Shown here in pieces: positions 1 through 64,000 of a DNA stretch of 64,000 nt. Source of the stretch: Actinomycetales bacterium (GTDB taxonomy: Bacteria; Actinomycetota; Actinomycetes; Nanopelagicales; Nanopelagicaceae). Every line of letters begins with the position of its first letter. Within the stretch, counting starts at the first letter, position 1. The translations under genes were made by a program, and so were the position numbers. Location: contig JAGWYO010000002.1 of assembly GCA_018969355.1 (NCBI GenBank), positions 1-64,000 on the forward strand, in the 5' to 3' direction. The notes beneath the pieces were generated by a model. That model made no database searches. It saw only the letters and a program-made list of their open reading frames with translations, and was not told where the DNA came from.

Positions 1-631
1 CACTAAGCGTCCGATTATGTTTGTATCCACTGGCGAAAAGTTCAGTGATTTTGATATTTTCTATCCCGACCGAATGGCCTCTCGTATTCTTGGGATGGGC
101 GATATTGCAACTCTTGCCGAGCAAGCTAAGAAAGCTTTCGATGGCGATACCACTGCAAAGCTTGAAGCAAAGTTTAAAAGCGGTGAAGATTTCACATTGG
201 AAGATTTCTTAGAGCAACTACAGGCCATGTCCAAGATGGGATCTATGTCTAAGTTATTGGGCATGTTGCCAGGGGCAGGAGCGATGAAAAAGCAGATTGA
301 AAACTTTGATGAAGGTGAAATTGTTCGCATAAAATCAATTGTGCAATCAATGACTCCAACGGAGCGAGGCGATCCTAAAGTTCTCAACGGCTCACGACGT
401 GCGCGCATTGCACTGGGTTCTGGTCGTAAAACCTCTGACGTGAACAACGTGGTTGATCGCTTCTCTGCTGCTCAAAAGATGATGAAGCAGGTGAGAAATG
501 GCGGCATGCCTCAAGGCATGGGCGGTATGGGGCTTCCTGCGATGCCCAATGCCCCTATTAAGAGCGCTGCACCCAAGAAGAAGTCCAGATCAGGTAATCC
601 AGCCAAACGGGCCCTGGAAGAGGGGCGATAG
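1..631 (+). CDS. ffh: Signal recognition particle protein Ffh, C-terminal part (5' end outside window)
   Basis: This is the C-terminal half of the SRP54 GTPase, which binds 4.5S RNA and signal sequences and takes ribosome-nascent chains to FtsY at the membrane. The reading frame is open from base 2, so the gene starts upstream of the window. The fragment begins at the end of the GTPase (G) domain, where the STGEK stretch and the conserved DRMASRILGMGD run lead into the M domain. The M domain is methionine-rich (MSKMGSMSKLLGM), has the RNA-contacting helix-turn-helix around RRARIALGSG, and ends in a basic Met/Gly-rich tail. Ffh followed by rpsP and rimM-trmD is a usual actinobacterial order. 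Confidence 0.97.
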   Translation, partial: TKRPIMFVSTGEKFSDFDIFYPDRMASRILGMGDIATLAEQAKKAFDGDTTAKLEAKFKSGEDFTLEDFLEQLQAMSKMGSMSKLLGMLPGAGAMKKQIENFDEGEIVRIKSIVQSMTPTERGDPKVLNGSRRARIALGSGRKTSDVNNVVDRFSAAQKMMKQVRNGGMPQGMGGMGLPAMPNAPIKSAAPKKKSRSGNPAKRALEEGR

Positions 632-794
632 AACTCGATTTCACCTTTGCCACCCTGAGATGGCAGAATTGGCCACCTGTTGATGGGGCCCTCTACCCCC
701 GTTCAACATCCACGACCGATAGTTGTATGTAATTGATTGCGCACCCCGCTGCGATTGATTTTTATGACACACATAAACAGGAGCACAACCTCAC

Positions 795-1337
795 TTGGCT
801 ACAAAAATTCGTTTAATGCGCATGGGTAAAATCCGCACACCTTTTTTCCGCGTAGTTGTTACTGATTCACGCAAGGCACGTAACGGTCTTTCAATTGAAG
901 AAATTGGCCGTTATGTTCCAGGACAAGAACCATCACTTATTGAGATCAACTCTGAGCGTGCTCAGTATTGGCTCGGTGTTGGAGCACAACCATCAGAGGC
1001 TGTAGAGGCTCTTTTGAAGGTCACCGGAGATTGGCAAAAATTTAAGTCTCTTCCAGGAACTGAAGGAACACTTCGCGTTGGCGCTGCAAAGGTCGGCAAG
1101 CATGTTGCTTATGAAGCAGCTATGAAGGCGGCAATGGATGAACCAAAGGAAGGCGCAACTACTCTCAAGAAGAAAGCACAAGAGAAGTTGGCTGCAAAGG
1201 CAAATCCAGTTGTTGAAGAGGCGGTAGTGCAAGCACCAGTTGCTGAAGCTGCAGTTGAGGAAGTTGTTGAAGCAGTAGTGGAAGCACCAGCAGAGGCTGT
1301 TGTTGAAACACCAACTGAAGAAACGGCTGCCCAATAA
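795..1337 (+). CDS. rpsP: 30S ribosomal protein S16
   Basis: S16 is a small-subunit ribosomal protein needed for 30S assembly. The first 80 or so residues are the conserved domain ([20 protein letters not shown], then SRKARNG and GRYVPG). Translation starts at a TTG at 795 with AGGAG at 779-783 upstream; there is no in-frame ATG before the conserved N-terminus. At 180 residues it is about twice the length of a minimal S16. The extra part is a Lys/Ala-rich stretch followed by a low-complexity Ala/Val/Glu/Pro tail, a type of extension seen in other actinobacterial S16 proteins. The gene opens the rpsP-khpA-rimM-trmD operon; 163 bases upstream probably hold its promoter. Confidence 0.96.
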
Positions 1338-1339
1338 CA

Positions 1340-1579
1340 ATGATGGATGAAGCCCTCGAGCATTTGGTAAAGGGAATCGTCGATAATCCCGATGATGTAG
1401 TTGTTGCTGAAAAAACTCACCGCCGTGGGACAACTCTTGAGGTTCGCGTAAACCCTGAGGATATCGGCAAAGTTATTGGTCGAAATGGGCGCACTGCAAG
1501 GGCGCTTCGCACGGTCGTAAGTGCAATTGCAGGGCGAACTGTTCGCGTCGATCTCATCGAGACCGACGAAGCACGTTAA
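1340..1579 (+). CDS. khpA: KH-domain RNA-binding protein KhpA
   Basis: A 79-residue single KH domain protein of the KhpA/YlqC family, an RNA-binding chaperone-like factor often found between rpsP and rimM. The KH signature is visible as EDIGKVIGRNGRTARALR, with the GxxG loop GRNG at about residue 50. The start at 1340 lies two bases after the rpsP stop, so the two are probably translationally coupled. The rimM start follows the stop after two more bases. Confidence 0.93.
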   Translation: MMDEALEHLVKGIVDNPDDVVVAEKTHRRGTTLEVRVNPEDIGKVIGRNGRTARALRTVVSAIAGRTVRVDLIETDEAR

Positions 1580-1581
1580 CA

Positions 1582-2085
1582 ATGCGTTTACTCGTGGGGC
1601 GCATCGGTCGGGCCCACGGAATTCTTGGAGAAGCGACGATTGAGGTTCGAACTGATGACCCTGATCGTCGTTTTGCCATTGGTAATACAGTGCAAACAGA
1701 TGCTCACGGTGAGCTAACAATAACTTCTGGCCGTGTCCATAACGGCATTCTATTGTTGGGTTTTAACGGCATTACTGATCGCAATGGGATTGAAAAGCTA
1801 CGTAATGTTTTAATGTATTGCGATGTAGACATACATGCGCCAGGTGTTGATGAAGATGACTACCATGTGCTTCAACTCATTGGATGTTTAGCCCAACTTG
1901 AATCCGGTCAAGTAATTGGTGAAGTAACCGATGTTATAAATCTTCCTGGACAGGATTTGCTTGCGATTAAGACGGAAACTGGCGAGATGCTGATTCCTTT
2001 TGTTCATCAACTAGTTCCGGTTGTTGATATTGCTGCTCGCAAACTTGTAGTAATTCCACCGGATTTGTCGGGTGAAGTTACGTGA
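1582..2085 (+). CDS. rimM: Ribosome maturation factor RimM
   Basis: RimM binds S19 and assists 16S rRNA processing and maturation of the 30S head. The N-terminal barrel starts with LLVGRIGRAHGILGEATIEV, the family signature; the C-terminal PRC-barrel contains DYHVLQLIGC and the closing LIPFVHQLVPVVD. Length (167 residues) is normal. The stop overlaps the trmD start by four bases (GTGA), which fits one operon with rpsP, khpA and trmD. Confidence 0.95.
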   Translation: MRLLVGRIGRAHGILGEATIEVRTDDPDRRFAIGNTVQTDAHGELTITSGRVHNGILLLGFNGITDRNGIEKLRNVLMYCDVDIHAPGVDEDDYHVLQLIGCLAQLESGQVIGEVTDVINLPGQDLLAIKTETGEMLIPFVHQLVPVVDIAARKLVVIPPDLSGEVT

Positions 2086-2750
2086 AAATAGATGCTGTAA
2101 CTATTTTTCCTGAGTATTTTGCCCCGCTCAAACTCTCTCTTTTAGGTAAAGCTCAAGAGAGTGGAATTGTTGAGTTTGGGATTTACGATCTGCGCGCCTT
2201 TGCTACAAATCTCCATAATCAAGTAGATGACACGCCTTATGGTGGTGGTGCAGGAATGGTGATGATGCCTGAAGTGTGGGGACAAGCCCTAGATCCATTG
2301 ATGAGCGCTGAAACAGATTTAATTATTCTAACTCCTGCAGGCAAGCGCTTTGATCAGTCAATGGCAGCGAAGTTTTCCAAGGCATCACACCTAGTTTTTG
2401 CCTGTGGCCGATATGAAGGAATTGATGATCGCGTGCGCCAATATTACGTCTCTAAGAATTATCGCGTTCATGAAGTGTCAATTGGTGATTATGTATTAGG
2501 CGGGGGAGAAGTTGCATCCCTTGTGATGATTGAAGCTATCACTCGATTAATTCCAGGTGTCCTTGGAAATCCAGAATCACTTGCTGAAGAATCACATAAT
2601 GAGCAGGGCTATCTTGAATATCCCAACTTCACGAAGCCTCAGAATTGGCGTGATATCCCGGTCCCAGAGATTTTATTAAGTGGAAATCACGGAGAAATCG
2701 CAAAGTGGCGAGCGGAACAAGCAATTGAGCGTGCAAAAGAGAATTTATAA
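2082..2750 (+). CDS. trmD: tRNA (guanosine(37)-N1)-methyltransferase TrmD
   Basis: TrmD methylates G37 next to the anticodon using S-adenosylmethionine and prevents +1 frameshifting. The SPOUT knot is clear: PYGGGAGMVM near residue 55, ACGRYEGIDDR near 110 and SIGDYVLGGGE near 130. The GTG start at 2082 overlaps the rimM stop. In many actinobacteria rplS and lepB come next; here the following gene is an acyl-ACP desaturase, so the operon has been broken after trmD. Confidence 0.96.
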   Translation: MKIDAVTIFPEYFAPLKLSLLGKAQESGIVEFGIYDLRAFATNLHNQVDDTPYGGGAGMVMMPEVWGQALDPLMSAETDLIILTPAGKRFDQSMAAKFSKASHLVFACGRYEGIDDRVRQYYVSKNYRVHEVSIGDYVLGGGEVASLVMIEAITRLIPGVLGNPESLAEESHNEQGYLEYPNFTKPQNWRDIPVPEILLSGNHGEIAKWRAEQAIERAKENL

Positions 2751-2788
2751 CTGGGCAGTAACCCGCGCCCTGCCGTAGCGTTGTGCCC

Positions 2789-3757
2789 ATGACATATGAC
2801 AGCAAGGCGATCCAAGCTCGGCTTATTCGAGATCTAGAACCTGTCGTTGCCGTCGAACTCGATCGACATCTCAAGGTACAGAAAAATTGGTATCCCCATG
2901 AATATGTCCCATGGTCTCAAGGCCGAAATTTTGCTGGGCCGCTCAACGGTGATGCATGGGAGGCAAAAGATTCACGTCTTACTTCTGTTGCACAAGATTC
3001 CTTAATTCTTAATCTATTAACTGAAGATAACTTGCCCAGCTACCACACAGAAATTGCACTTTCGATGGGCCGGGATGGCGCATGGGGAACATGGATTGAA
3101 CGCTGGACGGCAGAGGAGGCACGTCACAGCATTGTTATCCGTGATTATTTAATGGCGACACGTGGTGTTGACCCATACGAACTTGAAGATCTGCGCATGG
3201 CGCACATGTCATTGGGTTATCACACACCATATGAAAATGACATGTTGCACACCATTGCTTATGTTTCGTTCCAAGAATTAGCCACACGCATTTCACACCG
3301 CAATACTGGCAAGATTTCAGATGACCCAATTGCCGAATCAATGATGCAACGCGTGGCTTTAGATGAGAATTTACATATGCTTTTCTATCGCAACACACTG
3401 GGTGCAGCCCTTGATATGGAGCCTAATGCTGCCATGCGCGCTATTGCTGATGTAGTTACAAACTTTGATATGCCAGGTGCCAACATGCCAGGATTTGGTA
3501 GAAAAGCCGTCCAGATTGCTCTAGCTGGAATTTATGATCTGCAGCAACATTTAGAAGAAGTAGTTGCTCCTGTGCTTCGCGCGTGGAATGTCTTTGATCG
3601 CACGGACCTGAGTGGTGATGGTTTAGCTGCCCGCGATGAGCTTTCAGCATTCTTGGCTAAGGCCACATCGGAATCTAACCGCTTTAATGAAAAACGCGAA
3701 CTTCATTTTGAGCGTTTGATTGCACGTGGGCAAGAACCCCTGCGAATCCTTAAGTAG
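2789..3757 (+). CDS. Acyl-[acyl-carrier-protein] desaturase (soluble di-iron, DesA type)
   Basis: A soluble fatty acyl-ACP desaturase that would insert a double bond into ACP-bound chains with O2 and reduced ferredoxin. The di-iron ligand pattern of the family is present: a Glu in TEDNLP (about 81), EEARH (about 111-115), a Glu in FQELATRISH (about 165), and DENLH (about 194-198), numbered from a possible GTG at 2783. ATG at 2789 is preferred, though neither start has a good Shine-Dalgarno. It resembles mycobacterial DesA1/DesA2. The amidotransferase gene starts 10 bases downstream. Confidence 0.9.
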   Translation: MTYDSKAIQARLIRDLEPVVAVELDRHLKVQKNWYPHEYVPWSQGRNFAGPLNGDAWEAKDSRLTSVAQDSLILNLLTEDNLPSYHTEIALSMGRDGAWGTWIERWTAEEARHSIVIRDYLMATRGVDPYELEDLRMAHMSLGYHTPYENDMLHTIAYVSFQELATRISHRNTGKISDDPIAESMMQRVALDENLHMLFYRNTLGAALDMEPNAAMRAIADVVTNFDMPGANMPGFGRKAVQIALAGIYDLQQHLEEVVAPVLRAWNVFDRTDLSGDGLAARDELSAFLAKATSESNRFNEKRELHFERLIARGQEPLRILK

Positions 3758-3767
3758 TATTGGCTGC

Positions 3768-4496
3768 ATGTCTAAGCGGGTTCTCTTCATTGAGCATGAC
3801 CATGTCTCTGCTGGTGGCCCAATCTGGAAGCAGTTTGAAAAGCGCGGCTATGAAATTTCTCGATTTATAATTGTTGATGAAGAACATGCTAAAGCTCCCA
3901 ATGTCACACCTGTTTGGCCAGATCTACTTTCATTTGATGTAGTAGTTGTTATGGGTGCGCCATATGCTGCATATGATGATGGCGCAATTGGTAACTGGTT
4001 ACTTCCACAAGTAGCAAAGATGCGCGACGTTCATAACGCTGGAATTCCAGTGCTCGGTATCTGTTTTGGTGGACAGCTCATGTCTCGTGTATTAGGTGGA
4101 ACTGTTTCACGCTCACCATATGCAGAACTCGGTTGGTTTGAAGTAGATAGCGATGATGAAAGCCTTATCCCTACAGGGCCTTGGTTTCAATATCACTGGG
4201 ATCGATTCACTGTTCCACCTGGGGCTATAGAGATTGCCCGAACCGAACTATGCCCCCAAGCTTTTCACTTTGGTCGCACATTAGGCCTGCAGTTTCATCC
4301 AGAGATTGACTCTGAAGTTTTAGATATGTGGCTTGCAATGGATGGTGGGTGCGCCGAAGTTGAATCTGAAGGTGTGGATGTTGATCAGCTACGTGCAGAG
4401 ACTAGAAAACTTGAGGCACAAAGCAATCAGCGCGGCTACGATCTAGTTGACCAATTTCTTGACCGCATCGCAACCGCGCCAATTCGCACAATCTAA
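3768..4496 (+). CDS. Class I glutamine amidotransferase (GMP synthase-like GATase domain protein)
   Basis: A stand-alone triad amidotransferase of 242 residues. The nucleophile elbow is GICFGG with Cys about residue 99, and the His/Glu pair is in QFHPEI (about 177 and 179). It lacks any synthetase domain, so it either feeds ammonia to a partner or hydrolyses a gamma-glutamyl amide. It converges on a (-) strand aldehyde dehydrogenase and glutamine-synthetase-like gene. PuuD, the gamma-glutamyl-GABA hydrolase of the putrescine pathway, belongs to a related fold, so a role in the same amine pathway is plausible but unproven. The ATG at 3768 is preferred over an in-frame TTG at 3720 inside the desaturase gene. 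Its stop codon abuts the stop of the next gene with no spacer. Confidence 0.85.
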   Translation: MSKRVLFIEHDHVSAGGPIWKQFEKRGYEISRFIIVDEEHAKAPNVTPVWPDLLSFDVVVVMGAPYAAYDDGAIGNWLLPQVAKMRDVHNAGIPVLGICFGGQLMSRVLGGTVSRSPYAELGWFEVDSDDESLIPTGPWFQYHWDRFTVPPGAIEIARTELCPQAFHFGRTLGLQFHPEIDSEVLDMWLAMDGGCAEVESEGVDVDQLRAETRKLEAQSNQRGYDLVDQFLDRIATAPIRTI

Positions 4497-5855
4497 TTAA
4501 TCGTTAGAGATAAATACGTTTTTTAACTCTGTGTAGGAATCAACTGCATCAGGGCCCAAACCACGTCCAAGACCTGACTGCTTAAAGCCACCAAATGGTG
4601 TCCAGAAACGCACTGAAGAATTTGAATTCACAGAAAGTGCGCCTGACTCAATTGCACGTGAAACACGAAGGGCTCTTCCCACATCTCTTGTCCAGATAGA
4701 ACCAGATAATCCATATTCGCTGTCGTTGGCCATCTTGATACCTTCGGCCTCATCCTCAAAAGTTAAGATTGAAACAACTGGACCGAAGATCTCTTCACGC
4801 CAAGACTTAGCTTGAGAATTCTTAGGAAGCAAGACTGTTGGTGGCATCCAGTATCCAGGCCCTGATGGTGCTGATCCTTGAAAAGCGATTTTTTCATCAA
4901 GATAAGACTCAACAACATCAAACTGCTTCTTTGAAATTAGTGGTCCCATTTCAGCTGTCGCAAGATTTGGATCTTCGCAGCGGAACTTCTTAACTGCAAC
5001 CTCGAAATACTCCATGAACTTATCGAATGCTGATTTTTGTACAAGAATTCGTGAACGAGCACAGCAATCTTGGCCGGCATTGTCAAAGACTGCACCCGGA
5101 GCCCCAGCTGCAGCTTTTTCAATATCAGCATCAGCAAAGATGAGGTTGGCGCTCTTGCCACCAAGTTCAAGAGTCACGCGCTTTACCTGATCGGCGCACC
5201 CAGCCATAATTTGCTTTCCAACTTCAGTTGAACCTGTGAAGCCGACTTTTCGAACGAGGGGATGTGTAACAAAGCGATTGCCAACAACACTTCCCTTTCC
5301 AGGCAAGATATTGAGAACACCTTCAGGAATTCCTGCCAGTAGTGCAAGTTCGCCGAGACGAATAGCAGTTAGCGGTGTGTATTCGGCAGGCTTTAGTACG
5401 ACAGTGTTTCCGGCAGCTAGCGCTGGAGCAAAGCCCCAACCAGCAATTGGCATAGGGAAGTTCCAAGGAACAATGATTCCAACTACACCTAAAGGTTCTT
5501 TGAAAGTTATATCTATTCCGCCCGGAACTGGAATTTGCTTACCGAATAAGCGCTCTGGTGCTGCTGAGTAATACATCAGCGTATTGGCAACGTTGTCTGC
5601 TTCCCAGAGTGCATTGCCTCGTGTGTGACCGGCATTAGTGATCTCTAACTGTGCTAACTCTTCACGGTGATCAGTTACCACTTGTGAGAAAGCACGAAGC
5701 AAACGAGCACGTTCTCCAGGAGAAACATTTTTCCATGTCTGGAAAGCTTTTGCTGCCTTTGCTATGACTGCATCAGTCTGTTCTAGATCTAAATGAGGAA
5801 CATTCTCAACAATGGCTTCTGTGGCAGGATTGATTACATCATATGAAGTGGACAC
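4497..5855 (-). CDS. NAD(P)-dependent aldehyde dehydrogenase
   Basis: An ALDH superfamily enzyme oxidising an aldehyde to the acid. The NAD-binding part contains PWNFP and FTGSTEVGK; the general base lies in ELGGK (Glu about 230) and the nucleophile is in GQDCC (Cys about 264). At 452 residues it is slightly shorter than the usual 480-500. The GTG start is 6 bases after the stop of the glutamine-synthetase-like gene, so the two are co-transcribed. In gamma-glutamylated amine pathways an ALDH converts gamma-glutamyl-aminobutyraldehyde (PuuC) or an equivalent aldehyde, which is the inferred role here. Confidence 0.93.
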   Translation of the reverse strand: MSTSYDVINPATEAIVENVPHLDLEQTDAVIAKAAKAFQTWKNVSPGERARLLRAFSQVVTDHREELAQLEITNAGHTRGNALWEADNVANTLMYYSAAPERLFGKQIPVPGGIDITFKEPLGVVGIIVPWNFPMPIAGWGFAPALAAGNTVVLKPAEYTPLTAIRLGELALLAGIPEGVLNILPGKGSVVGNRFVTHPLVRKVGFTGSTEVGKQIMAGCADQVKRVTLELGGKSANLIFADADIEKAAAGAPGAVFDNAGQDCCARSRILVQKSAFDKFMEYFEVAVKKFRCEDPNLATAEMGPLISKKQFDVVESYLDEKIAFQGSAPSGPGYWMPPTVLLPKNSQAKSWREEIFGPVVSILTFEDEAEGIKMANDSEYGLSGSIWTRDVGRALRVSRAIESGALSVNSNSSVRFWTPFGGFKQSGLGRGLGPDAVDSYTELKNVFISND

Positions 5856-5861
5856 AGCTAT

Positions 5862-7220
5862 TTAGAACCTTTCGAAGTTGCGGACTAATTCCCAGTCGGT
5901 GATTGCTTTGCCATAAGCTGCAATTTCAATCTTGGCCATGTTTGCATAGTGTGCCTGAACTTCAGCTCCAAAGGTTTCTTTAACCCAAGCAGAGCCCTCC
6001 CACAGTGCAAGTGATTCATTCATTGATGAAGGAACTCGTTGTGAATCTGAGGCATACGCATTTCCCGTGAAAGCTGGTTCCAAAACCATCTTCTTCTTAA
6101 TGCCATCAAGGCCTGCTGCGATGATTCCAGAAACAGCAAGGTATGGATTCACATCACCGCCTGCAACACGGTTTTCAAGGCGAAGGCTTGCGCCTTTTCC
6201 GACTAAGCGAAGTGCGCACGTGCGGTTATCGCGACCCCAGCGGATAGCTGTTGGAGCAAATGAGCCTGGAACATATCGCTTATACGAATTGATATTTGGT
6301 GCAAAGAGCAAAGACATCTCGCGCATATGCGCAATCTGTCCAGCAATGAACTGGCGACCAAGATCGCTAAGACCTTGTTCCTTGTCTGAATCATCAGCCA
6401 TGACCACGGAGCCGTCTAATCCGCGGAATGAAAGGTGAATGTGTGAAGAGTTACCTTCTTTTTCATTTGGCTTTGCCATAAAGGTAAGTGCATAGCCATC
6501 TTGTGCAGCAATCTCTTTAGCACCGTTCTTGTAGATGACGTGATTATCGCAATTGGAGAGGGCATCAGAGTACTTAAAGGCAATTTCATGCTGGCCAAAG
6601 TTACATTCACCCTTTACTGACTCAACAGTCATACCAGCCTTGGCCATAGACAAACGGATTCTGCGCAAAAGCGGCTCAATGCGTGATCCACCTAAAATCG
6701 AATAATCGACGTTGTATTGATTAACGGGAATAAGGTTCTTATAGCCCTTATTCCATGCTTCCTCATATGTGTCCTTGTACACCACGAACTCAAGCTCGGT
6801 TCCACACATAGCTTCCATGCCAGCATCCTTGAGAGCTTTGACTTGCTTGCGAAGAATTTGGCGTGGAGAGGCGACGACATCTGTGTGATCTAGCCACTGC
6901 ACATCAGCTAACACAAGTGCTGCACCTTCTTGCCAATCAATCATGCGCAACGTGTCCATATCTGGAACTAATGCGAAATCGCTATAGCCGCGCTCCCATG
7001 AAGACATTTCATATCCATCTACAGTATTCATATCGACATCTACTGCAAGAAGATAGTTGCAACCTTCAGTGCCATGCTTGAGAACTTCATCAAGGAAGAA
7101 CTCTCCATGGATTCGCTTGCCAGTTAAGCGGCCCTGCATATCGGTCATAGCTACAACTACGGTATCTACTTCACCGCTTTTAATCTTGGCTGTTAAATCA
7201 GCAATTGTCATTGATGTCAT
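5862..7220 (-). CDS. Glutamine synthetase family protein, probable gamma-glutamyl-amine ligase (PuuA/GlnA4-like)
   Basis: A GS-fold ligase of 452 residues, distinct from the true GlnA at 49994-51424. It keeps GS catalytic features: the metal/glutamate region GTELEF, GECNFGQHEI, the NSSHIHLS metal loop, and SYKRYVPGSFAP. It lacks the adenylylation-loop tyrosine motif found in GlnA. This pattern, next to an ALDH and an amine/amino acid permease, is typical of enzymes joining glutamate to putrescine, spermidine or ethanolamine (PuuA, GlnA3, GlnA4). The substrate cannot be read from the sequence. Two in-frame ATGs (7220 and 7211) could start it. A terminator just upstream means it probably has its own promoter within 7221-7262. 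Confidence 0.88.
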   Translation of the reverse strand: MTSMTIADLTAKIKSGEVDTVVVAMTDMQGRLTGKRIHGEFFLDEVLKHGTEGCNYLLAVDVDMNTVDGYEMSSWERGYSDFALVPDMDTLRMIDWQEGAALVLADVQWLDHTDVVASPRQILRKQVKALKDAGMEAMCGTELEFVVYKDTYEEAWNKGYKNLIPVNQYNVDYSILGGSRIEPLLRRIRLSMAKAGMTVESVKGECNFGQHEIAFKYSDALSNCDNHVIYKNGAKEIAAQDGYALTFMAKPNEKEGNSSHIHLSFRGLDGSVVMADDSDKEQGLSDLGRQFIAGQIAHMREMSLLFAPNINSYKRYVPGSFAPTAIRWGRDNRTCALRLVGKGASLRLENRVAGGDVNPYLAVSGIIAAGLDGIKKKMVLEPAFTGNAYASDSQRVPSSMNESLALWEGSAWVKETFGAEVQAHYANMAKIEIAAYGKAITDWELVRNFERF

Positions 7221-7266
7221 GCCCGATAGCCTAACGATTAAGGCAGTTAAAATCTAGGGCATTAAA

Positions 7267-7297
7267 AATCCCCCCGCACTTTATGCGCGGGGGGATT
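7267..7297 (-). terminator. Rho-independent terminator of the APC permease gene
   Basis: A perfect 11-bp stem (arms 7267-7277 and 7287-7297) around a 9-base loop. Read on the minus strand the stem is GC-rich and followed by TTTTT. It lies 20 bases past the permease stop and about 50 bases before the glutamine-synthetase-like gene on the same strand, so it should end most permease transcripts or act as an attenuator for the two downstream genes. Confidence 0.85.
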
Positions 7298-7316
7298 AAT
7301 GAGAGTTATAACTCTT

Positions 7317-8852
7317 TTATAGGTTACTTCTCGGTCCTGTGAACCATCTCTTTGCAGATAGGTTCCACCAGATCCAAAGAATAATTAACGCGCCACCGGT
7401 AATAATCGGTGCGTAGTTAACTGCAGTCCAAGTGAAGTCTGCATTTCCTGGTGTTCCAGCAGGCGAAAAGGGCAAGATGAAGTAAATTGAAATAATCGCG
7501 ATTTCTGCAACCGCTACCATGTTCATCCACTTGTACTTTGAACCAAGTGTCCATGCTCCAGCCTTGAAACTGTCGCCAGCCTTGAGGCGCAGGTAGATTG
7601 GAATTAAGAACGCTAGGTAGAGTGAAATTACACAAACAGATACAACTGCATAGAAGGCAGTTGGGGCACCCGTTGGTGATTTCCACAGCGCTGGAAGAGT
7701 CAAGACAATTCCACCAAACGCAGAAGCAAGAACAGCGTTGAGTGGAACCTGGTGCTTATTAACTTTCTTCCAAAGATTTCCTCCAGGTACAGCACCATCG
7801 CGTGAGAATGCATACATCATGCGTGAACATGATGTTAAGCAGGCTGTTACGCAGAAGATTTGGCCAAGAGTTGTAATGATCATGACGAGCTTAAATGCAA
7901 CGCCACCACCAAGTGCTGTATAGAGAACTGCTATAACTGATCCACCACCAAATGGATTAACCGCCAAGTCAAAGGAGCTAATTGTGTCAACCTGAGTTGC
8001 GGCAAATAGGAATGCCATCAAAAGGATGTAACCACCAATAGCTGAATAAAAGATTGACTTCCAAATACCCTTAGCGGCGTTGACGTGAGCATCATGAGTT
8101 TCCTCAGACAGGTGAGCTGATGCATCAAAGCCAGTAATTGTGTATTGAGTAAGCAAGAAACCAAGAGGCAGTACATATAGCCAGTACGAGTTATCGCTAA
8201 AGCCAGAACTGTTGATCTTGGTTGTAAACATCCAAGAAAGACTTTGGTGCTTATCAGGCACAATAAGCAAAATTGCAATTACAACTGCAGATCCAAATAC
8301 GTGCCACCACACTGATATATTATTGAAAAGTGAGAGTAGATGACCGCTATAGATATTAATCAATGTAACTACAAGAATAATTGCAACAAATAAGAAGAAC
8401 TGTTGCTTAATGTAGTCACCACCGAGGAAAGTTGTTGCATAGTTTGGCCATTGAGCACCCAGAATTGTGTTCAGGAAGCTGGCTGCGCCATAACCCACAG
8501 ATGCAGTTACAGAAACAAGTCCAATTAAGTTAAGCCAACCAGTATAAAAACCAGCTTTTGCGCCGCCTAACTTTGATGCCCACCAGTAAATACCACCTGA
8601 TGTTGGATATGCAGATGCAAGCTCTGACATACAAAAGCCAATGATAAGAATAAAGAGTGAAATAACTGGCCAACCAATTGAAATTGCAACTGGGCCACCG
8701 TTATTCCATGCTTGGGCAAATGTTGTGAAGCAACCTGCGAGAATTGAAATGATTGAAAATGAAATCGCAAAGTTTGAAAAACCAGACCAGCTGCGATTTA
8801 GTTCCTGCTTATAGCCGAGTTCGGCTAAGCGTTGTTCGTCTGTTAGTGCCAA
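7317..8852 (-). CDS. APC superfamily amino acid/amine permease
   Basis: A 511-residue membrane protein with about 12 hydrophobic helices and the APC-family beginning (NRSWSGFSNFAISFSIIS) of the amino acid/choline or GABA-permease type. ASAYPTSGGIYWW and ITGFDASAHLSEET are the helix-1/helix-6-type conserved segments. It probably imports an amino acid or amine used by the GS-like and ALDH enzymes encoded next on the same strand. The start is a TTG with GGAGG at suitable spacing (minus-strand GGAGGAGAAC). A strong terminator follows the stop. Confidence 0.9.
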   Translation of the reverse strand: MALTDEQRLAELGYKQELNRSWSGFSNFAISFSIISILAGCFTTFAQAWNNGGPVAISIGWPVISLFILIIGFCMSELASAYPTSGGIYWWASKLGGAKAGFYTGWLNLIGLVSVTASVGYGAASFLNTILGAQWPNYATTFLGGDYIKQQFFLFVAIILVVTLINIYSGHLLSLFNNISVWWHVFGSAVVIAILLIVPDKHQSLSWMFTTKINSSGFSDNSYWLYVLPLGFLLTQYTITGFDASAHLSEETHDAHVNAAKGIWKSIFYSAIGGYILLMAFLFAATQVDTISSFDLAVNPFGGGSVIAVLYTALGGGVAFKLVMIITTLGQIFCVTACLTSCSRMMYAFSRDGAVPGGNLWKKVNKHQVPLNAVLASAFGGIVLTLPALWKSPTGAPTAFYAVVSVCVISLYLAFLIPIYLRLKAGDSFKAGAWTLGSKYKWMNMVAVAEIAIISIYFILPFSPAGTPGNADFTWTAVNYAPIITGGALIILWIWWNLSAKRWFTGPRSNL

Positions 8853-8930
8853 GATGTTCTCCTCCTTGAGCCATTTGGGGTACTCTTTCTACTCCATAGT
8901 GTGACTGAAATGGAAGTGGTTTTCTTAAAT

Positions 8931-9671
8931 ATGTGCCGTTTGATGGGATACGTGTCGCAGGTTGAAAGCTCATTTCCAGCGCAAGTGGGCAAAGATTTTG
9001 AAGAATTCATCGCCCTGTCATCTGTCCATTGTGACGGCTGGGGAATCTCCACAAATGATAGACACCGTTCTCATGCGGTGCTAGAGAAGAAAGTTGAAGC
9101 TGCAGCCGAGAGTGCAACTTTTCAAAAGATTATTGCTGACAATGCAGCCGATGGGGCGCTACTTCATCTTCGCTGGGCCACCAAAGGTTTATCAATTAGT
9201 GAGAACAACACACACCCATTTGTTTATGGAGATTATTCATTTATCCATAACGGATCTATTTTTCCTCCTGACTCTTTTTCTGACTTTATTGATGAAAAAT
9301 TCAAGAAATTGATTGTTGGTGATACCGATAGTGAGCGCTATTTCTATTTGATGATGACACAAATTGAGAAATTAGGTTTAGCCGATGGGATTAAGACAAC
9401 TCTTGCAATAATCAAAGAACATGGAAAGACAACATCTTTAAATTTCATGTTGATGAACAAAGAGAGCTTTGTTGTTGGTAGCGAGCACAACTCTGAAAAG
9501 AGACCTGATTGGGCACCAGCTGACTATTACGTCATCAAATATAAGAAAAACGCTGATGGGGTTCTCTTTGCTTCAAGTGGATGGAACCAACCAGGCTGGC
9601 ACACCTTAGAAAATCATCACGCCGCCATCGTTAACCGTTCATCCTTTGAGATTGACGTAATCAAACTCTAA
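8931..9671 (+). CDS. Class II glutamine amidotransferase (YafJ/EgtC-like)
   Basis: An Ntn-hydrolase amidotransferase of 246 residues. Class II enzymes need an N-terminal cysteine after Met removal, and MCRLMGYVS gives exactly that at the ATG at 8931; an upstream in-frame GTG at 8901 would bury the Cys. Further family signatures are [14 protein letters not shown] and FIHNGSI. Relatives include EgtC, which hydrolyses a gamma-glutamyl amide in ergothioneine synthesis. It is divergent from the permease with 78 bases between them. It may cleave the gamma-glutamyl bond at the end of the amine pathway; this is inference from position. Confidence 0.88.
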
Positions 9672-9693
9672 CTTCCCCCGTTACGATAGGTGC

Positions 9694-11115
9694 ATGAATC
9701 GCACATATGCCGTTGAAACGTACGGCTGCCAAATGAACGTGCATGATTCAGAGCGTATTGCCGGATTACTCGACGAAGCAGGTTTCATTCCAGTTGAGCC
9801 TGGCGTGCAGGCAGATATCGTAGTTTTTAATACCTGTGCCGTACGTGAAAATGCAGATAACAAATTGTATGGGAACTTATCTTTTTTAGCTCCAATAAAA
9901 AAAGCAAATCCGCATATGCAGATTGCAGTTGGAGGATGTCTAGCCCAAAAAGATCAAGATATGATTTTAAAGAAAGCTCCTTATGTTGACGTGGTTTTTG
10001 GAACTCATAATGTTGGTTCACTCCCAGTATTGCTCGAGCGTGCCCGCATTGAGGAAGAGGCACAGATAGAAATCCTTGAATCTCTTGAGCATTTCCCATC
10101 CACTCTTCCGGCTCGGCGCTTGTCTGCATTTTCATCGTGGGTTTCTGTCTCTGTTGGGTGCAATAACACCTGCACTTTTTGTATTGTTCCAACATTGCGA
10201 GGTATAGAAAAAGACCGCAGTGCTGATGATATTTTGAGTGAAGTTCGTGCATTAGTTGATCAAGGTGTTATTGAAATAACATTGCTGGGACAAAATGTGA
10301 ACGCCTACGGAGTTGATTTTGGAGATAGGAGTGCATTCGCTCACTTACTTAAGGAATGTGGCAGAGTTGATGGGCTAGAGCGCGTGCGATTTATGTCCCC
10401 GCACCCACGTGATTTCACTGATGATGTAATTGAAGCAATGGCCACTACAGCCAATGTCATGCCACATCTTCATATGCCACTTCAATCAGGTTCTAATTCA
10501 ATTTTGCAGGCGATGCGGCGCTCATATCGAACAGATAGATATTTAGGTATTATTGATCGAGTTCGCAGGGCAATGCCGCATGCAGCAATTACAACTGACA
10601 TCATTGTTGGATTCCCAGGTGAGACTGAGAGTGATTTCCAAGCAACGATGGATCTTTGTACACAGGCACGCTTTGCTGCTGCCTACACCTATCAATACTC
10701 AAAACGTCCTGGAACACCAGCTGCATTAATGCCGGATCAAGTTTTGCCAGAGGTAGTTGGCGAGCGTTATACGCGATTACATCAACATCAACAGGCAATT
10801 TCATTATCTGTTAATCAAGAAGCAGTTGGCAAGGAATTCAAAGTATTGGTTGGCGATTACGAAGGCCGCAGAGATGAAGCACAAGCACGCATGACTGGGC
10901 GGAGTGAAGATTTCAGATTAGTTCATTTCACAAACAGCATCCAAGCCCGTCCAGGTGATGAAGTAGAAGTATCAATTACACAAGCTTCAGCGCACTACTT
11001 AATCGGAACGCCTGGTTTAGTAAGGGCTACACGCGGTGGCGATGCCCATGCGGCAGGAAATGCAGAAAAGAAAAGCTCAGCGACATTACTGGGAATGCCG
11101 ACCTTAAAAGCATGA
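9694..11115 (+). CDS. miaB: tRNA-2-methylthio-N6-dimethylallyladenosine synthase MiaB
   Basis: A radical SAM methylthiotransferase that adds a methylthio group to i6A37 in tRNAs. The N-terminal UPF0004 domain binds one Fe-S cluster through Cys about 12, 48 and 82; the radical SAM cluster is held by CNNTCTFC (about 156, 160, 163). A C-terminal TRAM domain follows (about 375-440), with a short non-conserved tail. The miaA start overlaps its stop (ATGA), so MiaA, which makes the substrate i6A, is translationally coupled. Confidence 0.97.
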
Positions 11116-12017
11116 AAGTAATAGTCATCTGCGGGGCAACGGCAACTGGCAAGAGTGATTTAGCCATCTCACTGGCTCAGCACTTAGGCGCTGAAATCAT
11201 CAATGCTGATTCGATGCAGATCTATAAAGGCATGGATATCGGCACGGCGAAACTTCCAGTAGGTGAGCGGGCAGGCGTTGCTCACCACATGCTTGATGTT
11301 TTGGAAGTAACACAAGATTCAACGGTGGCGTGGTATCAAGAGCACGCTCGAAATGCGGTGAGTGAAATTCATAGCCGTGGCAAAGATGTCATCATTGTTG
11401 GGGGAACAGGTCTGTATATCAAAGCGATATTGGACGATTTGAATTTTCCAGATACTGATCCTGTGGTGAGAGCATCGTTGGAACTGGAATTGGCAACAAT
11501 TGGAGTAAATGGGCTATTCGAGCGTTTAGAAAAACTCGATCCCGCGGCAGCAATAGCTATTGACCGCGCTAACTCTCGCCGAGTTATTCGTGCGCTAGAA
11601 GTAATTGCAATTACAGGTAAACCATTCACGGCAAATTTGCCACGTGAGGCAAGTACTCGCTATCCCAATGCCGTTCAATTTGGCTTAGTTATGGACCGTG
11701 ACCATTTAACTGAGCGAATAAGTGCGCGCGTTGATCGAATGTGGGAGCTAGGTTTTGTGGAGGAGGTTGAGCAGTTAATTAAGGATGGAATTACTTCAGG
11801 GCGCACAGCACAGTTAGCACTGGGCTACTCACAGATCATCGCATTTAAAAATGGGCTACTAAGTGAGGAAGAAGCAAAAGAGGACACAAAGCGGGCCACC
11901 CGCCAATATGCCCGCCGCCAAGAGGTTTGGTTTTCGCGTGATGAGCGAATCAAATGGATTTCACAAGCCCAACCGCGTCTAGAGACTGTAATGCAACTTT
12001 TAGAGAAGATAAACTGA
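11112..12017 (+). CDS. miaA: tRNA dimethylallyltransferase MiaA
   Basis: MiaA transfers the dimethylallyl group from DMAPP to A37 of tRNAs. The P-loop GATATGKS is at about residues 8-15, followed by [17 protein letters not shown] (DSxQxYxxxxIGTAK signature) and HHMLD, then IVGGTGLY. The length of 301 residues is normal. It overlaps miaB by four bases and dapF starts five bases after its stop. DMAPP comes from the methylerythritol phosphate pathway, whose first enzyme Dxs is encoded at 22039. Confidence 0.97.
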
Positions 12018-12022
12018 CGGCA

Positions 12023-12820
12023 ATGATTGCCACATATGGTCACGGCACCGAAAATGACTTTGTCCTTGTTTTCGACCCTAAAGATGAACACTCAATAACT
12101 ACAGCCCAAACCGCTGCCATTTGTAATCGTCAAACAGGAATTGGCGCGGATGGATTAATACGAATTATTCAGCGCGATGAGAAGTGGTTTATGGATTATC
12201 GCAATGCTGATGGTTCATTGGCTGAGATGTGCGGTAATGGCATAAGAGTGATGGCTAGATATTTGGTTGAACGCGGGCATATGCCTGAAGGTATTTTTGG
12301 AATTAACACGCGTGATGGGATGAAGCATTTACGCGTGCCGATGGTTGGCGATATCTCCGTAAACATGGGAAAAGTTAGCGATGAAGAGATACCAATAACT
12401 GCTGCAAATAATGGTCAAATTTGGAATGGCTACAACATCAATGTCGGCAATCCCCACGCAGTTGTTTTCGTTGAAGATATTAATCAAGTGGGAGCACTGG
12501 ATGATGCTCCGATTGTTAGACCTAAGGAGACTTATCCTGAAGGTGTAAACGTTGAGTTTGTTCAGATTACGGGAGATAACGAAGTAACGATGCGTGTATT
12601 TGAAAGAGGCAGCGGAGAAACACGCTCCTGTGGAACGGGAACTTGTGCTGTCGCACTGGCTGCATCCCTTCACACAAAGCAACGGCTACCAGCGCATTGG
12701 GTTATCAATCCACCGGGCGGACGCCTAGAAGTTTCTATTGACGGACACTCCAACGCCACATTAATTGGTCCTGCGCTACTAGTGAAAGATGTGGATATTT
12801 CGGAGTTTTTACTTGGCTAA
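12023..12820 (+). CDS. dapF: Diaminopimelate epimerase
   Basis: DapF interconverts LL- and meso-diaminopimelate for lysine and peptidoglycan. The catalytic cysteines are in AEMCGNGIRV and RSCGTGTCAV, and GHGTENDFVL marks the N-terminus. The ATG at 12023 is chosen because the protein then begins just before GHGTENDF; longer in-frame forms would overlap miaA. The 265-residue length is typical. The gene overlaps the start of hflX by eight bases. Confidence 0.95.
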   Translation: MIATYGHGTENDFVLVFDPKDEHSITTAQTAAICNRQTGIGADGLIRIIQRDEKWFMDYRNADGSLAEMCGNGIRVMARYLVERGHMPEGIFGINTRDGMKHLRVPMVGDISVNMGKVSDEEIPITAANNGQIWNGYNINVGNPHAVVFVEDINQVGALDDAPIVRPKETYPEGVNVEFVQITGDNEVTMRVFERGSGETRSCGTGTCAVALAASLHTKQRLPAHWVINPPGGRLEVSIDGHSNATLIGPALLVKDVDISEFLLG

Positions 12821-14279
12821 TAATGAGTTTGATGATGAGTTTGAAGCTCTGCTTGCTGAAAGCGCGCGCGTTGCCGCTGAATACGACGCTAGCGATGAGG
12901 ATGAGTTAGTAGATCCAACCCAAGAACTTTCAGAGCGTCATTCATTAAGACGAGTAAAAGGTTTTTCTACACAGCTTCAAGATATTACTGAGGTTGAAAA
13001 TCGTGAATTACAACTTGAACGCGTTGTTTTAGTTGGCGTTTGGACCGTAGGCACAGCAGAGATGGCTGAGAACTCCTTAGCTGAACTTAAAGCTTTGGCT
13101 GAGACAGCAGGTTCAGAAGTCATGGAAGGCATTATTCAGCGTCGCGATAAGCCAGATCCAGCGACATATATTGGTTCAGGAAAAGTTGTTGAGTTAAGGC
13201 AGATTGTTGTTGCAACTGGCGCTGACACAGTCATTTGTGATGGAGAGCTTTCCCCTTCACAGCTTCGACAGTTAGAAGAAAAGATCAAAGTAAAAGTTGT
13301 GGATCGCACCGCATTGATTCTAGATATTTTCGCTCAGCACGCTAAGAGTAAAGAAGGTAAGGCGCAAGTTGAATTGGCGCAGATTGCTTATTTATTGCCA
13401 CGGCTTCGTGGTTGGGGTGATTCACTTTCGCGCCAAGCAGGTGGTCGCGCAGCAGCAGGTGCCGGAATTGGTGGACGTGGTCCAGGTGAAACAAAGATTG
13501 AAACTGATCGCCGAAAAATTCGAGACAAAATGGCAAAGCTGCGCAAAGAGATAGCTGAGATGAAAACTTCCCGTGATACAAAGCGCCAAGAGCGACGTCG
13601 TTTCAATATTCCTTCAGTTGCAATTGCCGGATACACCAACGCTGGCAAATCATCACTGCTCAATCGCCTCACTGGTGCAGGTGTTCTGGTAGAGAACGCA
13701 CTCTTTGCAACATTGGATCCAACAGTTCGCAAATCACAGACCAGTGATGGCCGCGTTTACACTCTCAGTGACACGGTTGGATTTGTGCGACATTTACCGC
13801 ACCAACTCATTGATGCTTTCAAATCAACTCTCGAGGAAGTATCTGAATCAGATGTTATTGTGCATGTTGTTGATGGATCTCACCCGGATCCATTTGAACA
13901 AATACGTGCGGTACGCGAAGTTATCGTAGAAATTGGTGGGGGAGATATCCCTGAAATTATTGCAATTAATAAAGTAGATATTGCTCAGCCTGAAGTTGTT
14001 ATGGAGATTCTACGAAAAGAACCAAATAGTTATGCTTTTTCTGTCAGAACTGGCTTTGGTATTGAAGGATTAATTAATGCGATTGAACGTTCATTGCCTC
14101 GGCCCTCAGTTGAAATCAATGCACTTATTCCCTATGAGCGCGGTGACTTGGTGCATGAGATTCATCAACGGGGAGAAATCTTTTCAGAGGAGTATGAGGA
14201 GGCTGGAACAGCCATACATGCCAGGGTTGATGGAACGCTGGCGGCGGCGATAGAAAAACTGCACGTGAGGGGGGAATAA
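12813..14279 (+). CDS. hflX: GTPase HflX
   Basis: A ribosome-associated GTPase that splits stalled or heat-damaged 70S ribosomes. The N-terminal HflX domain includes DPATYIGSGKV; the glycine-rich linker GGRGPGETKIE precedes the G domain with GYTNAGKSS (G1), DTVGFVRHLP (G3) and INKVD (G4). The start is placed at TTG 12813 because GGAG lies at 12802-12805, seven bases upstream, and the next in-frame ATG candidates would cut the acidic N-terminus. The gene overlaps dapF by eight bases. The miaB-miaA-dapF-hflX order is standard for actinobacteria. Confidence 0.94.
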   Translation: MANNEFDDEFEALLAESARVAAEYDASDEDELVDPTQELSERHSLRRVKGFSTQLQDITEVENRELQLERVVLVGVWTVGTAEMAENSLAELKALAETAGSEVMEGIIQRRDKPDPATYIGSGKVVELRQIVVATGADTVICDGELSPSQLRQLEEKIKVKVVDRTALILDIFAQHAKSKEGKAQVELAQIAYLLPRLRGWGDSLSRQAGGRAAAGAGIGGRGPGETKIETDRRKIRDKMAKLRKEIAEMKTSRDTKRQERRRFNIPSVAIAGYTNAGKSSLLNRLTGAGVLVENALFATLDPTVRKSQTSDGRVYTLSDTVGFVRHLPHQLIDAFKSTLEEVSESDVIVHVVDGSHPDPFEQIRAVREVIVEIGGGDIPEIIAINKVDIAQPEVVMEILRKEPNSYAFSVRTGFGIEGLINAIERSLPRPSVEINALIPYERGDLVHEIHQRGEIFSEEYEEAGTAIHARVDGTLAAAIEKLHVRGE

Positions 14280-14374
14280 CCCCGACACGCCGAGCGTTAT
14301 GGCAACAGTAAAGGCTGATGTGCGCCATGATGCGCCCGCAGGAGATAGTCATTGATGGAATCGAGGTGAGAGCA

Positions 14375-14671
14375 ATGGCAACTGATTACGACACACCCAG
14401 AAAGACCGATGAAGAACTTCATGAAGAGTCGTTAGAAGAATTAAAAGCTAAGCGTGTCGATGCTCAATCGGGCCAGATTGACGTTGATGAGGCAGAGGCT
14501 GCTGAAAATCTTGAACTACCAGGTGCAGATTTATCTGGTGAAGAACTAGCGGTTCGAGTGGTGCCCAAGCAGGTTGATGAATTCACATGTTCACGGTGTT
14601 TCCTCGTACATCACATTACTCAACTAGCAAAAGGCGAAGGCGCAAAAGCTGTTTGTAAAGAGTGCAATTAA
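14375..14671 (+). CDS. DUF4193 domain protein, zinc-ribbon-like
   Basis: A 98-residue actinobacterial protein of unknown function. It opens with the family signature MATDYDTPRKTDEEL, has the ELKAKRVD and ELPGADLSGEEL segments, and ends with a Cys4 pattern (TCSRCF near residue 73 and VCKECN at the end) that probably binds zinc. An upstream in-frame start at 14318 is possible, but the GAGGTGAG at 14363-14370 and family alignment favour the ATG at 14375. Its stop overlaps that of the opposite DUF3093 gene by four bases. Confidence 0.9.
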   Translation: MATDYDTPRKTDEELHEESLEELKAKRVDAQSGQIDVDEAEAAENLELPGADLSGEELAVRVVPKQVDEFTCSRCFLVHHITQLAKGEGAKAVCKECN

Positions 14672-15099
14672 TCTTTCAAGGCTTGGGCCAGTTGATGTGC
14701 CTTATTACTTGTAATTAACCAGTACGGTGTTTGATCACGTTTATCGTTAATCTCTACTTTTATACCTGCTGGAGCCCAAAACCTAATACCTAGAAATGCC
14801 ATGGGGTCGGCATCACGAGTTCTCAGGTTTCTCATATCGTGTTGATCCAATTGCGTTACTGTGCCAATATATTTCAATTCGATGTGAGCACGGCCAACCG
14901 TAAGCTCTGAGTCAGTAACCTGGATTATTAATCGAGAGCGAATAGAAATCAAAACCAACAATGCGCTCAAGACCAGAAAACTGACAAAGGCTGCAGTATT
15001 TCCTAAAGCTGCCCAAATTGAGAGAACAAAGGAGAGAAAAAAGAAGTAAATCAGTATAAGTAGCCAAAGTGGCATAAAGATCACTTCGCGGTATCGCAT
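14668..15099 (-). CDS. DUF3093 membrane protein
   Basis: A 143-residue protein of an actinobacterial family with no known function. Two closely spaced N-terminal transmembrane segments (about 8-55) precede a cytoplasmic part that ends in TPYWLITSNKAHQLAQAL, typical of DUF3093. It lies between DUF4193 and dut as in mycobacteria and streptomycetes. The 3' end overlaps DUF4193 by four bases. Confidence 0.82.
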   Translation of the reverse strand: MRYREVIFMPLWLLILIYFFFLSFVLSIWAALGNTAAFVSFLVLSALLVLISIRSRLIIQVTDSELTVGRAHIELKYIGTVTQLDQHDMRNLRTRDADPMAFLGIRFWAPAGIKVEINDKRDQTPYWLITSNKAHQLAQALKD

Positions 15100-15130
15100 A
15101 GGTCATACGCTATCGGATAGTCTTTACTTC

Positions 15131-15715
15131 ATGAGCCGTATTGCTTCGACTGTGCCACCTGAGGGCGCACTGATTCCAGAGCGACATCCAAAAGCTCCAC
15201 CAGTGGGCTCGAAAATCCCTTCACATTTTGGTCATTGCTTTGGTTGTGGCGAACTTCATCCCACCGGATTACATCTTGTTGCTTATGCTGGTAATGGCGC
15301 AGATATAACTGCACAGTTCACGGTAACCGAAAATCATCAGGGAGCTCCTGGATTAGCTCATGGTGGTTTGTTATCACTTGCCTTTGATGAAGCTTTAGGA
15401 AAGTTGATGTGGCTATTACGTGCACCTGCGGTAACTGCACGCCTAGAAACGGATTTCTTAAAGCCAGTGCCGATGGGATCAACATTGCACATCAGCGCAA
15501 AAATAACTGGACAAGTTAATCGCAAGGTTTACTCATCTGCTGAAGGTCGATTAGACGCACCAGATGGTCCACTTGCCGTTCGAGCAGCGGCTTTATTTGT
15601 CATTGTTCCTATGGATCATTTTCTCAGTAACGCCCCAAAGGATTATTTAGAGCATATTTCTAAGAGTCCAGAGATCATGGCGTTTGTTGATCCTGATTTC
15701 GAGATTAATCCGTAG
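15131..15715 (+). CDS. PaaI-family (hotdog fold) acyl-CoA thioesterase
   Basis: A 194-residue single hotdog-domain protein. CFGCGELHPTGLHL opens the domain and GAPGLAHGGLLSLAFDEALG carries the HGG motif and acidic residue that form the thioesterase active site; LETDFLKPVP is the next conserved strand. It probably hydrolyses an acyl-CoA of unknown chain. The dut start lies directly after its stop, so both are likely co-transcribed. Confidence 0.85.
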   Translation: MSRIASTVPPEGALIPERHPKAPPVGSKIPSHFGHCFGCGELHPTGLHLVAYAGNGADITAQFTVTENHQGAPGLAHGGLLSLAFDEALGKLMWLLRAPAVTARLETDFLKPVPMGSTLHISAKITGQVNRKVYSSAEGRLDAPDGPLAVRAAALFVIVPMDHFLSNAPKDYLEHISKSPEIMAFVDPDFEINP

Positions 15716-16159
15716 ATGAGCCAACTAAAAGTTTTAATCAAGCGAATCGATCCCTCAGTACCGCTCCCCGCCTATGCACAAGGCGGGGATGCCGGAGCTG
15801 ATTTAGTGACAACAAAAGATTTCACTTTAGCCCCTGGTGAGAGGGCGCTAATTCCAACAGGTATTTCTATTGCCCTTCCTGATGGGTATGTAGCGCTAGT
15901 ACATCCTCGTTCAGGTTTAGCGTTCAGAAATGGCGTAACACTGGTTAATACCCCCGGCACTATTGATGCTGGCTATCGTGGTGAAATAGCATGCATTTTA
16001 ATAAATCACGATTCTAAGGAGTCAATTTCTTTTAAAAAGGGAGATCGCATCGCACAGTTAGTAATTCAACAAGTTGAAAAAGCAGAATTTATCGAAGTAG
16101 AAGATTTGCCTGGCTCAGGTCGGGGAAGTGGTGGTTTTGGATCAACAGGTTCAGCATGA
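15716..16159 (+). CDS. dut: Deoxyuridine 5'-triphosphate nucleotidohydrolase
   Basis: Trimeric dUTPase, which removes dUTP and supplies dUMP for thymidylate. All five motifs are visible: AQGGDAGADL (1), PTGISIALP (2), RSGLAFRNGVTLVN with PGTIDAGYRGEI (3), RIAQLVIQ (4) and the C-terminal GSGRGSGGFGSTG (5). Length 147 is normal. It starts one base after the thioesterase stop and overlaps the DUF3159 start by four bases (ATGA). Confidence 0.97.
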   Translation: MSQLKVLIKRIDPSVPLPAYAQGGDAGADLVTTKDFTLAPGERALIPTGISIALPDGYVALVHPRSGLAFRNGVTLVNTPGTIDAGYRGEIACILINHDSKESISFKKGDRIAQLVIQQVEKAEFIEVEDLPGSGRGSGGFGSTGSA

Positions 16160-16776
16160 GTGAACATAATCACGATAAAGAGACGGTCCTTAAAGCACTT
16201 GGTGGCAAGAAGGGGCTGATTGATTCTGGTCTTCCATCAGTTGTATTTCTTGTCGCATTTAATCTCAAACACGATCTGCGTATAGCTATCTGGGCAGCTT
16301 TGACTCTTTCGATCTCTTTAGCAATCATTCGTTTGGCAAAAAAAGACACCATTCAACACTCCATCTCTGGAATATTGGGCGTTTTGATTTGCGCTTACTT
16401 TGCCAACCGTTCAGGAAATGCCTCTGATTTCTATATTCCAAAGCTACTTACAAATCTTGCCTACGGCAGCGCCTATCTGATTGCAAATCTTGTGGGGTGG
16501 CCACTCTTAGGAATAGTTCTAGGCCCACTGCTAGGTGAAAATTTTGAATGGCGCAAGAATCCCGAGCGCAAGAAGCTTTACACGCGGGCCAGTTGGATTT
16601 GGGTGGCAATGTTCTTCTCACGAATTGCCGTTCAATATCCAATTTATCGAAGTGGAAACGTGAACTTGCTTGGCACAGTTAACTTAGCGATGGGTTATCC
16701 GCTGTTTTTTGCCGCTGCCTATGGAAGTTGGCTAGTGATTAAAACGGCTCCGCCAATAATTAACTCTACTGAGTAA
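16156..16776 (+). CDS. DUF3159 integral membrane protein
   Basis: A 206-residue membrane protein of an actinobacterial family of unknown function with five or so hydrophobic helices; LIDSGLPSVVFLVAFNL and SISGILGVLICAYFANRSG are recognisable family segments. It follows dut with a four-base overlap. In mycobacteria the same family sits between dut and the TrkA pair, as here, although DUF3710 and an OB-fold gene that normally intervene are missing. Its end overlaps trkA by 11 bases. Confidence 0.85.
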   Translation: MSEHNHDKETVLKALGGKKGLIDSGLPSVVFLVAFNLKHDLRIAIWAALTLSISLAIIRLAKKDTIQHSISGILGVLICAYFANRSGNASDFYIPKLLTNLAYGSAYLIANLVGWPLLGIVLGPLLGENFEWRKNPERKKLYTRASWIWVAMFFSRIAVQYPIYRSGNVNLLGTVNLAMGYPLFFAAAYGSWLVIKTAPPIINSTE

Positions 16777-17425
16777 TAAAGCAGGATTTAATACGGGCTT
16801 CAGCATCAGAAGATGCTATGAATAGGAGTTCGTCCCCAGCTGCAAATACATCGTGAGCCTTAGCTGTTATTACACGACCGTCTCGAACAATCACTGCTAA
16901 AGCTGCATCATCTGGAAGTTCGATTTCTTCTACTGTCTTTCCAATACATGATGAGCCATCTGGCAGAGTTAATTCAACTAAGTTTGCCTGGCCTTTTTTA
17001 AATGAAAATAAGCGAACAACATCACCAACGCTTACTGCTTCTTCAACCAAAGCTGAAATGATTCGCGGTGTTGATACGGCAACATCTACGCCCCATGAAG
17101 AGTCAAAGAGCCATTCATTCTTTGGATGATTAATACGAGCAACAACACGGGGAACGCCATATTCAGTTTTGCCAAGGAGTGAGGTTACTAAGTTGGCTTT
17201 GTCATCTCCTGTGGCAGCAACTAAAACTTGGCAGTTATTAAGGTGGGCGTTGTCCAAGGATGTAATTTCACAGGCATCTGCCATTAGCCATTCAGCATCC
17301 GGAACACTTTCGAGTTTAAGGGCCTTGGGGTCTTTATCAATGAGTAAAACTTGATGACCGTTGTCTAAAAGTTCACGTGCAATGGCACGGCCCACATTTC
17401 CTGCACCAGCGATCGCAACTCTCAT
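16766..17425 (-). CDS. TrkA-family potassium regulator (CeoC-like)
   Basis: A cytoplasmic RCK protein of 219 residues with an N-terminal NAD-binding fold (RVAIAGAGNVGRAIA, then LLIDKD) and a C-terminal RCK_C domain (about 135-219). Such subunits gate K+ transporters. The start overlaps the stop of the upstream TrkA gene by four bases (ATGA), so a two-subunit complex is likely. No K+ channel or permease gene is next to the pair, unlike in mycobacteria. Confidence 0.9.
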   Translation of the reverse strand: MRVAIAGAGNVGRAIARELLDNGHQVLLIDKDPKALKLESVPDAEWLMADACEITSLDNAHLNNCQVLVAATGDDKANLVTSLLGKTEYGVPRVVARINHPKNEWLFDSSWGVDVAVSTPRIISALVEEAVSVGDVVRLFSFKKGQANLVELTLPDGSSCIGKTVEEIELPDDAALAVIVRDGRVITAKAHDVFAAGDELLFIASSDAEARIKSCFITQ

Positions 17426-18090
17426 TTGCGCTCTCCATCTGGTGAATTTGCAAGAATCTCTTCAGTTTTAGCAATATCTTCATCGCCCACCATTACATGG
17501 ATGAGATCACCTTGCTGCAAAACAGTGTGTTGGTCAGGAATAAGGCCAACACCAAGGCGCGTAATAAATGCAACGCGAGCCGGTGTCATTTCATCGATGA
17601 GAAGAATTTGGCGTCCATACCAATCATTATGCGGGTGCATTTCACACAGTTGGACAGTTCCACTTGCATCGCGCCATTCAGAGCGAGAACCTTCAGGTAG
17701 TAACCTGCGCAGGATTTGATCTGTAGCCCAAAGAACTGTTGCAACTGTTGGAATACCTAAACGCTGATAAATTTCAGCACGACCCGGATCATAAATACGA
17801 GCTACTACGTTTTGAACACCGTAAGTTTCGCGAGCAACGCGAGCCGCCAAAATATTGGAGTTATCTCCATTACTTACAGCGGCAAATGCATCAGCGTCTT
17901 GAATTCCAGCTTCGCGCAGAACATCTCTGTCAAAGCCAACTCCAGTAACAGTCTTGCCTTTGAAGTTTGGACCTAGACGGCGAAAAGCCTCGCGAGCTTG
18001 GTCAATGACAGCAACGGTGTGACCAGCAGCTTCCAGATCTGTGGCTAAGGAAGAGCCGACTCGACCGCATCCCATGATGACTACGTGCAT
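17422..18090 (-). CDS. TrkA-family potassium regulator (CeoB-like)
   Basis: The first gene of the TrkA pair, 222 residues. HVVIMGCGRVGSSLA is the dinucleotide-binding motif, VIDQAREAF the strand-2 acidic end, and the C-terminal RCK_C part starts near residue 135. It is probably made with and pairs with the downstream TrkA protein. Only 32 bases separate its start from the divergent RNA methyltransferase start. Confidence 0.9.
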   Translation of the reverse strand: MHVVIMGCGRVGSSLATDLEAAGHTVAVIDQAREAFRRLGPNFKGKTVTGVGFDRDVLREAGIQDADAFAAVSNGDNSNILAARVARETYGVQNVVARIYDPGRAEIYQRLGIPTVATVLWATDQILRRLLPEGSRSEWRDASGTVQLCEMHPHNDWYGRQILLIDEMTPARVAFITRLGVGLIPDQHTVLQQGDLIHVMVGDEDIAKTEEILANSPDGERK

Positions 18091-18122
18091 ATGTATTAAC
18101 TTACACCCATAAGGTTAGTTCT

Positions 18123-19337
18123 GTGGCACCCACTATGAAAAGAACCCTTGTGGTCGGCGAAGTTATCGAGGTGGCAATAGAAAAGGTTGCCCACGGAGGC
18201 CATTTTATTGCCCGATACGAAGGTTGCGTTATTTTCGTGCGTCATGCGATTCCTGGCGAAAAATGTCGAATTCAAATCACTTCGGTTGGCAGATCCTTCA
18301 ACCGTGCAGATGTTGTTGAAGTCTTGGAAGCATCTAACCACCGTGTCGATGCACCATGTGAATACTCCAATCGTGATGGCTGTGGGGGTTGCGATTTTCA
18401 GCACATTACTATCGAACAACAACGTAGTTTAAAAGCCGAAGTAATTGTGGAACAATTTGCACGCATTGCAAAAATGGAAATTGCTGTTGACGTTGAAAGT
18501 GTCGGAACAGAACTTGGTTGGCGATCTAGAATTACAGCTACAAGCGATAAGAATGGAAAACTTGGCTTTATTGGTTCAAGATCTCACACAGTCGTTCCAG
18601 TCAAGAACTGTCTGATCGCTGCAAAGGGGATTGGATTTTCCGAATTAGCTACTCGCACCTGGAAAGCAGATATGCGAGTAGAGATCGCTACATCAAATAG
18701 TGATGAACGTTCCATCTCGCTAAGACCAAATCATGGAGAGAGTAAATCACGATTAAGTGAAGGTCCTGGACTCCTGCATGAAAAGGTTTTAGAGAGGGTT
18801 TTAGAAGTTAGCAATAACTCATTTTGGCAAAGTCACACCAAAGCACCAAATCTTCTGAGCGAAGTTGTCAGAGATTTTGCTTCAGTAAAGAAGGCAGACC
18901 ATGTGTTGGATCTCTATGGTGGGGTTGGACTATTTACTGCAGCTCTTATCGATAATCTCGGGCCGGAAGGAAGAATTGATTTGATAGAAGGTAGCAAGAG
19001 CGCAACAGCTGATGCTGCACGAAATTTCTTAGCAAATTCTAATGTCAAAGTAGTGACTGGAGATGTTGCCACACACCTACCTAGAATTGACGCCGCTGAT
19101 GTCGTGGTGCTGGACCCACCAAGAGAAGGTGCTGGAAAAGTAGTAGTGAACGAGATTGCCAGAGCAAAACCTCGAACAATTGTCTATGTGGCATGTGATC
19201 CTGCAGCATTAGCGCGTGATACTGGTTACTTTTTAGAGCACGGATTTTCACTCGTAAAATTGCGTGCTTTTGATCTCTTCCCAATGACACATCACATCGA
19301 ATGTGTTGCACTGTTTGAGCCCGCTAAGGTATCTTGA
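18123..19337 (+). CDS. TRAM-domain class I SAM-dependent RNA methyltransferase (RlmD/TrmA family)
   Basis: A 404-residue m5U-type RNA methyltransferase. The N-terminal TRAM domain (EVAIEKVAHGGHFIA) is followed by a Cys cluster (CEYSNRDGCGGCDFQH) that may hold an Fe-S cluster as in RlmD, then the SAM domain (LDLYGGVGLFT), the DPPREG motif and the catalytic Cys in VYVACDPAALARD. The exact rRNA or tRNA target cannot be read from sequence. The start is a GTG at 18123; an ATG four codons later is an alternative. The mycobacterial orthologue is also adjacent to the TrkA locus. Confidence 0.92.
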   Translation: MAPTMKRTLVVGEVIEVAIEKVAHGGHFIARYEGCVIFVRHAIPGEKCRIQITSVGRSFNRADVVEVLEASNHRVDAPCEYSNRDGCGGCDFQHITIEQQRSLKAEVIVEQFARIAKMEIAVDVESVGTELGWRSRITATSDKNGKLGFIGSRSHTVVPVKNCLIAAKGIGFSELATRTWKADMRVEIATSNSDERSISLRPNHGESKSRLSEGPGLLHEKVLERVLEVSNNSFWQSHTKAPNLLSEVVRDFASVKKADHVLDLYGGVGLFTAALIDNLGPEGRIDLIEGSKSATADAARNFLANSNVKVVTGDVATHLPRIDAADVVVLDPPREGAGKVVVNEIARAKPRTIVYVACDPAALARDTGYFLEHGFSLVKLRAFDLFPMTHHIECVALFEPAKVS

Positions 19338-19371
19338 CGCTCAAGTAAGCGAAGATTAATTAGGGGAGATG

Positions 19372-22020
19372 ATGAGTAAGAACTCTTTCAACGCACAGAA
19401 AAACCTAGAAGTTGCGGGTAAGAGTTACGAGATTTTCGACATCTCCGGCATAGATGGTGCCTCTAGCCTTCCATTTTCCCTCAAAGTCCTTTTAGAGAAT
19501 CTTCTTCGCACAGAAGATGGGGCTAACATCACAGCTAATCACATCGAAGCTCTTGCCAATTGGAATCCAGCAGTTGAACCAGATACTGAAATTCAATTCA
19601 CTCCAGCTCGAGTTGTTATGCAGGATTTTACAGGAGTTCCCTGCATCGTGGACTTAGCAACAATGCGTGAAGCGATTGTAGATCTTGGCGGCGATGCTTC
19701 CAAAGTAAATCCACTTGCCCCAGCCGAATTGGTAATTGATCACTCAGTAATTGCAGATGTTTTTGGATCAAAAGATTCCTTTGAGAAAAATACCGATATT
19801 GAATATGAACGCAATCAAGAGCGTTACCGCTTTTTGCGCTGGGGACAAACCGCTTTCGATGAGTTCAAAGTTGTGCCACCTGGAACTGGAATTGTTCACC
19901 AAGTAAATATTGAGTATTTGGCTCGTGTAGTTATGACTCGCACAGTTGGTGGCGTATTACGTGCATATCCAGACACGGTCGTTGGTACTGATTCACACAC
20001 AACCATGGTCAATGGTTTAGGAGTTCTGGGATGGGGTGTTGGCGGAATTGAGGCAGAAGCCGCTCTTCTTGGCCAGCCTGTGTCAATGCTCATTCCTCGT
20101 GTTGTTGGGTTTAAGTTAACAGGTCAACTACCACTTGGAACAACAGCTACTGATATGGCCTTGACCATCACTGAAATCTTGCGCAAGCATGGTGTTGTTG
20201 GAAAGTTTGTTGAGTTTTATGGCCCAGGCGTTGTGTCAGTTCCTATGGCTAATCGCACAACTATCGGAAACATGAGTCCGGAATATGGTTCTACATGTGC
20301 CATTTTCCCTATCGATGAAGAGGCTCTTCGTTACTTGCGACTCACCGGACGAAGCGATGATCAAGTTGCACTAGTTGAACAGTATGCAAAGAAACAGGGT
20401 TTGTGGCATGACCCTTCAGTTGAACCTCGCTTTTCAGAGAAAGTGGAACTCGATCTTTCAACAGTAGTGCCATCAATTGCTGGCCCAAAGCGTCCTCAAG
20501 ATCGCATCTCCTTAAGTGATTCAAAGCTAGCTTTTGAAAAGATTTTGCCAACTTACTTCTCTGATAAAACATCACGAGAAGAGATAAAAGCAGGGTCTAC
20601 GCGTGTAAAAAATGGTGATGTAGTCATTGCATCAATTACCTCCTGTACAAACACGTCAAATCCTTCAGTGATGATCGGTGCGGCTCTATTGGCCAAAAAG
20701 GCGGTTGAAAAGGGTTTAAAATCAAAGCCTTGGGTGAAGACAACTCTTGCTCCAGGTTCCAAAGTAGTCACTGATTACTATGATCGCGCGGATTTAACCA
20801 AATATATGCAAGCTTTGGGCTTCCACTTAGTTGGTTACGGGTGTGTTACCTGTATTGGTAACTCTGGCCCGTTGCCTATTGAAATTAGCAAGGCAGTTAA
20901 CGAATCAGATTTAGCTGTATCTGCAGTCCTATCTGGCAATCGCAATTTTGAAGGGCGAATTAGTCCTGATGTAAAGATGAATTATTTAGCTTCACCACCA
21001 CTGGTTGTTGCTTATGCAATCGCCGGAACTATGGATCATGATTTTGAAACTGATGCATTGGGACAAGATCAAAATGGAGCAGATATCTTCTTAGCTGATA
21101 TCTGGCCAACACCTGCTGAAATTCAATCTGTAATAGAGTCCTCAATTTCTTCAGCCATGTTCACAAAAGATTATGCCTCAGTCTTCGATGGAGACCATCG
21201 CTGGAAGTCATTGGCCACACCAATAGGCAACGTATTTGAATGGGATGCGAAGTCCACATATGTAAGAAAACCTCCCTACTTTGATGGCATGCCAAAAGAG
21301 CCAACTCCTGTTGCAGATATCTCTGGAGCACGCGTCCTGGCAGTACTTGGCGATTCAGTTACTACTGATCACATTTCACCTGCAGGCAACATCAAAGCAG
21401 ATTCACCTGCGGGAAAATATCTTGCAGAGCATGGAATAAATCGTAAAGATTTTAATTCTTATGGCTCTCGACGAGGAAATCACGAAGTAATGATTCGTGG
21501 AACTTTTGCAAATATTCGCCTCAAGAATTTATTGCTCGATGGCGTTGAAGGTGGTTTTACGCGCAACTTTGCAACCGATGGAAAGCAATCAACAATATAT
21601 GATGCCTCAGTTGCTTACCAAAAGGCAGGAACACCATTAGTTGTTTTGGCAGGTAAAGAGTATGGATCTGGGTCTTCACGTGACTGGGCTGCAAAGGGAA
21701 CTGCACTACTCGGTGTTCGCGCGGTAATCGCTGAAAGCTTTGAACGTATTCACCGTTCCAACTTGATTGGAATGGGAGTCTTACCTTTGCAATTTAAGAA
21801 TAGTGAAAATGCCCAATCACTTGGCCTCACTGGCGAAGAAATATTTTCAATCAGAGGCGTCACAGCACTCAATACTGGAGAAGTTCCCAAAGAACTCACC
21901 GTAACGGCTGGAAAGATCAGTTTTGTTGCAACTGTGCGCATAGATACTCCAGGAGAAGCCGATTACTACCGCCACGGTGGAATCATGCAGTATGTTCTTC
22001 GCTCGCTCTTACACGCATAA
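19372..22020 (+). CDS. acnA: Aconitate hydratase A
   Basis: Aconitase interconverts citrate and isocitrate in the TCA cycle with a [4Fe-4S] cluster. Of 882 residues; cluster cysteines are in [11 protein letters not shown] and [33 protein letters not shown] and the C-terminal [13 protein letters not shown] swivelling-domain motif are typical of AcnA/IRP1. The ATG at 19372 (MSKNSF) matches the family N-terminus better than the ATG one codon earlier; AGGGGAG precedes both very closely. It is monocistronic or coupled to dxs 18 bases downstream. Confidence 0.97.
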
Positions 22021-22038
22021 GCGCCTAAACTTATCTCC

Positions 22039-23958
22039 ATGTTGAGCCAGATTAAATCCCCAGCCGATTTGGCTGCGCTCTCTCAGGAGAATCTCATTGA
22101 ACTCAGCGAAGAGATCCGTGCCTTGCTCATTGAAAAGGTTTCAAAGACTGGCGGCCACTTAGGTCCAAACTTGGGTGTTGTTGAACTAACAATTGCACTT
22201 CACCGAGTTTTTCATTCTCCTAAAGATGTCATTGTCTTTGACACAGGGCACCAATCCTACGTTCACAAGATGTTGACTGGCCGAGGGGATTCTTTTGATA
22301 CTTTGCGCCAGCGCGGTGGTATCTCTGGATATCCAAATCGTAGAGAAAGTGAACACGATGTAATTGAGAATTCCCATGCTTCAACGGCACTTTCTTGGGG
22401 CGATGGAATTTCAAGAGGATTCTCATTGCAAGGTGCTAAGGACCGCCATGTGGTGGTTGTCGTCGGTGACGGTGCCCTAACTGGTGGTATGTCGTGGGAG
22501 GCATTAAACAATATTGCTCCTGAACAGAAGAGAAATCTAGTAATTGTTGTTAATGACAACGAGCGCTCATATTCACCAACAATCGGTGGGGTTGCCACAT
22601 ATCTTTCCACTTTACGAGTCACAAGCGGATATGAAAAGTTTCTTGATTGGGGTAAAGAAGTTCTTCACAAAACACCGGTAGTCGGAATGCCGATTTATGA
22701 AACTCTGCATGGAATGAAAAAGGGAATTAAGGACATTGTTGCGCCTCAAGGCATGTTTGAAGATTTAGGACTTAAGTATTTAGGTCCAATTGATGGTCAT
22801 GACATAGCTGCAATGGAAAGAGCCTTGCAGCAGGCAAAAGATTTTGGTGCACCGATTTTGGTACATGCCATTACGGAAAAGGGTAAGGGTCATAAACCTG
22901 CCGTTGCCGATGAGGCTGAAAAATTTCATGCCGTAGGAGTAATTGATCCTGAATCAGGGGAGCCTTTGGCAAAGAGTGCAACTTCCTGGACAAAAGTATT
23001 TGCCCAAGAGCTTGTAGAAATAGGTAAGAGCCGCCCCGATATTGTTGCGATAACTGCTGCAATGCTTGGCCCAACTGGCCTGGATCAATTCCAAGCCGCA
23101 TACCCTGAGCGAACAATTGATGTGGGTATTGCAGAGCAGCATGCGGTAACTAGTGCTGCAGGTTTAGCTTTCACTGGGTTACACCCAGTTGTTGCTGTGT
23201 ATTCAACATTTCTTAATCGCGCTTTTGACCAAATGCTCTTAGATGTTGCCTTGCATAAGGCAGGAGTCACTTTTGTTCTAGATCGCTCTGGCGTGACAGG
23301 TGATGATGGACCATCTCATCACGGTATTTGGGACTTAGCGTTAACTGGAATAGTTCCAACTATGCATGTTGCAGCCCCCAGAGATGGCGCTCGACTCAAA
23401 GAACTATTGCGCGAAGCTGTTGCAATAAACGATGCGCCATCTATGGTGCGCTTTCCAAAGGGTGCTGTGCAAGAAGATATTCCTGCATTCGAGCGACGCG
23501 ATGGGATAGATGTGCTCTATCGCGGAGAGAGTGCTGATGTTTTGATGATTAGTGTTGGAGCAATGGCTGCAATTGCAGTTGAAGCTGCATCATCTGCTTA
23601 TCGCGAAGGTGTTGGAGTCACAGTAATTGATCCACGTTGGGTGAAGCCATTACCAGAACCATTGGTGCGTATGGCTCAGCGCTATAAGAGTGTAGTTGTT
23701 CTAGAAGATGGAATTAGACATGCAGGGATCGGAAGCGCGATTTCTGAAATGTTGAGAGATGCAGGGATATTAATCCCACTTCATTCCATTGGTGTTCCAC
23801 TTGAGTTTATTGAACACTCTAAGCGGGGTGAGATTTTGAGCGATATAGGAATTAGCGCTCAAAGCATTTCACGAAGTGTTGTTGAATGGAGCAGCGTTCT
23901 TAAGGAAGAGATGCAATTCCCTTCGGATGAAAACGCTGACCGCAAGCAGTCTCGCTGA
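22039..23958 (+). CDS. dxs: 1-deoxy-D-xylulose-5-phosphate synthase
   Basis: Dxs condenses pyruvate and glyceraldehyde 3-phosphate with thiamine diphosphate, opening the MEP isoprenoid route. The ThDP motif [16 protein letters not shown] is at about 144-160, [13 protein letters not shown] marks the pyrimidine domain, and the transketolase C-terminal domain follows. The last 15-20 residues after [10 protein letters not shown] look like a non-conserved tail. That tail is encoded in the stretch where the gene overlaps the convergent fadB-type gene by 59 bases. Confidence 0.97.
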
Positions 23959-26008
23959 TACCTTCACGATCTAAGTACGGCAAAATGCCTCCTAAGTGCA
24001 TTGGCCATCCAGCACCCATCAACATGCAGAGATCAATCTCAGCGGCAGTTGAAACGACACCTTCATCAAGCATCATGCGCGCTTCAACAGCTAATGCAGT
24101 CAATGCACGGCTACGAACTTGCTCAGCCGTTGATGGTGAATCACCTTTATGAATAAGAGCTAGAGCTGCCGGGTTTGCACCATAACTTCCATCTTCATTT
24201 TTAACATAGAAGTTTCGAACACCCTCTTTAACCATCGCTGCCATAGTTGGGGAGATTCTGTAGCGATCACCGAGATTTTCATGCAGCGTTTCAGAGACGT
24301 GCAATGCAACTCCAGGACCAACGAGGTCTAGTAGTTGGAAAGGTGACATTGGGAAACCAATCGAGCGCATTGCATTATCTGCTACTTCTGGTGAAGTGCC
24401 TTCATCGACCGCATCGGTGATTTCGCCCATAAATCGAGTAAGTAAGCGGTTAACTACAAAACCAGGAGCATCTTTACAGATAATCATCGTCTTTTTGAGT
24501 TCTTTTCCAACAGAGATTGCAGTTGCTGTAGTTGCATCATCAGTCTTACTTGTTCGTGCAACTTCAAGAAGTGGCATGACGGCAACTGGATTAAAGAAGT
24601 GGAAACCAACAACTCGCTCAGGATTTTTGAGCCCTTCACTCATTCTCTCAACAGAAAGCGATGATGTATTTGTCGCCAAAACGCACTCTGGGGAAACAAT
24701 TGTTTCAAGCTTCTTAAAGAGCTCTTGCTTCAATGATAGTTCTTCAAAGATGGCTTCAATGATGAAGTCACACCCAGCAAACGTGTTTTGATCAGATGAC
24801 CCTGAGATGAGTAGAGCCAAACGAGCTGCAGATTCAGCGCTCATTCTCTTCTTCTCCACTAATTTAGCTAACTCATTTTTAACCCAGGCCACACCTTTAT
24901 CGGCACGCTCTTGATCAATATCGCTCATAACAATTGGGCACTTGAGATTACGTAGAAGGAGCAGTGCTAACTGTGATGCCATAAGCCCAGCGCCAACAAC
25001 TCCCACTTTGCCTACCTTGCGAGCAAGAGCTGGCTTAGGCGCTCCTTCTACTTTTTTACGCTTCTTTTGAATGACATTGAATGCATAGAGAGATGCACGC
25101 AGCGGATCACTCATTGTTAAATCAGCTAGAGCTAAATCTTCAGCATCAAAACCTGCACCTAATGTGTTGCTTTTAGCTGCACTGATGAGTTCAAGAGCCT
25201 TCATCGGAGAAGCAATTTCAGCACCGCCGTATTTTTTGACTGCTGCAGCTTTTCCAGCTGCAAGGGCGCTTTCCCAGGCTGGATCTTTGCTGTAGTCCTT
25301 GCGCTCGATTGTTGTTGTACCATTTAAAATATTTGCAGCAAATGCAATTGATCGCTCAAGGAAATCAGAAGGTTCATACACAGCGTCGACAACACCTAGT
25401 GCAAAAGCTTCCTTAGCTTTCATCATTGTGTTGTTGTTAAGAGCATTCAACATAATCACTTGCACGGCACGTTCTGGACCAACCAATTTAGGCAAAATAG
25501 TTGCTCCACCCCAGCCTGGGACTAACCCAAGGAAGACTTCTGGTAGTGCAGTAAATGCTGTGGAGGCAAGTGTGCGGTAATGGCAATGTAGGCCAACTTC
25601 AAGACCACCACCGAGTGCTAAACCATTGATGAAAGCAAATGTTGGGATCTTTGATTCACCTAAGCGGCGAAAGACATCATGGCCCAACTTTCCGATGCCA
25701 AGTGATTGTTCTCGTTGTGTAATGAATGAAAGTGCAGATAAATCAGCACCTGCTGCAAAAATAAATGGCTTGCCAGTAATTGCAATGGCCGCTGGCGCAA
25801 TAGCGCTGGCAGCGGTAATCGCGGCATCTAATGCAAGGAGTGACTGTGGGCCAAAAGTATTAGGTCGATTATGATCAAGTGCATTATCTAAAGTGATCAG
25901 AGCCAAGACACCTTTAGCGCCAAAAGCAGTCAAATCAACTTCTCGCACTAGCGCTTGAGTGACAACTTCTTCGGGTGCACCTTCTGGAACTTTGATGTCT
26001 ACGCTCAT
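23900..26008 (-). CDS. Bifunctional enoyl-CoA hydratase/3-hydroxyacyl-CoA dehydrogenase (FadB/FadJ type)
   Basis: A two-enzyme beta-oxidation protein of 702 residues. The N-terminal crotonase domain has the two catalytic Glu positions in [10 protein letters not shown] and [14 protein letters not shown]. The middle NAD domain starts with [15 protein letters not shown], and the dehydrogenase His is in VGFHFFNPV. The 3HCDH C-terminal domain ends with [10 protein letters not shown]. It starts right after the thiolase stop (no spacer), so the order thiolase-FadB forms an operon. Its 3' end overlaps dxs by 59 bases. Confidence 0.95.
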
Positions 26009-27199
26009 TTATTTCACCTGACCCTTATAGTGTGGGTTTTCCCAAATAACAGAACCGCCCATACCAAGACCTATACACATGGTTGTTAAGCCATATCGCA
26101 CCTCCGGGTGGTCTTCAAAAGATCTCGCTAGATTGAGTATGAGGCGAACTCCAGATGATGCAAGTGGATGCCCAACTGCAATGGCTCCGCCAAATGGATT
26201 TACGCGAGCATCATCATCTGCAATTCCAAAGTGCTCTAGAAAAGCTAAAACCTGAACGGCAAAAGCCTCATTGATTTCAAAGAGTCCAATATCTTCAATG
26301 CTCAATCCGGCTTGCTTGAGTGCTTTAATCGTTGAAGGAACTGGTCCGAATCCCATTACTTCAGGTTCCACACCTGCAAATGCATAAGTAACTAACCTCG
26401 CTTTAATTCCTAACCCACGTTCATTCGCTGTGTCTTCACTAGCAAGGAGAGCAGCAGTTGCACCGTCATTTAATCCTGATGAGTTTCCGGCAGTGACTCT
26501 ACCTGCTGGGCGAAATGGAGTCTTTAAACCTGCTAGACCTTCCATAGTTGTAGTTGGTCGAGGAGCCTCATCAACTGTTGCAACTGTCCAACCCAGTTCA
26601 GCACTGCGCGCAGCCATTGGAATGAGATCTCGTTGGATTAATCCCTCTGCATATGCTTTGGCCGTTTTCAATTGTGAGTTGAGTGCGTATTTATCTGCTC
26701 GCTCCTTTGTAATAGTTGGGAAACGATCATGGAGTCGCTCAGCTGTGGCACCCATGGCTAGTGCATCTTGTTCAACTAATTTTTCAGCTAAGTAACGTGG
26801 ATTAGGATCCATGAGTTCACCCATTGGATGATTTCCCATATGCTCAACGCCACCGGCGATAGCAATATCGTTTGAACCAAAGGAAATGGCACCTGCGATT
26901 GTTGTCACTGCAGTTAATGCACCTGCACACCAGCGATCAACTGAATAACCTGGCACTGTGTTGGGTAAGCCTGCTAGAAGAGTGACACTTCGACCGATAT
27001 TCATCCCTTGATCACCTGTTTGTGTTGCAGCGGCAATAGCAACATCATCAATTGCGCTGTGTTCTACCTGAGGGTTTCTATCTAAAAGTCCACGAATTGC
27101 GCGTACCATCAAATCATCGGCGCGAGTACCTGCATACATCCCCCCTGCTTTTCCAAAGGGTGTGCGAACGGCATCGACTAAGACAACTGAGCGAGACAT
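26009..27199 (-). CDS. Acetyl-CoA C-acyltransferase (3-ketoacyl-CoA thiolase, FadA type)
   Basis: Thiolase of 396 residues that cleaves 3-ketoacyl-CoA with CoA in the last step of a beta-oxidation round. The acyl-accepting Cys is in VDRWCAGALTAV (about 91), the His in GGAIAVGHPLASSG and the second Cys in TMCIGLGMGG. It is the first gene of a two-gene operon with the FadB-type protein. An inverted repeat lies about 30-45 bases upstream of the start. Confidence 0.95.
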   Translation of the reverse strand: MSRSVVLVDAVRTPFGKAGGMYAGTRADDLMVRAIRGLLDRNPQVEHSAIDDVAIAAATQTGDQGMNIGRSVTLLAGLPNTVPGYSVDRWCAGALTAVTTIAGAISFGSNDIAIAGGVEHMGNHPMGELMDPNPRYLAEKLVEQDALAMGATAERLHDRFPTITKERADKYALNSQLKTAKAYAEGLIQRDLIPMAARSAELGWTVATVDEAPRPTTTMEGLAGLKTPFRPAGRVTAGNSSGLNDGATAALLASEDTANERGLGIKARLVTYAFAGVEPEVMGFGPVPSTIKALKQAGLSIEDIGLFEINEAFAVQVLAFLEHFGIADDDARVNPFGGAIAVGHPLASSGVRLILNLARSFEDHPEVRYGLTTMCIGLGMGGSVIWENPHYKGQVK

Positions 27200-27226
27200 A
27201 GTGATCCTTACCTAGGAATGGATATA

Positions 27227-27243
27227 GCGGGTATGTTACCCGC
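27227..27243. promoter_or_regulatory. Inverted repeat upstream of the thiolase operon
   Basis: A perfect 7-bp inverted repeat (arms 27227-27233 and 27237-27243, 3-base loop) in the 66-base gap between the end of the FTR1 gene and the start of the thiolase gene. An outer CCTTAC/GTAAGG pair (27206-27211 and 27246-27251) flanks it. It could be an operator for the beta-oxidation operon or a weak terminator for FTR1; no T-run follows on the minus strand. Confidence 0.4.
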
Positions 27244-27265
27244 CAGTAAGGATTTGTGACAGCGT

Positions 27266-28084
27266 TTAGGCTGGCGTTAACACCGGCGTACGAGGCTTTG
27301 AGAGATAAGCCCCCAGGACAGTGGTGAGATAGATAGCCCATACTCCAAGTTGTAGCCATGAAGTCGAGTTATCAAAGCCCACCATGCCGCCCAAAGTTGC
27401 ACCGAGTAGTGAGTCAGATGGAATTAAGTTCGAAACATCCCAGGCATACGATGCCTCACCCGGTAGCCAACCCAGTTCTTGGAATTCATGGACTCCATAA
27501 GAGAGTACTCCTGCAGCAACCACTATCAGAGCAACCCCAGTGAATCGGAAGAATTTGCTTAAGTCGAGTTTGATTGCTGATTTAAAAATTAAATATCCAA
27601 GCGAGATAGCAACAGTAAAGCCAAGGATTAATCCCAGTGCTGCGCTGGTTGTATTTGCAACAGTTTTGAAGTTGGAATAAACGAAGAGGGCGGTCTCTAA
27701 ACCTTCACGAATAACAGCGAAAAACGCTGCTCCAGCAAGGGCTAGAGGGCCTGTTCGTAAAGCTGAATCAACTTTTCCATGCAAATCTGCCTTTAATGAG
27801 CGAGCTGTTCTCTTCATCCAAAAAACCATCCAAGTGACAAGTGCTACAGCCAGAAAAGAAGTTGTTCCAGCAAAAAGTTTTTCTGCGCGATCACCAAGCT
27901 CTTCGGAGGTACGAGATAGAACTAAGCCAAGTCCAATGCTTGCGACAATGGCAGCGGCAACACCACTCCATAAAGGAGCAAGTAGATACCTGCGATCACT
28001 TTTTAGGATGTAGGCGACCAAGATGCCAATAATCAATGCAGCTTCAAGGCCCTCACGAAGGGCGATGATGAATGTGCTCAACAT
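27266..28084 (-). CDS. FTR1-family high-affinity iron permease (EfeU-like)
   Basis: A membrane protein of about 272 residues with seven hydrophobic helices and the two REGLE iron-binding motifs of the family, one in helix 1 (IIALREGLEAALI) and one in helix 4 (VIREGLETALF). It would move ferric iron across the membrane, usually with EfeO and EfeB; neither is encoded here. The start is placed at ATG 28084 because family members begin just before this first helix. A longer in-frame form from 28120 would run into an inverted repeat. Confidence 0.9.
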   Translation of the reverse strand: MLSTFIIALREGLEAALIIGILVAYILKSDRRYLLAPLWSGVAAAIVASIGLGLVLSRTSEELGDRAEKLFAGTTSFLAVALVTWMVFWMKRTARSLKADLHGKVDSALRTGPLALAGAAFFAVIREGLETALFVYSNFKTVANTTSAALGLILGFTVAISLGYLIFKSAIKLDLSKFFRFTGVALIVVAAGVLSYGVHEFQELGWLPGEASYAWDVSNLIPSDSLLGATLGGMVGFDNSTSWLQLGVWAIYLTTVLGAYLSKPRTPVLTPA

Positions 28085-28112
28085 GAGAGAAAATCTAGAG
28101 GGTAGGGGGTAT

Positions 28113-28136
28113 TTACGCAACTCTTATGTTGCGTAA
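28113..28136. promoter_or_regulatory. Inverted repeat between RNase D gene and FTR1 gene
   Basis: A perfect 9-bp inverted repeat (28113-28121 and 28128-28136, 6-base loop) starting two bases beyond the RNase D stop and ending about 29 bases before the FTR1 start. No T-run follows it on the minus strand, so it is a poor terminator. It may be an operator or leader hairpin for the iron permease. It does not match the IdeR/DtxR or Fur consensus as I know them. Confidence 0.45.
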
Positions 28137-28137
28137 T

Positions 28138-29427
28138 TCATGGCTGCTCTGATGTGGTTTCCAGCACAGGCTCAGGCATAGGCAGGGCCTGCTTCTCCAG
28201 CAGAGCAGCGGCAATCGCCTCTCCAACGAGATCTACCTGCCATTGTCTGGCACCGAGTGAGAGTAAATGCCCCATGATGAGTTCAGGTGAGGATTCCTCA
28301 GTCGAAGGGGGTGGGGGAGCCCAACAGATGCGGCGAACTAACTCAGGGGTGATGAGATTTTCAACTGGAATGTTATTTTCTTGAGCTATGAGTTCAATGC
28401 GGGCGCGCGCATGAGACAGCGGTGCATATTTTTCTGGAAATTTATCTCTCCATAATTTAATCGGTGGCAAGGAATCTGAGTGAGTACGAAGTATGGGCCA
28501 CTCTTTTTCCTCTAGCGCAACAGCCCTAGTCACGGCATCTAACCAAGCATCCAGATTTTCTAACCAACGAGCCCGAAGTCCAAGTGGACGTAGAACTTTC
28601 TCAAACTCTTTCTTAGTTGCAACTGGATTAAGTGCAATCTCAACAATCGCCGAATCATTGAGTAATTTGCCACCAGCGATGTCTTGCGACTTGGCAATTT
28701 CATCACGCGTGACCCAAAGTTCACGGATGATAGCTAATTGATCACGGCGCTTAATTTTGTGCATTCCAGAAGTTCTACGCCATGGATCAACTCGAGGCGG
28801 TGAAGGAGGCGCTGAAAGTATTGAAGCAAACTCTTCTTTGGCCCAGGAGTCTTTTTTAGCATCAACTAGTAGTTCTTCAACTTTATCGCGCAGTTCTACA
28901 AGCAGCTCAACATCTAATGCTGCATATGTGAGCCACTCTGTGGGTAAGGGGCGCACTGACCAGTCTGCAGCACTATGTTCCTTAGCAAGTGAAACGCCCA
29001 TCAGAGATTCTAAAAGTGGGCCAAGTCCAACGCGGGGAAGGCCTGCAATTCTGGCCCCTAATTCAGTATCAAATAAGAGTTGGGGGTTAATTCCCAATTC
29101 GCGAAGACAGGGTAAATCTTGTGTGCTGGCATGCAGAATTACTTCATCAGTATTGAAAAGCTCATCAAGGGCGATGAATAAAGGGTGGCCGCAACCAAAT
29201 GCGATGGGATCAATAAGATGCAATCCACCGTTAGTGCGCTTCACTTGAATCAAGTAAGCACGAGCGCTGTAACGAAAGCCCGAGGCCCGTTCTGCGTCAA
29301 CGGCAAATGGGCCAGTACCGTGAGCCAGTTGCTCTAATGCAGATTCAAAAGCTGATTCATTTTCAATTATTGGTGGCGTGCCACCAAAGGGAGCCAGCAG
29401 TGGAGTTACAGGTATCTCTTCAGACAT
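28138..29427 (-). CDS. HRDC domain 3'-5' exonuclease, RNase D family
   Basis: A DEDDy exonuclease of 429 residues. Exo I motif is in FAVDAERASG, exo II in ILHASTQDLPCL and exo III in WLTYAALDVELLVEL, with the Tyr and Asp of the DEDDy class. An HRDC domain (about 215-290) follows. It probably trims stable RNA 3' ends. It starts 8 bases after the DUF3000 stop, an arrangement kept in mycobacteria. Confidence 0.93.
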   Translation of the reverse strand: MSEEIPVTPLLAPFGGTPPIIENESAFESALEQLAHGTGPFAVDAERASGFRYSARAYLIQVKRTNGGLHLIDPIAFGCGHPLFIALDELFNTDEVILHASTQDLPCLRELGINPQLLFDTELGARIAGLPRVGLGPLLESLMGVSLAKEHSAADWSVRPLPTEWLTYAALDVELLVELRDKVEELLVDAKKDSWAKEEFASILSAPPSPPRVDPWRRTSGMHKIKRRDQLAIIRELWVTRDEIAKSQDIAGGKLLNDSAIVEIALNPVATKKEFEKVLRPLGLRARWLENLDAWLDAVTRAVALEEKEWPILRTHSDSLPPIKLWRDKFPEKYAPLSHARARIELIAQENNIPVENLITPELVRRICWAPPPPSTEESSPELIMGHLLSLGARQWQVDLVGEAIAAALLEKQALPMPEPVLETTSEQP

Positions 29428-29435
29428 GGACAGAG

Positions 29436-30014
29436 TTAGCGACGTCTGGCAGATGAAATAGTAGAAACGCCGTCAGGAATAGGTTCTAGACCTGCAACAT
29501 CACTTATTAAACGACACCACCCAGCAATATGTTTCAAGATTTCTATAGGTTCGCTAATTGCTGGTGTCCACGATGCGCGAATTTCAATTTCAGACTCATC
29601 ATGGCGTGGAGATAGTTTTCCAAAGGATGCGCTGGAAACACGTGTCACTGTTCCGCTAGGTGCAGCAAGGGCACAGTCTTGACCCTCAAGAGCCTCAAGA
29701 AACCAGCTCCAGCCAACTTCTGGCAGAAGTGGATCTTGTTGCATCACTGGGTCAACATCTGCACGTACAAAAGTCACACAACGAAATTCACCTTCCCAAG
29801 TCTCTTGCCCACCCGGTTCATGCAAGAGTACGAATCGGCCTGAAGCGATTTCATTTTCATCATCGCCCAATAGCCCATTACTCACATCGGCTGAAAATGC
29901 AAAAGCAAACGTGGCTAGTTTTTGTGGGGCCGGAACTTCTTCCAAAACAATTTCTGACCGGGGTGTAAAGGTGCGTAAGGAGTTAACTAAATCGTCAAAA
30001 CCTTTGGCATCCAC
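29436..30014 (-). CDS. DUF3000 domain protein
   Basis: An actinobacterial protein of 192 residues with no known function. Family segments include EIVLEEVPAPQKLA, GRFVLLHEPGGQETWEGEFRCVT split over the middle, and DPLLPEVGWSW. The start is a GTG. It is soluble by appearance, and consistently neighbours RNase D and dxs in actinobacteria. It forms a two-gene unit with RNase D. Confidence 0.85.
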   Translation of the reverse strand: MDAKGFDDLVNSLRTFTPRSEIVLEEVPAPQKLATFAFAFSADVSNGLLGDDENEIASGRFVLLHEPGGQETWEGEFRCVTFVRADVDPVMQQDPLLPEVGWSWFLEALEGQDCALAAPSGTVTRVSSASFGKLSPRHDESEIEIRASWTPAISEPIEILKHIAGWCRLISDVAGLEPIPDGVSTISSARRR

Positions 30015-30075
30015 TGCTTAAGAATAAGCAGTCAAAAGTAGTTTTCATGGGAGGCAGGGCGCTAGGCTCTCACAT

Positions 30076-30915
30076 ATGGCTTCGCTACTTGCACTTCTCT
30101 CAAGCATGTTGTGGGGGAGTTCTGATTTTGAAGGTGGGCGTTTAAGCAAAAAACATGCGCCGCTGGCAGTGCTGGGATTCTCTCAGGTTCTCGGATTAAT
30201 TTTTGGCATTGGGTTGATGCTTATTTCTGGCGAGTGGCGCGCAACTGCACTTGGTTCGAATGGATATTTGATTCCAGGAATAATTGCTGGCTTGCTTGGA
30301 TATTTTGGTTTGTTCTGTCTCTATGCAGGCTTATCAACTGGACGAATGGGTGTTGTCTCACCGATTAGTTCAATGGGCGCAGTTGTTCCTCTAACGTATG
30401 CATTGCTCAATGGCGACAGACTCTCAACGATTACTTCTATCGGGGTAGTGATGGCATTAGTGGGGGTTTTTTGTGCAAGTGGGCCAGAACTTTCCCAGGG
30501 ACTGCCTTTGAAGCCTTTACTTTTGGCGATAGGGGCTTCTTTTGGTTTTGGTACGGCATTAACGTCGATGTCAATTGGTACTCAATCAAGTGCGCTTATG
30601 ACAATGGTCTCAATGCGCGGTGCAACTTTCTGTGTCACGATTGCACTAGCACTCACTTTTCGCACTCTGGGAGGATTTTCTAAAAAAGAATACCCTTCAC
30701 TAATTTTTATTGGTGTAGCCGATTTCTTGGCTAATGTATTGCTTGGTGTTGCCTGCACTAAGGGATTAGTTTCAATCGCTATGGTGTTGGGCTCGCTTTT
30801 TCCAATTGCAACGGCGCTGCTAGCTTTTAAGGTGTTGCATGAGCGCTTACATAAAGTGCAGTACATAGGTATTGTTTTAGCAGTTACTGGGGTTGCCCTA
30901 ATTTCTGCCTTTTAG
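30076..30915 (+). CDS. EamA/DMT-family transporter
   Basis: A 279-residue membrane protein with about ten helices arranged as two EamA repeats; the second ends with LHERLHKVQYIGIVLAVTGVALI, a typical EamA signature. It is likely an exporter of a metabolite that cannot be inferred. It stands alone on the plus strand and its stop overlaps the opposite RibD-like gene by four bases. Confidence 0.85.
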   Translation: MASLLALLSSMLWGSSDFEGGRLSKKHAPLAVLGFSQVLGLIFGIGLMLISGEWRATALGSNGYLIPGIIAGLLGYFGLFCLYAGLSTGRMGVVSPISSMGAVVPLTYALLNGDRLSTITSIGVVMALVGVFCASGPELSQGLPLKPLLLAIGASFGFGTALTSMSIGTQSSALMTMVSMRGATFCVTIALALTFRTLGGFSKKEYPSLIFIGVADFLANVLLGVACTKGLVSIAMVLGSLFPIATALLAFKVLHERLHKVQYIGIVLAVTGVALISAF

Positions 30916-31403
30916 TTGTAAGCGACATAGAAATCAGTACCATCAATGTGAGTGTGCGTGTGGTGAGAAAATTTATCGAGCAAGTCTTGCCAATTAATGG
31001 GATCATCCCCACCTGTCACGGGAGTAACACTAAGTTCTAATCGATCAATCAAACCTTGCTCAATGAGCTCAAAAATAATGGAAGTTCCTGCTTCAACTAG
31101 AATTCTCTCCCCAAATTTCACTTTAGCTTTTGCAAGTGCTTGCGCTGCAGACATATTCCATAAATGAGATAAATCATTACCGGCGACTGGATTAATAGTT
31201 GATCGTGAGATGATCACCAAAGGTACCGGGCTTTGTTTATATGGCTCATGTCGAGCAGTATTTCCTCCGATTAAAATACAATCGACTTTGCGGCGACGAG
31301 CCAAAAAAGCTTTTCGATCTGCATCTGATGAAACTCCATTAGAACTATTATCTTTTGATGTAGACCCATCTCGCCCTACTACCAGCGATGCGACTGTGCT
31401 CAT
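30912..31403 (-). CDS. RibD C-terminal / dihydrofolate-reductase-fold protein
   Basis: A 163-residue reductase-fold protein. CILIGGNTARHEPY and RILVEAGTSIIFELIEQGLIDRLEL (the VEGGxxL-type core) are typical of the RibD_C domain that reduces the ribosyl group of pyrimidine intermediates in riboflavin synthesis. It lacks a deaminase domain and is shorter than most RibD_C proteins (often over 210 residues). No other riboflavin gene is nearby, so the substrate is uncertain. Confidence 0.78.
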   Translation of the reverse strand: MSTVASLVVGRDGSTSKDNSSNGVSSDADRKAFLARRRKVDCILIGGNTARHEPYKQSPVPLVIISRSTINPVAGNDLSHLWNMSAAQALAKAKVKFGERILVEAGTSIIFELIEQGLIDRLELSVTPVTGGDDPINWQDLLDKFSHHTHTHIDGTDFYVAYN

Positions 31404-31495
31404 TTGTCCTACTATCGCAGATTCCGAGAGAATTCCCAGGGGTAAATCACGCTCATAAGTTGAGATGTCGCATTAAACCTCGTTAGCCTTTCACC

Positions 31496-32500
31496 ATGTG
31501 CAGGCGCATACTTCCCCATGCCATCGCGGCTTTGGCCCTGGTAGTGGGCTTGAGTGCACCTGCTCATGCCGCCCCATCGTTGGCTGAGGTTCAGGCAAAG
31601 GTGCAACTGCTGGAAGAAGAGGCGACAACGGCAGCTGAAGGTGCTCAAGAAGCAAAAGTTAAGTTGATTGCCCTGACTCGAACACTCAATGGCATTAAAG
31701 CAAAAGCAGCCGTGCAAGGAGAAACACTTTCTGCTCTGCAAAAATCACTGGGCACCATTGCAATTGAGCAATACAAAGCCGGTGGACTAGGTCAATCATT
31801 GGAGCTACTTTTTTCCTCAGATCCCACTTTGTATTTATCCTCTGCTGGCGCACTCGATGCAATTAGTCGGCGCAAATCGGCACAACTTCGAAAGTATGAG
31901 GCAGCCCAGCAACGCTTAAGCGCAACAACAATGACAGTTAATGACAAATTGGCACTAGTGGTCGCTGCTGAAAAGAAATTCAAAGCTCAATCAGCTATGG
32001 CCCAAGAAAAGCTCGCTCAAGCCGAGGCCTTACTCTCCAAATTAACAAAAGCCGAGCGAGAGCGCTTAGCAAAATTGGCGGCGGAACAAGAAGATGCCGA
32101 TCAAGCCGACTCACAAGCTGCCGCCCGCGCGCTTTCTGGAATATCTGGACGTGCCGGTATTGCGATTAAATATGCACTTAAGCAAATCGGTGATCGTTAT
32201 GTATTTGGTGCTGCAGGTTTAGTAACCTGGGATTGTTCTGGTTTAACTATGCGTGCCTACCAAGCAGCAGGAGTTTCACTACCGCATTCATCTGCCGCCC
32301 AGTCAAGAATGGGTAAACAAGTATCGATTCATGCACTTAAGCCGGGAGATTTACTGTTTTTTGGACGTCCAGTCTCACACGTTGGTATCTATATCGGTGG
32401 GGGAAAGATGGTTCATGCACCGAGATCTGGTTCGAGAGTGAAAATCACGACCAGTGGATCTTTAGGAAGAAAACCATTAGTGGGAGCTCGCCGTTTCTAA
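31496..32500 (+). CDS. Secreted NlpC/P60 peptidoglycan endopeptidase with coiled-coil N-terminus
   Basis: A cell-wall hydrolase of 334 residues. Residues 1-26 are a signal peptide ending near AHA; about 27-215 is an Ala/Lys/Glu-rich coiled coil; and the NlpC/P60 domain fills about 216-334. Catalytic residues are Cys 247 (WDCSGL), His 295 (SHVGIY) and probably His 307 (MVHAP). It resembles RipA/Rv2190c-type proteins, and Rv2190c also sits by PimB' in mycobacteria. It is directly followed by pimB', whose likely ribosome-binding site lies inside the last codons of this gene. Confidence 0.93.
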   Translation: MCRRILPHAIAALALVVGLSAPAHAAPSLAEVQAKVQLLEEEATTAAEGAQEAKVKLIALTRTLNGIKAKAAVQGETLSALQKSLGTIAIEQYKAGGLGQSLELLFSSDPTLYLSSAGALDAISRRKSAQLRKYEAAQQRLSATTMTVNDKLALVVAAEKKFKAQSAMAQEKLAQAEALLSKLTKAERERLAKLAAEQEDADQADSQAAARALSGISGRAGIAIKYALKQIGDRYVFGAAGLVTWDCSGLTMRAYQAAGVSLPHSSAAQSRMGKQVSIHALKPGDLLFFGRPVSHVGIYIGGGKMVHAPRSGSRVKITTSGSLGRKPLVGARRF

Positions 32501-33632
32501 CACAACTCTCTTTGTAACCAATGATTTTGGTCCACGGACTGGAGGAATCGAGACCTTCATCATTGGTTTAATTGAACGGTTACCAAAATCGAGCGTTGTT
32601 GTTTACACGTCGGCTCAGGAAAATTCTAAGACATACGATAAATGTTGGCTCAGCGATTTCGGTGTTGAGGTTATAAGAGACAGATCAAAAATACTGCTCC
32701 CCACAAGGCGAGTTAACCGGGCAGTAGCCACAATAGTCAGAGAAAGAGGGATCACGTCAGTTGCCTTTGGTGCAGCAGCGCCGCTGGCGTGGATGTCACC
32801 GACCTTACGTAAGGCTGGAGCACGACGCATAGTTGCCCTTACCCATGGACATGAAGTGTGGTGGGCAAAGGTTTTTCCATTCAATGTAATTTTGCGACGC
32901 ATTGGATCAACTACTGATTGTCTGACTTATCTGGGTGAATACACGTACACAGCCATCTCACAAGCCCTGACAACAAAGAGCGCAGCTACTATGCAAAAAA
33001 TTGCACCCGGAATAGATATTGATCATTTCACTTCAGTTGATGCTTCATCTCTACGCCAATCGTTGGGATTAAATGAGAAGAAAGTCATTGTGAGCGTGGG
33101 ACGCCTTGTGCATCGCAAAGGCCAGGATTTTCTAATCAAATCCATGCCACAGATACTCACTGCCGTACCAGATGCTCATCTTCTACTTATAGGCCAAGGG
33201 CCTTATAGAGCGCACTTAGAAAAACTTGTGACTCAATATTCATTACAAGCAAACGTAACTTTTATTGGCCGAATTCAATACAATGATTTACCCGGCTACA
33301 TCTGCGTGGGCGATATCTTTGCGATGCCTTCTAGATCACGCTTTGCAGGTTTAGAAGTAGAGGGATTGGGAATTGTCTATTTAGAGGCCAGTGCATGCGG
33401 ACTCCCTGTAATTGCTGGGGCATCTGGTGGAGCACCTGATGCAGTCATAGAAGGCGTAACAGGATTTATTGTTGATGGCACTAGCACGCAACAGATTGCA
33501 CAAAGAGCAATTCAACTTTTAGGTGATGAAAAACTGCGCCGGGATATGGGTAGCGCAGGCCGAGTATGGATTGAAAAGGAGTGGCGCTGGCAAATTTGGG
33601 CTAGCAAATTCTCACAATTACTTGCCAGATAA
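32493..33632 (+). CDS. pimB: GT4 mannosyltransferase PimB'-like (phosphatidylinositol mannoside synthesis)
   Basis: A GT-B glycosyltransferase that by similarity adds the second mannose to PIM1. The C-terminal half has VSVGRLVHRKGQDFLIK and the donor-binding EVEGLGIVYLEASACGLP, closely like corynebacterial PimB'. The N-terminal TLFVTNDFGPRTGGIE loop is in frame well before the first ATG (32793), which would remove about 100 residues. No ATG, GTG or TTG occurs in frame upstream of that loop. A GTT at 32493 lies six bases after GGGAG (32482-32486) and would give the family-like start (M)SNTTLFVTND. The start is therefore either a non-standard GUU or a GTG changed to GTT by mutation or sequence error. 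NlpC/P60 upstream and FadD15 nearby fit the actinobacterial PimB' locus. Confidence 0.82.
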   Translation, partial: VSNTTLFVTNDFGPRTGGIETFIIGLIERLPKSSVVVYTSAQENSKTYDKCWLSDFGVEVIRDRSKILLPTRRVNRAVATIVRERGITSVAFGAAAPLAWMSPTLRKAGARRIVALTHGHEVWWAKVFPFNVILRRIGSTTDCLTYLGEYTYTAISQALTTKSAATMQKIAPGIDIDHFTSVDASSLRQSLGLNEKKVIVSVGRLVHRKGQDFLIKSMPQILTAVPDAHLLLIGQGPYRAHLEKLVTQYSLQANVTFIGRIQYNDLPGYICVGDIFAMPSRSRFAGLEVEGLGIVYLEASACGLPVIAGASGGAPDAVIEGVTGFIVDGTSTQQIAQRAIQLLGDEKLRRDMGSAGRVWIEKEWRWQIWASKFSQLLAR

Positions 33633-34226
33633 TCCTTGCTCACGCATGGCATGAATCGCTGCAGTTCTATTAGTAACTTCTAACTTTCTATAAATGGAAG
33701 CCAGATGAGTTTTAACCGTCGCTGGACTGATGAATAAGCTCTTGGAAATTTGTGCAGTTGTATGACCCTGTTCTAACTGAACTAGAAGATCAAATTCTCG
33801 CGCCGTTAAGGAGTTATGAGTTTGCCTAAAGACTCTATCTAATCCTTGGGCACTAAAACTCAATGGTGCGATAAGACTATGTTTAATCGCTGCAACTAAA
33901 GCTGGGATAGGTTCAGATTTTGAAACAAATGCACTTGCACCGGCTTTCATTGCAGCTCGTATATAATTATCGTGATCGTTGAGAGTTAAGACCACAATGG
34001 CAATCTCTTGCGAAATCTCCCTCATCCAACTCACTAGTTCAAATCCACTGCCATCTGGCAAATTGATATCTACGGTTACAACATCAGGTTGCCAAGCCGA
34101 TATTGCAGAACGGGCTTGGGCGATGCTGGCTGCTTCTGAGATCTTATGAAATCCTTCATGTGCAAGTGCGCGTTTGAGCCCTTCGCGCACAAGTGCGTGA
34201 TCATCGATAATAAGTAAAGTGCTCAT
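33618..34226 (-). CDS. NarL/LuxR-family response regulator
   Basis: A two-component response regulator of 202 residues. The receiver domain has the acidic pair in IIDDH, the phospho-acceptor Asp about residue 53 (VDINLPDGSG) and the conserved Lys in FVSKSEP. The C-terminal LuxR-type HTH (about 137-195) includes TTAQISKSLFISPATVKTHL. Its start overlaps the kinase stop by four bases (ATGA), so it is the partner of that kinase. Its 3' end overlaps pimB by 15 bases. The target genes are unknown. Confidence 0.93.
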   Translation of the reverse strand: MSTLLIIDDHALVREGLKRALAHEGFHKISEAASIAQARSAISAWQPDVVTVDINLPDGSGFELVSWMREISQEIAIVVLTLNDHDNYIRAAMKAGASAFVSKSEPIPALVAAIKHSLIAPLSFSAQGLDRVFRQTHNSLTAREFDLLVQLEQGHTTAQISKSLFISPATVKTHLASIYRKLEVTNRTAAIHAMREQGLSGK

Positions 34227-34756
34227 GGTGTGAGCAAGTCCAATGATATTGCCACATGAGTTCCGGAGAAATCTGATTGGAGGTGCATGTGACCACCTAG
34301 AGCAGAGATTCGTTCAGAGATTCCTTGCAGACCATAGTGATTACTTTTTTCTTCAGCTCCGCCGATCCCATTGTCTGAAAATGTCACATCTAGATGAGTT
34401 GCCAGAGAGTGCTCGGTTATATTGTTGATAATTTCTTTGAAAACCTTACTCAACTCTTGGGCTAACTCAGGTGTAGAAAGAGTCAATACATCTGCATTAT
34501 GAGGTGCACGAAGTTCAAAAATTTCACTGCGAACTTTATCTATCAACGTATTGATATCAAGGCGCATCGATCGCAATGCCGCACGTTTTGCTTCATCCTG
34601 CTCGTGGAATAGGAGAGAATCTAACCCATAGCCTAACCCCACGAGATCTTGGGCTATGCCATCGTGGAGCTCTTGTGCGAGTTTTACTCGCTGTGTACGG
34701 CTCACATAATTACTTTGTGAAAAGCTGCTCAATCTCCTTTGCGAATTCCTTCGCAA
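34223..34756 (-). CDS. Minimal cytoplasmic histidine kinase (HisKA_3 type), shortened ATPase domain
   Basis: A small sensor-kinase core of at most 177 residues. The phospho-accepting helix is AQELHDGIAQDL (His about 31); the N box is FKEIINNITEH and the G box DNGIGG, with YGLQGISERISALGG near the end. There is no input domain or membrane segment. The strand that usually separates the N-box region from the G box (about 10 residues) is absent. The start is uncertain: TTG 34756 overlaps the fadD-type gene by 47 bases, while GTG 34705 lies just past that gene's stop. It is translationally linked to the response regulator. Confidence 0.8.
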   Translation of the reverse strand: MRRNSQRRLSSFSQSNYVSRTQRVKLAQELHDGIAQDLVGLGYGLDSLLFHEQDEAKRAALRSMRLDINTLIDKVRSEIFELRAPHNADVLTLSTPELAQELSKVFKEIINNITEHSLATHLDVTFSDNGIGGAEEKSNHYGLQGISERISALGGHMHLQSDFSGTHVAISLDLLTP

Positions 34757-36500
34757 CCACGTGGCGTTTGACTGAGAGTTTTTGAGTTAAATGACCACCA
34801 GCAATTGTGAAATCTGTTGTCAAAATAGTGAATTTTCGGATTGACTCCGCTTTACTCACTGCCTTGTTGGCATCATCGACAGCTGTTTGAACAACAGCTA
34901 TCAAATCGGGATCATTAGCAAGATCTGCCATAGAAGCGCCATCTTTCTTATGGTTGATGACCCAACCCTTGAGAGCATCTTGATCGATAGTCACGAGTGC
35001 TGCGATGAAAGGTTGGTTATCGCCAACAACCATGCACTGACTCACTAATGGGTGAGCACGTAATCGATCTTCTAATACTGCTGGAGCGACGTTCTTTCCG
35101 CCAGCAGTGACAATCAGCTCCTTTTTACGCCCCACGATATAGAGGAAGCCCTCATCATCGAGCTTTCCTAGATCACCTGATTTGAACCAACCTTCAGAGT
35201 CGAATGCTTCGACGTTAGCTGCATCATTTTGCCAGTATCCGCGCATAACGATTGCACCGCGTATTAAAACTTCACCATCTTCTGCAATCTTTATTGAAGT
35301 TCCTGGGATTGGGCGGCCAACAGAGCCTACGCGATGTGCCCCAGTTAAGTTCAATGTCGCACCAGCTGTTGTTTCAGTTAATCCATATCCTTCCAAGATT
35401 GTTACGCCAGCACCGCGATAGAAATGACCCAAACGAACGCCAAGTGGTGCCCCACCAGAGATTGCCGCTTCAACGCGTCCACCCATACCCGCACGAATTT
35501 TTGAATAGACCAGTTTGTCAAAGAGGCCATGCTTGAGAGTCAGGAGTGGGGAGATGCCCTTCTTATCCATAGCTTCTGAATAAGCAATTGCAGTTTCAGC
35601 AGCTTTTCTAAAGATTTTTCCTTTACCGGCAGCCTCTGCGCGAGCTTCGGCACCATTGTAAATCTTTTCAAAAATACGAGGAACAGCTAAAACAAATGTT
35701 GGCTTAAATGATGCTAAATCAATTGGAAGTCGCCCAACTGGATCACTGCAATGTGCAAGATGCAATCCGGCATTAATAGCCCCAATTTGAACCATACGTC
35801 CAAATACGTGAGCAACAGGTAAGAATAGAAGAGTTGATCCACCTGGCTTGAGGAATAGATCACTTGCCCCTTGAACAACATTTCCGCACTCAGCTAAGAA
35901 ATTTCCATGCGTGAGTGAAACTCCCTTAGGTTTACCTGTTGTTCCTGATGTATAGATAAGAGTTGCCAATGAATCTGGACCAAGTGCTGCGCGTCTGCGT
36001 TCAATTTCATCATCTGAAACTTGAGCACCTGCGTTACGAAGTACCGTTAATACATCTTCTGTCATCACCCAGACATGTTTGGTGTGTGAAGGCTGGACAG
36101 TTTGAACTAATTCACGCAAGGCTGGAGTCTCAACAATAATCCCAACGGTCGCAGAGTCGTTAAGAATCCAATCAATCTGTTCTGCAGAGGATGTGTCATA
36201 GATTGGAACTACAACCGCTCCGGCATACCAAATTGCGAAATCAAGAATCGTCCACTCATATCGGGTACGGGCCATGATTGCGACTCGATCACCGATTTGA
36301 ATACCTGCAGCAATCAATCCTTTGGCAGTTGCTCGCACTTCCTCATCAACTTCACGGGCAGTAACGCTTTGCCATCCTTCGCCGAGCGGGCGAGACATGG
36401 TGATGCGCTCTGGCTCAAACCACGCGCGCTCGGCGATTAGATTTGTGAGATTTCCGGCAGTGGCCGAAGGGACAAGGGCGGGAGTTGTGACTTCATTCAT
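34710..36500 (-). CDS. Long-chain fatty-acid-CoA ligase (FadD15-like)
   Basis: An adenylate-forming ligase of 596 residues that activates long-chain fatty acids. ATP/AMP motifs are YTSGTTGKPKGVSLTHGN (about 190), GYGLTETTAG and WFKSGDLGKLDDEGF with GRKKELIVTAGGKNV. It is of the AMP-binding enzyme class with the longer C-terminal domain typical of FadD15. FadD15 flanks pimB' in mycobacteria as well; the two-component genes are placed between them here and their 5' end overlaps this gene's 3' end. Confidence 0.94.
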   Translation of the reverse strand: MNEVTTPALVPSATAGNLTNLIAERAWFEPERITMSRPLGEGWQSVTAREVDEEVRATAKGLIAAGIQIGDRVAIMARTRYEWTILDFAIWYAGAVVVPIYDTSSAEQIDWILNDSATVGIIVETPALRELVQTVQPSHTKHVWVMTEDVLTVLRNAGAQVSDDEIERRRAALGPDSLATLIYTSGTTGKPKGVSLTHGNFLAECGNVVQGASDLFLKPGGSTLLFLPVAHVFGRMVQIGAINAGLHLAHCSDPVGRLPIDLASFKPTFVLAVPRIFEKIYNGAEARAEAAGKGKIFRKAAETAIAYSEAMDKKGISPLLTLKHGLFDKLVYSKIRAGMGGRVEAAISGGAPLGVRLGHFYRGAGVTILEGYGLTETTAGATLNLTGAHRVGSVGRPIPGTSIKIAEDGEVLIRGAIVMRGYWQNDAANVEAFDSEGWFKSGDLGKLDDEGFLYIVGRKKELIVTAGGKNVAPAVLEDRLRAHPLVSQCMVVGDNQPFIAALVTIDQDALKGWVINHKKDGASMADLANDPDLIAVVQTAVDDANKAVSKAESIRKFTILTTDFTIAGGHLTQKLSVKRHVVAKEFAKEIEQLFTK

Positions 36501-36554
36501 GGGGCTAACGCTAGCGTGGGAAATATGAAATACGGAAGAGGGTAACCTTGCCCC

Positions 36555-36992
36555 ATGAGCGATTTGAGCAGTTCAACAATTTCAATTGATGCCCCATTAT
36601 CGGCTGTCCAAGCCGTCCTTTTTGCCCTTGACCAATACCCAACCTGGTCGAGTGCGATTAAGTCCAGCGAAGTCGTTGACAATGATGACCAGGGCCGTGC
36701 CACCAAGGTAAAGATGACTATTGATGCGGGAATGATGAAAGATCGCGTCATTTTAGATTATGACTGGAGCCAAGCGCCGGGGCAACTTTCATTTTCACTC
36801 GATGATGCAGATCTTCTTACCGGAATGGATGGTTCTTATTCCATTAAAGCAATCGATGAAGATACGACCCAAGTTACTTATGAGTTAGGTGTTTCACTCT
36901 CAATGCCTATTCCAGCGATGATGCGTCAAAAGGCAGAGAAGGCCACTATTGATCAAGCACTAGCACAACTCAAAGCTTCATTAGAAGCTTAA
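36555..36992 (+). CDS. SRPBCC-family (polyketide cyclase/START-like) protein
   Basis: A 145-residue single SRPBCC domain protein. The family pattern of an N-terminal strand (STISIDAPLSAVQAVLFALDQYPTW), a central sheet and a long C-terminal helix (MMRQKAEKATIDQALAQLKASLE) is visible. It would bind a hydrophobic ligand of unknown nature. It is divergent from fadD, and the ROK kinase starts 10 bases downstream. A homologous gene lies at the same place in mycobacteria. Confidence 0.85.
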   Translation: MSDLSSSTISIDAPLSAVQAVLFALDQYPTWSSAIKSSEVVDNDDQGRATKVKMTIDAGMMKDRVILDYDWSQAPGQLSFSLDDADLLTGMDGSYSIKAIDEDTTQVTYELGVSLSMPIPAMMRQKAEKATIDQALAQLKASLEA

Positions 36993-37002
36993 TAACACAT
37001 TA

Positions 37003-37947
37003 ATGTCACTAACTATTGGTATCGATGTTGGCGGTACTAAAGTTCTGGGCGGGGTTGTTGATGAAGCTGGAAAAGTTCTCACTACTGCAAGAAAAGATAC
37101 GCCTCGGCAAGGTGGAAGTGCGCTCACTCAGACGATTGCCGATGTCGCAAAAGAATTACTAGAACAACATTCAGTTTCTTCGGTTGGAGTTTCTGCTGCA
37201 GGTTTTGTTTCCTCTGACAGAAAGACGATGCTTGCAACTCCTAACATCGCAGATTGGAATGGTGTTGACTTAGATAATCAATTAACCAGACTCATAGGCC
37301 TTCCTGTTGTTATAGAAAATGATGCAAATGCAGCAGCATGGGGTGAAGCAAAGTTTGGTGCCGGTAAAGATCAAGATCACATGATGATGCTCACAGTTGG
37401 AACTGGAATTGGTGGAGGTATTGTTGTCAACGGTGCGCTCTATCGCGGCGCTTATGGAGTTGCAGCAGAGTTTGGACACATGCGCGTAGTCCCTGAGGGA
37501 CATATCTGCGGATGTGGTGCACGAGGGTGTTTTGAACAATATGCATCTGGAAATGCCTTACTTCGACATGCTCGAGAAGCAATTAACGCCAGCCCTGACG
37601 TTGCACGTAACTTGCTCTCACGCGCAGATGGCACAGTTGCCGGACTCACAGGTCAAGCAATTACTGATGCTGCGCGAGATGGCGATCCTGTGGCTTTGGC
37701 AGCCTTCAACACAACCGGTCAGTGGCTAGGCGCTGGCATTGCATCGCTTGCAGTTCTTCTAGATCCTGCCTGTGTTGTTATTGGTGGGGGAGTAATTGAT
37801 GCAGGTGAGATTCTTTTAAAGCCTACGCGTGAGTCACTGGAGCGCAATATGCCTTTTGCTGGCAAGCACCCATATCCACAGATTATTGCGGCTCAGTTGG
37901 GCAATGAAGCTGGACTTGTTGGAGTTGCAGATTTAGCTAGACATTAA
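37003..37947 (+). CDS. ROK-family glucokinase
   Basis: A sugar kinase of 314 residues. The phosphate-binding motif IGIDVGGTKVLGG is at the N-terminus, and the zinc motif CGCGARGCFEQYASG with the upstream His is near 170-185. TVGTGIGGGIVVNG is the second ATP-binding loop. It probably phosphorylates glucose, but ROK specificity cannot be fixed from sequence alone. Its stop overlaps the opposite Gfo/Idh gene by four bases. Confidence 0.9.
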   Translation: MSLTIGIDVGGTKVLGGVVDEAGKVLTTARKDTPRQGGSALTQTIADVAKELLEQHSVSSVGVSAAGFVSSDRKTMLATPNIADWNGVDLDNQLTRLIGLPVVIENDANAAAWGEAKFGAGKDQDHMMMLTVGTGIGGGIVVNGALYRGAYGVAAEFGHMRVVPEGHICGCGARGCFEQYASGNALLRHAREAINASPDVARNLLSRADGTVAGLTGQAITDAARDGDPVALAAFNTTGQWLGAGIASLAVLLDPACVVIGGGVIDAGEILLKPTRESLERNMPFAGKHPYPQIIAAQLGNEAGLVGVADLARH

Positions 37948-38927
37948 TTTTCACAGGGGTATGTCAACCCAATGTGTGAGCGCACGGTATCCATCATCTC
38001 CATAATCGCAATGCTGTCTTGCCATCTTAGAATCGGTGATTCTTTGGCCCCGCTTTTTACTACACGGGCAAATTCAACTGCTTGTTCGCGCAATCCATGG
38101 CCTTTGTAATCTGATGAATACTCAGTGACCGTACCATCAAAGAGTGTAAGACGCATAGATGTTGGGTTATAGAAAGTTCTATTCACTTCTAGATAGCCAT
38201 TGAGCCCTGCAATAACTGCCGTGCAGGGTGTCTGCACAATCATGCTTGTGTTTAGGACGGCCTGTGCTCCGTTGGCGTAATCCAAAATCATTGACGTCTG
38301 CGCATCCACGCCTTTGTCTGTAAAGACTGCAGAGGAAGTTATTGATTGTGGAACTCCTAAAACCATGTGGGCAAATGAAATGGGATAGATTCCAAGATCA
38401 AGTAAGGCCCCTCCAGCAAGTTCTGGTTCAACAAGACGCGCAATGTTTTGATCTGCTAAACGTTGTCCATGATCGGCGTGAATAGTTGTAATCTCTCCAA
38501 GAATGCCACTTGCAACAATCTGTCGAATCTTTGCATAGTGAGGTAAAAAGCGGGCCCACATAGCCTCCATTAATGCAACATCATTGGCCTTAGCTGCTGC
38601 CACCATCTCTCTAGCTTGCGAAGCGTTAACGGCAAAAGGCTTCTCGCACAGAACTGGCTTGTGCGCATTGAGAGCTGCAATCACATTATCTTTATGTAAT
38701 GGATGTGGGGTTGCAACATAGATAGCATCGATGTGTGGAGCATCAATTAGCTCGTCATAGCTTCCATAAGCTTGTGCACCCGGAATACTTCCAATAAAGC
38801 TTTCTGCTTTTTCTAAACTTCTAGATCCAACTGCAGCTACGACATGATCGTCAAGGAGTGCAATATCAGTTGCAAAAGCACGAGCAATGCCGCCAGTACC
38901 AATAATTCCCCACTTAAATTGACTCAC
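37944..38927 (-). CDS. Gfo/Idh/MocA-family oxidoreductase
   Basis: An NAD(P)-dependent sugar-type dehydrogenase of 327 residues. The Rossmann motif is WGIIGTGGIARAFA, EKPFA is the conserved Lys motif and GGALLDLGIYPISFA the catalytic-domain segment. The start is put at GTG 38927 because GGAG lies seven bases before it and the stop of the upstream small gene overlaps it (GTGA). A longer form would overlap that gene by 76 bases. The substrate is unknown. Confidence 0.88.
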   Translation of the reverse strand: MSQFKWGIIGTGGIARAFATDIALLDDHVVAAVGSRSLEKAESFIGSIPGAQAYGSYDELIDAPHIDAIYVATPHPLHKDNVIAALNAHKPVLCEKPFAVNASQAREMVAAAKANDVALMEAMWARFLPHYAKIRQIVASGILGEITTIHADHGQRLADQNIARLVEPELAGGALLDLGIYPISFAHMVLGVPQSITSSAVFTDKGVDAQTSMILDYANGAQAVLNTSMIVQTPCTAVIAGLNGYLEVNRTFYNPTSMRLTLFDGTVTEYSSDYKGHGLREQAVEFARVVKSGAKESPILRWQDSIAIMEMMDTVRSHIGLTYPCEN

Positions 38928-39190
38928 AGAGTTGCTCCATCGTCGTCGTGATAGCCACGATGAAACCAACGCTTCACTGCGCCTTTGATGGCACGCCACA
39001 TTACCCGTGGTGATTGCCGCGGCGGATTGGGTGGAATGAATCGATGTGAATCCTCAATCGCATCTAGCTCATCAAGATAGGTTGTTGGTGCTGATTCATC
39101 CAAAGACAGGCCAGAGACGATGGAATCAAATTCGCTGCGAATAAGTTCCTCTTCATCGAACTCATCAGGACCTGAACGGGGATTGCTCAC
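38924..39190 (-). CDS. Small acidic conserved actinobacterial protein, unknown function
   Basis: An 88-residue protein that I do not recognise as a named family. It has an acidic N-terminus (GPDEFDEEELIRSEFDSIV), a HRFIPPNPPRQSP segment resembling the FVPPxPPPLP motif of small actinobacterial proteins, and a basic C-terminal helix (RAIKGAVKRWFHRGYH) that may bind the membrane or another protein. It overlaps the Gfo/Idh start by four bases and is probably co-translated with it. Confidence 0.65.
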   Translation of the reverse strand: MSNPRSGPDEFDEEELIRSEFDSIVSGLSLDESAPTTYLDELDAIEDSHRFIPPNPPRQSPRVMWRAIKGAVKRWFHRGYHDDDGATL

Positions 39191-39234
39191 CCTCAGATAG
39201 TGTCATATCTGGCAATAGCGACTAAATTAGACCC

Positions 39235-39936
39235 GTGCTCAACAACCTGCCATATGGAACTTTGCGCGCCTTCCTGACGCCCTTTTTAATGGCTGGATTT
39301 CGCCCCAAGGTAAAAGGCCTTCGCAATGTTCCGGCAAAAGGCCCAGTAATCATCGCTTCTAACCATCTCTCTTTTAGTGATTCCATCTTCATGCCATTAG
39401 TTGTTCCGAGAAAAGTAACCTTTTTAGCCAAAAGCGAGTACTTCACGTCCCCTGGACCTAAGGGATTGTTGAAGAAGTTAACTTTCATCGCCTTGGGCCA
39501 AGTTCCAGTAGATCGTTCAGGCGGTCGCCGAAGTGAGGCGGCCCTGATTACTGGTTTGAAAGTTTTGGCAGAAGGAGATTGCCTTGGAATTTATCCAGAA
39601 GGCACCCGCTCACCCGATGGGCGCCTTTATAAAGGTCGCACAGGAATTGCACGTCTAGCAATTGAATCAGGAGCACCAGTTATACCTGTTGCAATGTCTA
39701 ACACGGACAAGATTCAACCCACAGGAAAAGTGATCCCTAATCTTCATAGGGTGGGCATGCAATTTGGAAAACCCATGTATTTCGATGGCGATTCTACGGA
39801 TTTGCTCTATCTGCGCGATGTGACGGATCAAATCATGAATGTTATTCAATCTATGTCAGGCCAGGAATATGTAGATACATATGCACCTAAGAAATCAAAA
39901 CCTGGTGATATTAATGTAGCTGGCGAGGAAGATTAA
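39235..39936 (+). CDS. 1-acyl-sn-glycerol-3-phosphate acyltransferase (PlsC family)
   Basis: An acyltransferase of 233 residues that would make phosphatidic acid. The acyltransferase boxes are ASNHLSFSDS (H-x4-D, near residue 40-50), and YPEGTRSPDGRLYKGRTG near 118. The start is a GTG at 39235. It lies in the same neighbourhood as its mycobacterial relative Rv2182c, near FadD15 and PimB'. A second PlsC-type protein is encoded at 53422-54135. It overlaps the next gene's stop by four bases. Confidence 0.93.
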   Translation: MLNNLPYGTLRAFLTPFLMAGFRPKVKGLRNVPAKGPVIIASNHLSFSDSIFMPLVVPRKVTFLAKSEYFTSPGPKGLLKKLTFIALGQVPVDRSGGRRSEAALITGLKVLAEGDCLGIYPEGTRSPDGRLYKGRTGIARLAIESGAPVIPVAMSNTDKIQPTGKVIPNLHRVGMQFGKPMYFDGDSTDLLYLRDVTDQIMNVIQSMSGQEYVDTYAPKKSKPGDINVAGEED

Positions 39937-40616
39937 AGAAGATCTAAAGCATTTCTTGTGATTAAGAATTGGCAGGTCGTGCAGGTTGGACCAGCATCTG
40001 GTATCTCACCTTCTAGAACTTGAATGAAATCAGCAATAACGCGCATGAAATTATCATGGTCACGTTCAACTGCTACGTACTTTTGATACACACCAAAGCC
40101 ACTGTTATCAGGATTATCACCCACAGCGTGCGTTGGTTTCCACACAAGTAAGCCCATGGATGCAACTTCAACGGCTTTTCCTGCAGCTGGATTTTCCAAT
40201 GCGAAGGCATATGCTTCTAATTGGGGAGAATAAAAAGCTCCGCTATCTCGCTCTGAATCAGAGACTTTGCAATCGATTAATCCAACGGTGCCATCATCAT
40301 TAGTTGATACAAGATCGTATTTACCTAATATGCGCCAGCGTGTGTCCTGACCATTGATGTTAAGGGGCTTGCTCTTAACAAATTCACCCCATTTCGTAAC
40401 TGTTCCAGGGCGAAGTGAGGGATCAATAGTTGGCATATCTGCGCGTTGAAAGTACTCCTCTTGAAGTGAGGACAAAGTGCCAACAAGTGGCATAGTCATA
40501 GGGGCCGTAACTTTGTACCAGTACTTAACCCATAAGCAACGTTTGCATGTTGATAGACCAAAGGTTAAATCAGAAGGGGAGATGTTTTCGCGCGCAGGTT
40601 TGAGAGGTTTTTTCAT
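39933..40616 (-). CDS. RecB-family PD-(D/E)XK nuclease with four-cysteine (Cas4/AddB-like) cluster
   Basis: A stand-alone nuclease domain of 227 residues. The core has GKYDLV (Asp 101), LIDCKVS (Asp 115, Lys 117) and SPQLEAYAFAL (Gln 132, Tyr 136), the RecB-type pattern. Two Cys pairs flank it, C24/C27 at the N-terminus and C212/C215 near the C-terminus, an arrangement that in Cas4 and AddB holds a [4Fe-4S] cluster. No cas gene or CRISPR array is in the window, so DNA repair is the more likely role. It follows LysE on the same strand with 15 bases between. Confidence 0.82.
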   Translation of the reverse strand: MKKPLKPARENISPSDLTFGLSTCKRCLWVKYWYKVTAPMTMPLVGTLSSLQEEYFQRADMPTIDPSLRPGTVTKWGEFVKSKPLNINGQDTRWRILGKYDLVSTNDDGTVGLIDCKVSDSERDSGAFYSPQLEAYAFALENPAAGKAVEVASMGLLVWKPTHAVGDNPDNSGFGVYQKYVAVERDHDNFMRVIADFIQVLEGEIPDAGPTCTTCQFLITRNALDLL

Positions 40617-40631
40617 ATGTCTATTCTCTCT

Positions 40632-41276
40632 TTAGCTACTGACAATTGCGATCAATAAGACCGAAAGACCTAAGAGGATCATAATGCTGCCACCGCTCGC
40701 ACGTAGTTTTTCCAGGCGGTGAGAGTCATTAGCTAGCCAGGCGCGGGCTGTGCCAGCTAATAATCCCCAGGTGCCATCAGAGAAGAAGGCAAGAATTGAA
40801 AAAATCGCGCCGAGTAAAATCAACTGGGAAGTGATCTGCCCTTTCTCTCTATCAATAAACTGGGGAAGAACAGCTGCATAGAAAACAATTGCCTTAGGAT
40901 TAAGAGCCCCGACCCAAAATCCATCTCGCATAGAACGAAGTGCGGTGGGAGAACTATCTCCTTGATTGGTCATATCGGCCGCATGTACTTTTCGTTGCTT
41001 AATGGCATCAATGCCCAAATAGATTAAGTAGAGACCACCGCCCCATTGAACCGCGGTATATGCAAGATCTGACCGCTGCAATATAGGGCCAAGACCTAGG
41101 GCGACAAAGACTGATAAAACAAAAGAACCGGAGACATTGCCTGCAACGGTGAAAACTGCAACTGTGCGACCCCAGGCGATGGCCCGAGCGATTACGAATA
41201 AAACGCTCGGGCCAGGCGCCAAGATAATAATCATCGCGGCAACGATGTACTCAGCTAACCGCGAAGGAATTACCAT
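40632..41276 (-). CDS. LysE/RhtB-family amino acid exporter
   Basis: A membrane protein of 214 residues with six hydrophobic helices. The family features are the N-terminal IILAPGPSVLFVIARAIAWG (conserved PGP) and FWVGALNPKAIVFYAAVLPQF in the middle. It probably exports amino acids. It is downstream of the NCS2 permease on the same strand with 10 bases between them, so the two may share a transcript. Confidence 0.9.
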   Translation of the reverse strand: MVIPSRLAEYIVAAMIIILAPGPSVLFVIARAIAWGRTVAVFTVAGNVSGSFVLSVFVALGLGPILQRSDLAYTAVQWGGGLYLIYLGIDAIKQRKVHAADMTNQGDSSPTALRSMRDGFWVGALNPKAIVFYAAVLPQFIDREKGQITSQLILLGAIFSILAFFSDGTWGLLAGTARAWLANDSHRLEKLRASGGSIMILLGLSVLLIAIVSS

Positions 41277-41286
41277 AGGTCAGATA

Positions 41287-42546
41287 TTAGTTATTACCTC
41301 TCGATGAAGCAATTGAGGCCATCACGCGGTATCCAACAACAGCCACCAAAGTTGCATTGATGATTCCGTTGAATGTGTAATCTCCACGAGTCCATGACAT
41401 ATCTGCGATACCGATAATGAGTGCAGATGCTGCGATGATCAAGTTGGTTGAGTTCGCAAAATCGACTTTGCCTTCAATCCAGATGCGAGCGCCAAGGACG
41501 CCAATCATTCCGAATAGAGCAACGCCAACTCCACCTAGCGCACCCACTGGTGTGGCACTAAGAACTGCGCCAAATTTAGGAGATAGTGATAAGCCAATTG
41601 CCCCTAATCCTGCAATCCAATACGCAGCAGTTGAATAGACGCGAGTAGCGGCCATAACACCGATGTTTTCAGCATATGTAGTTGTTCCTGAACCACCGCC
41701 GGCACCAGCCAAAGTAGTTGCAAGTCCATCTGCCATGAGCGCTGTGCCCATTTGATCATCAAGGTTCTTTCCAGTCATTGCTGCTACAGCTTTAACGTGT
41801 CCAACATTTTCAGCGATGAGTACAAGTACAACAGGTAGGAACAAAACGATTGCCTTGCCATTAAATGTTGGAGTCGTAAATGAAGGCATCGCTATCCATT
41901 TAGCTGCGCTAATTCCATCGGTCTTAACATCGCCTTGGATGTATGCAACGAGGTAACCAATAACTAGTCCAGCAAAGATGCTGATGCGGTTAAGGAAGCC
42001 TCGAGATGCAGCCGATATCAAAGCAATCGATGCCAATGTAACAACACCAATCATGGGACCTGCTACAAAGTTATTTTTTGCGGCACCGGCTAAGTTCAAA
42101 CCAATGACCATAACGATGGTTCCAGTTACTACTGGAGGCAAGAGCCAGTTAATCCAACCAATACCTGCTTGGCGAACGATCAGACCAACTGCAGCCAAAA
42201 TCAGACCTGTGACTACTACGCCACCGAGGGCAGCTGACATTCCACCGCCTGCTTTAGCAGCAGCGATGGGTGCTAGAAAGGCAAAGGATGAACCTAGATA
42301 GCTAGGAACTTTGTTGTGAGTAAGTGCCAGAAAGAGCAGAGTGCCGATTCCTGAGAAGAAGAGTGTGGTTGTTGGGGGAAATCCAGTAATGATTGGAACG
42401 AGGAAGGTGGCACCAAACATTGCGGCGATGTGTTGTAAGCCCACACCGATTGTGCGAGGCCATGTGAGGCGTTCATCTGTTGAAACAACTGCGCCTGGGG
42501 AGAGGGTCTTTCCGTTTCCATGAAGTTTCCATGAGAGTAGCGACAT
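41287..42546 (-). CDS. NCS2-family uracil/xanthine permease
   Basis: A nucleobase:cation symporter of 419 residues with about 14 helices. Family features include HIAAMFGATFLVPIITGFPP at the N-terminus, LIAENVGHVKAV in the middle and GGSGTTTYAENIGVMAATRV, the NCS2 signature. The UraA-like sequence favours uracil, though xanthine is possible. The start is ATG at 42546 with AAAGGA eight bases upstream. The 160-base leader is strongly self-complementary and may regulate the gene. Confidence 0.92.
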   Translation of the reverse strand: MSLLSWKLHGNGKTLSPGAVVSTDERLTWPRTIGVGLQHIAAMFGATFLVPIITGFPPTTTLFFSGIGTLLFLALTHNKVPSYLGSSFAFLAPIAAAKAGGGMSAALGGVVVTGLILAAVGLIVRQAGIGWINWLLPPVVTGTIVMVIGLNLAGAAKNNFVAGPMIGVVTLASIALISAASRGFLNRISIFAGLVIGYLVAYIQGDVKTDGISAAKWIAMPSFTTPTFNGKAIVLFLPVVLVLIAENVGHVKAVAAMTGKNLDDQMGTALMADGLATTLAGAGGGSGTTTYAENIGVMAATRVYSTAAYWIAGLGAIGLSLSPKFGAVLSATPVGALGGVGVALFGMIGVLGARIWIEGKVDFANSTNLIIAASALIIGIADMSWTRGDYTFNGIINATLVAVVGYRVMASIASSRGNN

Positions 42547-42588
42547 TGCTGACGTCCTTTCAGATCTCCTGAGTAGCTAGCCACATGA

Positions 42589-42710
42589 GGTAGGTGGCAT
42601 TGGTTAAAAGGTTAGGACTGAGGCCGTGGGTACTCAGGCGTACGCCACACCTTTTCACCAGATGAAATATGAGCCTGAGCGTGTTGCAAGTTGCGCCCGG
42701 CCACCTATCC
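42589..42710 (-). promoter_or_regulatory. Structured leader RNA candidate of the NCS2 permease gene
   Basis: Read on the minus strand, arms 42700-42710 and 42589-42598 form a 10-bp closing stem with one bulged A. Inside, 42649-42660 and 42601-42612 form a second stem of 4+7 bp with one mismatch. CTCAGGC (42672-42678) can pair with GCCTGAG (42633-42639) in the loop of that stem, a possible pseudoknot, and a third CTCAGG (42568-42573) near the ribosome-binding site can pair with the same element. A -10-like TAATCT (42715-42720) ends just before the closing stem. I cannot match it to a riboswitch class I know. Confidence 0.45.
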
Positions 42711-42727
42711 CAATAGATTACGGCTGG

Positions 42728-42746
42728 ATATATCGAGTAGATATAT
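42728..42746. promoter_or_regulatory. Inverted repeat in the padR/permease divergent promoter region, possible PadR operator
   Basis: A perfect inverted repeat of 7-bp arms (ATATATC at 42728-42734 and GATATAT at 42740-42746) around a 5-base spacer. It lies 28 bases before the PadR start and just upstream of a -10-like element for the divergent permease. PadR proteins commonly bind AT-rich palindromes near their own genes, so autoregulation is likely, but this site has not been tested. Confidence 0.5.
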
Positions 42747-42773
42747 AGACCGATAGATGGAAGGGAGTAAGCG

Positions 42774-43304
42774 ATGCGATCACGCGCCCAATCACTTGAG
42801 TTCGCTCTCCTTGGCCTGTTATCCCAGAGCCCCTTGCATGGATATGAACTTCGAAAACGCATGGGCACCATATTTGGACCATTTCGTGCACTCTCATTCT
42901 CTGTTCTCTACCCACAGCTGCGCAGAATGGTGGAAGCGGGTTTAATCGAAGAGACTGTGGTGGATTCACCATCTCGGCGCTCGCGGATCGTTTATGACAT
43001 TACCGATAAAGGTCAGGCCCGTTTTGAGAACCTAACAGAGACCGTTAGCCCTGAGACGTGGGAAGACGAAGGATTTGAAATCCGATTTGCATTTTTTTCT
43101 CCAACATCTTCAAAGAACAGAGTAAGAATTCTTGAGGGACGCCATCGTCGCCTCAAGGAGAAAGCAGAGATTCTGCGTGGTGAACTCGAGAAATCACCGA
43201 TTGGAATCGATAAATATCTAGAGGAGTGGCGACGTCACTCACTGGAGTCAGCTGATCGAGAGATTGCTTGGCTGGAAAAAATGATCAAAACCGAGAGGAA
43301 ATGA
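42774..43304 (+). CDS. PadR-family transcriptional regulator
   Basis: A regulator of 176 residues. The N-terminal winged helix contains [23 protein letters not shown], the PadR signature, followed by [14 protein letters not shown]. The C-terminal part is a helical dimerisation domain. AGGGAG precedes the ATG. Its stop overlaps the ino1 start (ATGA), and PadR beside ino1 is kept in mycobacteria (Rv0047c/Rv0046c), so it probably controls inositol phosphate synthesis and perhaps the divergent permease. Confidence 0.92.
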
Positions 43305-44404
43305 AAGTGAACATAACAACCGGTACAGGCGACATCCGTGTTGCAATCGTTGGCGTAGGAAACTGTGCTAACTCTTTAGTTCAAGGTGTGACCTATTACA
43401 AGGACGCTGCACTTGATCAAGAGATCCCAGGTCTTATGCATGCAACTGTTGGGGCATATCACATTTCCAACGTGAAGTTCGTTGCAGCCTTTGATGTTGA
43501 TGCTAAAAAGGTCGGTTTGGATCTAGCTGATGCCATTTGGGCCAGTGAGAACAACACCATTAAATTCACTGACGTGGCAAAGACTGGTGTTCCAGTTCTA
43601 CGCGGTGTAACACATGATGGTCTTGGAAAGTACTACCGCCAGACGATTAAAGAATCCGATGCCCCGGCAGTGGACGTTGTTGCTGTATTAAAGGAAGAAC
43701 AAGTAGATGTGCTGATCTGCTACTTGCCAGTGGGATCTGAAATTGCTGCTAAGTACTATGCTCAGTGCGCAATTGATGCAGGTTGTGCTTTCGTTAACGC
43801 ACTTCCAGTCTTCATCGCATCAGATCCCGAGTGGGAGAAGAAGTTCTCTGATGCAAATCTTCCTATTGTGGGAGATGACATCAAGAGCCAAGTGGGAGCA
43901 ACAATCACTCACCGCATCATGGCTAAGTTATTCCAAGATCGTGGTGTTCACTTAGATCGCACCTACCAATTAAATGTTGGCGGAAATATGGACTTCAAGA
44001 ACATGCTCGAGCGTGATCGCCTTGAATCTAAGAAGATTTCAAAAACTAACTCTGTAACATCACAGTTAGAGCATGACTTGGGAGAAAAGAACGTTCACAT
44101 CGGACCTTCTGACTACATCCCATGGCTCGATGATCGCAAGTGGGCCTACGTTCGCCTCGAAGGCCGCGCATTTGGCGATGTTCCTCTTAACTTGGAATAC
44201 AAGTTGGAAGTATGGGATTCACCTAACTCTGCTGGTGTCATCATCGATGCACTACGGTGCGCAAAGATTGGTCTTGATCGCAAGATTGGCGGGGCTCTGC
44301 TTTCGCCTTCTAGCTACTTCATGAAGACTCCACCTACTCAATACACAGATGAGTTAGCACACGTGAGAACTGAAGATTTCATCAATGGAAAGATTGAGCG
44401 CTAA
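43301..44404 (+). CDS. ino1: Inositol-3-phosphate synthase
   Basis: Ino1 converts glucose 6-phosphate to inositol 3-phosphate with NAD, the source of inositol for phosphatidylinositol and PIMs. The NAD motif is [16 protein letters not shown] near the N-terminus; [14 protein letters not shown] and [12 protein letters not shown] are further family segments. The ATG at 43301 is chosen because GAGAGGAA precedes it and it overlaps the PadR stop by four bases. The length of 367 residues matches actinobacterial Ino1. A terminator follows. Confidence 0.95.
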
Positions 44405-44420
44405 AGACAATTAGCAACGA

Positions 44421-44452
44421 AAAGGCCCCCTGGTAGAACCCAGGGGGCCTTT
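44421..44452. terminator. Rho-independent terminator, probably bidirectional
   Basis: A perfect 13-bp GC-rich stem (44421-44433 and 44440-44452) with a 6-base loop, 16 bases past the ino1 stop. The 3' side ends in TTT and the 5' side is preceded by AAAA, so it can serve ino1 on the plus strand and the convergent membrane protein gene on the minus strand. Confidence 0.85.
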
Positions 44453-44478
44453 CCTAACCCCTCACGGAGAGTTGAGGG

Positions 44479-45057
44479 TTAAATCGTCGCATCCTCAGGA
44501 GTGCGACGAATGTGCATAAACCCAGCAATACCCAAGAAGAGAAAGAGAACTCCGCCAACTAAAGCTGCAATCGCTGCATAACCTGCAATCACGCCAAGAG
44601 TTCCAAATGCATAGGCTTCTAGGAGCATTCCACGAAGAGTATTGCCCATGAAAAGCGTTTGACGAAGATCTGCAAGTTTTTGTACTTGTTCTGGTGTTGT
44701 GACACCATCACGTTGGGCAGCCATATAAGCAGATGAAACTTCTGAGTATGTAGCTGGTTTGCCCATCACAGCATTTGCCGAGGCATTCATGTGTTCCAAG
44801 ATAAATAGATCAGAGTAATCACGGGCCATTTCTCCAGTTGTAACTTGCTTGCCAGCCCACTTTGCAAGTTGATCTTTAGTCTCGCTAGGAAGACCGCCCT
44901 CGTCCGGAAATGCAATGTTCTGATTAGCGAGCTGACTTTGAACGGAATCATTGGCAAATCCTGCGCCAAAGTTAAGCAAGCCTGCAAAAATCAATAGAAG
45001 TGCAGCTAGGCCTATGCCAACTGAAGAAACCAGCTTGTCAAAAGTTCTACGTTTCAT
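44479..45057 (-). CDS. Conserved actinobacterial two-helix membrane protein of unknown function
   Basis: A 192-residue protein with one hydrophobic helix near the N-terminus (about 12-33) and one near the C-terminus (about 150-182), flanking an extracytoplasmic domain. Conserved segments are LANQNIAFP, GKQVTTGEMA and LRGMLLEAYAFGTLG. Relatives in databases sometimes carry the misleading name aromatic ring-opening dioxygenase LigA; nothing here supports that activity. The function is unknown. Confidence 0.82.
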   Translation of the reverse strand: MKRRTFDKLVSSVGIGLAALLLIFAGLLNFGAGFANDSVQSQLANQNIAFPDEGGLPSETKDQLAKWAGKQVTTGEMARDYSDLFILEHMNASANAVMGKPATYSEVSSAYMAAQRDGVTTPEQVQKLADLRQTLFMGNTLRGMLLEAYAFGTLGVIAGYAAIAALVGGVLFLFLGIAGFMHIRRTPEDATI

Positions 45058-45099
45058 TGTATGTACTCTCCCTTTTAGGCATCATGAGAATTGATGCAT

Positions 45100-45126
45100 C
45101 ACATAGTTAACTCTTGTGTCTATGTG
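45100..45126. promoter_or_regulatory. Inverted repeat upstream of the two-helix membrane protein gene
   Basis: Perfect 7-bp arms CACATAG (45100-45106) and CTATGTG (45120-45126) around a 13-base spacer, 43 bases upstream of the membrane protein start on the minus strand. The spacing of about two helical turns centre to centre would suit a dimeric regulator. The neighbouring LuxR-type protein is a natural candidate, by position only. Confidence 0.35.
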
Positions 45127-45221
45127 TGGAAGTTAGAAAGTGCGAGAGTCACCACTCGATGAAAACGAAAAATGAGTTAGAGAGGGGTAGCCCTCAGTAC
45201 ATGTGATTGAATAGACAGAAT

Positions 45222-45542
45222 TTAATCTATATGTCTGTTGCACATTGACTTGCCATCTGGGCCGATTTCAAAGTGAGAGCATGGCACATTTAATGCATCA
45301 AATGCTTTGTCACCATAATGGGCTCTAAATGCAAGTGCGATAAGAACTCGTAAATTCGTTTCACTATCAGATTTGATTCCAAAAACTTGAGCACTTCTGC
45401 TGACAGTATTTTCAATAACTTTTTCTGTATGGGAAGTTTCACGAGCAATTGCTGCATTTGACTTGCCTTCACATAAAAGGTTAAGCACTAATTGTTCAAA
45501 TGGGGATAAATCTCGTGTTGCAATGGTTATGTCCCGTGCCAT
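45222..45542 (-). CDS. Small LuxR-type HTH regulator lacking a receiver domain
   Basis: A protein of about 106 residues that is little more than a LuxR-family HTH (LSPFEQLVLNLLCEGKSNAAIARE then HTEKVIENTVSRSAQVFGI) and a C-terminal Cys/His-containing tail (VPCSHFEIG and SMCNRHID). The tail could bind a metal, but only two Cys and two His are seen. ATG 45542 is favoured over GTG 45554 because GGAGAGG lies about 11 bases before it. It has no phospho-acceptor domain, so its activity would be set by dimerisation, a ligand or its level. Confidence 0.8.
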   Translation of the reverse strand: MARDITIATRDLSPFEQLVLNLLCEGKSNAAIARETSHTEKVIENTVSRSAQVFGIKSDSETNLRVLIALAFRAHYGDKAFDALNVPCSHFEIGPDGKSMCNRHID

Positions 45543-45616
45543 CTCAATCGCCACCTCTCCGCGGTAGACCTATTCTCCTACTTTCTTATAGGCAAAATCA
45601 CCCCTAAGATGCCCGA

Positions 45617-46363
45617 GTGAATGAAATTTTGGCCACACAGTCAGGCTCAATCCTTTCCCTGTCCTTGAATAGGCCTGCCAAGATGAACGCACTCACGCGG
45701 GCGATGTATGCAGGCTTGGCTAAGGGGCTCAATGATGCCGCGGGGGAGTTTGGGATTCGCGCCGTCATTCTTACAAGTGAAGGCGATCATTTCACCGCGG
45801 GAAACGACATCGTCGATTTTATGGATAACCCACCCACCAGTGATTCATCAGAGGTTGCCCAATTCTTAGGAGCGTTACTAAATTTCCCAAAACCCCTCAT
45901 TGCAGCAGTTAAAGGAAATGCGGTAGGTGTTGGCACAACGATGCTTTTGCATTGCGATGTTGTCGTTGCCGCACCTTCTGCTAACTTCTCAATGCCCTTT
46001 GCATCCCTTGGTTTAGTTCCAGAAGCTGGATCAAGTTTGCTCTTTCCACAATTAGTTGGATATCAAAGAGCTGCCAAGATTTTCTTCACAGGTGAATCCT
46101 TTGGAGCAGATGCTGCCCTTGAAATGGGCCTGATAGCAGAGATAGATTCTGATGCTTTGGCTGGAGCCACAAAGATTGCTCAACACATGGCCCAACAACC
46201 GCCTCAAGCAATTATTAATACCAAAGCTTTGCTTAAAGCAAGCAATCATGATGCAGTTGCTGCAGTGATGAGGGCCGAATTTGAGATTTTTTCTATGGCA
46301 TTGCAGTCAGATGAAGCGATGGAAGCCTTCATGAAGTTTATGGCCAAGAAAGGTAAAACATGA
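45617..46363 (+). CDS. Enoyl-CoA hydratase/isomerase family protein
   Basis: A crotonase-fold protein of 248 residues. The oxyanion-hole segments are FTAGNDIVDF and GNAVGVGTTMLLHCDVV; ASLGLVPEAGSSLLFPQLVG follows. The Glu pair of classical hydratases is only partly present: the Glu in the VPEAGSS loop is there, but the GGGLE Glu is replaced by a Thr-containing loop, so it may be an isomerase or hydrolase. GTG start at 45617. It overlaps the SDR gene by four bases. Confidence 0.88.
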   Translation: MNEILATQSGSILSLSLNRPAKMNALTRAMYAGLAKGLNDAAGEFGIRAVILTSEGDHFTAGNDIVDFMDNPPTSDSSEVAQFLGALLNFPKPLIAAVKGNAVGVGTTMLLHCDVVVAAPSANFSMPFASLGLVPEAGSSLLFPQLVGYQRAAKIFFTGESFGADAALEMGLIAEIDSDALAGATKIAQHMAQQPPQAIINTKALLKASNHDAVAAVMRAEFEIFSMALQSDEAMEAFMKFMAKKGKT

Positions 46364-47190
46364 CGCTTGCAGGAAAGCGCATATTCATCACAGGAGGATC
46401 TCGCGGAATCGGCTTAGCTATTGCATTGCGTGCTGCAGCCGACGGTGCGTCCATTGCAATTGCTGCAAAAACCTCTGAACCCAATCCAAAGCTTCCAGGA
46501 ACTATTCACACGGCCGCCGCTGAGATTGAAGCTGCTGGCGGAAAAGCACTAGCTATTCAATGCGATCTTCGAGATGAACTACAGATAGAGGCTGCGGTAA
46601 AGAAAGCCGCAGAAGATTTTGGTGGCATCGATATTGTGATAAACAATGCAAGTGCAATCAATTTAACCCGCACCGATGCAACACCGGCTAAGAGATTTGA
46701 TCTTATGTTCGATGTTAATGTACGGGGTACTTTTTTAACCTCACAGGCTGCGCTGCCTCATCTGCGCAAATCAGCTGCTGATGGGCGAAACCCTCACATT
46801 TTGAACCTATCACCACCCTTATCGATGAAGCCAGTATGGTTTAAAAACCATGTCGCTTACACCATGGCTAAATACGGCATGAGTATGTGTGTATTGGGAA
46901 TGGCTGAGGAGTTCAAACGTGATGGAATTGCTGTGAACGCACTGTGGCCACGCACTGTTATTGATACTGCCGCGCTTCAGATGATCCCAGGAATTGATGC
47001 TTCTGCCGGCCGCACACCTGCAATTTTGGCTGATGCTGCCTACATTATTTTCAATCGCAAAGCCACAGAGTGCACAGGCAATTTCTTTGTAGATGATGAA
47101 CTTCTTGCGTCGGAAGGAATTACTGACCTGGAGAAATATTCTGTGACTCCAGGCACTAAAGATTTCCTATTAGACTTCTTTCTAGATTAA
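46360..47190 (+). CDS. SDR-family oxidoreductase (HSDL2-like)
   Basis: A short-chain dehydrogenase of 276 residues. The NAD(P)-binding motif is TGGSRGIGLAIA, with NNASA after it, and the catalytic Ser and Tyr-x3-Lys are in NLSPPLS and AYTMAKYG. The NPKLPGTIHTAA insertion after the cofactor loop is typical of the HSDL2/peroxisomal-type subgroup. It is coupled to the crotonase gene by an ATGA overlap and so probably acts on an acyl-CoA or related substrate. Confidence 0.9.
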   Translation: MTLAGKRIFITGGSRGIGLAIALRAAADGASIAIAAKTSEPNPKLPGTIHTAAAEIEAAGGKALAIQCDLRDELQIEAAVKKAAEDFGGIDIVINNASAINLTRTDATPAKRFDLMFDVNVRGTFLTSQAALPHLRKSAADGRNPHILNLSPPLSMKPVWFKNHVAYTMAKYGMSMCVLGMAEEFKRDGIAVNALWPRTVIDTAALQMIPGIDASAGRTPAILADAAYIIFNRKATECTGNFFVDDELLASEGITDLEKYSVTPGTKDFLLDFFLD

Positions 47191-47199
47191 GATCACCAG

Positions 47200-47718
47200 A
47201 TGATCAAGAAAATAGCCGCATTATCTTGTGTATTACTTCTCACATTTTCCCTAAGCGCTTTTGCCCACGGCGAGATAACTCAATCGACGCCGGCTGCAGA
47301 TTCAAATGTGCTTTCAGCACCTAAAGAAGTTTCGATTGAATTTGATGGAAAATTGCAGACAATTGGAAATGCCGTTGTTAATTTAATTACCGTTACTGAC
47401 AATCAGGGCCAAGTAATCTCATCCCCAACTTCAGTTGTCGAGGGCAACAAAATTTCAACAAAACTTCAGCTCACCGACATCACCGGGTTAGTTTCTGTCC
47501 ATTACAGGATAGTTTCAGAAGATGGGCACCCAGTTGAAGGTGACTATAGTTTCACCGTTGGTCAAACTCCCGTTGCCACTAGTGCCAACGGTGAAGAAGC
47601 CGCTGAAGCAGAAGCAGGAATATCTGAAGAAAGTGGCAGTAACTTACTTGTTAATGGGGTTGGATTATTGATTCTCATCGGCATCGTCTTTGTCATAGTT
47701 AGGCGCATCAAGAAGTAG
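47200..47718 (+). CDS. CopC-domain copper-binding exported protein
   Basis: A 172-residue exported protein. A signal peptide (about 1-22, ending FAHG) puts His near the mature N-terminus, a Cu(II) ligand in CopC. The CopC beta-sandwich ends with IVSEDGHPVEGDYSF, holding the second Asp/His ligands. An acidic linker leads to a C-terminal helix (about 150-168) and a basic tail. CopC is often fused to or beside a CopD; no CopD is seen here. Confidence 0.9.
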   Translation: MIKKIAALSCVLLLTFSLSAFAHGEITQSTPAADSNVLSAPKEVSIEFDGKLQTIGNAVVNLITVTDNQGQVISSPTSVVEGNKISTKLQLTDITGLVSVHYRIVSEDGHPVEGDYSFTVGQTPVATSANGEEAAEAEAGISEESGSNLLVNGVGLLILIGIVFVIVRRIKK

Positions 47719-47727
47719 ACTTTTGCA

Positions 47728-49149
47728 ATGCCTATTTTTGAATTAGAGCTCAATGGTCCTAACCTGATTCAAGAATCAGAGCGTAAAGGAGTAGCCAGAT
47801 CTCTCTTTTGGCCATGGTGTGGGGCAAATGTCTCTCTCTTAGCTCTCTCATATGGAGCGTTCTTTTTAGGCTTTGGGATTTCTTTTAGGCAAGCATCTTG
47901 TGCGGCCATCGTTGGGACGGTTTTATCCTTTCTTGTAGTTGGATTGAGTTCTCTTGCTGGAAAGAAATCAAATGCGCCAACAACGATTTTATCTCGCGCC
48001 GTCTTTGGCGTTAAAGGAAATGTTGTCCCCGGGGCTCTTTCCTATCTTATCTTTGTTGGCTGGGAGACTGTTCTTGTTTCCTTAGCAACTCTTGCTACCG
48101 GTACAGTCTTTGCCCGTCTTGGACATATCAATCACAATCTCTCACTATTAATTGGCTTTCTCATCGCAGTATCACTGACTGTAATTGGGGGAGTACTGGG
48201 TTTTACAGTTATTATGAAGATTCAAAAATGGTTAACTATAATCACAGTAGTTATGACAGCTGTCTATATCGCTTTAACTATCGATAGCGTTAATTGGCAA
48301 GCAGTGAGTTTAATTAAAGATGGCACACCACAAGGTTTTCTTGGCGCTCTCATCTTTGGGATTACTGGAATTGGTTTAGGTTGGGTAAATTCAGCAGCTG
48401 ATTACTCGCGCTATTTGCCTCGCACTGTCTCAAGCAAAGCAGTTGTTGGTTGGACAACGCTGGGGGCATCAATCGTTCCAATCGTTTTAGTTATATATGG
48501 CTGTGCATTAGCTGCAAGCAGTAAAGAGTTAAGTGATGCAATTGCAATGGATCCAATCGGTGCCCTAACTACATTGCTGCCAACGTGGTATCTAATTCCA
48601 TTTTCCTTGGTTGCTGTTCTCGGTTTGGTGGGTGGAGCAATTCTTGATCTTTACTCATCCGGACTTACTCTAGTTTCCATAGGTCTGCCAGTTAAGCGTC
48701 ATATTGCTGCATCTATTGATGCGGCAATCATGCTCTTTGGCACAATCTATGTTGTTTGGTTTGCGGATGACTTTTTTGCACCGTTCCAAGGTTTCCTTAT
48801 TACTTTAGGTGTCCCAATAGCTGTGTGGTCAGCGATCTTTGTAGCCGATGTGATCATGCGAAAGAAGCCATACTCCGAGGTAGATTTGTATGACCCAACA
48901 GGCAGATATGGTGCTTGGAATAAGACATCACTGGTGTTGATGGCAGTGGGCTCTATTATCGGTTGGGGATTGGTAACAAATACTTTTGCTTCTTGGTTAT
49001 CGTGGCAGGGATATTTGCTATTCCTTATTGGTGGCAAAGAAGGTGCTTGGGCTTATGCAAATGTTGGAGTTATTGCAGCTCTGCTGATTGGTTTTACCGG
49101 TCATATTCTCGTATCGAGAAAAGCTATTGCTGCGCAGGAGTCCTTTTAA
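47728..49149 (+). CDS. NCS1-family purine/cytosine permease
   Basis: A 473-residue transporter with about 12 helices. ESERKGVARSLFWPWCGANVS near the N-terminus and GFGISFRQA are typical of the cytosine/purine NCS1 group (CodB, Fcy). DPTGRYGAWNK lies in the loop before the last helices. The substrate is probably a nucleobase or related heterocycle. It is 9 bases past CopC. Its 3' end overlaps the convergent NhaA gene by 26 bases. Confidence 0.9.
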   Translation: MPIFELELNGPNLIQESERKGVARSLFWPWCGANVSLLALSYGAFFLGFGISFRQASCAAIVGTVLSFLVVGLSSLAGKKSNAPTTILSRAVFGVKGNVVPGALSYLIFVGWETVLVSLATLATGTVFARLGHINHNLSLLIGFLIAVSLTVIGGVLGFTVIMKIQKWLTIITVVMTAVYIALTIDSVNWQAVSLIKDGTPQGFLGALIFGITGIGLGWVNSAADYSRYLPRTVSSKAVVGWTTLGASIVPIVLVIYGCALAASSKELSDAIAMDPIGALTTLLPTWYLIPFSLVAVLGLVGGAILDLYSSGLTLVSIGLPVKRHIAASIDAAIMLFGTIYVVWFADDFFAPFQGFLITLGVPIAVWSAIFVADVIMRKKPYSEVDLYDPTGRYGAWNKTSLVLMAVGSIIGWGLVTNTFASWLSWQGYLLFLIGGKEGAWAYANVGVIAALLIGFTGHILVSRKAIAAQESF

Positions 49150-49921
49150 GCCAAATATATCCCGCTAGTCCTGAAAATATTGCTGAGATAAAAAGGCCCA
49201 GTCTTACTTGGTCCAACTCTGTTTCAGAGCGGGCCGCTATATCTGCAATGACTAAGGCGACTGTTAATCCCATTCCAGCCAGCGTTGCAACTCCTGTTAT
49301 CTCTTTGATTCCAATCTTGGCATGACCTCCACAGCGCATAGCCAACCAGGCAAAGGTAGTGATTCCGATGATTTTGCCAAAAGATCTGGCAATAATGATG
49401 GCGATAGTTGTGTGTGATGTGAAGGCGCTGATTTTGATATCAAGAGGAATATTAACAATCACAATAACCGGCACGATGAAATAAGTTGCAACCGGGGTTA
49501 AAATCTTTATGATTTTATGTAGCGCATGGTTTCTAAGGGGCAGGATAAACCCGACTGCAGCCGCCACTAAAGTTGTGAGCGCTTTGATTGGCTCTAAATC
49601 ATCACCATAAAAAATGGCCAAAACAATGAGAGAGAATAGGTCATCGGCAATTGCCAAGGTCAATAGAAATAGGCGCACCTGTGGATTGACCCGCTTGCCT
49701 AATAGTGAAAGTACACCTAGGGCAAGGGCAATATCTGTTGGCATAGAAGCTGCCCACACATGAGATCCGGGATTGATGAGCAGATAGATTGCAGCAGGAA
49801 CAATCATTCCGCCTAAAGCGGCAACAATTGGAACCAGGGCAGTTTTAATCTCCTTAATGCCGTTCTTAATCTCTAGCCCAACGAGAAAGAAGAAGATTGC
49901 AATTAAAGCATCTAGGAACAT
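49124..49921 (-). CDS. nhaA: Shortened Na+/H+ antiporter of the NhaA family
   Basis: A 265-residue NhaA relative, against about 390 in Escherichia coli. The ion-binding core is kept: PTDIALALG (Thr 62, Asp 63), AIADDLFSL (Asp 93/94) and FGKIIGI (Lys 183). From memory of the E. coli sequence, about 70 N-terminal residues (helices I-II) and about 40 residues between FYGDDL and GFILPLR (around helices VI-VII) are missing. An in-frame stop lies three codons upstream of the ATG, so the N-terminus is not simply mis-annotated. It may be a pared-down transporter or a decaying gene; the intact frame argues for the former. Confidence 0.85.
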   Translation of the reverse strand: MFLDALIAIFFFLVGLEIKNGIKEIKTALVPIVAALGGMIVPAAIYLLINPGSHVWAASMPTDIALALGVLSLLGKRVNPQVRLFLLTLAIADDLFSLIVLAIFYGDDLEPIKALTTLVAAAVGFILPLRNHALHKIIKILTPVATYFIVPVIVIVNIPLDIKISAFTSHTTIAIIIARSFGKIIGITTFAWLAMRCGGHAKIGIKEITGVATLAGMGLTVALVIADIAARSETELDQVRLGLFISAIFSGLAGYIWLKRTPAQQ

Positions 49922-49953
49922 GGTGGAAATCTACTCTGTCTGGATACAACTAT

Positions 49954-49975
49954 GCCCGCACCATGAGGTACGGGC
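49954..49975 (-). terminator. Weak terminator-like hairpin after glnA
   Basis: A hairpin of nine positions with one mismatch (arms 49954-49962 and 49967-49975, 4-base loop) about 19 bases past the glnA stop on the minus strand. No T-run follows, so termination would be weak or read-through into nhaA is possible. Confidence 0.35.
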
Positions 49976-49993
49976 TTAGTTGGAAAACGCTTT

Positions 49994-51424
49994 CTAGATA
50001 TCGAAATACAGCTCGAACTCAGCTGGATGTGGACGCAAGCGAACATAATCAACTTCTTGCTTACGCTTGAATTCAATCCAAGTTTCGATCAGATCCTTAG
50101 TAAATACTCCACCCTTGAGTAAGAACTCATGATCACGCTCTAGGTTATCGAGAACTTCCCCAAGTGAACCTGGTACTTGTGGAATTGCCGCAGCTTCTGC
50201 TCCTGTTAATTCATATAGATCTTTATCTACTGGGGCAGGGGGTTCGATTTTGTTGATGATTCCATCTAGACCGGCCATCAACATCGCAGCAAATGCTAGA
50301 TATGGATTAGATGATGGATCTGGGCAGCGGAACTCAATGCGCTTGGCCTTTGGATTGGACCCGGTGATAGGGATACGGATACAAGCTGAGCGGTTACGTG
50401 CAGAGTAAACAAGGTTTACCGGTGCTTCATAGCCTGGCACCAATCGGCGATAGGAGTTAACGGTTGGGTTAGTAAATGCAAGTAACGATGGGGCATGCTT
50501 GAGAAGGCCACCGACATAGTGACGGGCCAAGTCTGAAAGATCACCGTAGCCATTTCCGAAGAACAATGGCTTGCCGTCCTTCCAGAGAGATTGGTGGACG
50601 TGCATACCTGAACCGTTATCACCAAAGAGTGGCTTTGGCATAAAGGTTGCAGTCTTGCCGCCCTGCCATGCGGTGTTGCGTATGACGTACTTGAACTTCA
50701 TTACGTCATCACCTGCATGCAAGATATCTGCGAAACGGTAATTAATCTCCATCTGACCTGCCGTACCAACTTCGTGGTGTGAGCGCTCTACAAGTAGACC
50801 AACTTTTCCAAGTTGCATGACCATCTCATCGCGAAGATCGGCAAATTGATCGGTGGGTGATACTGGGAAATATCCACCCTTAATGCGAGTGCGGTATCCA
50901 CGGTTGGGTGTTCCATCGGCATCTTCCTTGATTCCTGTGTTCCAGGCACCCTCATACGATTCAATCTCATGATAGGCAGTATTAATATCTGTTTTAAAGC
51001 GGACGCGATCAAAAACATAAAATTCAGCTTCTGGTGCAAAGTAGGCTGTGTCAGCAATTCCCTGTGCACGCATAAAATCAACGGCTTTTGCTACCACACC
51101 ACGTGGGTCACGACTGTATGGTGAGTTATCTATAGGGTTATGAACAGAGAAAATAATGACGAGTGTCTTCTCTTTTCGGTAGGGATCAACGAATGCAGAT
51201 TCTGGAACTGGTAGCAGTTTCATATCTGACTCATGGATTGACTGGAATCCACGAATTGATGAACCATCAAACATCAGACCATCTGTAAAGACAGCCTCAT
51301 CAAATGATTCAACAGGTACGTTGAAGTGGTGCTGGATGCCTGGAAGATCAGTAAAGCGAACGTCAACGAGCTTTACGTCTTCCTTTTTGATAAATGCAAA
51401 AATTTCTGCAGAGTTCTTAAACAT
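49994..51424 (-). CDS. glnA: Type I glutamine synthetase
   Basis: The ammonium-assimilating glutamine synthetase, 476 residues. GS motifs FDGSSIRGF, the metal-binding [17 protein letters not shown] and [17 protein letters not shown] are present, and the adenylylation loop [20 protein letters not shown] has the target Tyr, so it is likely controlled by GlnE. It is a GSI-beta type like mycobacterial GlnA1. The same gene order (lipB-lipA-DUF4191-RDD-glnA) is found in mycobacteria. It is divergent from the RDD gene with 163 bases between. Confidence 0.97.
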
Positions 51425-51587
51425 GCTTCTCCCAATTCACATGGATACATACAGGGTGTATCAGCGCAGATTTTCTCGACTTTGAGCTCTCTGCTTTGTG
51501 GCCCAAGAATAAGTCGCAAAAGGCAAAATGGCCTAACTGCCCTGTTACATCCATGTTAAGAATTTAAAGGGCGTTAGGCTTGAGGCC

Positions 51588-51959
51588 ATGACATACCCAT
51601 TTATCCGAACCACATATAGACGCCGTATGGCCGCCCTGGCCCTTGATTGGTTAGCCTGCTATGCCATCGTGGCCGCCCTGAGCGGAGGTATTAACACGAT
51701 GAGCCCCAACAGTTCCCTCTATGTCTTAGCGCTGTTCTTTATTCAGGTTTGGGTTCTGATTGCCTTGCAGGGTGCAACTCTGGGGCACCGCCTCTTTGGA
51801 ATGAAGGTTGTGCGATTTGAGGATGGGGCAGCGATTAATCCATGGCAAGCGTTGATTCGAACAATACTTTTGGTTTTAGTTGTCACCGCAGTTACCTTTG
51901 ATGAAAATGGCCGCGGCATACATGAGCGCTTGAGTGGATCGGTTCTTACCAGAAGTTAG
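51588..51959 (+). CDS. RDD-family membrane protein
   Basis: A 123-residue membrane protein with three hydrophobic helices. The family name motif appears as RRMAALALDWLACY, and LGHRLFGMKVVRFEDG with ERLSGSVLTRS closes the domain. Its function is unknown. RDD next to glnA is conserved in actinobacteria. It is probably transcribed from the shared divergent promoter region and the S51 peptidase lies 44 bases downstream. Confidence 0.9.
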   Translation: MTYPFIRTTYRRRMAALALDWLACYAIVAALSGGINTMSPNSSLYVLALFFIQVWVLIALQGATLGHRLFGMKVVRFEDGAAINPWQALIRTILLVLVVTAVTFDENGRGIHERLSGSVLTRS

Positions 51960-52003
51960 TTTCCTTTTTAAGTAAGAAAGATAACTCCGCTTACACTTGC
52001 CAC

Positions 52004-52729
52004 ATGAATGGCTCACTGGCTTTGGTTGGTTCGGGTGAATATCTACCTGCCATGACAGAGTTTGAGAAATCACTTTTAAGCGATGGAATGAAAAATGGCA
52101 AAGCCGCTAGATTTCTTCAAATACCAACTGCGGCAGGCCGTGAGAGCAGTGATCGTTTGGAATATTGGAAAAGATTAGGTCACTCACAGGCACACGCCAT
52201 TGGTGTTGAGGCGGTTTTTCTTCCCATCTACACACGTGAAGATGCCTTTAATCAAAAATATGTTGATCAAGTTGCTAATAGCGCCTTGATGTATATGTCG
52301 GGAGGAGACCCACACCATCTGGCAGAGGTTTTGATTGACACACCGCTGTGGTCTGCAATTGTTGAGAATTGGAAGACAGGCGCATCACTTGCTGGGTGTA
52401 GTGCTGGAGCCATGGTGCTTAGTGCTCACATTCCCAATTTTCGTTTACTCAAAAAGATGCCAACTACTGGTCTGAATCTGCTACCAGAGATTCGTGTGAT
52501 TCCTCATTTCAACAAGTTCTTTAAGTGGATTCCAGAGAGTGCGGCAAAGGTATTACTGCACGTGCCGGATAACTCTATTTTGATAGGTGTTGATGAGCTA
52601 ACAGCTATTGTCAAACGTGCAGGAGAGACGCACTGGCATGTGGTGGGAGAAGCAAAAGTGCACGTACTAAAAGGGCTACCAGATCAACAACTGCACAATG
52701 GGGATAAAATTGAACTTCCTACGCCTTAG
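52004..52729 (+). CDS. Peptidase S51-like / type 1 glutamine amidotransferase-like hydrolase
   Basis: A 241-residue hydrolase of the S51 clan (dipeptidase E, cyanophycinase relatives). The nucleophile is a Ser in AGCSAGAMVL (about 130), and YMSGGDPHHL and ILIGVDELTA match the conserved loops. Such enzymes cleave Asp-linked dipeptides or cyanophycin. The substrate is not evident. It is convergent with DUF4191, with 10 bases between. Confidence 0.8.
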   Translation: MNGSLALVGSGEYLPAMTEFEKSLLSDGMKNGKAARFLQIPTAAGRESSDRLEYWKRLGHSQAHAIGVEAVFLPIYTREDAFNQKYVDQVANSALMYMSGGDPHHLAEVLIDTPLWSAIVENWKTGASLAGCSAGAMVLSAHIPNFRLLKKMPTTGLNLLPEIRVIPHFNKFFKWIPESAAKVLLHVPDNSILIGVDELTAIVKRAGETHWHVVGEAKVHVLKGLPDQQLHNGDKIELPTP

Positions 52730-52739
52730 TTAATGAGTA

Positions 52740-53417
52740 TTAACGAATCTTTGGTGCACGAGTTGGCATCGGACCCTTGGGAATTGGCATAGATAGACCA
52801 CCAACTGCCTTAAGGCGAGCACGTACTTCACGCATTTGGTGTGCTGTTAACTTCTTAGGCTGCTTTTGAAGATGCTTCTGCAGTTTTCGCAGTGATACTT
52901 GACCTTCTCCATCGCCAACAATGACTTCAATTACTGGAACTCCAGGAGCAAAGCGTTCAGTCTTCTTGTGCTCATCGTGTAATAGTTGACGAACAGAGTG
53001 TGGCGAACCTTCGCCTGTGAGAACAATTCCAGCACGACCAACACTTCGGTGAACCATGTCTTGGTTGCGTGTGACGGCAACGGCTGGAGTAGTGGTCCAA
53101 CCTTTGCGGATAGCCATGAGAACACTTGCACCCGCGCCTATCTGACCTTCGATAGATGAATATGCCGCACGTCCTGCAACTCGCGTGAAGACAAGTAGAG
53201 TTGCTAGAAAAGCAAGGGGAGTGAAAATAAAACCAACATACACTGGATGCCCAACTGCAATTCCGATACCAATTCCTAAAGAAAGTGTCACCAAGAAGAT
53301 TGCGACAAGGACTATTCCGATCCATGGATTGACCTGCTTTGTGACAGCGTAGGCGTCGCGGAAAGTTTGGAATCGAGGTGTCTTGATCTTCTTTTCTTTA
53401 GCTTTTCTATTAAACAT
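52740..53417 (-). CDS. DUF4191 membrane protein
   Basis: A 225-residue protein of an actinobacterial family of unknown function. Two hydrophobic helices (about 34-55 and 60-82) follow a basic N-terminus (MFNRKAKEKKIKTPRF), and a long cytoplasmic tail ends in a Pro/Lys-rich stretch. GKGWTTTPAVAVTRNQDMVHR-type segments are family-like. It lies between lipA and glnA as in mycobacteria (Rv2219); a PlsC gene separates it from lipA here. Confidence 0.85.
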   Translation of the reverse strand: MFNRKAKEKKIKTPRFQTFRDAYAVTKQVNPWIGIVLVAIFLVTLSLGIGIGIAVGHPVYVGFIFTPLAFLATLLVFTRVAGRAAYSSIEGQIGAGASVLMAIRKGWTTTPAVAVTRNQDMVHRSVGRAGIVLTGEGSPHSVRQLLHDEHKKTERFAPGVPVIEVIVGDGEGQVSLRKLQKHLQKQPKKLTAHQMREVRARLKAVGGLSMPIPKGPMPTRAPKIR

Positions 53418-53421
53418 GTAT

Positions 53422-54135
53422 TTAGTTTAGTGGGGCAGGGGCAGTTCCACCAAGGCGGGCTGGAGCCCAACGTTGGCCCACATGGCTATCGGGGTAGTTC
53501 TCTTGTACCTGATGCAACATGGCAATCAACCTTTGACGCAATTGCAACTCGGCCTGTTCAACATCTGCTGCACGCTCATAAAAAATCGGCTCACCGAAGA
53601 TGACAGTTACAGGAATGTGATTGCGCTTGAGGTTTCGCTTAATTCCCTTAGTCCAAATTCTCTGACTTCCCCAAATGATGGTTGGAATAATCGGCACTGC
53701 CGATCCCATTGCTAATCTGACCGCTCCGGATTTGAGTTCTTTTATCTCAAAGGAAGTGGACGTTGTTCCTTCAGGAAAGATGCCGACAATTTCACCTGCT
53801 TTTAGAGCACGCAACGCAGCCACAAATGAGGCAGAACCATTGCTGCGATCAACATTAATGTGGTGCATACCGCGCATCAATGGTCCAGCAACCGTGTGAT
53901 CGAAGATCTCTTTTTTTGCCATAAAGCGCACTAGCCGGCCGGTTGGTAGTACGGCCGTGCCAGTAATTGCGAAATCAAGATAGCTCACATGATTTATCGC
54001 AAGAATTGCGCCACCTTTACGAGGAATATTTTCACCCCCACTAAAATCAAAGCGCAGACCTAAATATTTCCAAAGAGTCTTTATAGCAACGATAACTGGG
54101 GGATAGACAAGATCAGCCACGAGCAGCCTTTGCAT
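53422..54135 (-). CDS. 1-acyl-sn-glycerol-3-phosphate acyltransferase (PlsC family), second copy
   Basis: An acyltransferase of 237 residues. The motif H-x4-D is in [12 protein letters not shown] (about 45-55), and [23 protein letters not shown] the second box. It starts within the end of lipA (23-base overlap) and ends four bases before the DUF4191 start. It is a separate lineage from the PlsC at 39235. Membrane association is likely through the N-terminal hydrophobic part. Confidence 0.92.
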
Positions 54136-55045
54136 CGATTGCCTGCTTATAGAGGCGACCAGCTCGATAACTAGAACGCACGAGAGGCCCGCTCATCACG
54201 CCGAGGAAACCAATATCAGTTGCTTCTGTAGCCAATTCCACAAATTCTTCTGGCTTAACCCATCGCTCAACAGGGTGATGGCGATTGGTTGGTCGCAAGT
54301 ATTGAGTGATAGTGATTAAGTCACAACCTGCATCATGTAAATCAACAAGGGCTTGAGACACTTCCGTGCGAACCTCACCTAATCCAAGAATCAGATTAGA
54401 TTTCGTAACCAATCCAAATTCGCGTGCCATAGATATGACAGTCAAAGACTTTTCATAGGTAAATGCTGGACGAATTCGCTTGAATATACGAGGGACTGTT
54501 TCTAAATTGTGCGCAAAAACCTCAGGTCGAGTTTCAAATATTTGATTGAGTAGTTCAGCCTTTGCATGAAAATCCGGAGCCAACATTTCAACGCCGGTAC
54601 TTGGGTTTAACTCATGCACCATGCGGATTGTTTCTGCATAGAGCCAGGCACCTTCATCAGGTAAGTCATCTCGGGTAACACCAGTAATAGTTGCATATTT
54701 AAGTCCCATTGCCTTAACGGATTCGGCCACCTTGCGCGGCTCTTCACGATCTAGCGCATCAGGTTTGCCTGTATCGATATTGCAAAAATCGCAGCGCCGT
54801 GTGCACTTATCTCCACCAATGAGAAATGTCGCTTCTTTATCTTCCCAACATTCAAAGATATTTGGGCAGGCTGCTTCTTGGCAGACTGTATGTAAACCTT
54901 CTGATTTAACAAGGTTGTGCAAGCGAGTGTATTCAGGACCCATGTGAGCCTTCGTTTTAATCCATTCAGGCTTTCGCTCAATAGGAACTTCGGCGTTGCG
55001 AGCTTCAATGCGGATGAGTTTGCGACCTTCAGGGGCAAGAGTCAT
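54113..55045 (-). CDS. lipA: Lipoyl synthase
   Basis: A radical SAM enzyme that inserts two sulfurs into the octanoyl group on lipoyl domains. The auxiliary cluster Cys are in [12 protein letters not shown], the radical SAM Cys in CTRRCDFC, and the Ser ligand near the end is in RSSYRAG. Length 310 is normal. It is coupled to lipB by an ATGA overlap. Its substrate protein is the E2 encoded at 60977-62626. Confidence 0.97.
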
Positions 55046-55698
55046 GCGCAGACCTTCTTAAGAGATTCAAATATATGTCGTTCAACCAATGGAGTGACTT
55101 CCTCAATGCTGATGTTGCGGTCAAGCTCTCTAGAAATTGAAGTGACATCAGCATCTGCAATACCACAGGGAATAATCTGATTAAATGCACTTAAGTCTGG
55201 GCAGACGTTGAGCGCAAAGCCATGCATAGTTACGCCCTTGCTCACCCGAATTCCGATGGCAGCTATTTTGCGATCACCATTTTCATCAATAACCCAAACA
55301 CCAGAGCGACCTGAAACACATGTTGCACTAATTCCTAAATCTTCACAGACACGTATGAGTCCTCGCTCAATTTCACGGACAAAGCCAACTAGTTCATGCG
55401 GCTGGGAGAGTTTTACGATTGGGTACCCAACAAGCTGGCCCGGTCCATGCCATGTTATTTTTCCACCGCGGTCAACTTCAATGACTGGAGTCCCATCCTG
55501 CGGTTTTTCTTCATCTAAGGTTCTACGACCTGCGGTATATACCGATGGGTGCTCCAGTAATAGCAAAGTATTGGGGCGAGTTCCTTCAGCAACTTCTAAA
55601 TGAATTGTGCGCTGCACATGCCAGGCTTTTTCATAATCAATGAGGCCGTGTCGGGAGAGGGCTAGTGCACTCTGCTTAGGCTGGGTTACAACGGGCAC
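55042..55698 (-). CDS. lipB: Octanoyltransferase LipB
   Basis: LipB moves octanoate from ACP onto lipoyl-domain lysines. [17 protein letters not shown] is the family signature (about 75-95), the catalytic Lys is in [15 protein letters not shown] and the Cys in IIPCGI. Length 218 is normal. The start is a GTG; an alternative would be internal. It is the first gene of lipB-lipA-plsC-DUF4191 and is divergent from the MMPL gene. Confidence 0.96.
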
Positions 55699-55774
55699 AT
55701 CTCTAGCCTAAAGGTAGGCTTGCCTCCTTACCAACTGAAGCCGCATAAGACCTACAGGAGAGGCCACTTTCACC

Positions 55775-57922
55775 ATGTCTACGCAGTCAATTCAAAAAAC
55801 CCGCAAACCCTTTGCCATCGCACTCTTGGTAGTAATCGTGTGGTTTGGCATAAGTGGCATATTCGGTCCACTTTTTGGCAAGCTCTCCTCAGTTCAAGAG
55901 AACAACAACTCCTCTTTCCTGCCCAAAGGCGCTGAAGCGACAAAGGCTGCCGATGTGATTGCTACTTTTTCAGGAAAAGATAGCTTCAACTTTCCAACGT
56001 TGATTCTATTTGAAGGCACAACAACTCCGGAGACATTTGCTGCCATCAACGCCCACATGTCAACAGTGGGTGGAATAACTCTGGATGGTACTTCTTCAAA
56101 GATCTCTGACTTTTTAGCTCCCGGTCAGCAAATAACTGTTTTTCCTTCCCAAGATGGCAAGGCAATTTTGGCAAATATTCCTCTAGATGGAAACGCAATC
56201 TCGAAGGTTTTATCAAATGATGAACCTGTTCTGCCGGCAGTTGTAGCAGCGCTGCGTCAAGACATCAAACCTATTGCTGAAGCAAACGGTCTTACACATT
56301 ACGTGACAGGACCAGGCGGATTATTAGGAGATCTTTTTGGAGCATTCGGGACTTTAGACTCGTCATTACTTTTAACGACTCTAGGTGTTGTTGCTCTGAT
56401 TTTGATTTTTGTTTATCGCTCTCCAGTTTTGTGGATAATTCCTCTCTTGTCTTCCCTTTTTGCTTTAACAACTGCAGGCGGAATTGTTTATTTGCTAGCA
56501 AAACACAACATCATCGATGTTGATGGACAATCTCAAGGAATTCTCTCGGTTCTAGTAATTGGTGCAGCTACTGACTATGCACTCTTACTTATTGCTCGCT
56601 ATCGTGAGGAACTTCACTTTCATGAGAATCGCTTCGATGCAATGAAGAAAGCATATAAAGGTGTGTGGGAACCTATTCTTGCTTCAGGCTCGACTGTTTC
56701 AATCTCACTTCTAGTATTGCTCTTTAGCCAACTTACTAATACTGCAGGACTTGGCCCTATTGGTGCCATAGGAATTGTGAGTGCGATGATCACAATACTC
56801 ACCTTGTTACCTGCCCTTCTTTTACTCTTTGGTCGCTGGATATTCTGGCCGCGTCGCCCACTCTTTGATGGTGATGATCATGTGATGAGCGGGCCATGGT
56901 CAAAGGTGGCCAATGGAATTGGGCGCAATCCTCGCAAAGCCTGGGTTGTTACCGGTTCTGTTCTATTGCTTCTGGCTTTCGCCTCAACAACGCTTAAAGC
57001 CGATGGAATTGGCACAGTCGATACCTTCACTGGAAAACCAGAATCAGTCGTGGGTCAAAAACTTCTTCTCGCGCACTTCCCAGGGGGCGAGGGTGATCCC
57101 ACTCAAATTGTTGTTGCAGCAGATAAAATTGATGCTGTGACATCTGCAGTTAAGAGTGCTCCCGGTGTTACTGAAGTAGTGCCGTTGGCTGATCCGATGA
57201 CGAAGACACTCAAAGTCGTCAATAACAAGGCGATTTTAAATGTAACGCTAGATAAGGCACCAGATAGCGTAGAAGCCGGAAATGACATTCCAAAGATTCG
57301 TGAGCTAGCCCATGCCGCTGATCCATCTTCATTAGTGGGAGGCACTAGTGCTGTTTACTTCGATGTTCGCACAGCAAACAACAATGACAATAAGACAATC
57401 ATTCCAATTATCTTGATCGTCATTACTATCATCCTTGGCCTGCTATTGCGCAGCATCTTGAGTGCAATAGTTCTGCTAGGTACGGTGTTACTCTCATATT
57501 TTGCAACACTGGGTGTGTGTGCACTTGTGTTCAATCATGTATTTGGTTTTGCAGGTGGAGACAATTCATTTCCGCTCTTTGCTTTCATCTTCTTGGTAGC
57601 CCTTGGCATTGATTACAACATCTTCCTGATGACTCGTGTGCGTGAAGAAAGCGCCAAGATTGGAACTCGCGCTGGAATCATCAAGGGCGTTACTGTTACA
57701 GGGGCAGTAATTACCTCTGCTGGAATCGTCCTCGCGGCAACATTTGCAGTTCTAGGTCTGTTGCCTTTGGTTCCACTTGCAGAGCTGGGTTTTGCGGTGG
57801 CCTTTGGAGTTCTTCTCGACACTATTATTGTGCGCTCAATCTTGGTGCCAGCTCTAGTTCATGAGATTGGTCCAAAGATCTGGTGGCCTTCAAAACTGCA
57901 GTACGAAGAGATTAAGAGCTAA
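55775..57922 (+). CDS. MMPL-family RND-type transporter
   Basis: A large membrane protein of 715 residues. One helix near the N-terminus (about 14-34) is followed by an extracytoplasmic domain, a cluster of five helices (about 210-340), a second external domain and a further cluster (about 540-695). Two-fold repeats with IGAATDYALLLIARYREE and ALGIDYNIFLMTRVREE are typical MMPL motifs. Relatives export lipids or other hydrophobic molecules. The substrate is unknown. It shares a stop/start base with the downstream Gfo/Idh gene. Confidence 0.92.
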   Translation: MSTQSIQKTRKPFAIALLVVIVWFGISGIFGPLFGKLSSVQENNNSSFLPKGAEATKAADVIATFSGKDSFNFPTLILFEGTTTPETFAAINAHMSTVGGITLDGTSSKISDFLAPGQQITVFPSQDGKAILANIPLDGNAISKVLSNDEPVLPAVVAALRQDIKPIAEANGLTHYVTGPGGLLGDLFGAFGTLDSSLLLTTLGVVALILIFVYRSPVLWIIPLLSSLFALTTAGGIVYLLAKHNIIDVDGQSQGILSVLVIGAATDYALLLIARYREELHFHENRFDAMKKAYKGVWEPILASGSTVSISLLVLLFSQLTNTAGLGPIGAIGIVSAMITILTLLPALLLLFGRWIFWPRRPLFDGDDHVMSGPWSKVANGIGRNPRKAWVVTGSVLLLLAFASTTLKADGIGTVDTFTGKPESVVGQKLLLAHFPGGEGDPTQIVVAADKIDAVTSAVKSAPGVTEVVPLADPMTKTLKVVNNKAILNVTLDKAPDSVEAGNDIPKIRELAHAADPSSLVGGTSAVYFDVRTANNNDNKTIIPIILIVITIILGLLLRSILSAIVLLGTVLLSYFATLGVCALVFNHVFGFAGGDNSFPLFAFIFLVALGIDYNIFLMTRVREESAKIGTRAGIIKGVTVTGAVITSAGIVLAATFAVLGLLPLVPLAELGFAVAFGVLLDTIIVRSILVPALVHEIGPKIWWPSKLQYEEIKS

Positions 57923-58932
57923 TGCGCGTCGGCATTGCTGGATATGGATTAGCTGGGCGGTATTTCCACGCACCTTTACTTAAGGGATGTGGATATCAAG
58001 TCGTAGCGATTCAAACCAGTAATGCCGAACGAACAGCTCATGCATTCGAAGATTTTCCAGATGTCATTGTTGTTGCAACTATTGAAGAGTTAGTTGCGCA
58101 CAAACTTGATCTAGTCGTTGTTGCGTCAGCAAATATCGCTCATGCAAAAGATGCCTTTGCAGCTATCAATGCCGGCATCCCTGTTGTGGTTGATAAGCCA
58201 ATGGGTCGCACATTTGCTGAAACTGCCGAGATTATCTCTGCAGGAGAGCGCGCAGGAGTTCCAGTTTCAACTTTTTTTAATCGTCGCTGGGATAGTGATG
58301 CGCTAACAATAAAGAAAGTTTTAGCATCCGGCGTACTCGGAACCATTCATAGGATGGATTCCAGGTTCGAGCGTTTTCGCCCTGAACTCAACAAGAGTTC
58401 CTGGCGCGAGAATATGAGTGCAGACGATGGAGGGGGACAACTCCTTGACCTTCAACCACATCTTATTTCCACTGCAATTGATTGGTTCGGTAAAGCAGAG
58501 CTAGTGACATCCACCGTGCGCACCATTCGTGGAGGCGCTGATGATGATGCGGTGTTAGTGCTAAAGCACAATTCGGGTGTTCTTTCAATTCTCTCTGCTA
58601 GTGCAGTTGTAGGAGCGCCAGGACCGCGCATCCGTATTTTGGGTAGTAAAGGTGCTCTCGTCATTAATGAGCTAGATCCTCAAGAGAACTTACTTCGAAG
58701 TGGCAAAGTTCCCATGGGTGGCAAGTGGGATATGCCTACCAAATCACAGACATTTATTCATCGCGGTGATCAGGTGGAGGAAATCGTAGGAGAAGATGGC
58801 AACTACGCCACTTTCTATACTTTGGTGGCGGGTGCACTTGCTGGCACAAATCCTTGGCCAATTTCTCATGATGATGCGTTACTCGTTGCTCACATTATTG
58901 ATCAGGCTCGAAACAACTCACTTCATGTCTAA
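57922..58932 (+). CDS. Gfo/Idh/MocA-family oxidoreductase (second)
   Basis: A dehydrogenase of 336 residues. The Rossmann motif is GIAGYGLAGRYFHAPLL (the YGLAGRxFHAP subgroup), with VDKPMGRTFAE as the Lys motif and GGQLLDLQPHLIS in the catalytic domain. The start is TAATG-coupled to the MMPL stop. It overlaps the following flavoprotein gene by eight bases. The substrate is not known. Confidence 0.9.
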   Translation: MRVGIAGYGLAGRYFHAPLLKGCGYQVVAIQTSNAERTAHAFEDFPDVIVVATIEELVAHKLDLVVVASANIAHAKDAFAAINAGIPVVVDKPMGRTFAETAEIISAGERAGVPVSTFFNRRWDSDALTIKKVLASGVLGTIHRMDSRFERFRPELNKSSWRENMSADDGGGQLLDLQPHLISTAIDWFGKAELVTSTVRTIRGGADDDAVLVLKHNSGVLSILSASAVVGAPGPRIRILGSKGALVINELDPQENLLRSGKVPMGGKWDMPTKSQTFIHRGDQVEEIVGEDGNYATFYTLVAGALAGTNPWPISHDDALLVAHIIDQARNNSLHV

Positions 58933-60094
58933 AAGCAGCGATGTCCTCATTGTTGGTGCTGGATTAGCAGGACTTAACGCAGCCATTCAACTTCAAGCCG
59001 CGGGCCGCTCTGTAACTGTCATTGAAGCAAGTGATCGTGCGGGTGGACGTGTAGCCAGTGATCACATCAATGGATATATATGTGATCGTGGCTTCCAGCT
59101 GATCAACTCCAAATATCCAGCCCTAGTGGCATTGGATGTAATTGATGAGATTGATTTCATTCCTGCACCACGTGTAATTGAAGTCAGTTTAGGGAGCGAA
59201 CGAGTTGCGCTGGGGGATCCACGCAAAGCACCATTTTCAGCGCTGCATCGCGCAACCGGTTCTTTAACTGAAAAAGTAAATTTTGCTCGATTCATTCTTT
59301 CTAAAATACAAGGTGAGCAATCTCTTGGGCAAGAGTTGCGAAAAGCTGGATGTGGAACAACATATGAGCGAGTGCTTAGACCTTTCTTACAAGGCGTTTT
59401 CTTGGCAGATCCAGACAAAGTTGATTCGCACTATGGTCAAATAGTTATCCGATCATTTGTCACTGGGTCACCAGGTATCCCAAAACTTGGTGTTGGCCAA
59501 CTCTCCCAGGCACTTGCATCTCGTATTTCAGATCTACAACTCAATGTGCGGGCAGAGCGCATTGTAGGTAACACCGTGCAGACATCTGTAGGAGAGTTTT
59601 CAGCAAGGGATATCCTCGTAGCTACGGATGCAACAACAGCCACTCAATTATTGGAGTTGGGCGAAGTGTGCCGGATGCAGGGATGTGTGACGTGGTATCA
59701 CGCAACCGATCAGAACCCATCGGGGACAGGGCGCTTGCTTATCGATGGGCAAAAACGTGGACCGGTGTTTAATTCATTGGCTATCTCAGATATTTCAAGG
59801 TCTTATGCCCCAAACGGTATGAATCTGATTTCAAGTACAACTGAACTGGGAACAACTGACTCAGAAGTGCGCCGTCACTTAACAACTATGTGGGGTGTAC
59901 CAACTCGAGATTGGCAGTTAATCGCAAAGTATGAAATTCCTTCAGCCCTGCCGCTACATGAGGTTGGAAAAGGGCTCACACAACCCACCAAGATTTCTGA
60001 GCATCTCTATGTTGCAGGAGATCACCGCACAGTTCCATCCCAGCAAGGCGCCCTATTTAGTGGCAGCTTGGCTGCGCAATTAATCCTGAACTAG
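58925..60094 (+). CDS. FAD-dependent amine oxidase/protoporphyrinogen-oxidase-like protein
   Basis: A flavoprotein of 389 residues. The dinucleotide-binding site is VLIVGAGLAGLNAAIQL with ASDRAGGRVASD after it, and the C-terminal VAGDHRTVPSQQGALFSG closes the FAD site. It is of the carotene-desaturase/amine-oxidase superfamily. The ATG at 58925 is chosen because the dinucleotide fold starts six codons later; a longer form would overlap the Gfo/Idh gene by 137 bases. It is probably co-transcribed with the two genes upstream. Its stop overlaps the convergent epimerase gene by 15 bases. Confidence 0.88.
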   Translation: MSKSSDVLIVGAGLAGLNAAIQLQAAGRSVTVIEASDRAGGRVASDHINGYICDRGFQLINSKYPALVALDVIDEIDFIPAPRVIEVSLGSERVALGDPRKAPFSALHRATGSLTEKVNFARFILSKIQGEQSLGQELRKAGCGTTYERVLRPFLQGVFLADPDKVDSHYGQIVIRSFVTGSPGIPKLGVGQLSQALASRISDLQLNVRAERIVGNTVQTSVGEFSARDILVATDATTATQLLELGEVCRMQGCVTWYHATDQNPSGTGRLLIDGQKRGPVFNSLAISDISRSYAPNGMNLISSTTELGTTDSEVRRHLTTMWGVPTRDWQLIAKYEIPSALPLHEVGKGLTQPTKISEHLYVAGDHRTVPSQQGALFSGSLAAQLILN

Positions 60095-60970
60095 TTGGTT
60101 AAGAGCTTCGGTGATGTGGGGATAGTCCCACCTAAATCCAGCCTCTTGTAAAACATGGGGGATTACCTTTTTAGAACCCAGAACTTCAGAGGAAAAACCA
60201 CCGAGTGCGACTTTGAGCGCAATCGCTGGTGCTGGAAAGAGGGCAGGACGGTGTAATGCGCGGGCAAGGGCTGATGTGAATTCTTGATTGGTTACTGGGT
60301 TTGGTGAGCTCACATTTACCGGACCTGAGAGTGGATTTTCCAAAGCAAAAACAATTGCACGGATTTGATCATGCAAAGTAATCCAAGACCACCACTGCTT
60401 ACCTGAACCAAGCTTTCCGCCAAAGCCTAGACGAAAGAGAGGCAACATCTTTCCAAGTGCACCTCCAGTTGGATCAAGAACTAATCCTGTTCGAATCTTC
60501 ACGGTGCGAACATCTGCGGCTAAATCTGCTGCGCTTTCCCATTCGCGGCAGACCGCTGCTAGAAAATCATCTCCCACACGATCTGTTTCTACTACTGCAC
60601 GATTACCACTTTCTCCATACCAACCAATGGCACTTGCAGAAATAAATACTTGTGGCTTAAGTTCTGCCACGGCTTTAGCGATAGTTGTTGTGCCAAGTAG
60701 TCGTGAGTTGAGAATCTCTGATTTAAACTTTTTAGTCCAACGTTTATCACCAACACCCACACCAGCTAAATGAATGATTGCATCTACACCGGCCAGTGCG
60801 CTTAAATCAACATAACCTGTTTGTAAATCCCATTGGACTTCATCAGCTGCCACTGGAGCACGGCGTACTAAGCGTTGAACAGTGTGACCTTCACTCTTCA
60901 AATGACCAACAAGTGCTGTGCCTATCAGGCCTGAGGAACCGCTAATTGCGATTCTTTGAGGAACAGGCAT
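60080..60970 (-). CDS. TIGR01777-family NAD-dependent epimerase/dehydratase
   Basis: An extended SDR-like protein of 296 residues. The cofactor motif is ISGSSGLIGTALVGHL, the VDAIIHLAGVGVGDKRW segment is typical of TIGR01777 (YfcH/SulA), and SASAIGWYGESGN holds the Ser and Tyr of the active site. The C-terminal DUF1731 domain (about 245-293) is present. The activity is unknown. In mycobacteria the same family lies between dlaT (E2) and lipB. Confidence 0.92.
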   Translation of the reverse strand: MPVPQRIAISGSSGLIGTALVGHLKSEGHTVQRLVRRAPVAADEVQWDLQTGYVDLSALAGVDAIIHLAGVGVGDKRWTKKFKSEILNSRLLGTTTIAKAVAELKPQVFISASAIGWYGESGNRAVVETDRVGDDFLAAVCREWESAADLAADVRTVKIRTGLVLDPTGGALGKMLPLFRLGFGGKLGSGKQWWSWITLHDQIRAIVFALENPLSGPVNVSSPNPVTNQEFTSALARALHRPALFPAPAIALKVALGGFSSEVLGSKKVIPHVLQEAGFRWDYPHITEALNQLVQD

Positions 60971-60976
60971 GAGCGC

Positions 60977-62626
60977 TTAGAGTCCCAAATCCGATTCAAA
61001 GGCTCCGCCTTCTAGACGCTCTTTTAAAGTCACTAAGAATCTAGCTGCATCTGCTCCATCAACAACACGATGATCATAGGAAAGTCCCAGATACACCATT
61101 GAACGGATGGCAATAGTTTCTCCACCATCTTCACCGCGCACAACCATGGGACGCTTCACTACGGCGCCTAAACCAAGTATTGCTACCTGTGGTTGATTGA
61201 TGATGGGAGTATCAAAGAGTGCGCCGCGGCTACCTGTATTTGTCAAAGTGAAAGTTCCGCCACCTAATTCATCGGGGGTTACTTTATTATCACGTGTGCG
61301 GGCAGCTAGATCTGAAATCTTTCGAGCTATCCCGCCCATATTCAAATCACCAGCGTTTGCAATAACAGGAACCAAGAGTCCTCGCTCTGTATCTACTGCG
61401 ATACCCAGGTGCTCTGCGCCGTGATAAGTAATCTGGTCGCCTTCAACAGATGAGTTAAGCACTGGGTGTTGTTTGAGAGCTTCACACACTGCAACTGCAA
61501 AAAATGGAAGGAAGGAAAGCTTGACGCCTTCGCGGGCTTCAAAGGAAGCCTTTGCCTTATCGCGCAGACGAGAAATCTTTGTCACATCAACTTCCACCAC
61601 AGTTGTCAGCTGAGCACTGACCTGCAGTGACTCAACCATTCGGGATGCAATAACTTTGCGAAGTCTTGACATTGTCACTGTTGTTCCACGAAGCGGAGAG
61701 AGGGCAACTGCAGCTGGCTTAGTAGCAGAAGGAGCTGAAGCAGTTGCTGCAGGTGCTACATGTGTAGGAGCTGCTGGCTTTGCTAGTGATTCAACATCTT
61801 CACGGCGAATACGTCCACCAATTCCACTTCCCTTAACAAGTGCAAGATTGACTCCTAGTTCATTAGCAAGTTTTCGAACTAGGGGAGTCACATAGGCATC
61901 AGCTGGTTGTGCCATAGGTGCGGCAGGTGCAACTGGCGCAGGTGCTGCAACAACAGCGGCAACAGGGGCAACAGGGGCAGCAACAACTGGTGCTGGTGTT
62001 GTAACCACTGGTGCAGCTGCGCTAGTGCCTATTAATCCAAGACGTGCCCCAACTGGGACAGTTGAATCAACGGCAACATCGATTGCCAATAAAGTTCCTG
62101 CAACTGGCGATGGAATCTCTGTATCGACTTTGTCAGTAGAAACTTCTAGTAATGCTTCATCAACGGCTACTAAGTCACCAATATTTTTGAGCCAACGGGT
62201 AACAGTTCCTTCACTCACGCTTTCACCTAATGCAGGCATGGTGATTACTGTTCCGGCACCGGTAGCTACTGGCGCAGGTGCCGCTGCAACTGGTGTTGCA
62301 GGAGGTGGAGTTACAGGTGCTGCAGGAGGTGGAGTTACAGGTGCTCCTGGAGCTGAAACTACTGGTGCAGATGGAGCAGGGGCAGCCGCACCGTCAGCGA
62401 TGATTGCTAACTCAGCACCGACTGGAACAGTTTGATCAATGTGGACAACAATTTTTGTAAGAGTTCCAGCAACAGGGGATGGAATCTCGGTATCTACTTT
62501 GTCGGTTGATACTTCAAGAAGTGGTTCATCAACATTGACATGGTCGCCTTCAGACTTTAACCATCGTGTAACAGTTCCTTCGCTCACACTTTCACCCAGT
62601 GCTGGCATCGTTACGGAAAATGTCAT
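60977..62626 (-). CDS. sucB: 2-oxoacid dehydrogenase E2 component, dihydrolipoyllysine acyltransferase
   Basis: An E2 core of 549 residues with two lipoyl domains, each with the lipoyl-Lys in STDKVDTE (about 43 and 170), joined and followed by Ala/Pro-rich linkers. The peripheral subunit-binding domain ([13 protein letters not shown]) and the acyltransferase domain with HRVVDGADA follow. In actinobacteria the two-lipoyl E2 serves pyruvate dehydrogenase and is often annotated sucB; which complex it serves cannot be told from sequence. ATG 62626 is chosen with GGAGAG upstream; an in-frame upstream codon is not needed. It is coupled to lpd. Confidence 0.93.
62297..62344. repeat. Perfect 24-bp tandem duplication in the first E2 linker
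   Basis: Two head-to-tail identical 24-base units (62297-62320 and 62321-62344) inside the E2 gene. They add one extra eight-residue APVTPPPA-type unit to the Pro/Ala linker between the two lipoyl domains. This looks like a recent slippage event and leaves the reading frame intact. Confidence 0.9.
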
Positions 62627-62642
62627 TATTTTCTCTCCTTGC

Positions 62643-64000
62643 TTATCCGTGTGCGTGAAGCGGTTTACCTGCAAGAGCCATATGAGCTTCGCCCATTGCC
62701 TCAGACAGTGTTGGGTGTGCATGGATCAGGGATGCAACATCGGTTGCACGAGCTTGCCAGTTAAAGATTAACTCCGCTTCAGCGAGAAGTTCACCAACTC
62801 GTGCGCCAACCATATGAACTCCAAGGATTGGACCATTCTTTTCACCCACAAGTTTGATAGAACCGGCAGTTCCCAGAATCTGTGCCTTGCCATTTCCAGC
62901 TAAGTCATAGCTGAGTTCAACCACATCATGACCGCGTTTCTTAGCTTCGGCAGTTGTTAAACCGACAGAGGCAACTTCAGGATCAGAATATGTAACACGT
63001 GGAATTCCATCGTAGTTAATGGGAGGAGGATTTAATCCAGCAATTTCCTCAGCAACTAACATGCCTTCGGCAAATCCAACGTGGGCTAATTGCAACGTTG
63101 GAATCAAATCTCCAACAGCCCAAATGCCCGGCACATTGGTGCGGCATTTTTCATCAACTAGAACATACCCGCGATCCATTGCGATAGCCTGCTCTTCATA
63201 GCCAAGGTTTGCAGAAACTGGGCCACGACCGACTGAAACCATCAAAAGTTCTGCCGTGAACTCTTTGCCATCTTCTAAAGTAATTGTTACGCCCTTTTTG
63301 CTCTTGGTAGCAGATTTAAACTTCACGCCAAGCTCAAAGTTGATGCCACGTTTGCGGAAAGCGCGCTCTAACTGCTTGCTCGAGCTCTCATCCTCTAGCG
63401 CAATTAAGTGAGGCAGGCCTTCAATAATTGTGACCTCTGAACCAAAAGATTTCCAAACAGATGCAAACTCGCAGCCGATAACTCCGCCGCCAAGAACGAT
63501 GACAGATTGTGGAACATAATCCAATTTAGTTCCGTGATCGGATGTAATGATGTGCTGGCCATCAATTTCAAGTCCAGGCAATGTTCGGGCGTATGAGCCA
63601 GTTGCAAGAATGATGTTTTTGCCGCTATAGCGCTGACCATTTACTTCAACCGTGTCCTTGGCAACTAACTTTCCATGACCTTCGATATATGTGATGTTTC
63701 TTGATTTAACTAAACCTTGTAGTCCTTTATGTAGGCGGGAGATGACACCGTCCTTGTATGAATTAACACCGCTCATGTCGATGCCATTGAATGTGGACTT
63801 CACACCGAACTTAGAACCTTCTCGGGCACCATCGGCGATTTCAGCCGAGTGCAAAAGCGCTTTCGTTGGGATGCACCCTTTGTGCAAGCAGGTGCCCCCA
63901 ACTTTGTCGGCTTCGATCAATGCCACTGAGAGGCCAAGTTGGGCACTGCGCAAAGCACAGGCATAGCCACCGCTTCCGCCACCTAGAATCACTAGATCAA
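62643..64000 (-). CDS. lpdA: Dihydrolipoyl dehydrogenase (E3), 5' end outside window
   Basis: Flavoprotein disulfide reductase that re-oxidises the lipoyl groups of 2-oxoacid dehydrogenases. The FAD motif is [15 protein letters not shown], the redox disulfide is in [11 protein letters not shown], the NAD site in [15 protein letters not shown] and the C-terminal His-Glu pair is near [13 protein letters not shown]. About 450 residues lie in the window. The in-frame codons before the first GTG read Asp-Leu, as in the family N-terminus (DLVILGGG), so the gene continues beyond 64000. E2 starts 16 bases past its stop. Confidence 0.95.

Follow-up and report, generated by a model that had tools for sequence, protein, structure and literature searches.

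The NlpC/P60-pimB' junction

The window, meaning the whole 64,000-nucleotide stretch of actinobacterial DNA analysed here, contains a gene for an NlpC/P60 peptidase followed by pimB' (Table 1). The N-terminus of the peptidase appears signal-peptide-like by eye, and the best NCBIfam match of the gene is the RipC exception model, below cut-off. The gene ends with CGT (32492-32494), TTC (32495-32497) and TAA (32498-32500), and this end overlaps the putative start of pimB'. The GTT found there is composed of bases 2-3 of the Arg codon CGT and base 1 of the Phe codon TTC, its middle T being the wobble base of the Arg codon.

Table 1. Positions of the genes and signals at the junction, with their basis
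Feature	Position	Strand	Basis and remarks
NlpC/P60 peptidase	31496..32500	+	ORF; Pfam PF00877, 6.6e-23; directly upstream of pimB'
TAG stop in pimB' frame	32478..32480	+	Bars starts farther upstream; frame reading
Shine-Dalgarno GGGAG	32482..32486	+	6 nt 5' of GTT; within NlpC Val-Gly-Ala codons; peak of duplex profile over relatives
GTT (GUU), putative start codon of pimB'	32493..32495	+	55/140 junctions; no synonymous change across 48 NlpC genes
pimB', phosphatidylinositol-monomannoside mannosyltransferase-like GT4	32493..33632	+	379 residues if begun at GTT; phmmer, Pfam, dN/dS

The pimB' product was found by phmmer to be homologous over its full length to the characterised PimB' of Corynebacterium glutamicum (3oka, E 8.2e-97; 3okc, E 9.3e-97), with query residues 4-381 aligned to chain residues 2-376; the next different molecule follows at E 4.5e-22. 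Residue 2 of 3oka aligns with query residue 4, one residue ahead of the GTT codon. A GT4 glycosyltransferase domain was matched above its cut-off (PF00534, 2.6e-44), and no NCBIfam family reached its cut-off among the best 25 of 44 families listed. By homology, the product is thus predicted to be PimB', the GDP-mannose-dependent phosphatidylinositol-monomannoside alpha-1,6-mannosyltransferase, with a predicted activity on PIM1.

The first canonical start codon of the frame is ATG 32793. The segment before it shows a dN/dS of 0.06-0.14 in 11 of 12 relatives, the twelfth (L005) being saturated, and the rest of the gene 0.06-0.10 in the nine of 12 that could be computed; these values are rough, with synonymous sites near saturation in all comparisons (pS 0.53-0.76). 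Judged from this substitution pattern and from the alignment with 3oka, the portion 5' of ATG 32793 is real protein, and both portions evolve as protein. The original prediction had held that a start at 32793 would delete about 100 residues including the beginning of the donor lobe. The size of the loss stands and the label does not, the N-terminal domain of a GT-B fold being the acceptor lobe.

Direct reading of the pimB' frame revealed no ATG, GTG or TTG in the 104 codons from the in-frame TAG to ATG 32793. After the TAG, the frame runs TGG GAG CTC GCC GTT TCT AAC ACA ACT CTC TTT GTA ACC AAT GAT TTT GGT, the GTT lying six nucleotides past GGGAG. Both the missing canonical start and this spacing had been claimed beforehand, and both are confirmed. 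Among 63 gene-like stop-to-stop frames of the window, the median distance from the stop to the first canonical start is 4 codons, and a gap of more than 35 codons was observed in two, pimB' and the frame at 10962-12014 (50 codons). The latter is an ordinary miaA, whose Pfam match begins at residue 51, the first ATG. The start gap of pimB' is out of the ordinary for the sequence of the window.

Junctions in relatives

In the genus, all 135 genomes were matched by a protein search, some via paralogues or fragments alone; the search also returned 54 named loci, mostly from freshwater actinobacteria. After 94 further regions had been fetched, 179 loci were reduced to 140 distinct junctions by counting once all loci that agree fully between -60 and +300 of the N-terminal TND codon and by dropping L079, which has no N-terminal motif. 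A family-wide protein search matched 295 of 296 genomes and 16 further genera; the junction survey covers the genus, with other genera represented through the 54 named loci. No relative was found among the viral contigs searched. Three records of metagenome-assembled genomes (MAGs) titled Bifidobacterium breve or Streptomyces griseus (L048, L057 and L073) carry a pimB' that falls among freshwater acI relatives, and their titles look wrong.

The NlpC stop precedes TND by exactly 19 nt in 49 junctions (set A), with the frame relation seen in the window; 17 junctions have the same frame at another distance (set B), 56 have other frames (set C), and in 18 no NlpC gene was found just upstream. GTT followed by no canonical start up to the beginning of the homology was found in 55 of the 140 distinct junctions, comprising set A in full (49), three junctions of set B (L048, L057 and L099) and three in which the NlpC gene is decayed (L027, L031 and L095). 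A few of these 55 have GTG, ATG or TTG within four codons of TND. The closed chromosome CP015605 (L032, identical to L005) has GTT at the homologous codon and no usable canonical start. Fourteen of the 55 contain no ATG, GTG or TTG between the in-frame stop and the fifth codon before TND (the window, L005, L011, L014, L015, L017, L018, L019, L053, L084, L089, L091, L094 and L099), so that none stands at the homologous start; two of these have GTG one codon before TND.

In eight junctions (L020, L087, L089, L091, L093, L099, L102 and L175), the codon right after GTT is ATT, a possible alternative start there. In the three lineages with a decayed NlpC gene, a C-terminal remnant persists, and GGAG and GTT remain before pimB'; L031 and L095 also have an ATG 15 codons before TND.

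Selection on the GTT codon

The overlap places the middle base of GTT at a synonymous position of the upstream gene. The penultimate Arg of NlpC is encoded by CGT in 52 of 52 GTT junctions with an intact NlpC gene versus 12 of 70 others, a difference whose Fisher value of 3e-23 overstates the case since the relatives share ancestry and are not independent. These counts omit the 18 of 140 junctions without NlpC just upstream, including L027, L031 and L095, and place among the "others" L051 and L066, which have GTT but ATG or GTG just after it. At the other Arg positions of these 52 NlpC genes, CGT accounts for 25% of the codons. The closest control is provided by the 14 same-frame junctions in which a different canonical start is present: the codon there is GTT in two (L051 and L066), and GAT, GGT, GAA, GCA, GCC or GTC in 12.

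Substitutions were counted by parsimony on a FastTree phylogeny of PimB' with 138 tips, L178 and L179 (at most 200 residues) being left out. Among 86 four-fold degenerate NlpC columns in 48 set A genes, the Arg wobble is the sole column with no change. The second most constrained is the Gly of GGAG, with 7 changes in 47 genes; the median over the columns is 0.39 per gene. This Arg column changed 20 times in 63 genes of the remaining junction types. The GTT state itself changes five times on the tree. Overall, the comparison shows a codon conserved by selection, GTT and its SD having been kept in frame at the place where PimB' begins.

Two lineages (L026 and L097) are placed among the GTT lineages and have an NlpC gene ending in TTTTGA, in which a TTG start and the stop overlap; their Arg codon is CGC. 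This CGC in TTG-gaining lineages may reflect a release of the constraint and is suggestive only, the nesting being uncertain (node support above the lineage, from the outside in, 0.92, 0.82, 0.50 and 0.0).

All 49 set A junctions encode Phe, Tyr or Leu as the last NlpC residue. Where it is Phe, the codon is TTC in 29 of 29 and never TTT, a bias that a GUU reading does not explain.

Ribosome binding

Over the relatives, the energy of the duplex with the anti-Shine-Dalgarno (anti-SD) core was observed to be best for 8-nt stretches starting 14 to 10 nt before GTT. With "strong" defined as -4 kcal/mol or better, a strong SD at normal spacing precedes 51 of 55 GTT sites (median -5.6 kcal/mol). ATG-started relatives, defined as having exactly one ATG 7-14 codons before TND, hardly have any (1/68), unlike the GTT-begun genes. 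Of five genomes searched, the four closed ones contain a 16S-end pattern that includes the anti-SD; neither of the 16S-end patterns was found in the MAG to which the window belongs. Such a strong SD in front of a weak start codon has the appearance of compensation, by analogy with the extended SD of sigR (PMC5472188).

Alternative explanations

Taken together, these comparisons make it very probable that pimB' is translated from GUU 32493 in an SD-driven manner, at a start that overlaps the NlpC stop and is kept by selection. Five other explanations were weighed against this reading.

Initiation could instead occur at a TTG or GTG 11-15 codons before TND where one is present, with the window species being an exception or starting differently and GTT being NlpC coding sequence and nothing else. 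Such codons are common among the 52 GTT junctions with an intact NlpC gene: TTG lies 12-15 codons before TND in 24 and GTG 11 codons before it in 12, together 36 of 52, and they could serve too. The TTG at 12 codons is preceded by a moderate SD (median -3.3 kcal/mol). Against this, the SD is strong in one of 23 TTG-12 and one of 12 GTG-11 cases, and the GTG-11 codon overlaps the SD of GTT itself. In the 14 of 55 junctions listed above, the TTG slot of other species reads TAG (8) or TGG (6), with nothing else serving. The wobble base that makes the TTG is free to vary (14 changes in 38 genes), whereas GTT is invariant even beside TTG or GTG, CGT being kept in 24 of 24 junctions with the former and 12 of 12 with the latter. 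Exclusive use of an upstream codon is therefore considered improbable.

It is less probable again that the CGT wobble is kept for some other RNA reason, such as termination context, structure or a coupling element, with initiation elsewhere. A conserved base by itself is no proof of use as a start. The same Arg, however, is encoded by CGG, CGC, CGA or AGA in most other junctions (58/70), folding of the junction in the window sequence revealed nothing unusual (z 0.63), and the frame, the SD spacing and the homology all indicate a start.

A prfB-like +1 ribosomal frameshift yielding an NlpC-PimB' fusion would fit the +1 relation of the pimB' frame to NlpC and the nearby stop codon, but has a very small chance of being correct. 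The codons around the stop vary (TTC, TAT, TAC or TTA; TAA, TGA or TAG), no slippery heptamer is kept, and no conserved slippery codon with stop context of the prfB type was found across the relatives' junctions. With a signal-peptide-like N-terminus on NlpC, a fusion would presumably export a cytoplasmic mannosyltransferase. Other lineages begin pimB' separately, at TAATG or at a spaced ATG, and GTT persists in the three species with decayed NlpC.

The window comes from a MAG of 83 contigs, and a base-call error, an assembly error or a very recent GTG-to-GTT mutation had been proposed. Sequencing error and recent mutation are excluded for practical purposes, since 55 of 140 junctions, the closed CP015605 among them, share the GTT at the corresponding codon, and GTG occupies this codon in none of the 66 junctions with the frame relation of the window. 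Inspection of relatives for GTG at this codon, suggested as a way of exposing such an error, thus had the opposite outcome.

Equally negligible is a protein starting at ATG 32793, the first canonical start, or a dead gene, given that this would remove 100 residues that align with C. glutamicum PimB' and evolve at a dN/dS of 0.06-0.14 in 11 of 12 relatives.

Of the explanations first offered for the missing start codon, a true GUU start is the one that the comparative evidence from relatives strongly supports.

Proposed mechanism of initiation

On the reading of GUU 32493 as the start, the GGGAG inside the end of the NlpC gene would place a 30S subunit or a terminating ribosome on this codon. 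Initiator fMet-tRNA would pair with GUU through the middle base and a G.U wobble at position 1, and fMet would presumably be the residue used. With this start and the NlpC stop overlapping (GTTTCTAA), re-initiation after NlpC termination at the TAA 5 nt downstream probably helps; coupling of pimB' to the NlpC stop fits the arrangement.

The overlap would also limit the choice of codon. With CGN followed by TTC, TAY or TTA, the start codon must read GNT, and among codons of this form GTT alone comes close to a start codon. GUU may thus persist in place of GTG because a GTG would alter the last NlpC residue (to Val, Ala, Asp, Glu or Gly). Why so many lineages have not acquired a better start farther downstream is not accounted for by the overlap; either a small need for PimB' or genuine regulation may be the reason.

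Relation to known non-canonical starts

Initiation from all 64 codons was reportedly the subject of a study by Hecht et al. (2017). In reporter libraries of Escherichia coli, GTT drove initiation at 0.1-1.5% of the ATG level with one reporter and fell within 19-44% with a second one (PMC6925171). These engineered GTT starts initiate measurably in a bacterium, with a strength that depends widely on the reporter. A literature search for a natural bacterial GUU start, with most subscription papers lying outside its reach, turned up only the predicted two-species sigR case described below. The accessible part of PMC11497404 contains no mention of GUU, and that of PMC2794547 concerns two Val codons gtt-gtc of a Pseudomonas strain that would have to become gtg, and mentions no GTT start.

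The closest natural system is sigR of Streptomyces, whose GTC start is repressed by IF3; the start is GTC in 32 of 34 Streptomyces species and GTT in two, the GTT being only predicted (PMC5472188). Both sigR and pimB' belong to actinobacteria and combine a GUN start, putative in pimB', with a conserved SD that is strong (AGGAGGTG in sigR; PMC5472188). The two differ in gene and pathway, and whereas the GTC of sigR is the rule and is proven by experiment, the putative GTT start of pimB' occurs in 55 of the 140 junctions, overlaps the upstream gene and is supported by comparative evidence.

The gene for IF3 itself, infC, starts with ATT in E. coli and ATC in Streptomyces and is autoregulated by IF3 (PMC5472188). 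pimB' resembles infC in its non-canonical start, but whereas infC is under its own control, no reason is known why pimB' should respond to IF3. The infC genes of the genus were compared in the best 30 loci from 109 matching genomes and five earlier loci, corresponding to 29 distinct loci. At the homologous start, ATC was found in 24 of 29 and GTC in four (L185, L193, L199 and L214), one locus being cut by a contig end (L190). In the 12 codons that precede the RIND motif, ATG, GTG and TTG are absent throughout, including in the infC of the window genome (L180); canonical codons lie farther upstream in L216 (13 codons), L186 (16 and 23) and L185 (25 and 27). The GTC of the four loci is a further GUN start. 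Given this non-canonical start of infC, IF3 is likely to discriminate between start codons in the genus, and the GUU start of pimB' would then be expected to be IF3-limited, as is the GTC of sigR, with a low output of pimB'.

The nearest counterparts in gene content are the NlpC/P60-pimB' pairs of sister species with TAATG or TAGTG junctions, which have the same genes, order and overlap coupling. They differ in using ATG, GTG or TTG downstream, in another frame or at another spacing, and those started with ATG have a weak SD (1/68 strong).

What a GUU start may mean

A regulatory role for the codon is doubtful but can be outlined. GUU might be a kept valve that holds pimB' and phosphatidylinositol mannoside (PIM) synthesis low and ties them to IF3 in acI actinobacteria, tuned by the SD and by the overlap with the NlpC stop; the supply of hydrolase and of PIM would then co-vary with the state of the initiation machinery.

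On the comparative evidence, pimB' would add a new gene to the known non-canonical starts, one with a scarcely recorded GUN codon, a record of selection on the scale of a genus and an overlap that forces the codon. Natural bacterial GUU starts are barely documented, and gene finders that admit ATG, GTG and TTG alone would mis-annotate such a gene. In this family, the synonymous site of the overlapping gene acts as a built-in record of start-codon selection over dozens of species, which makes the comparative evidence unusually strong, and the same overlap-based logic could find other hidden starts.
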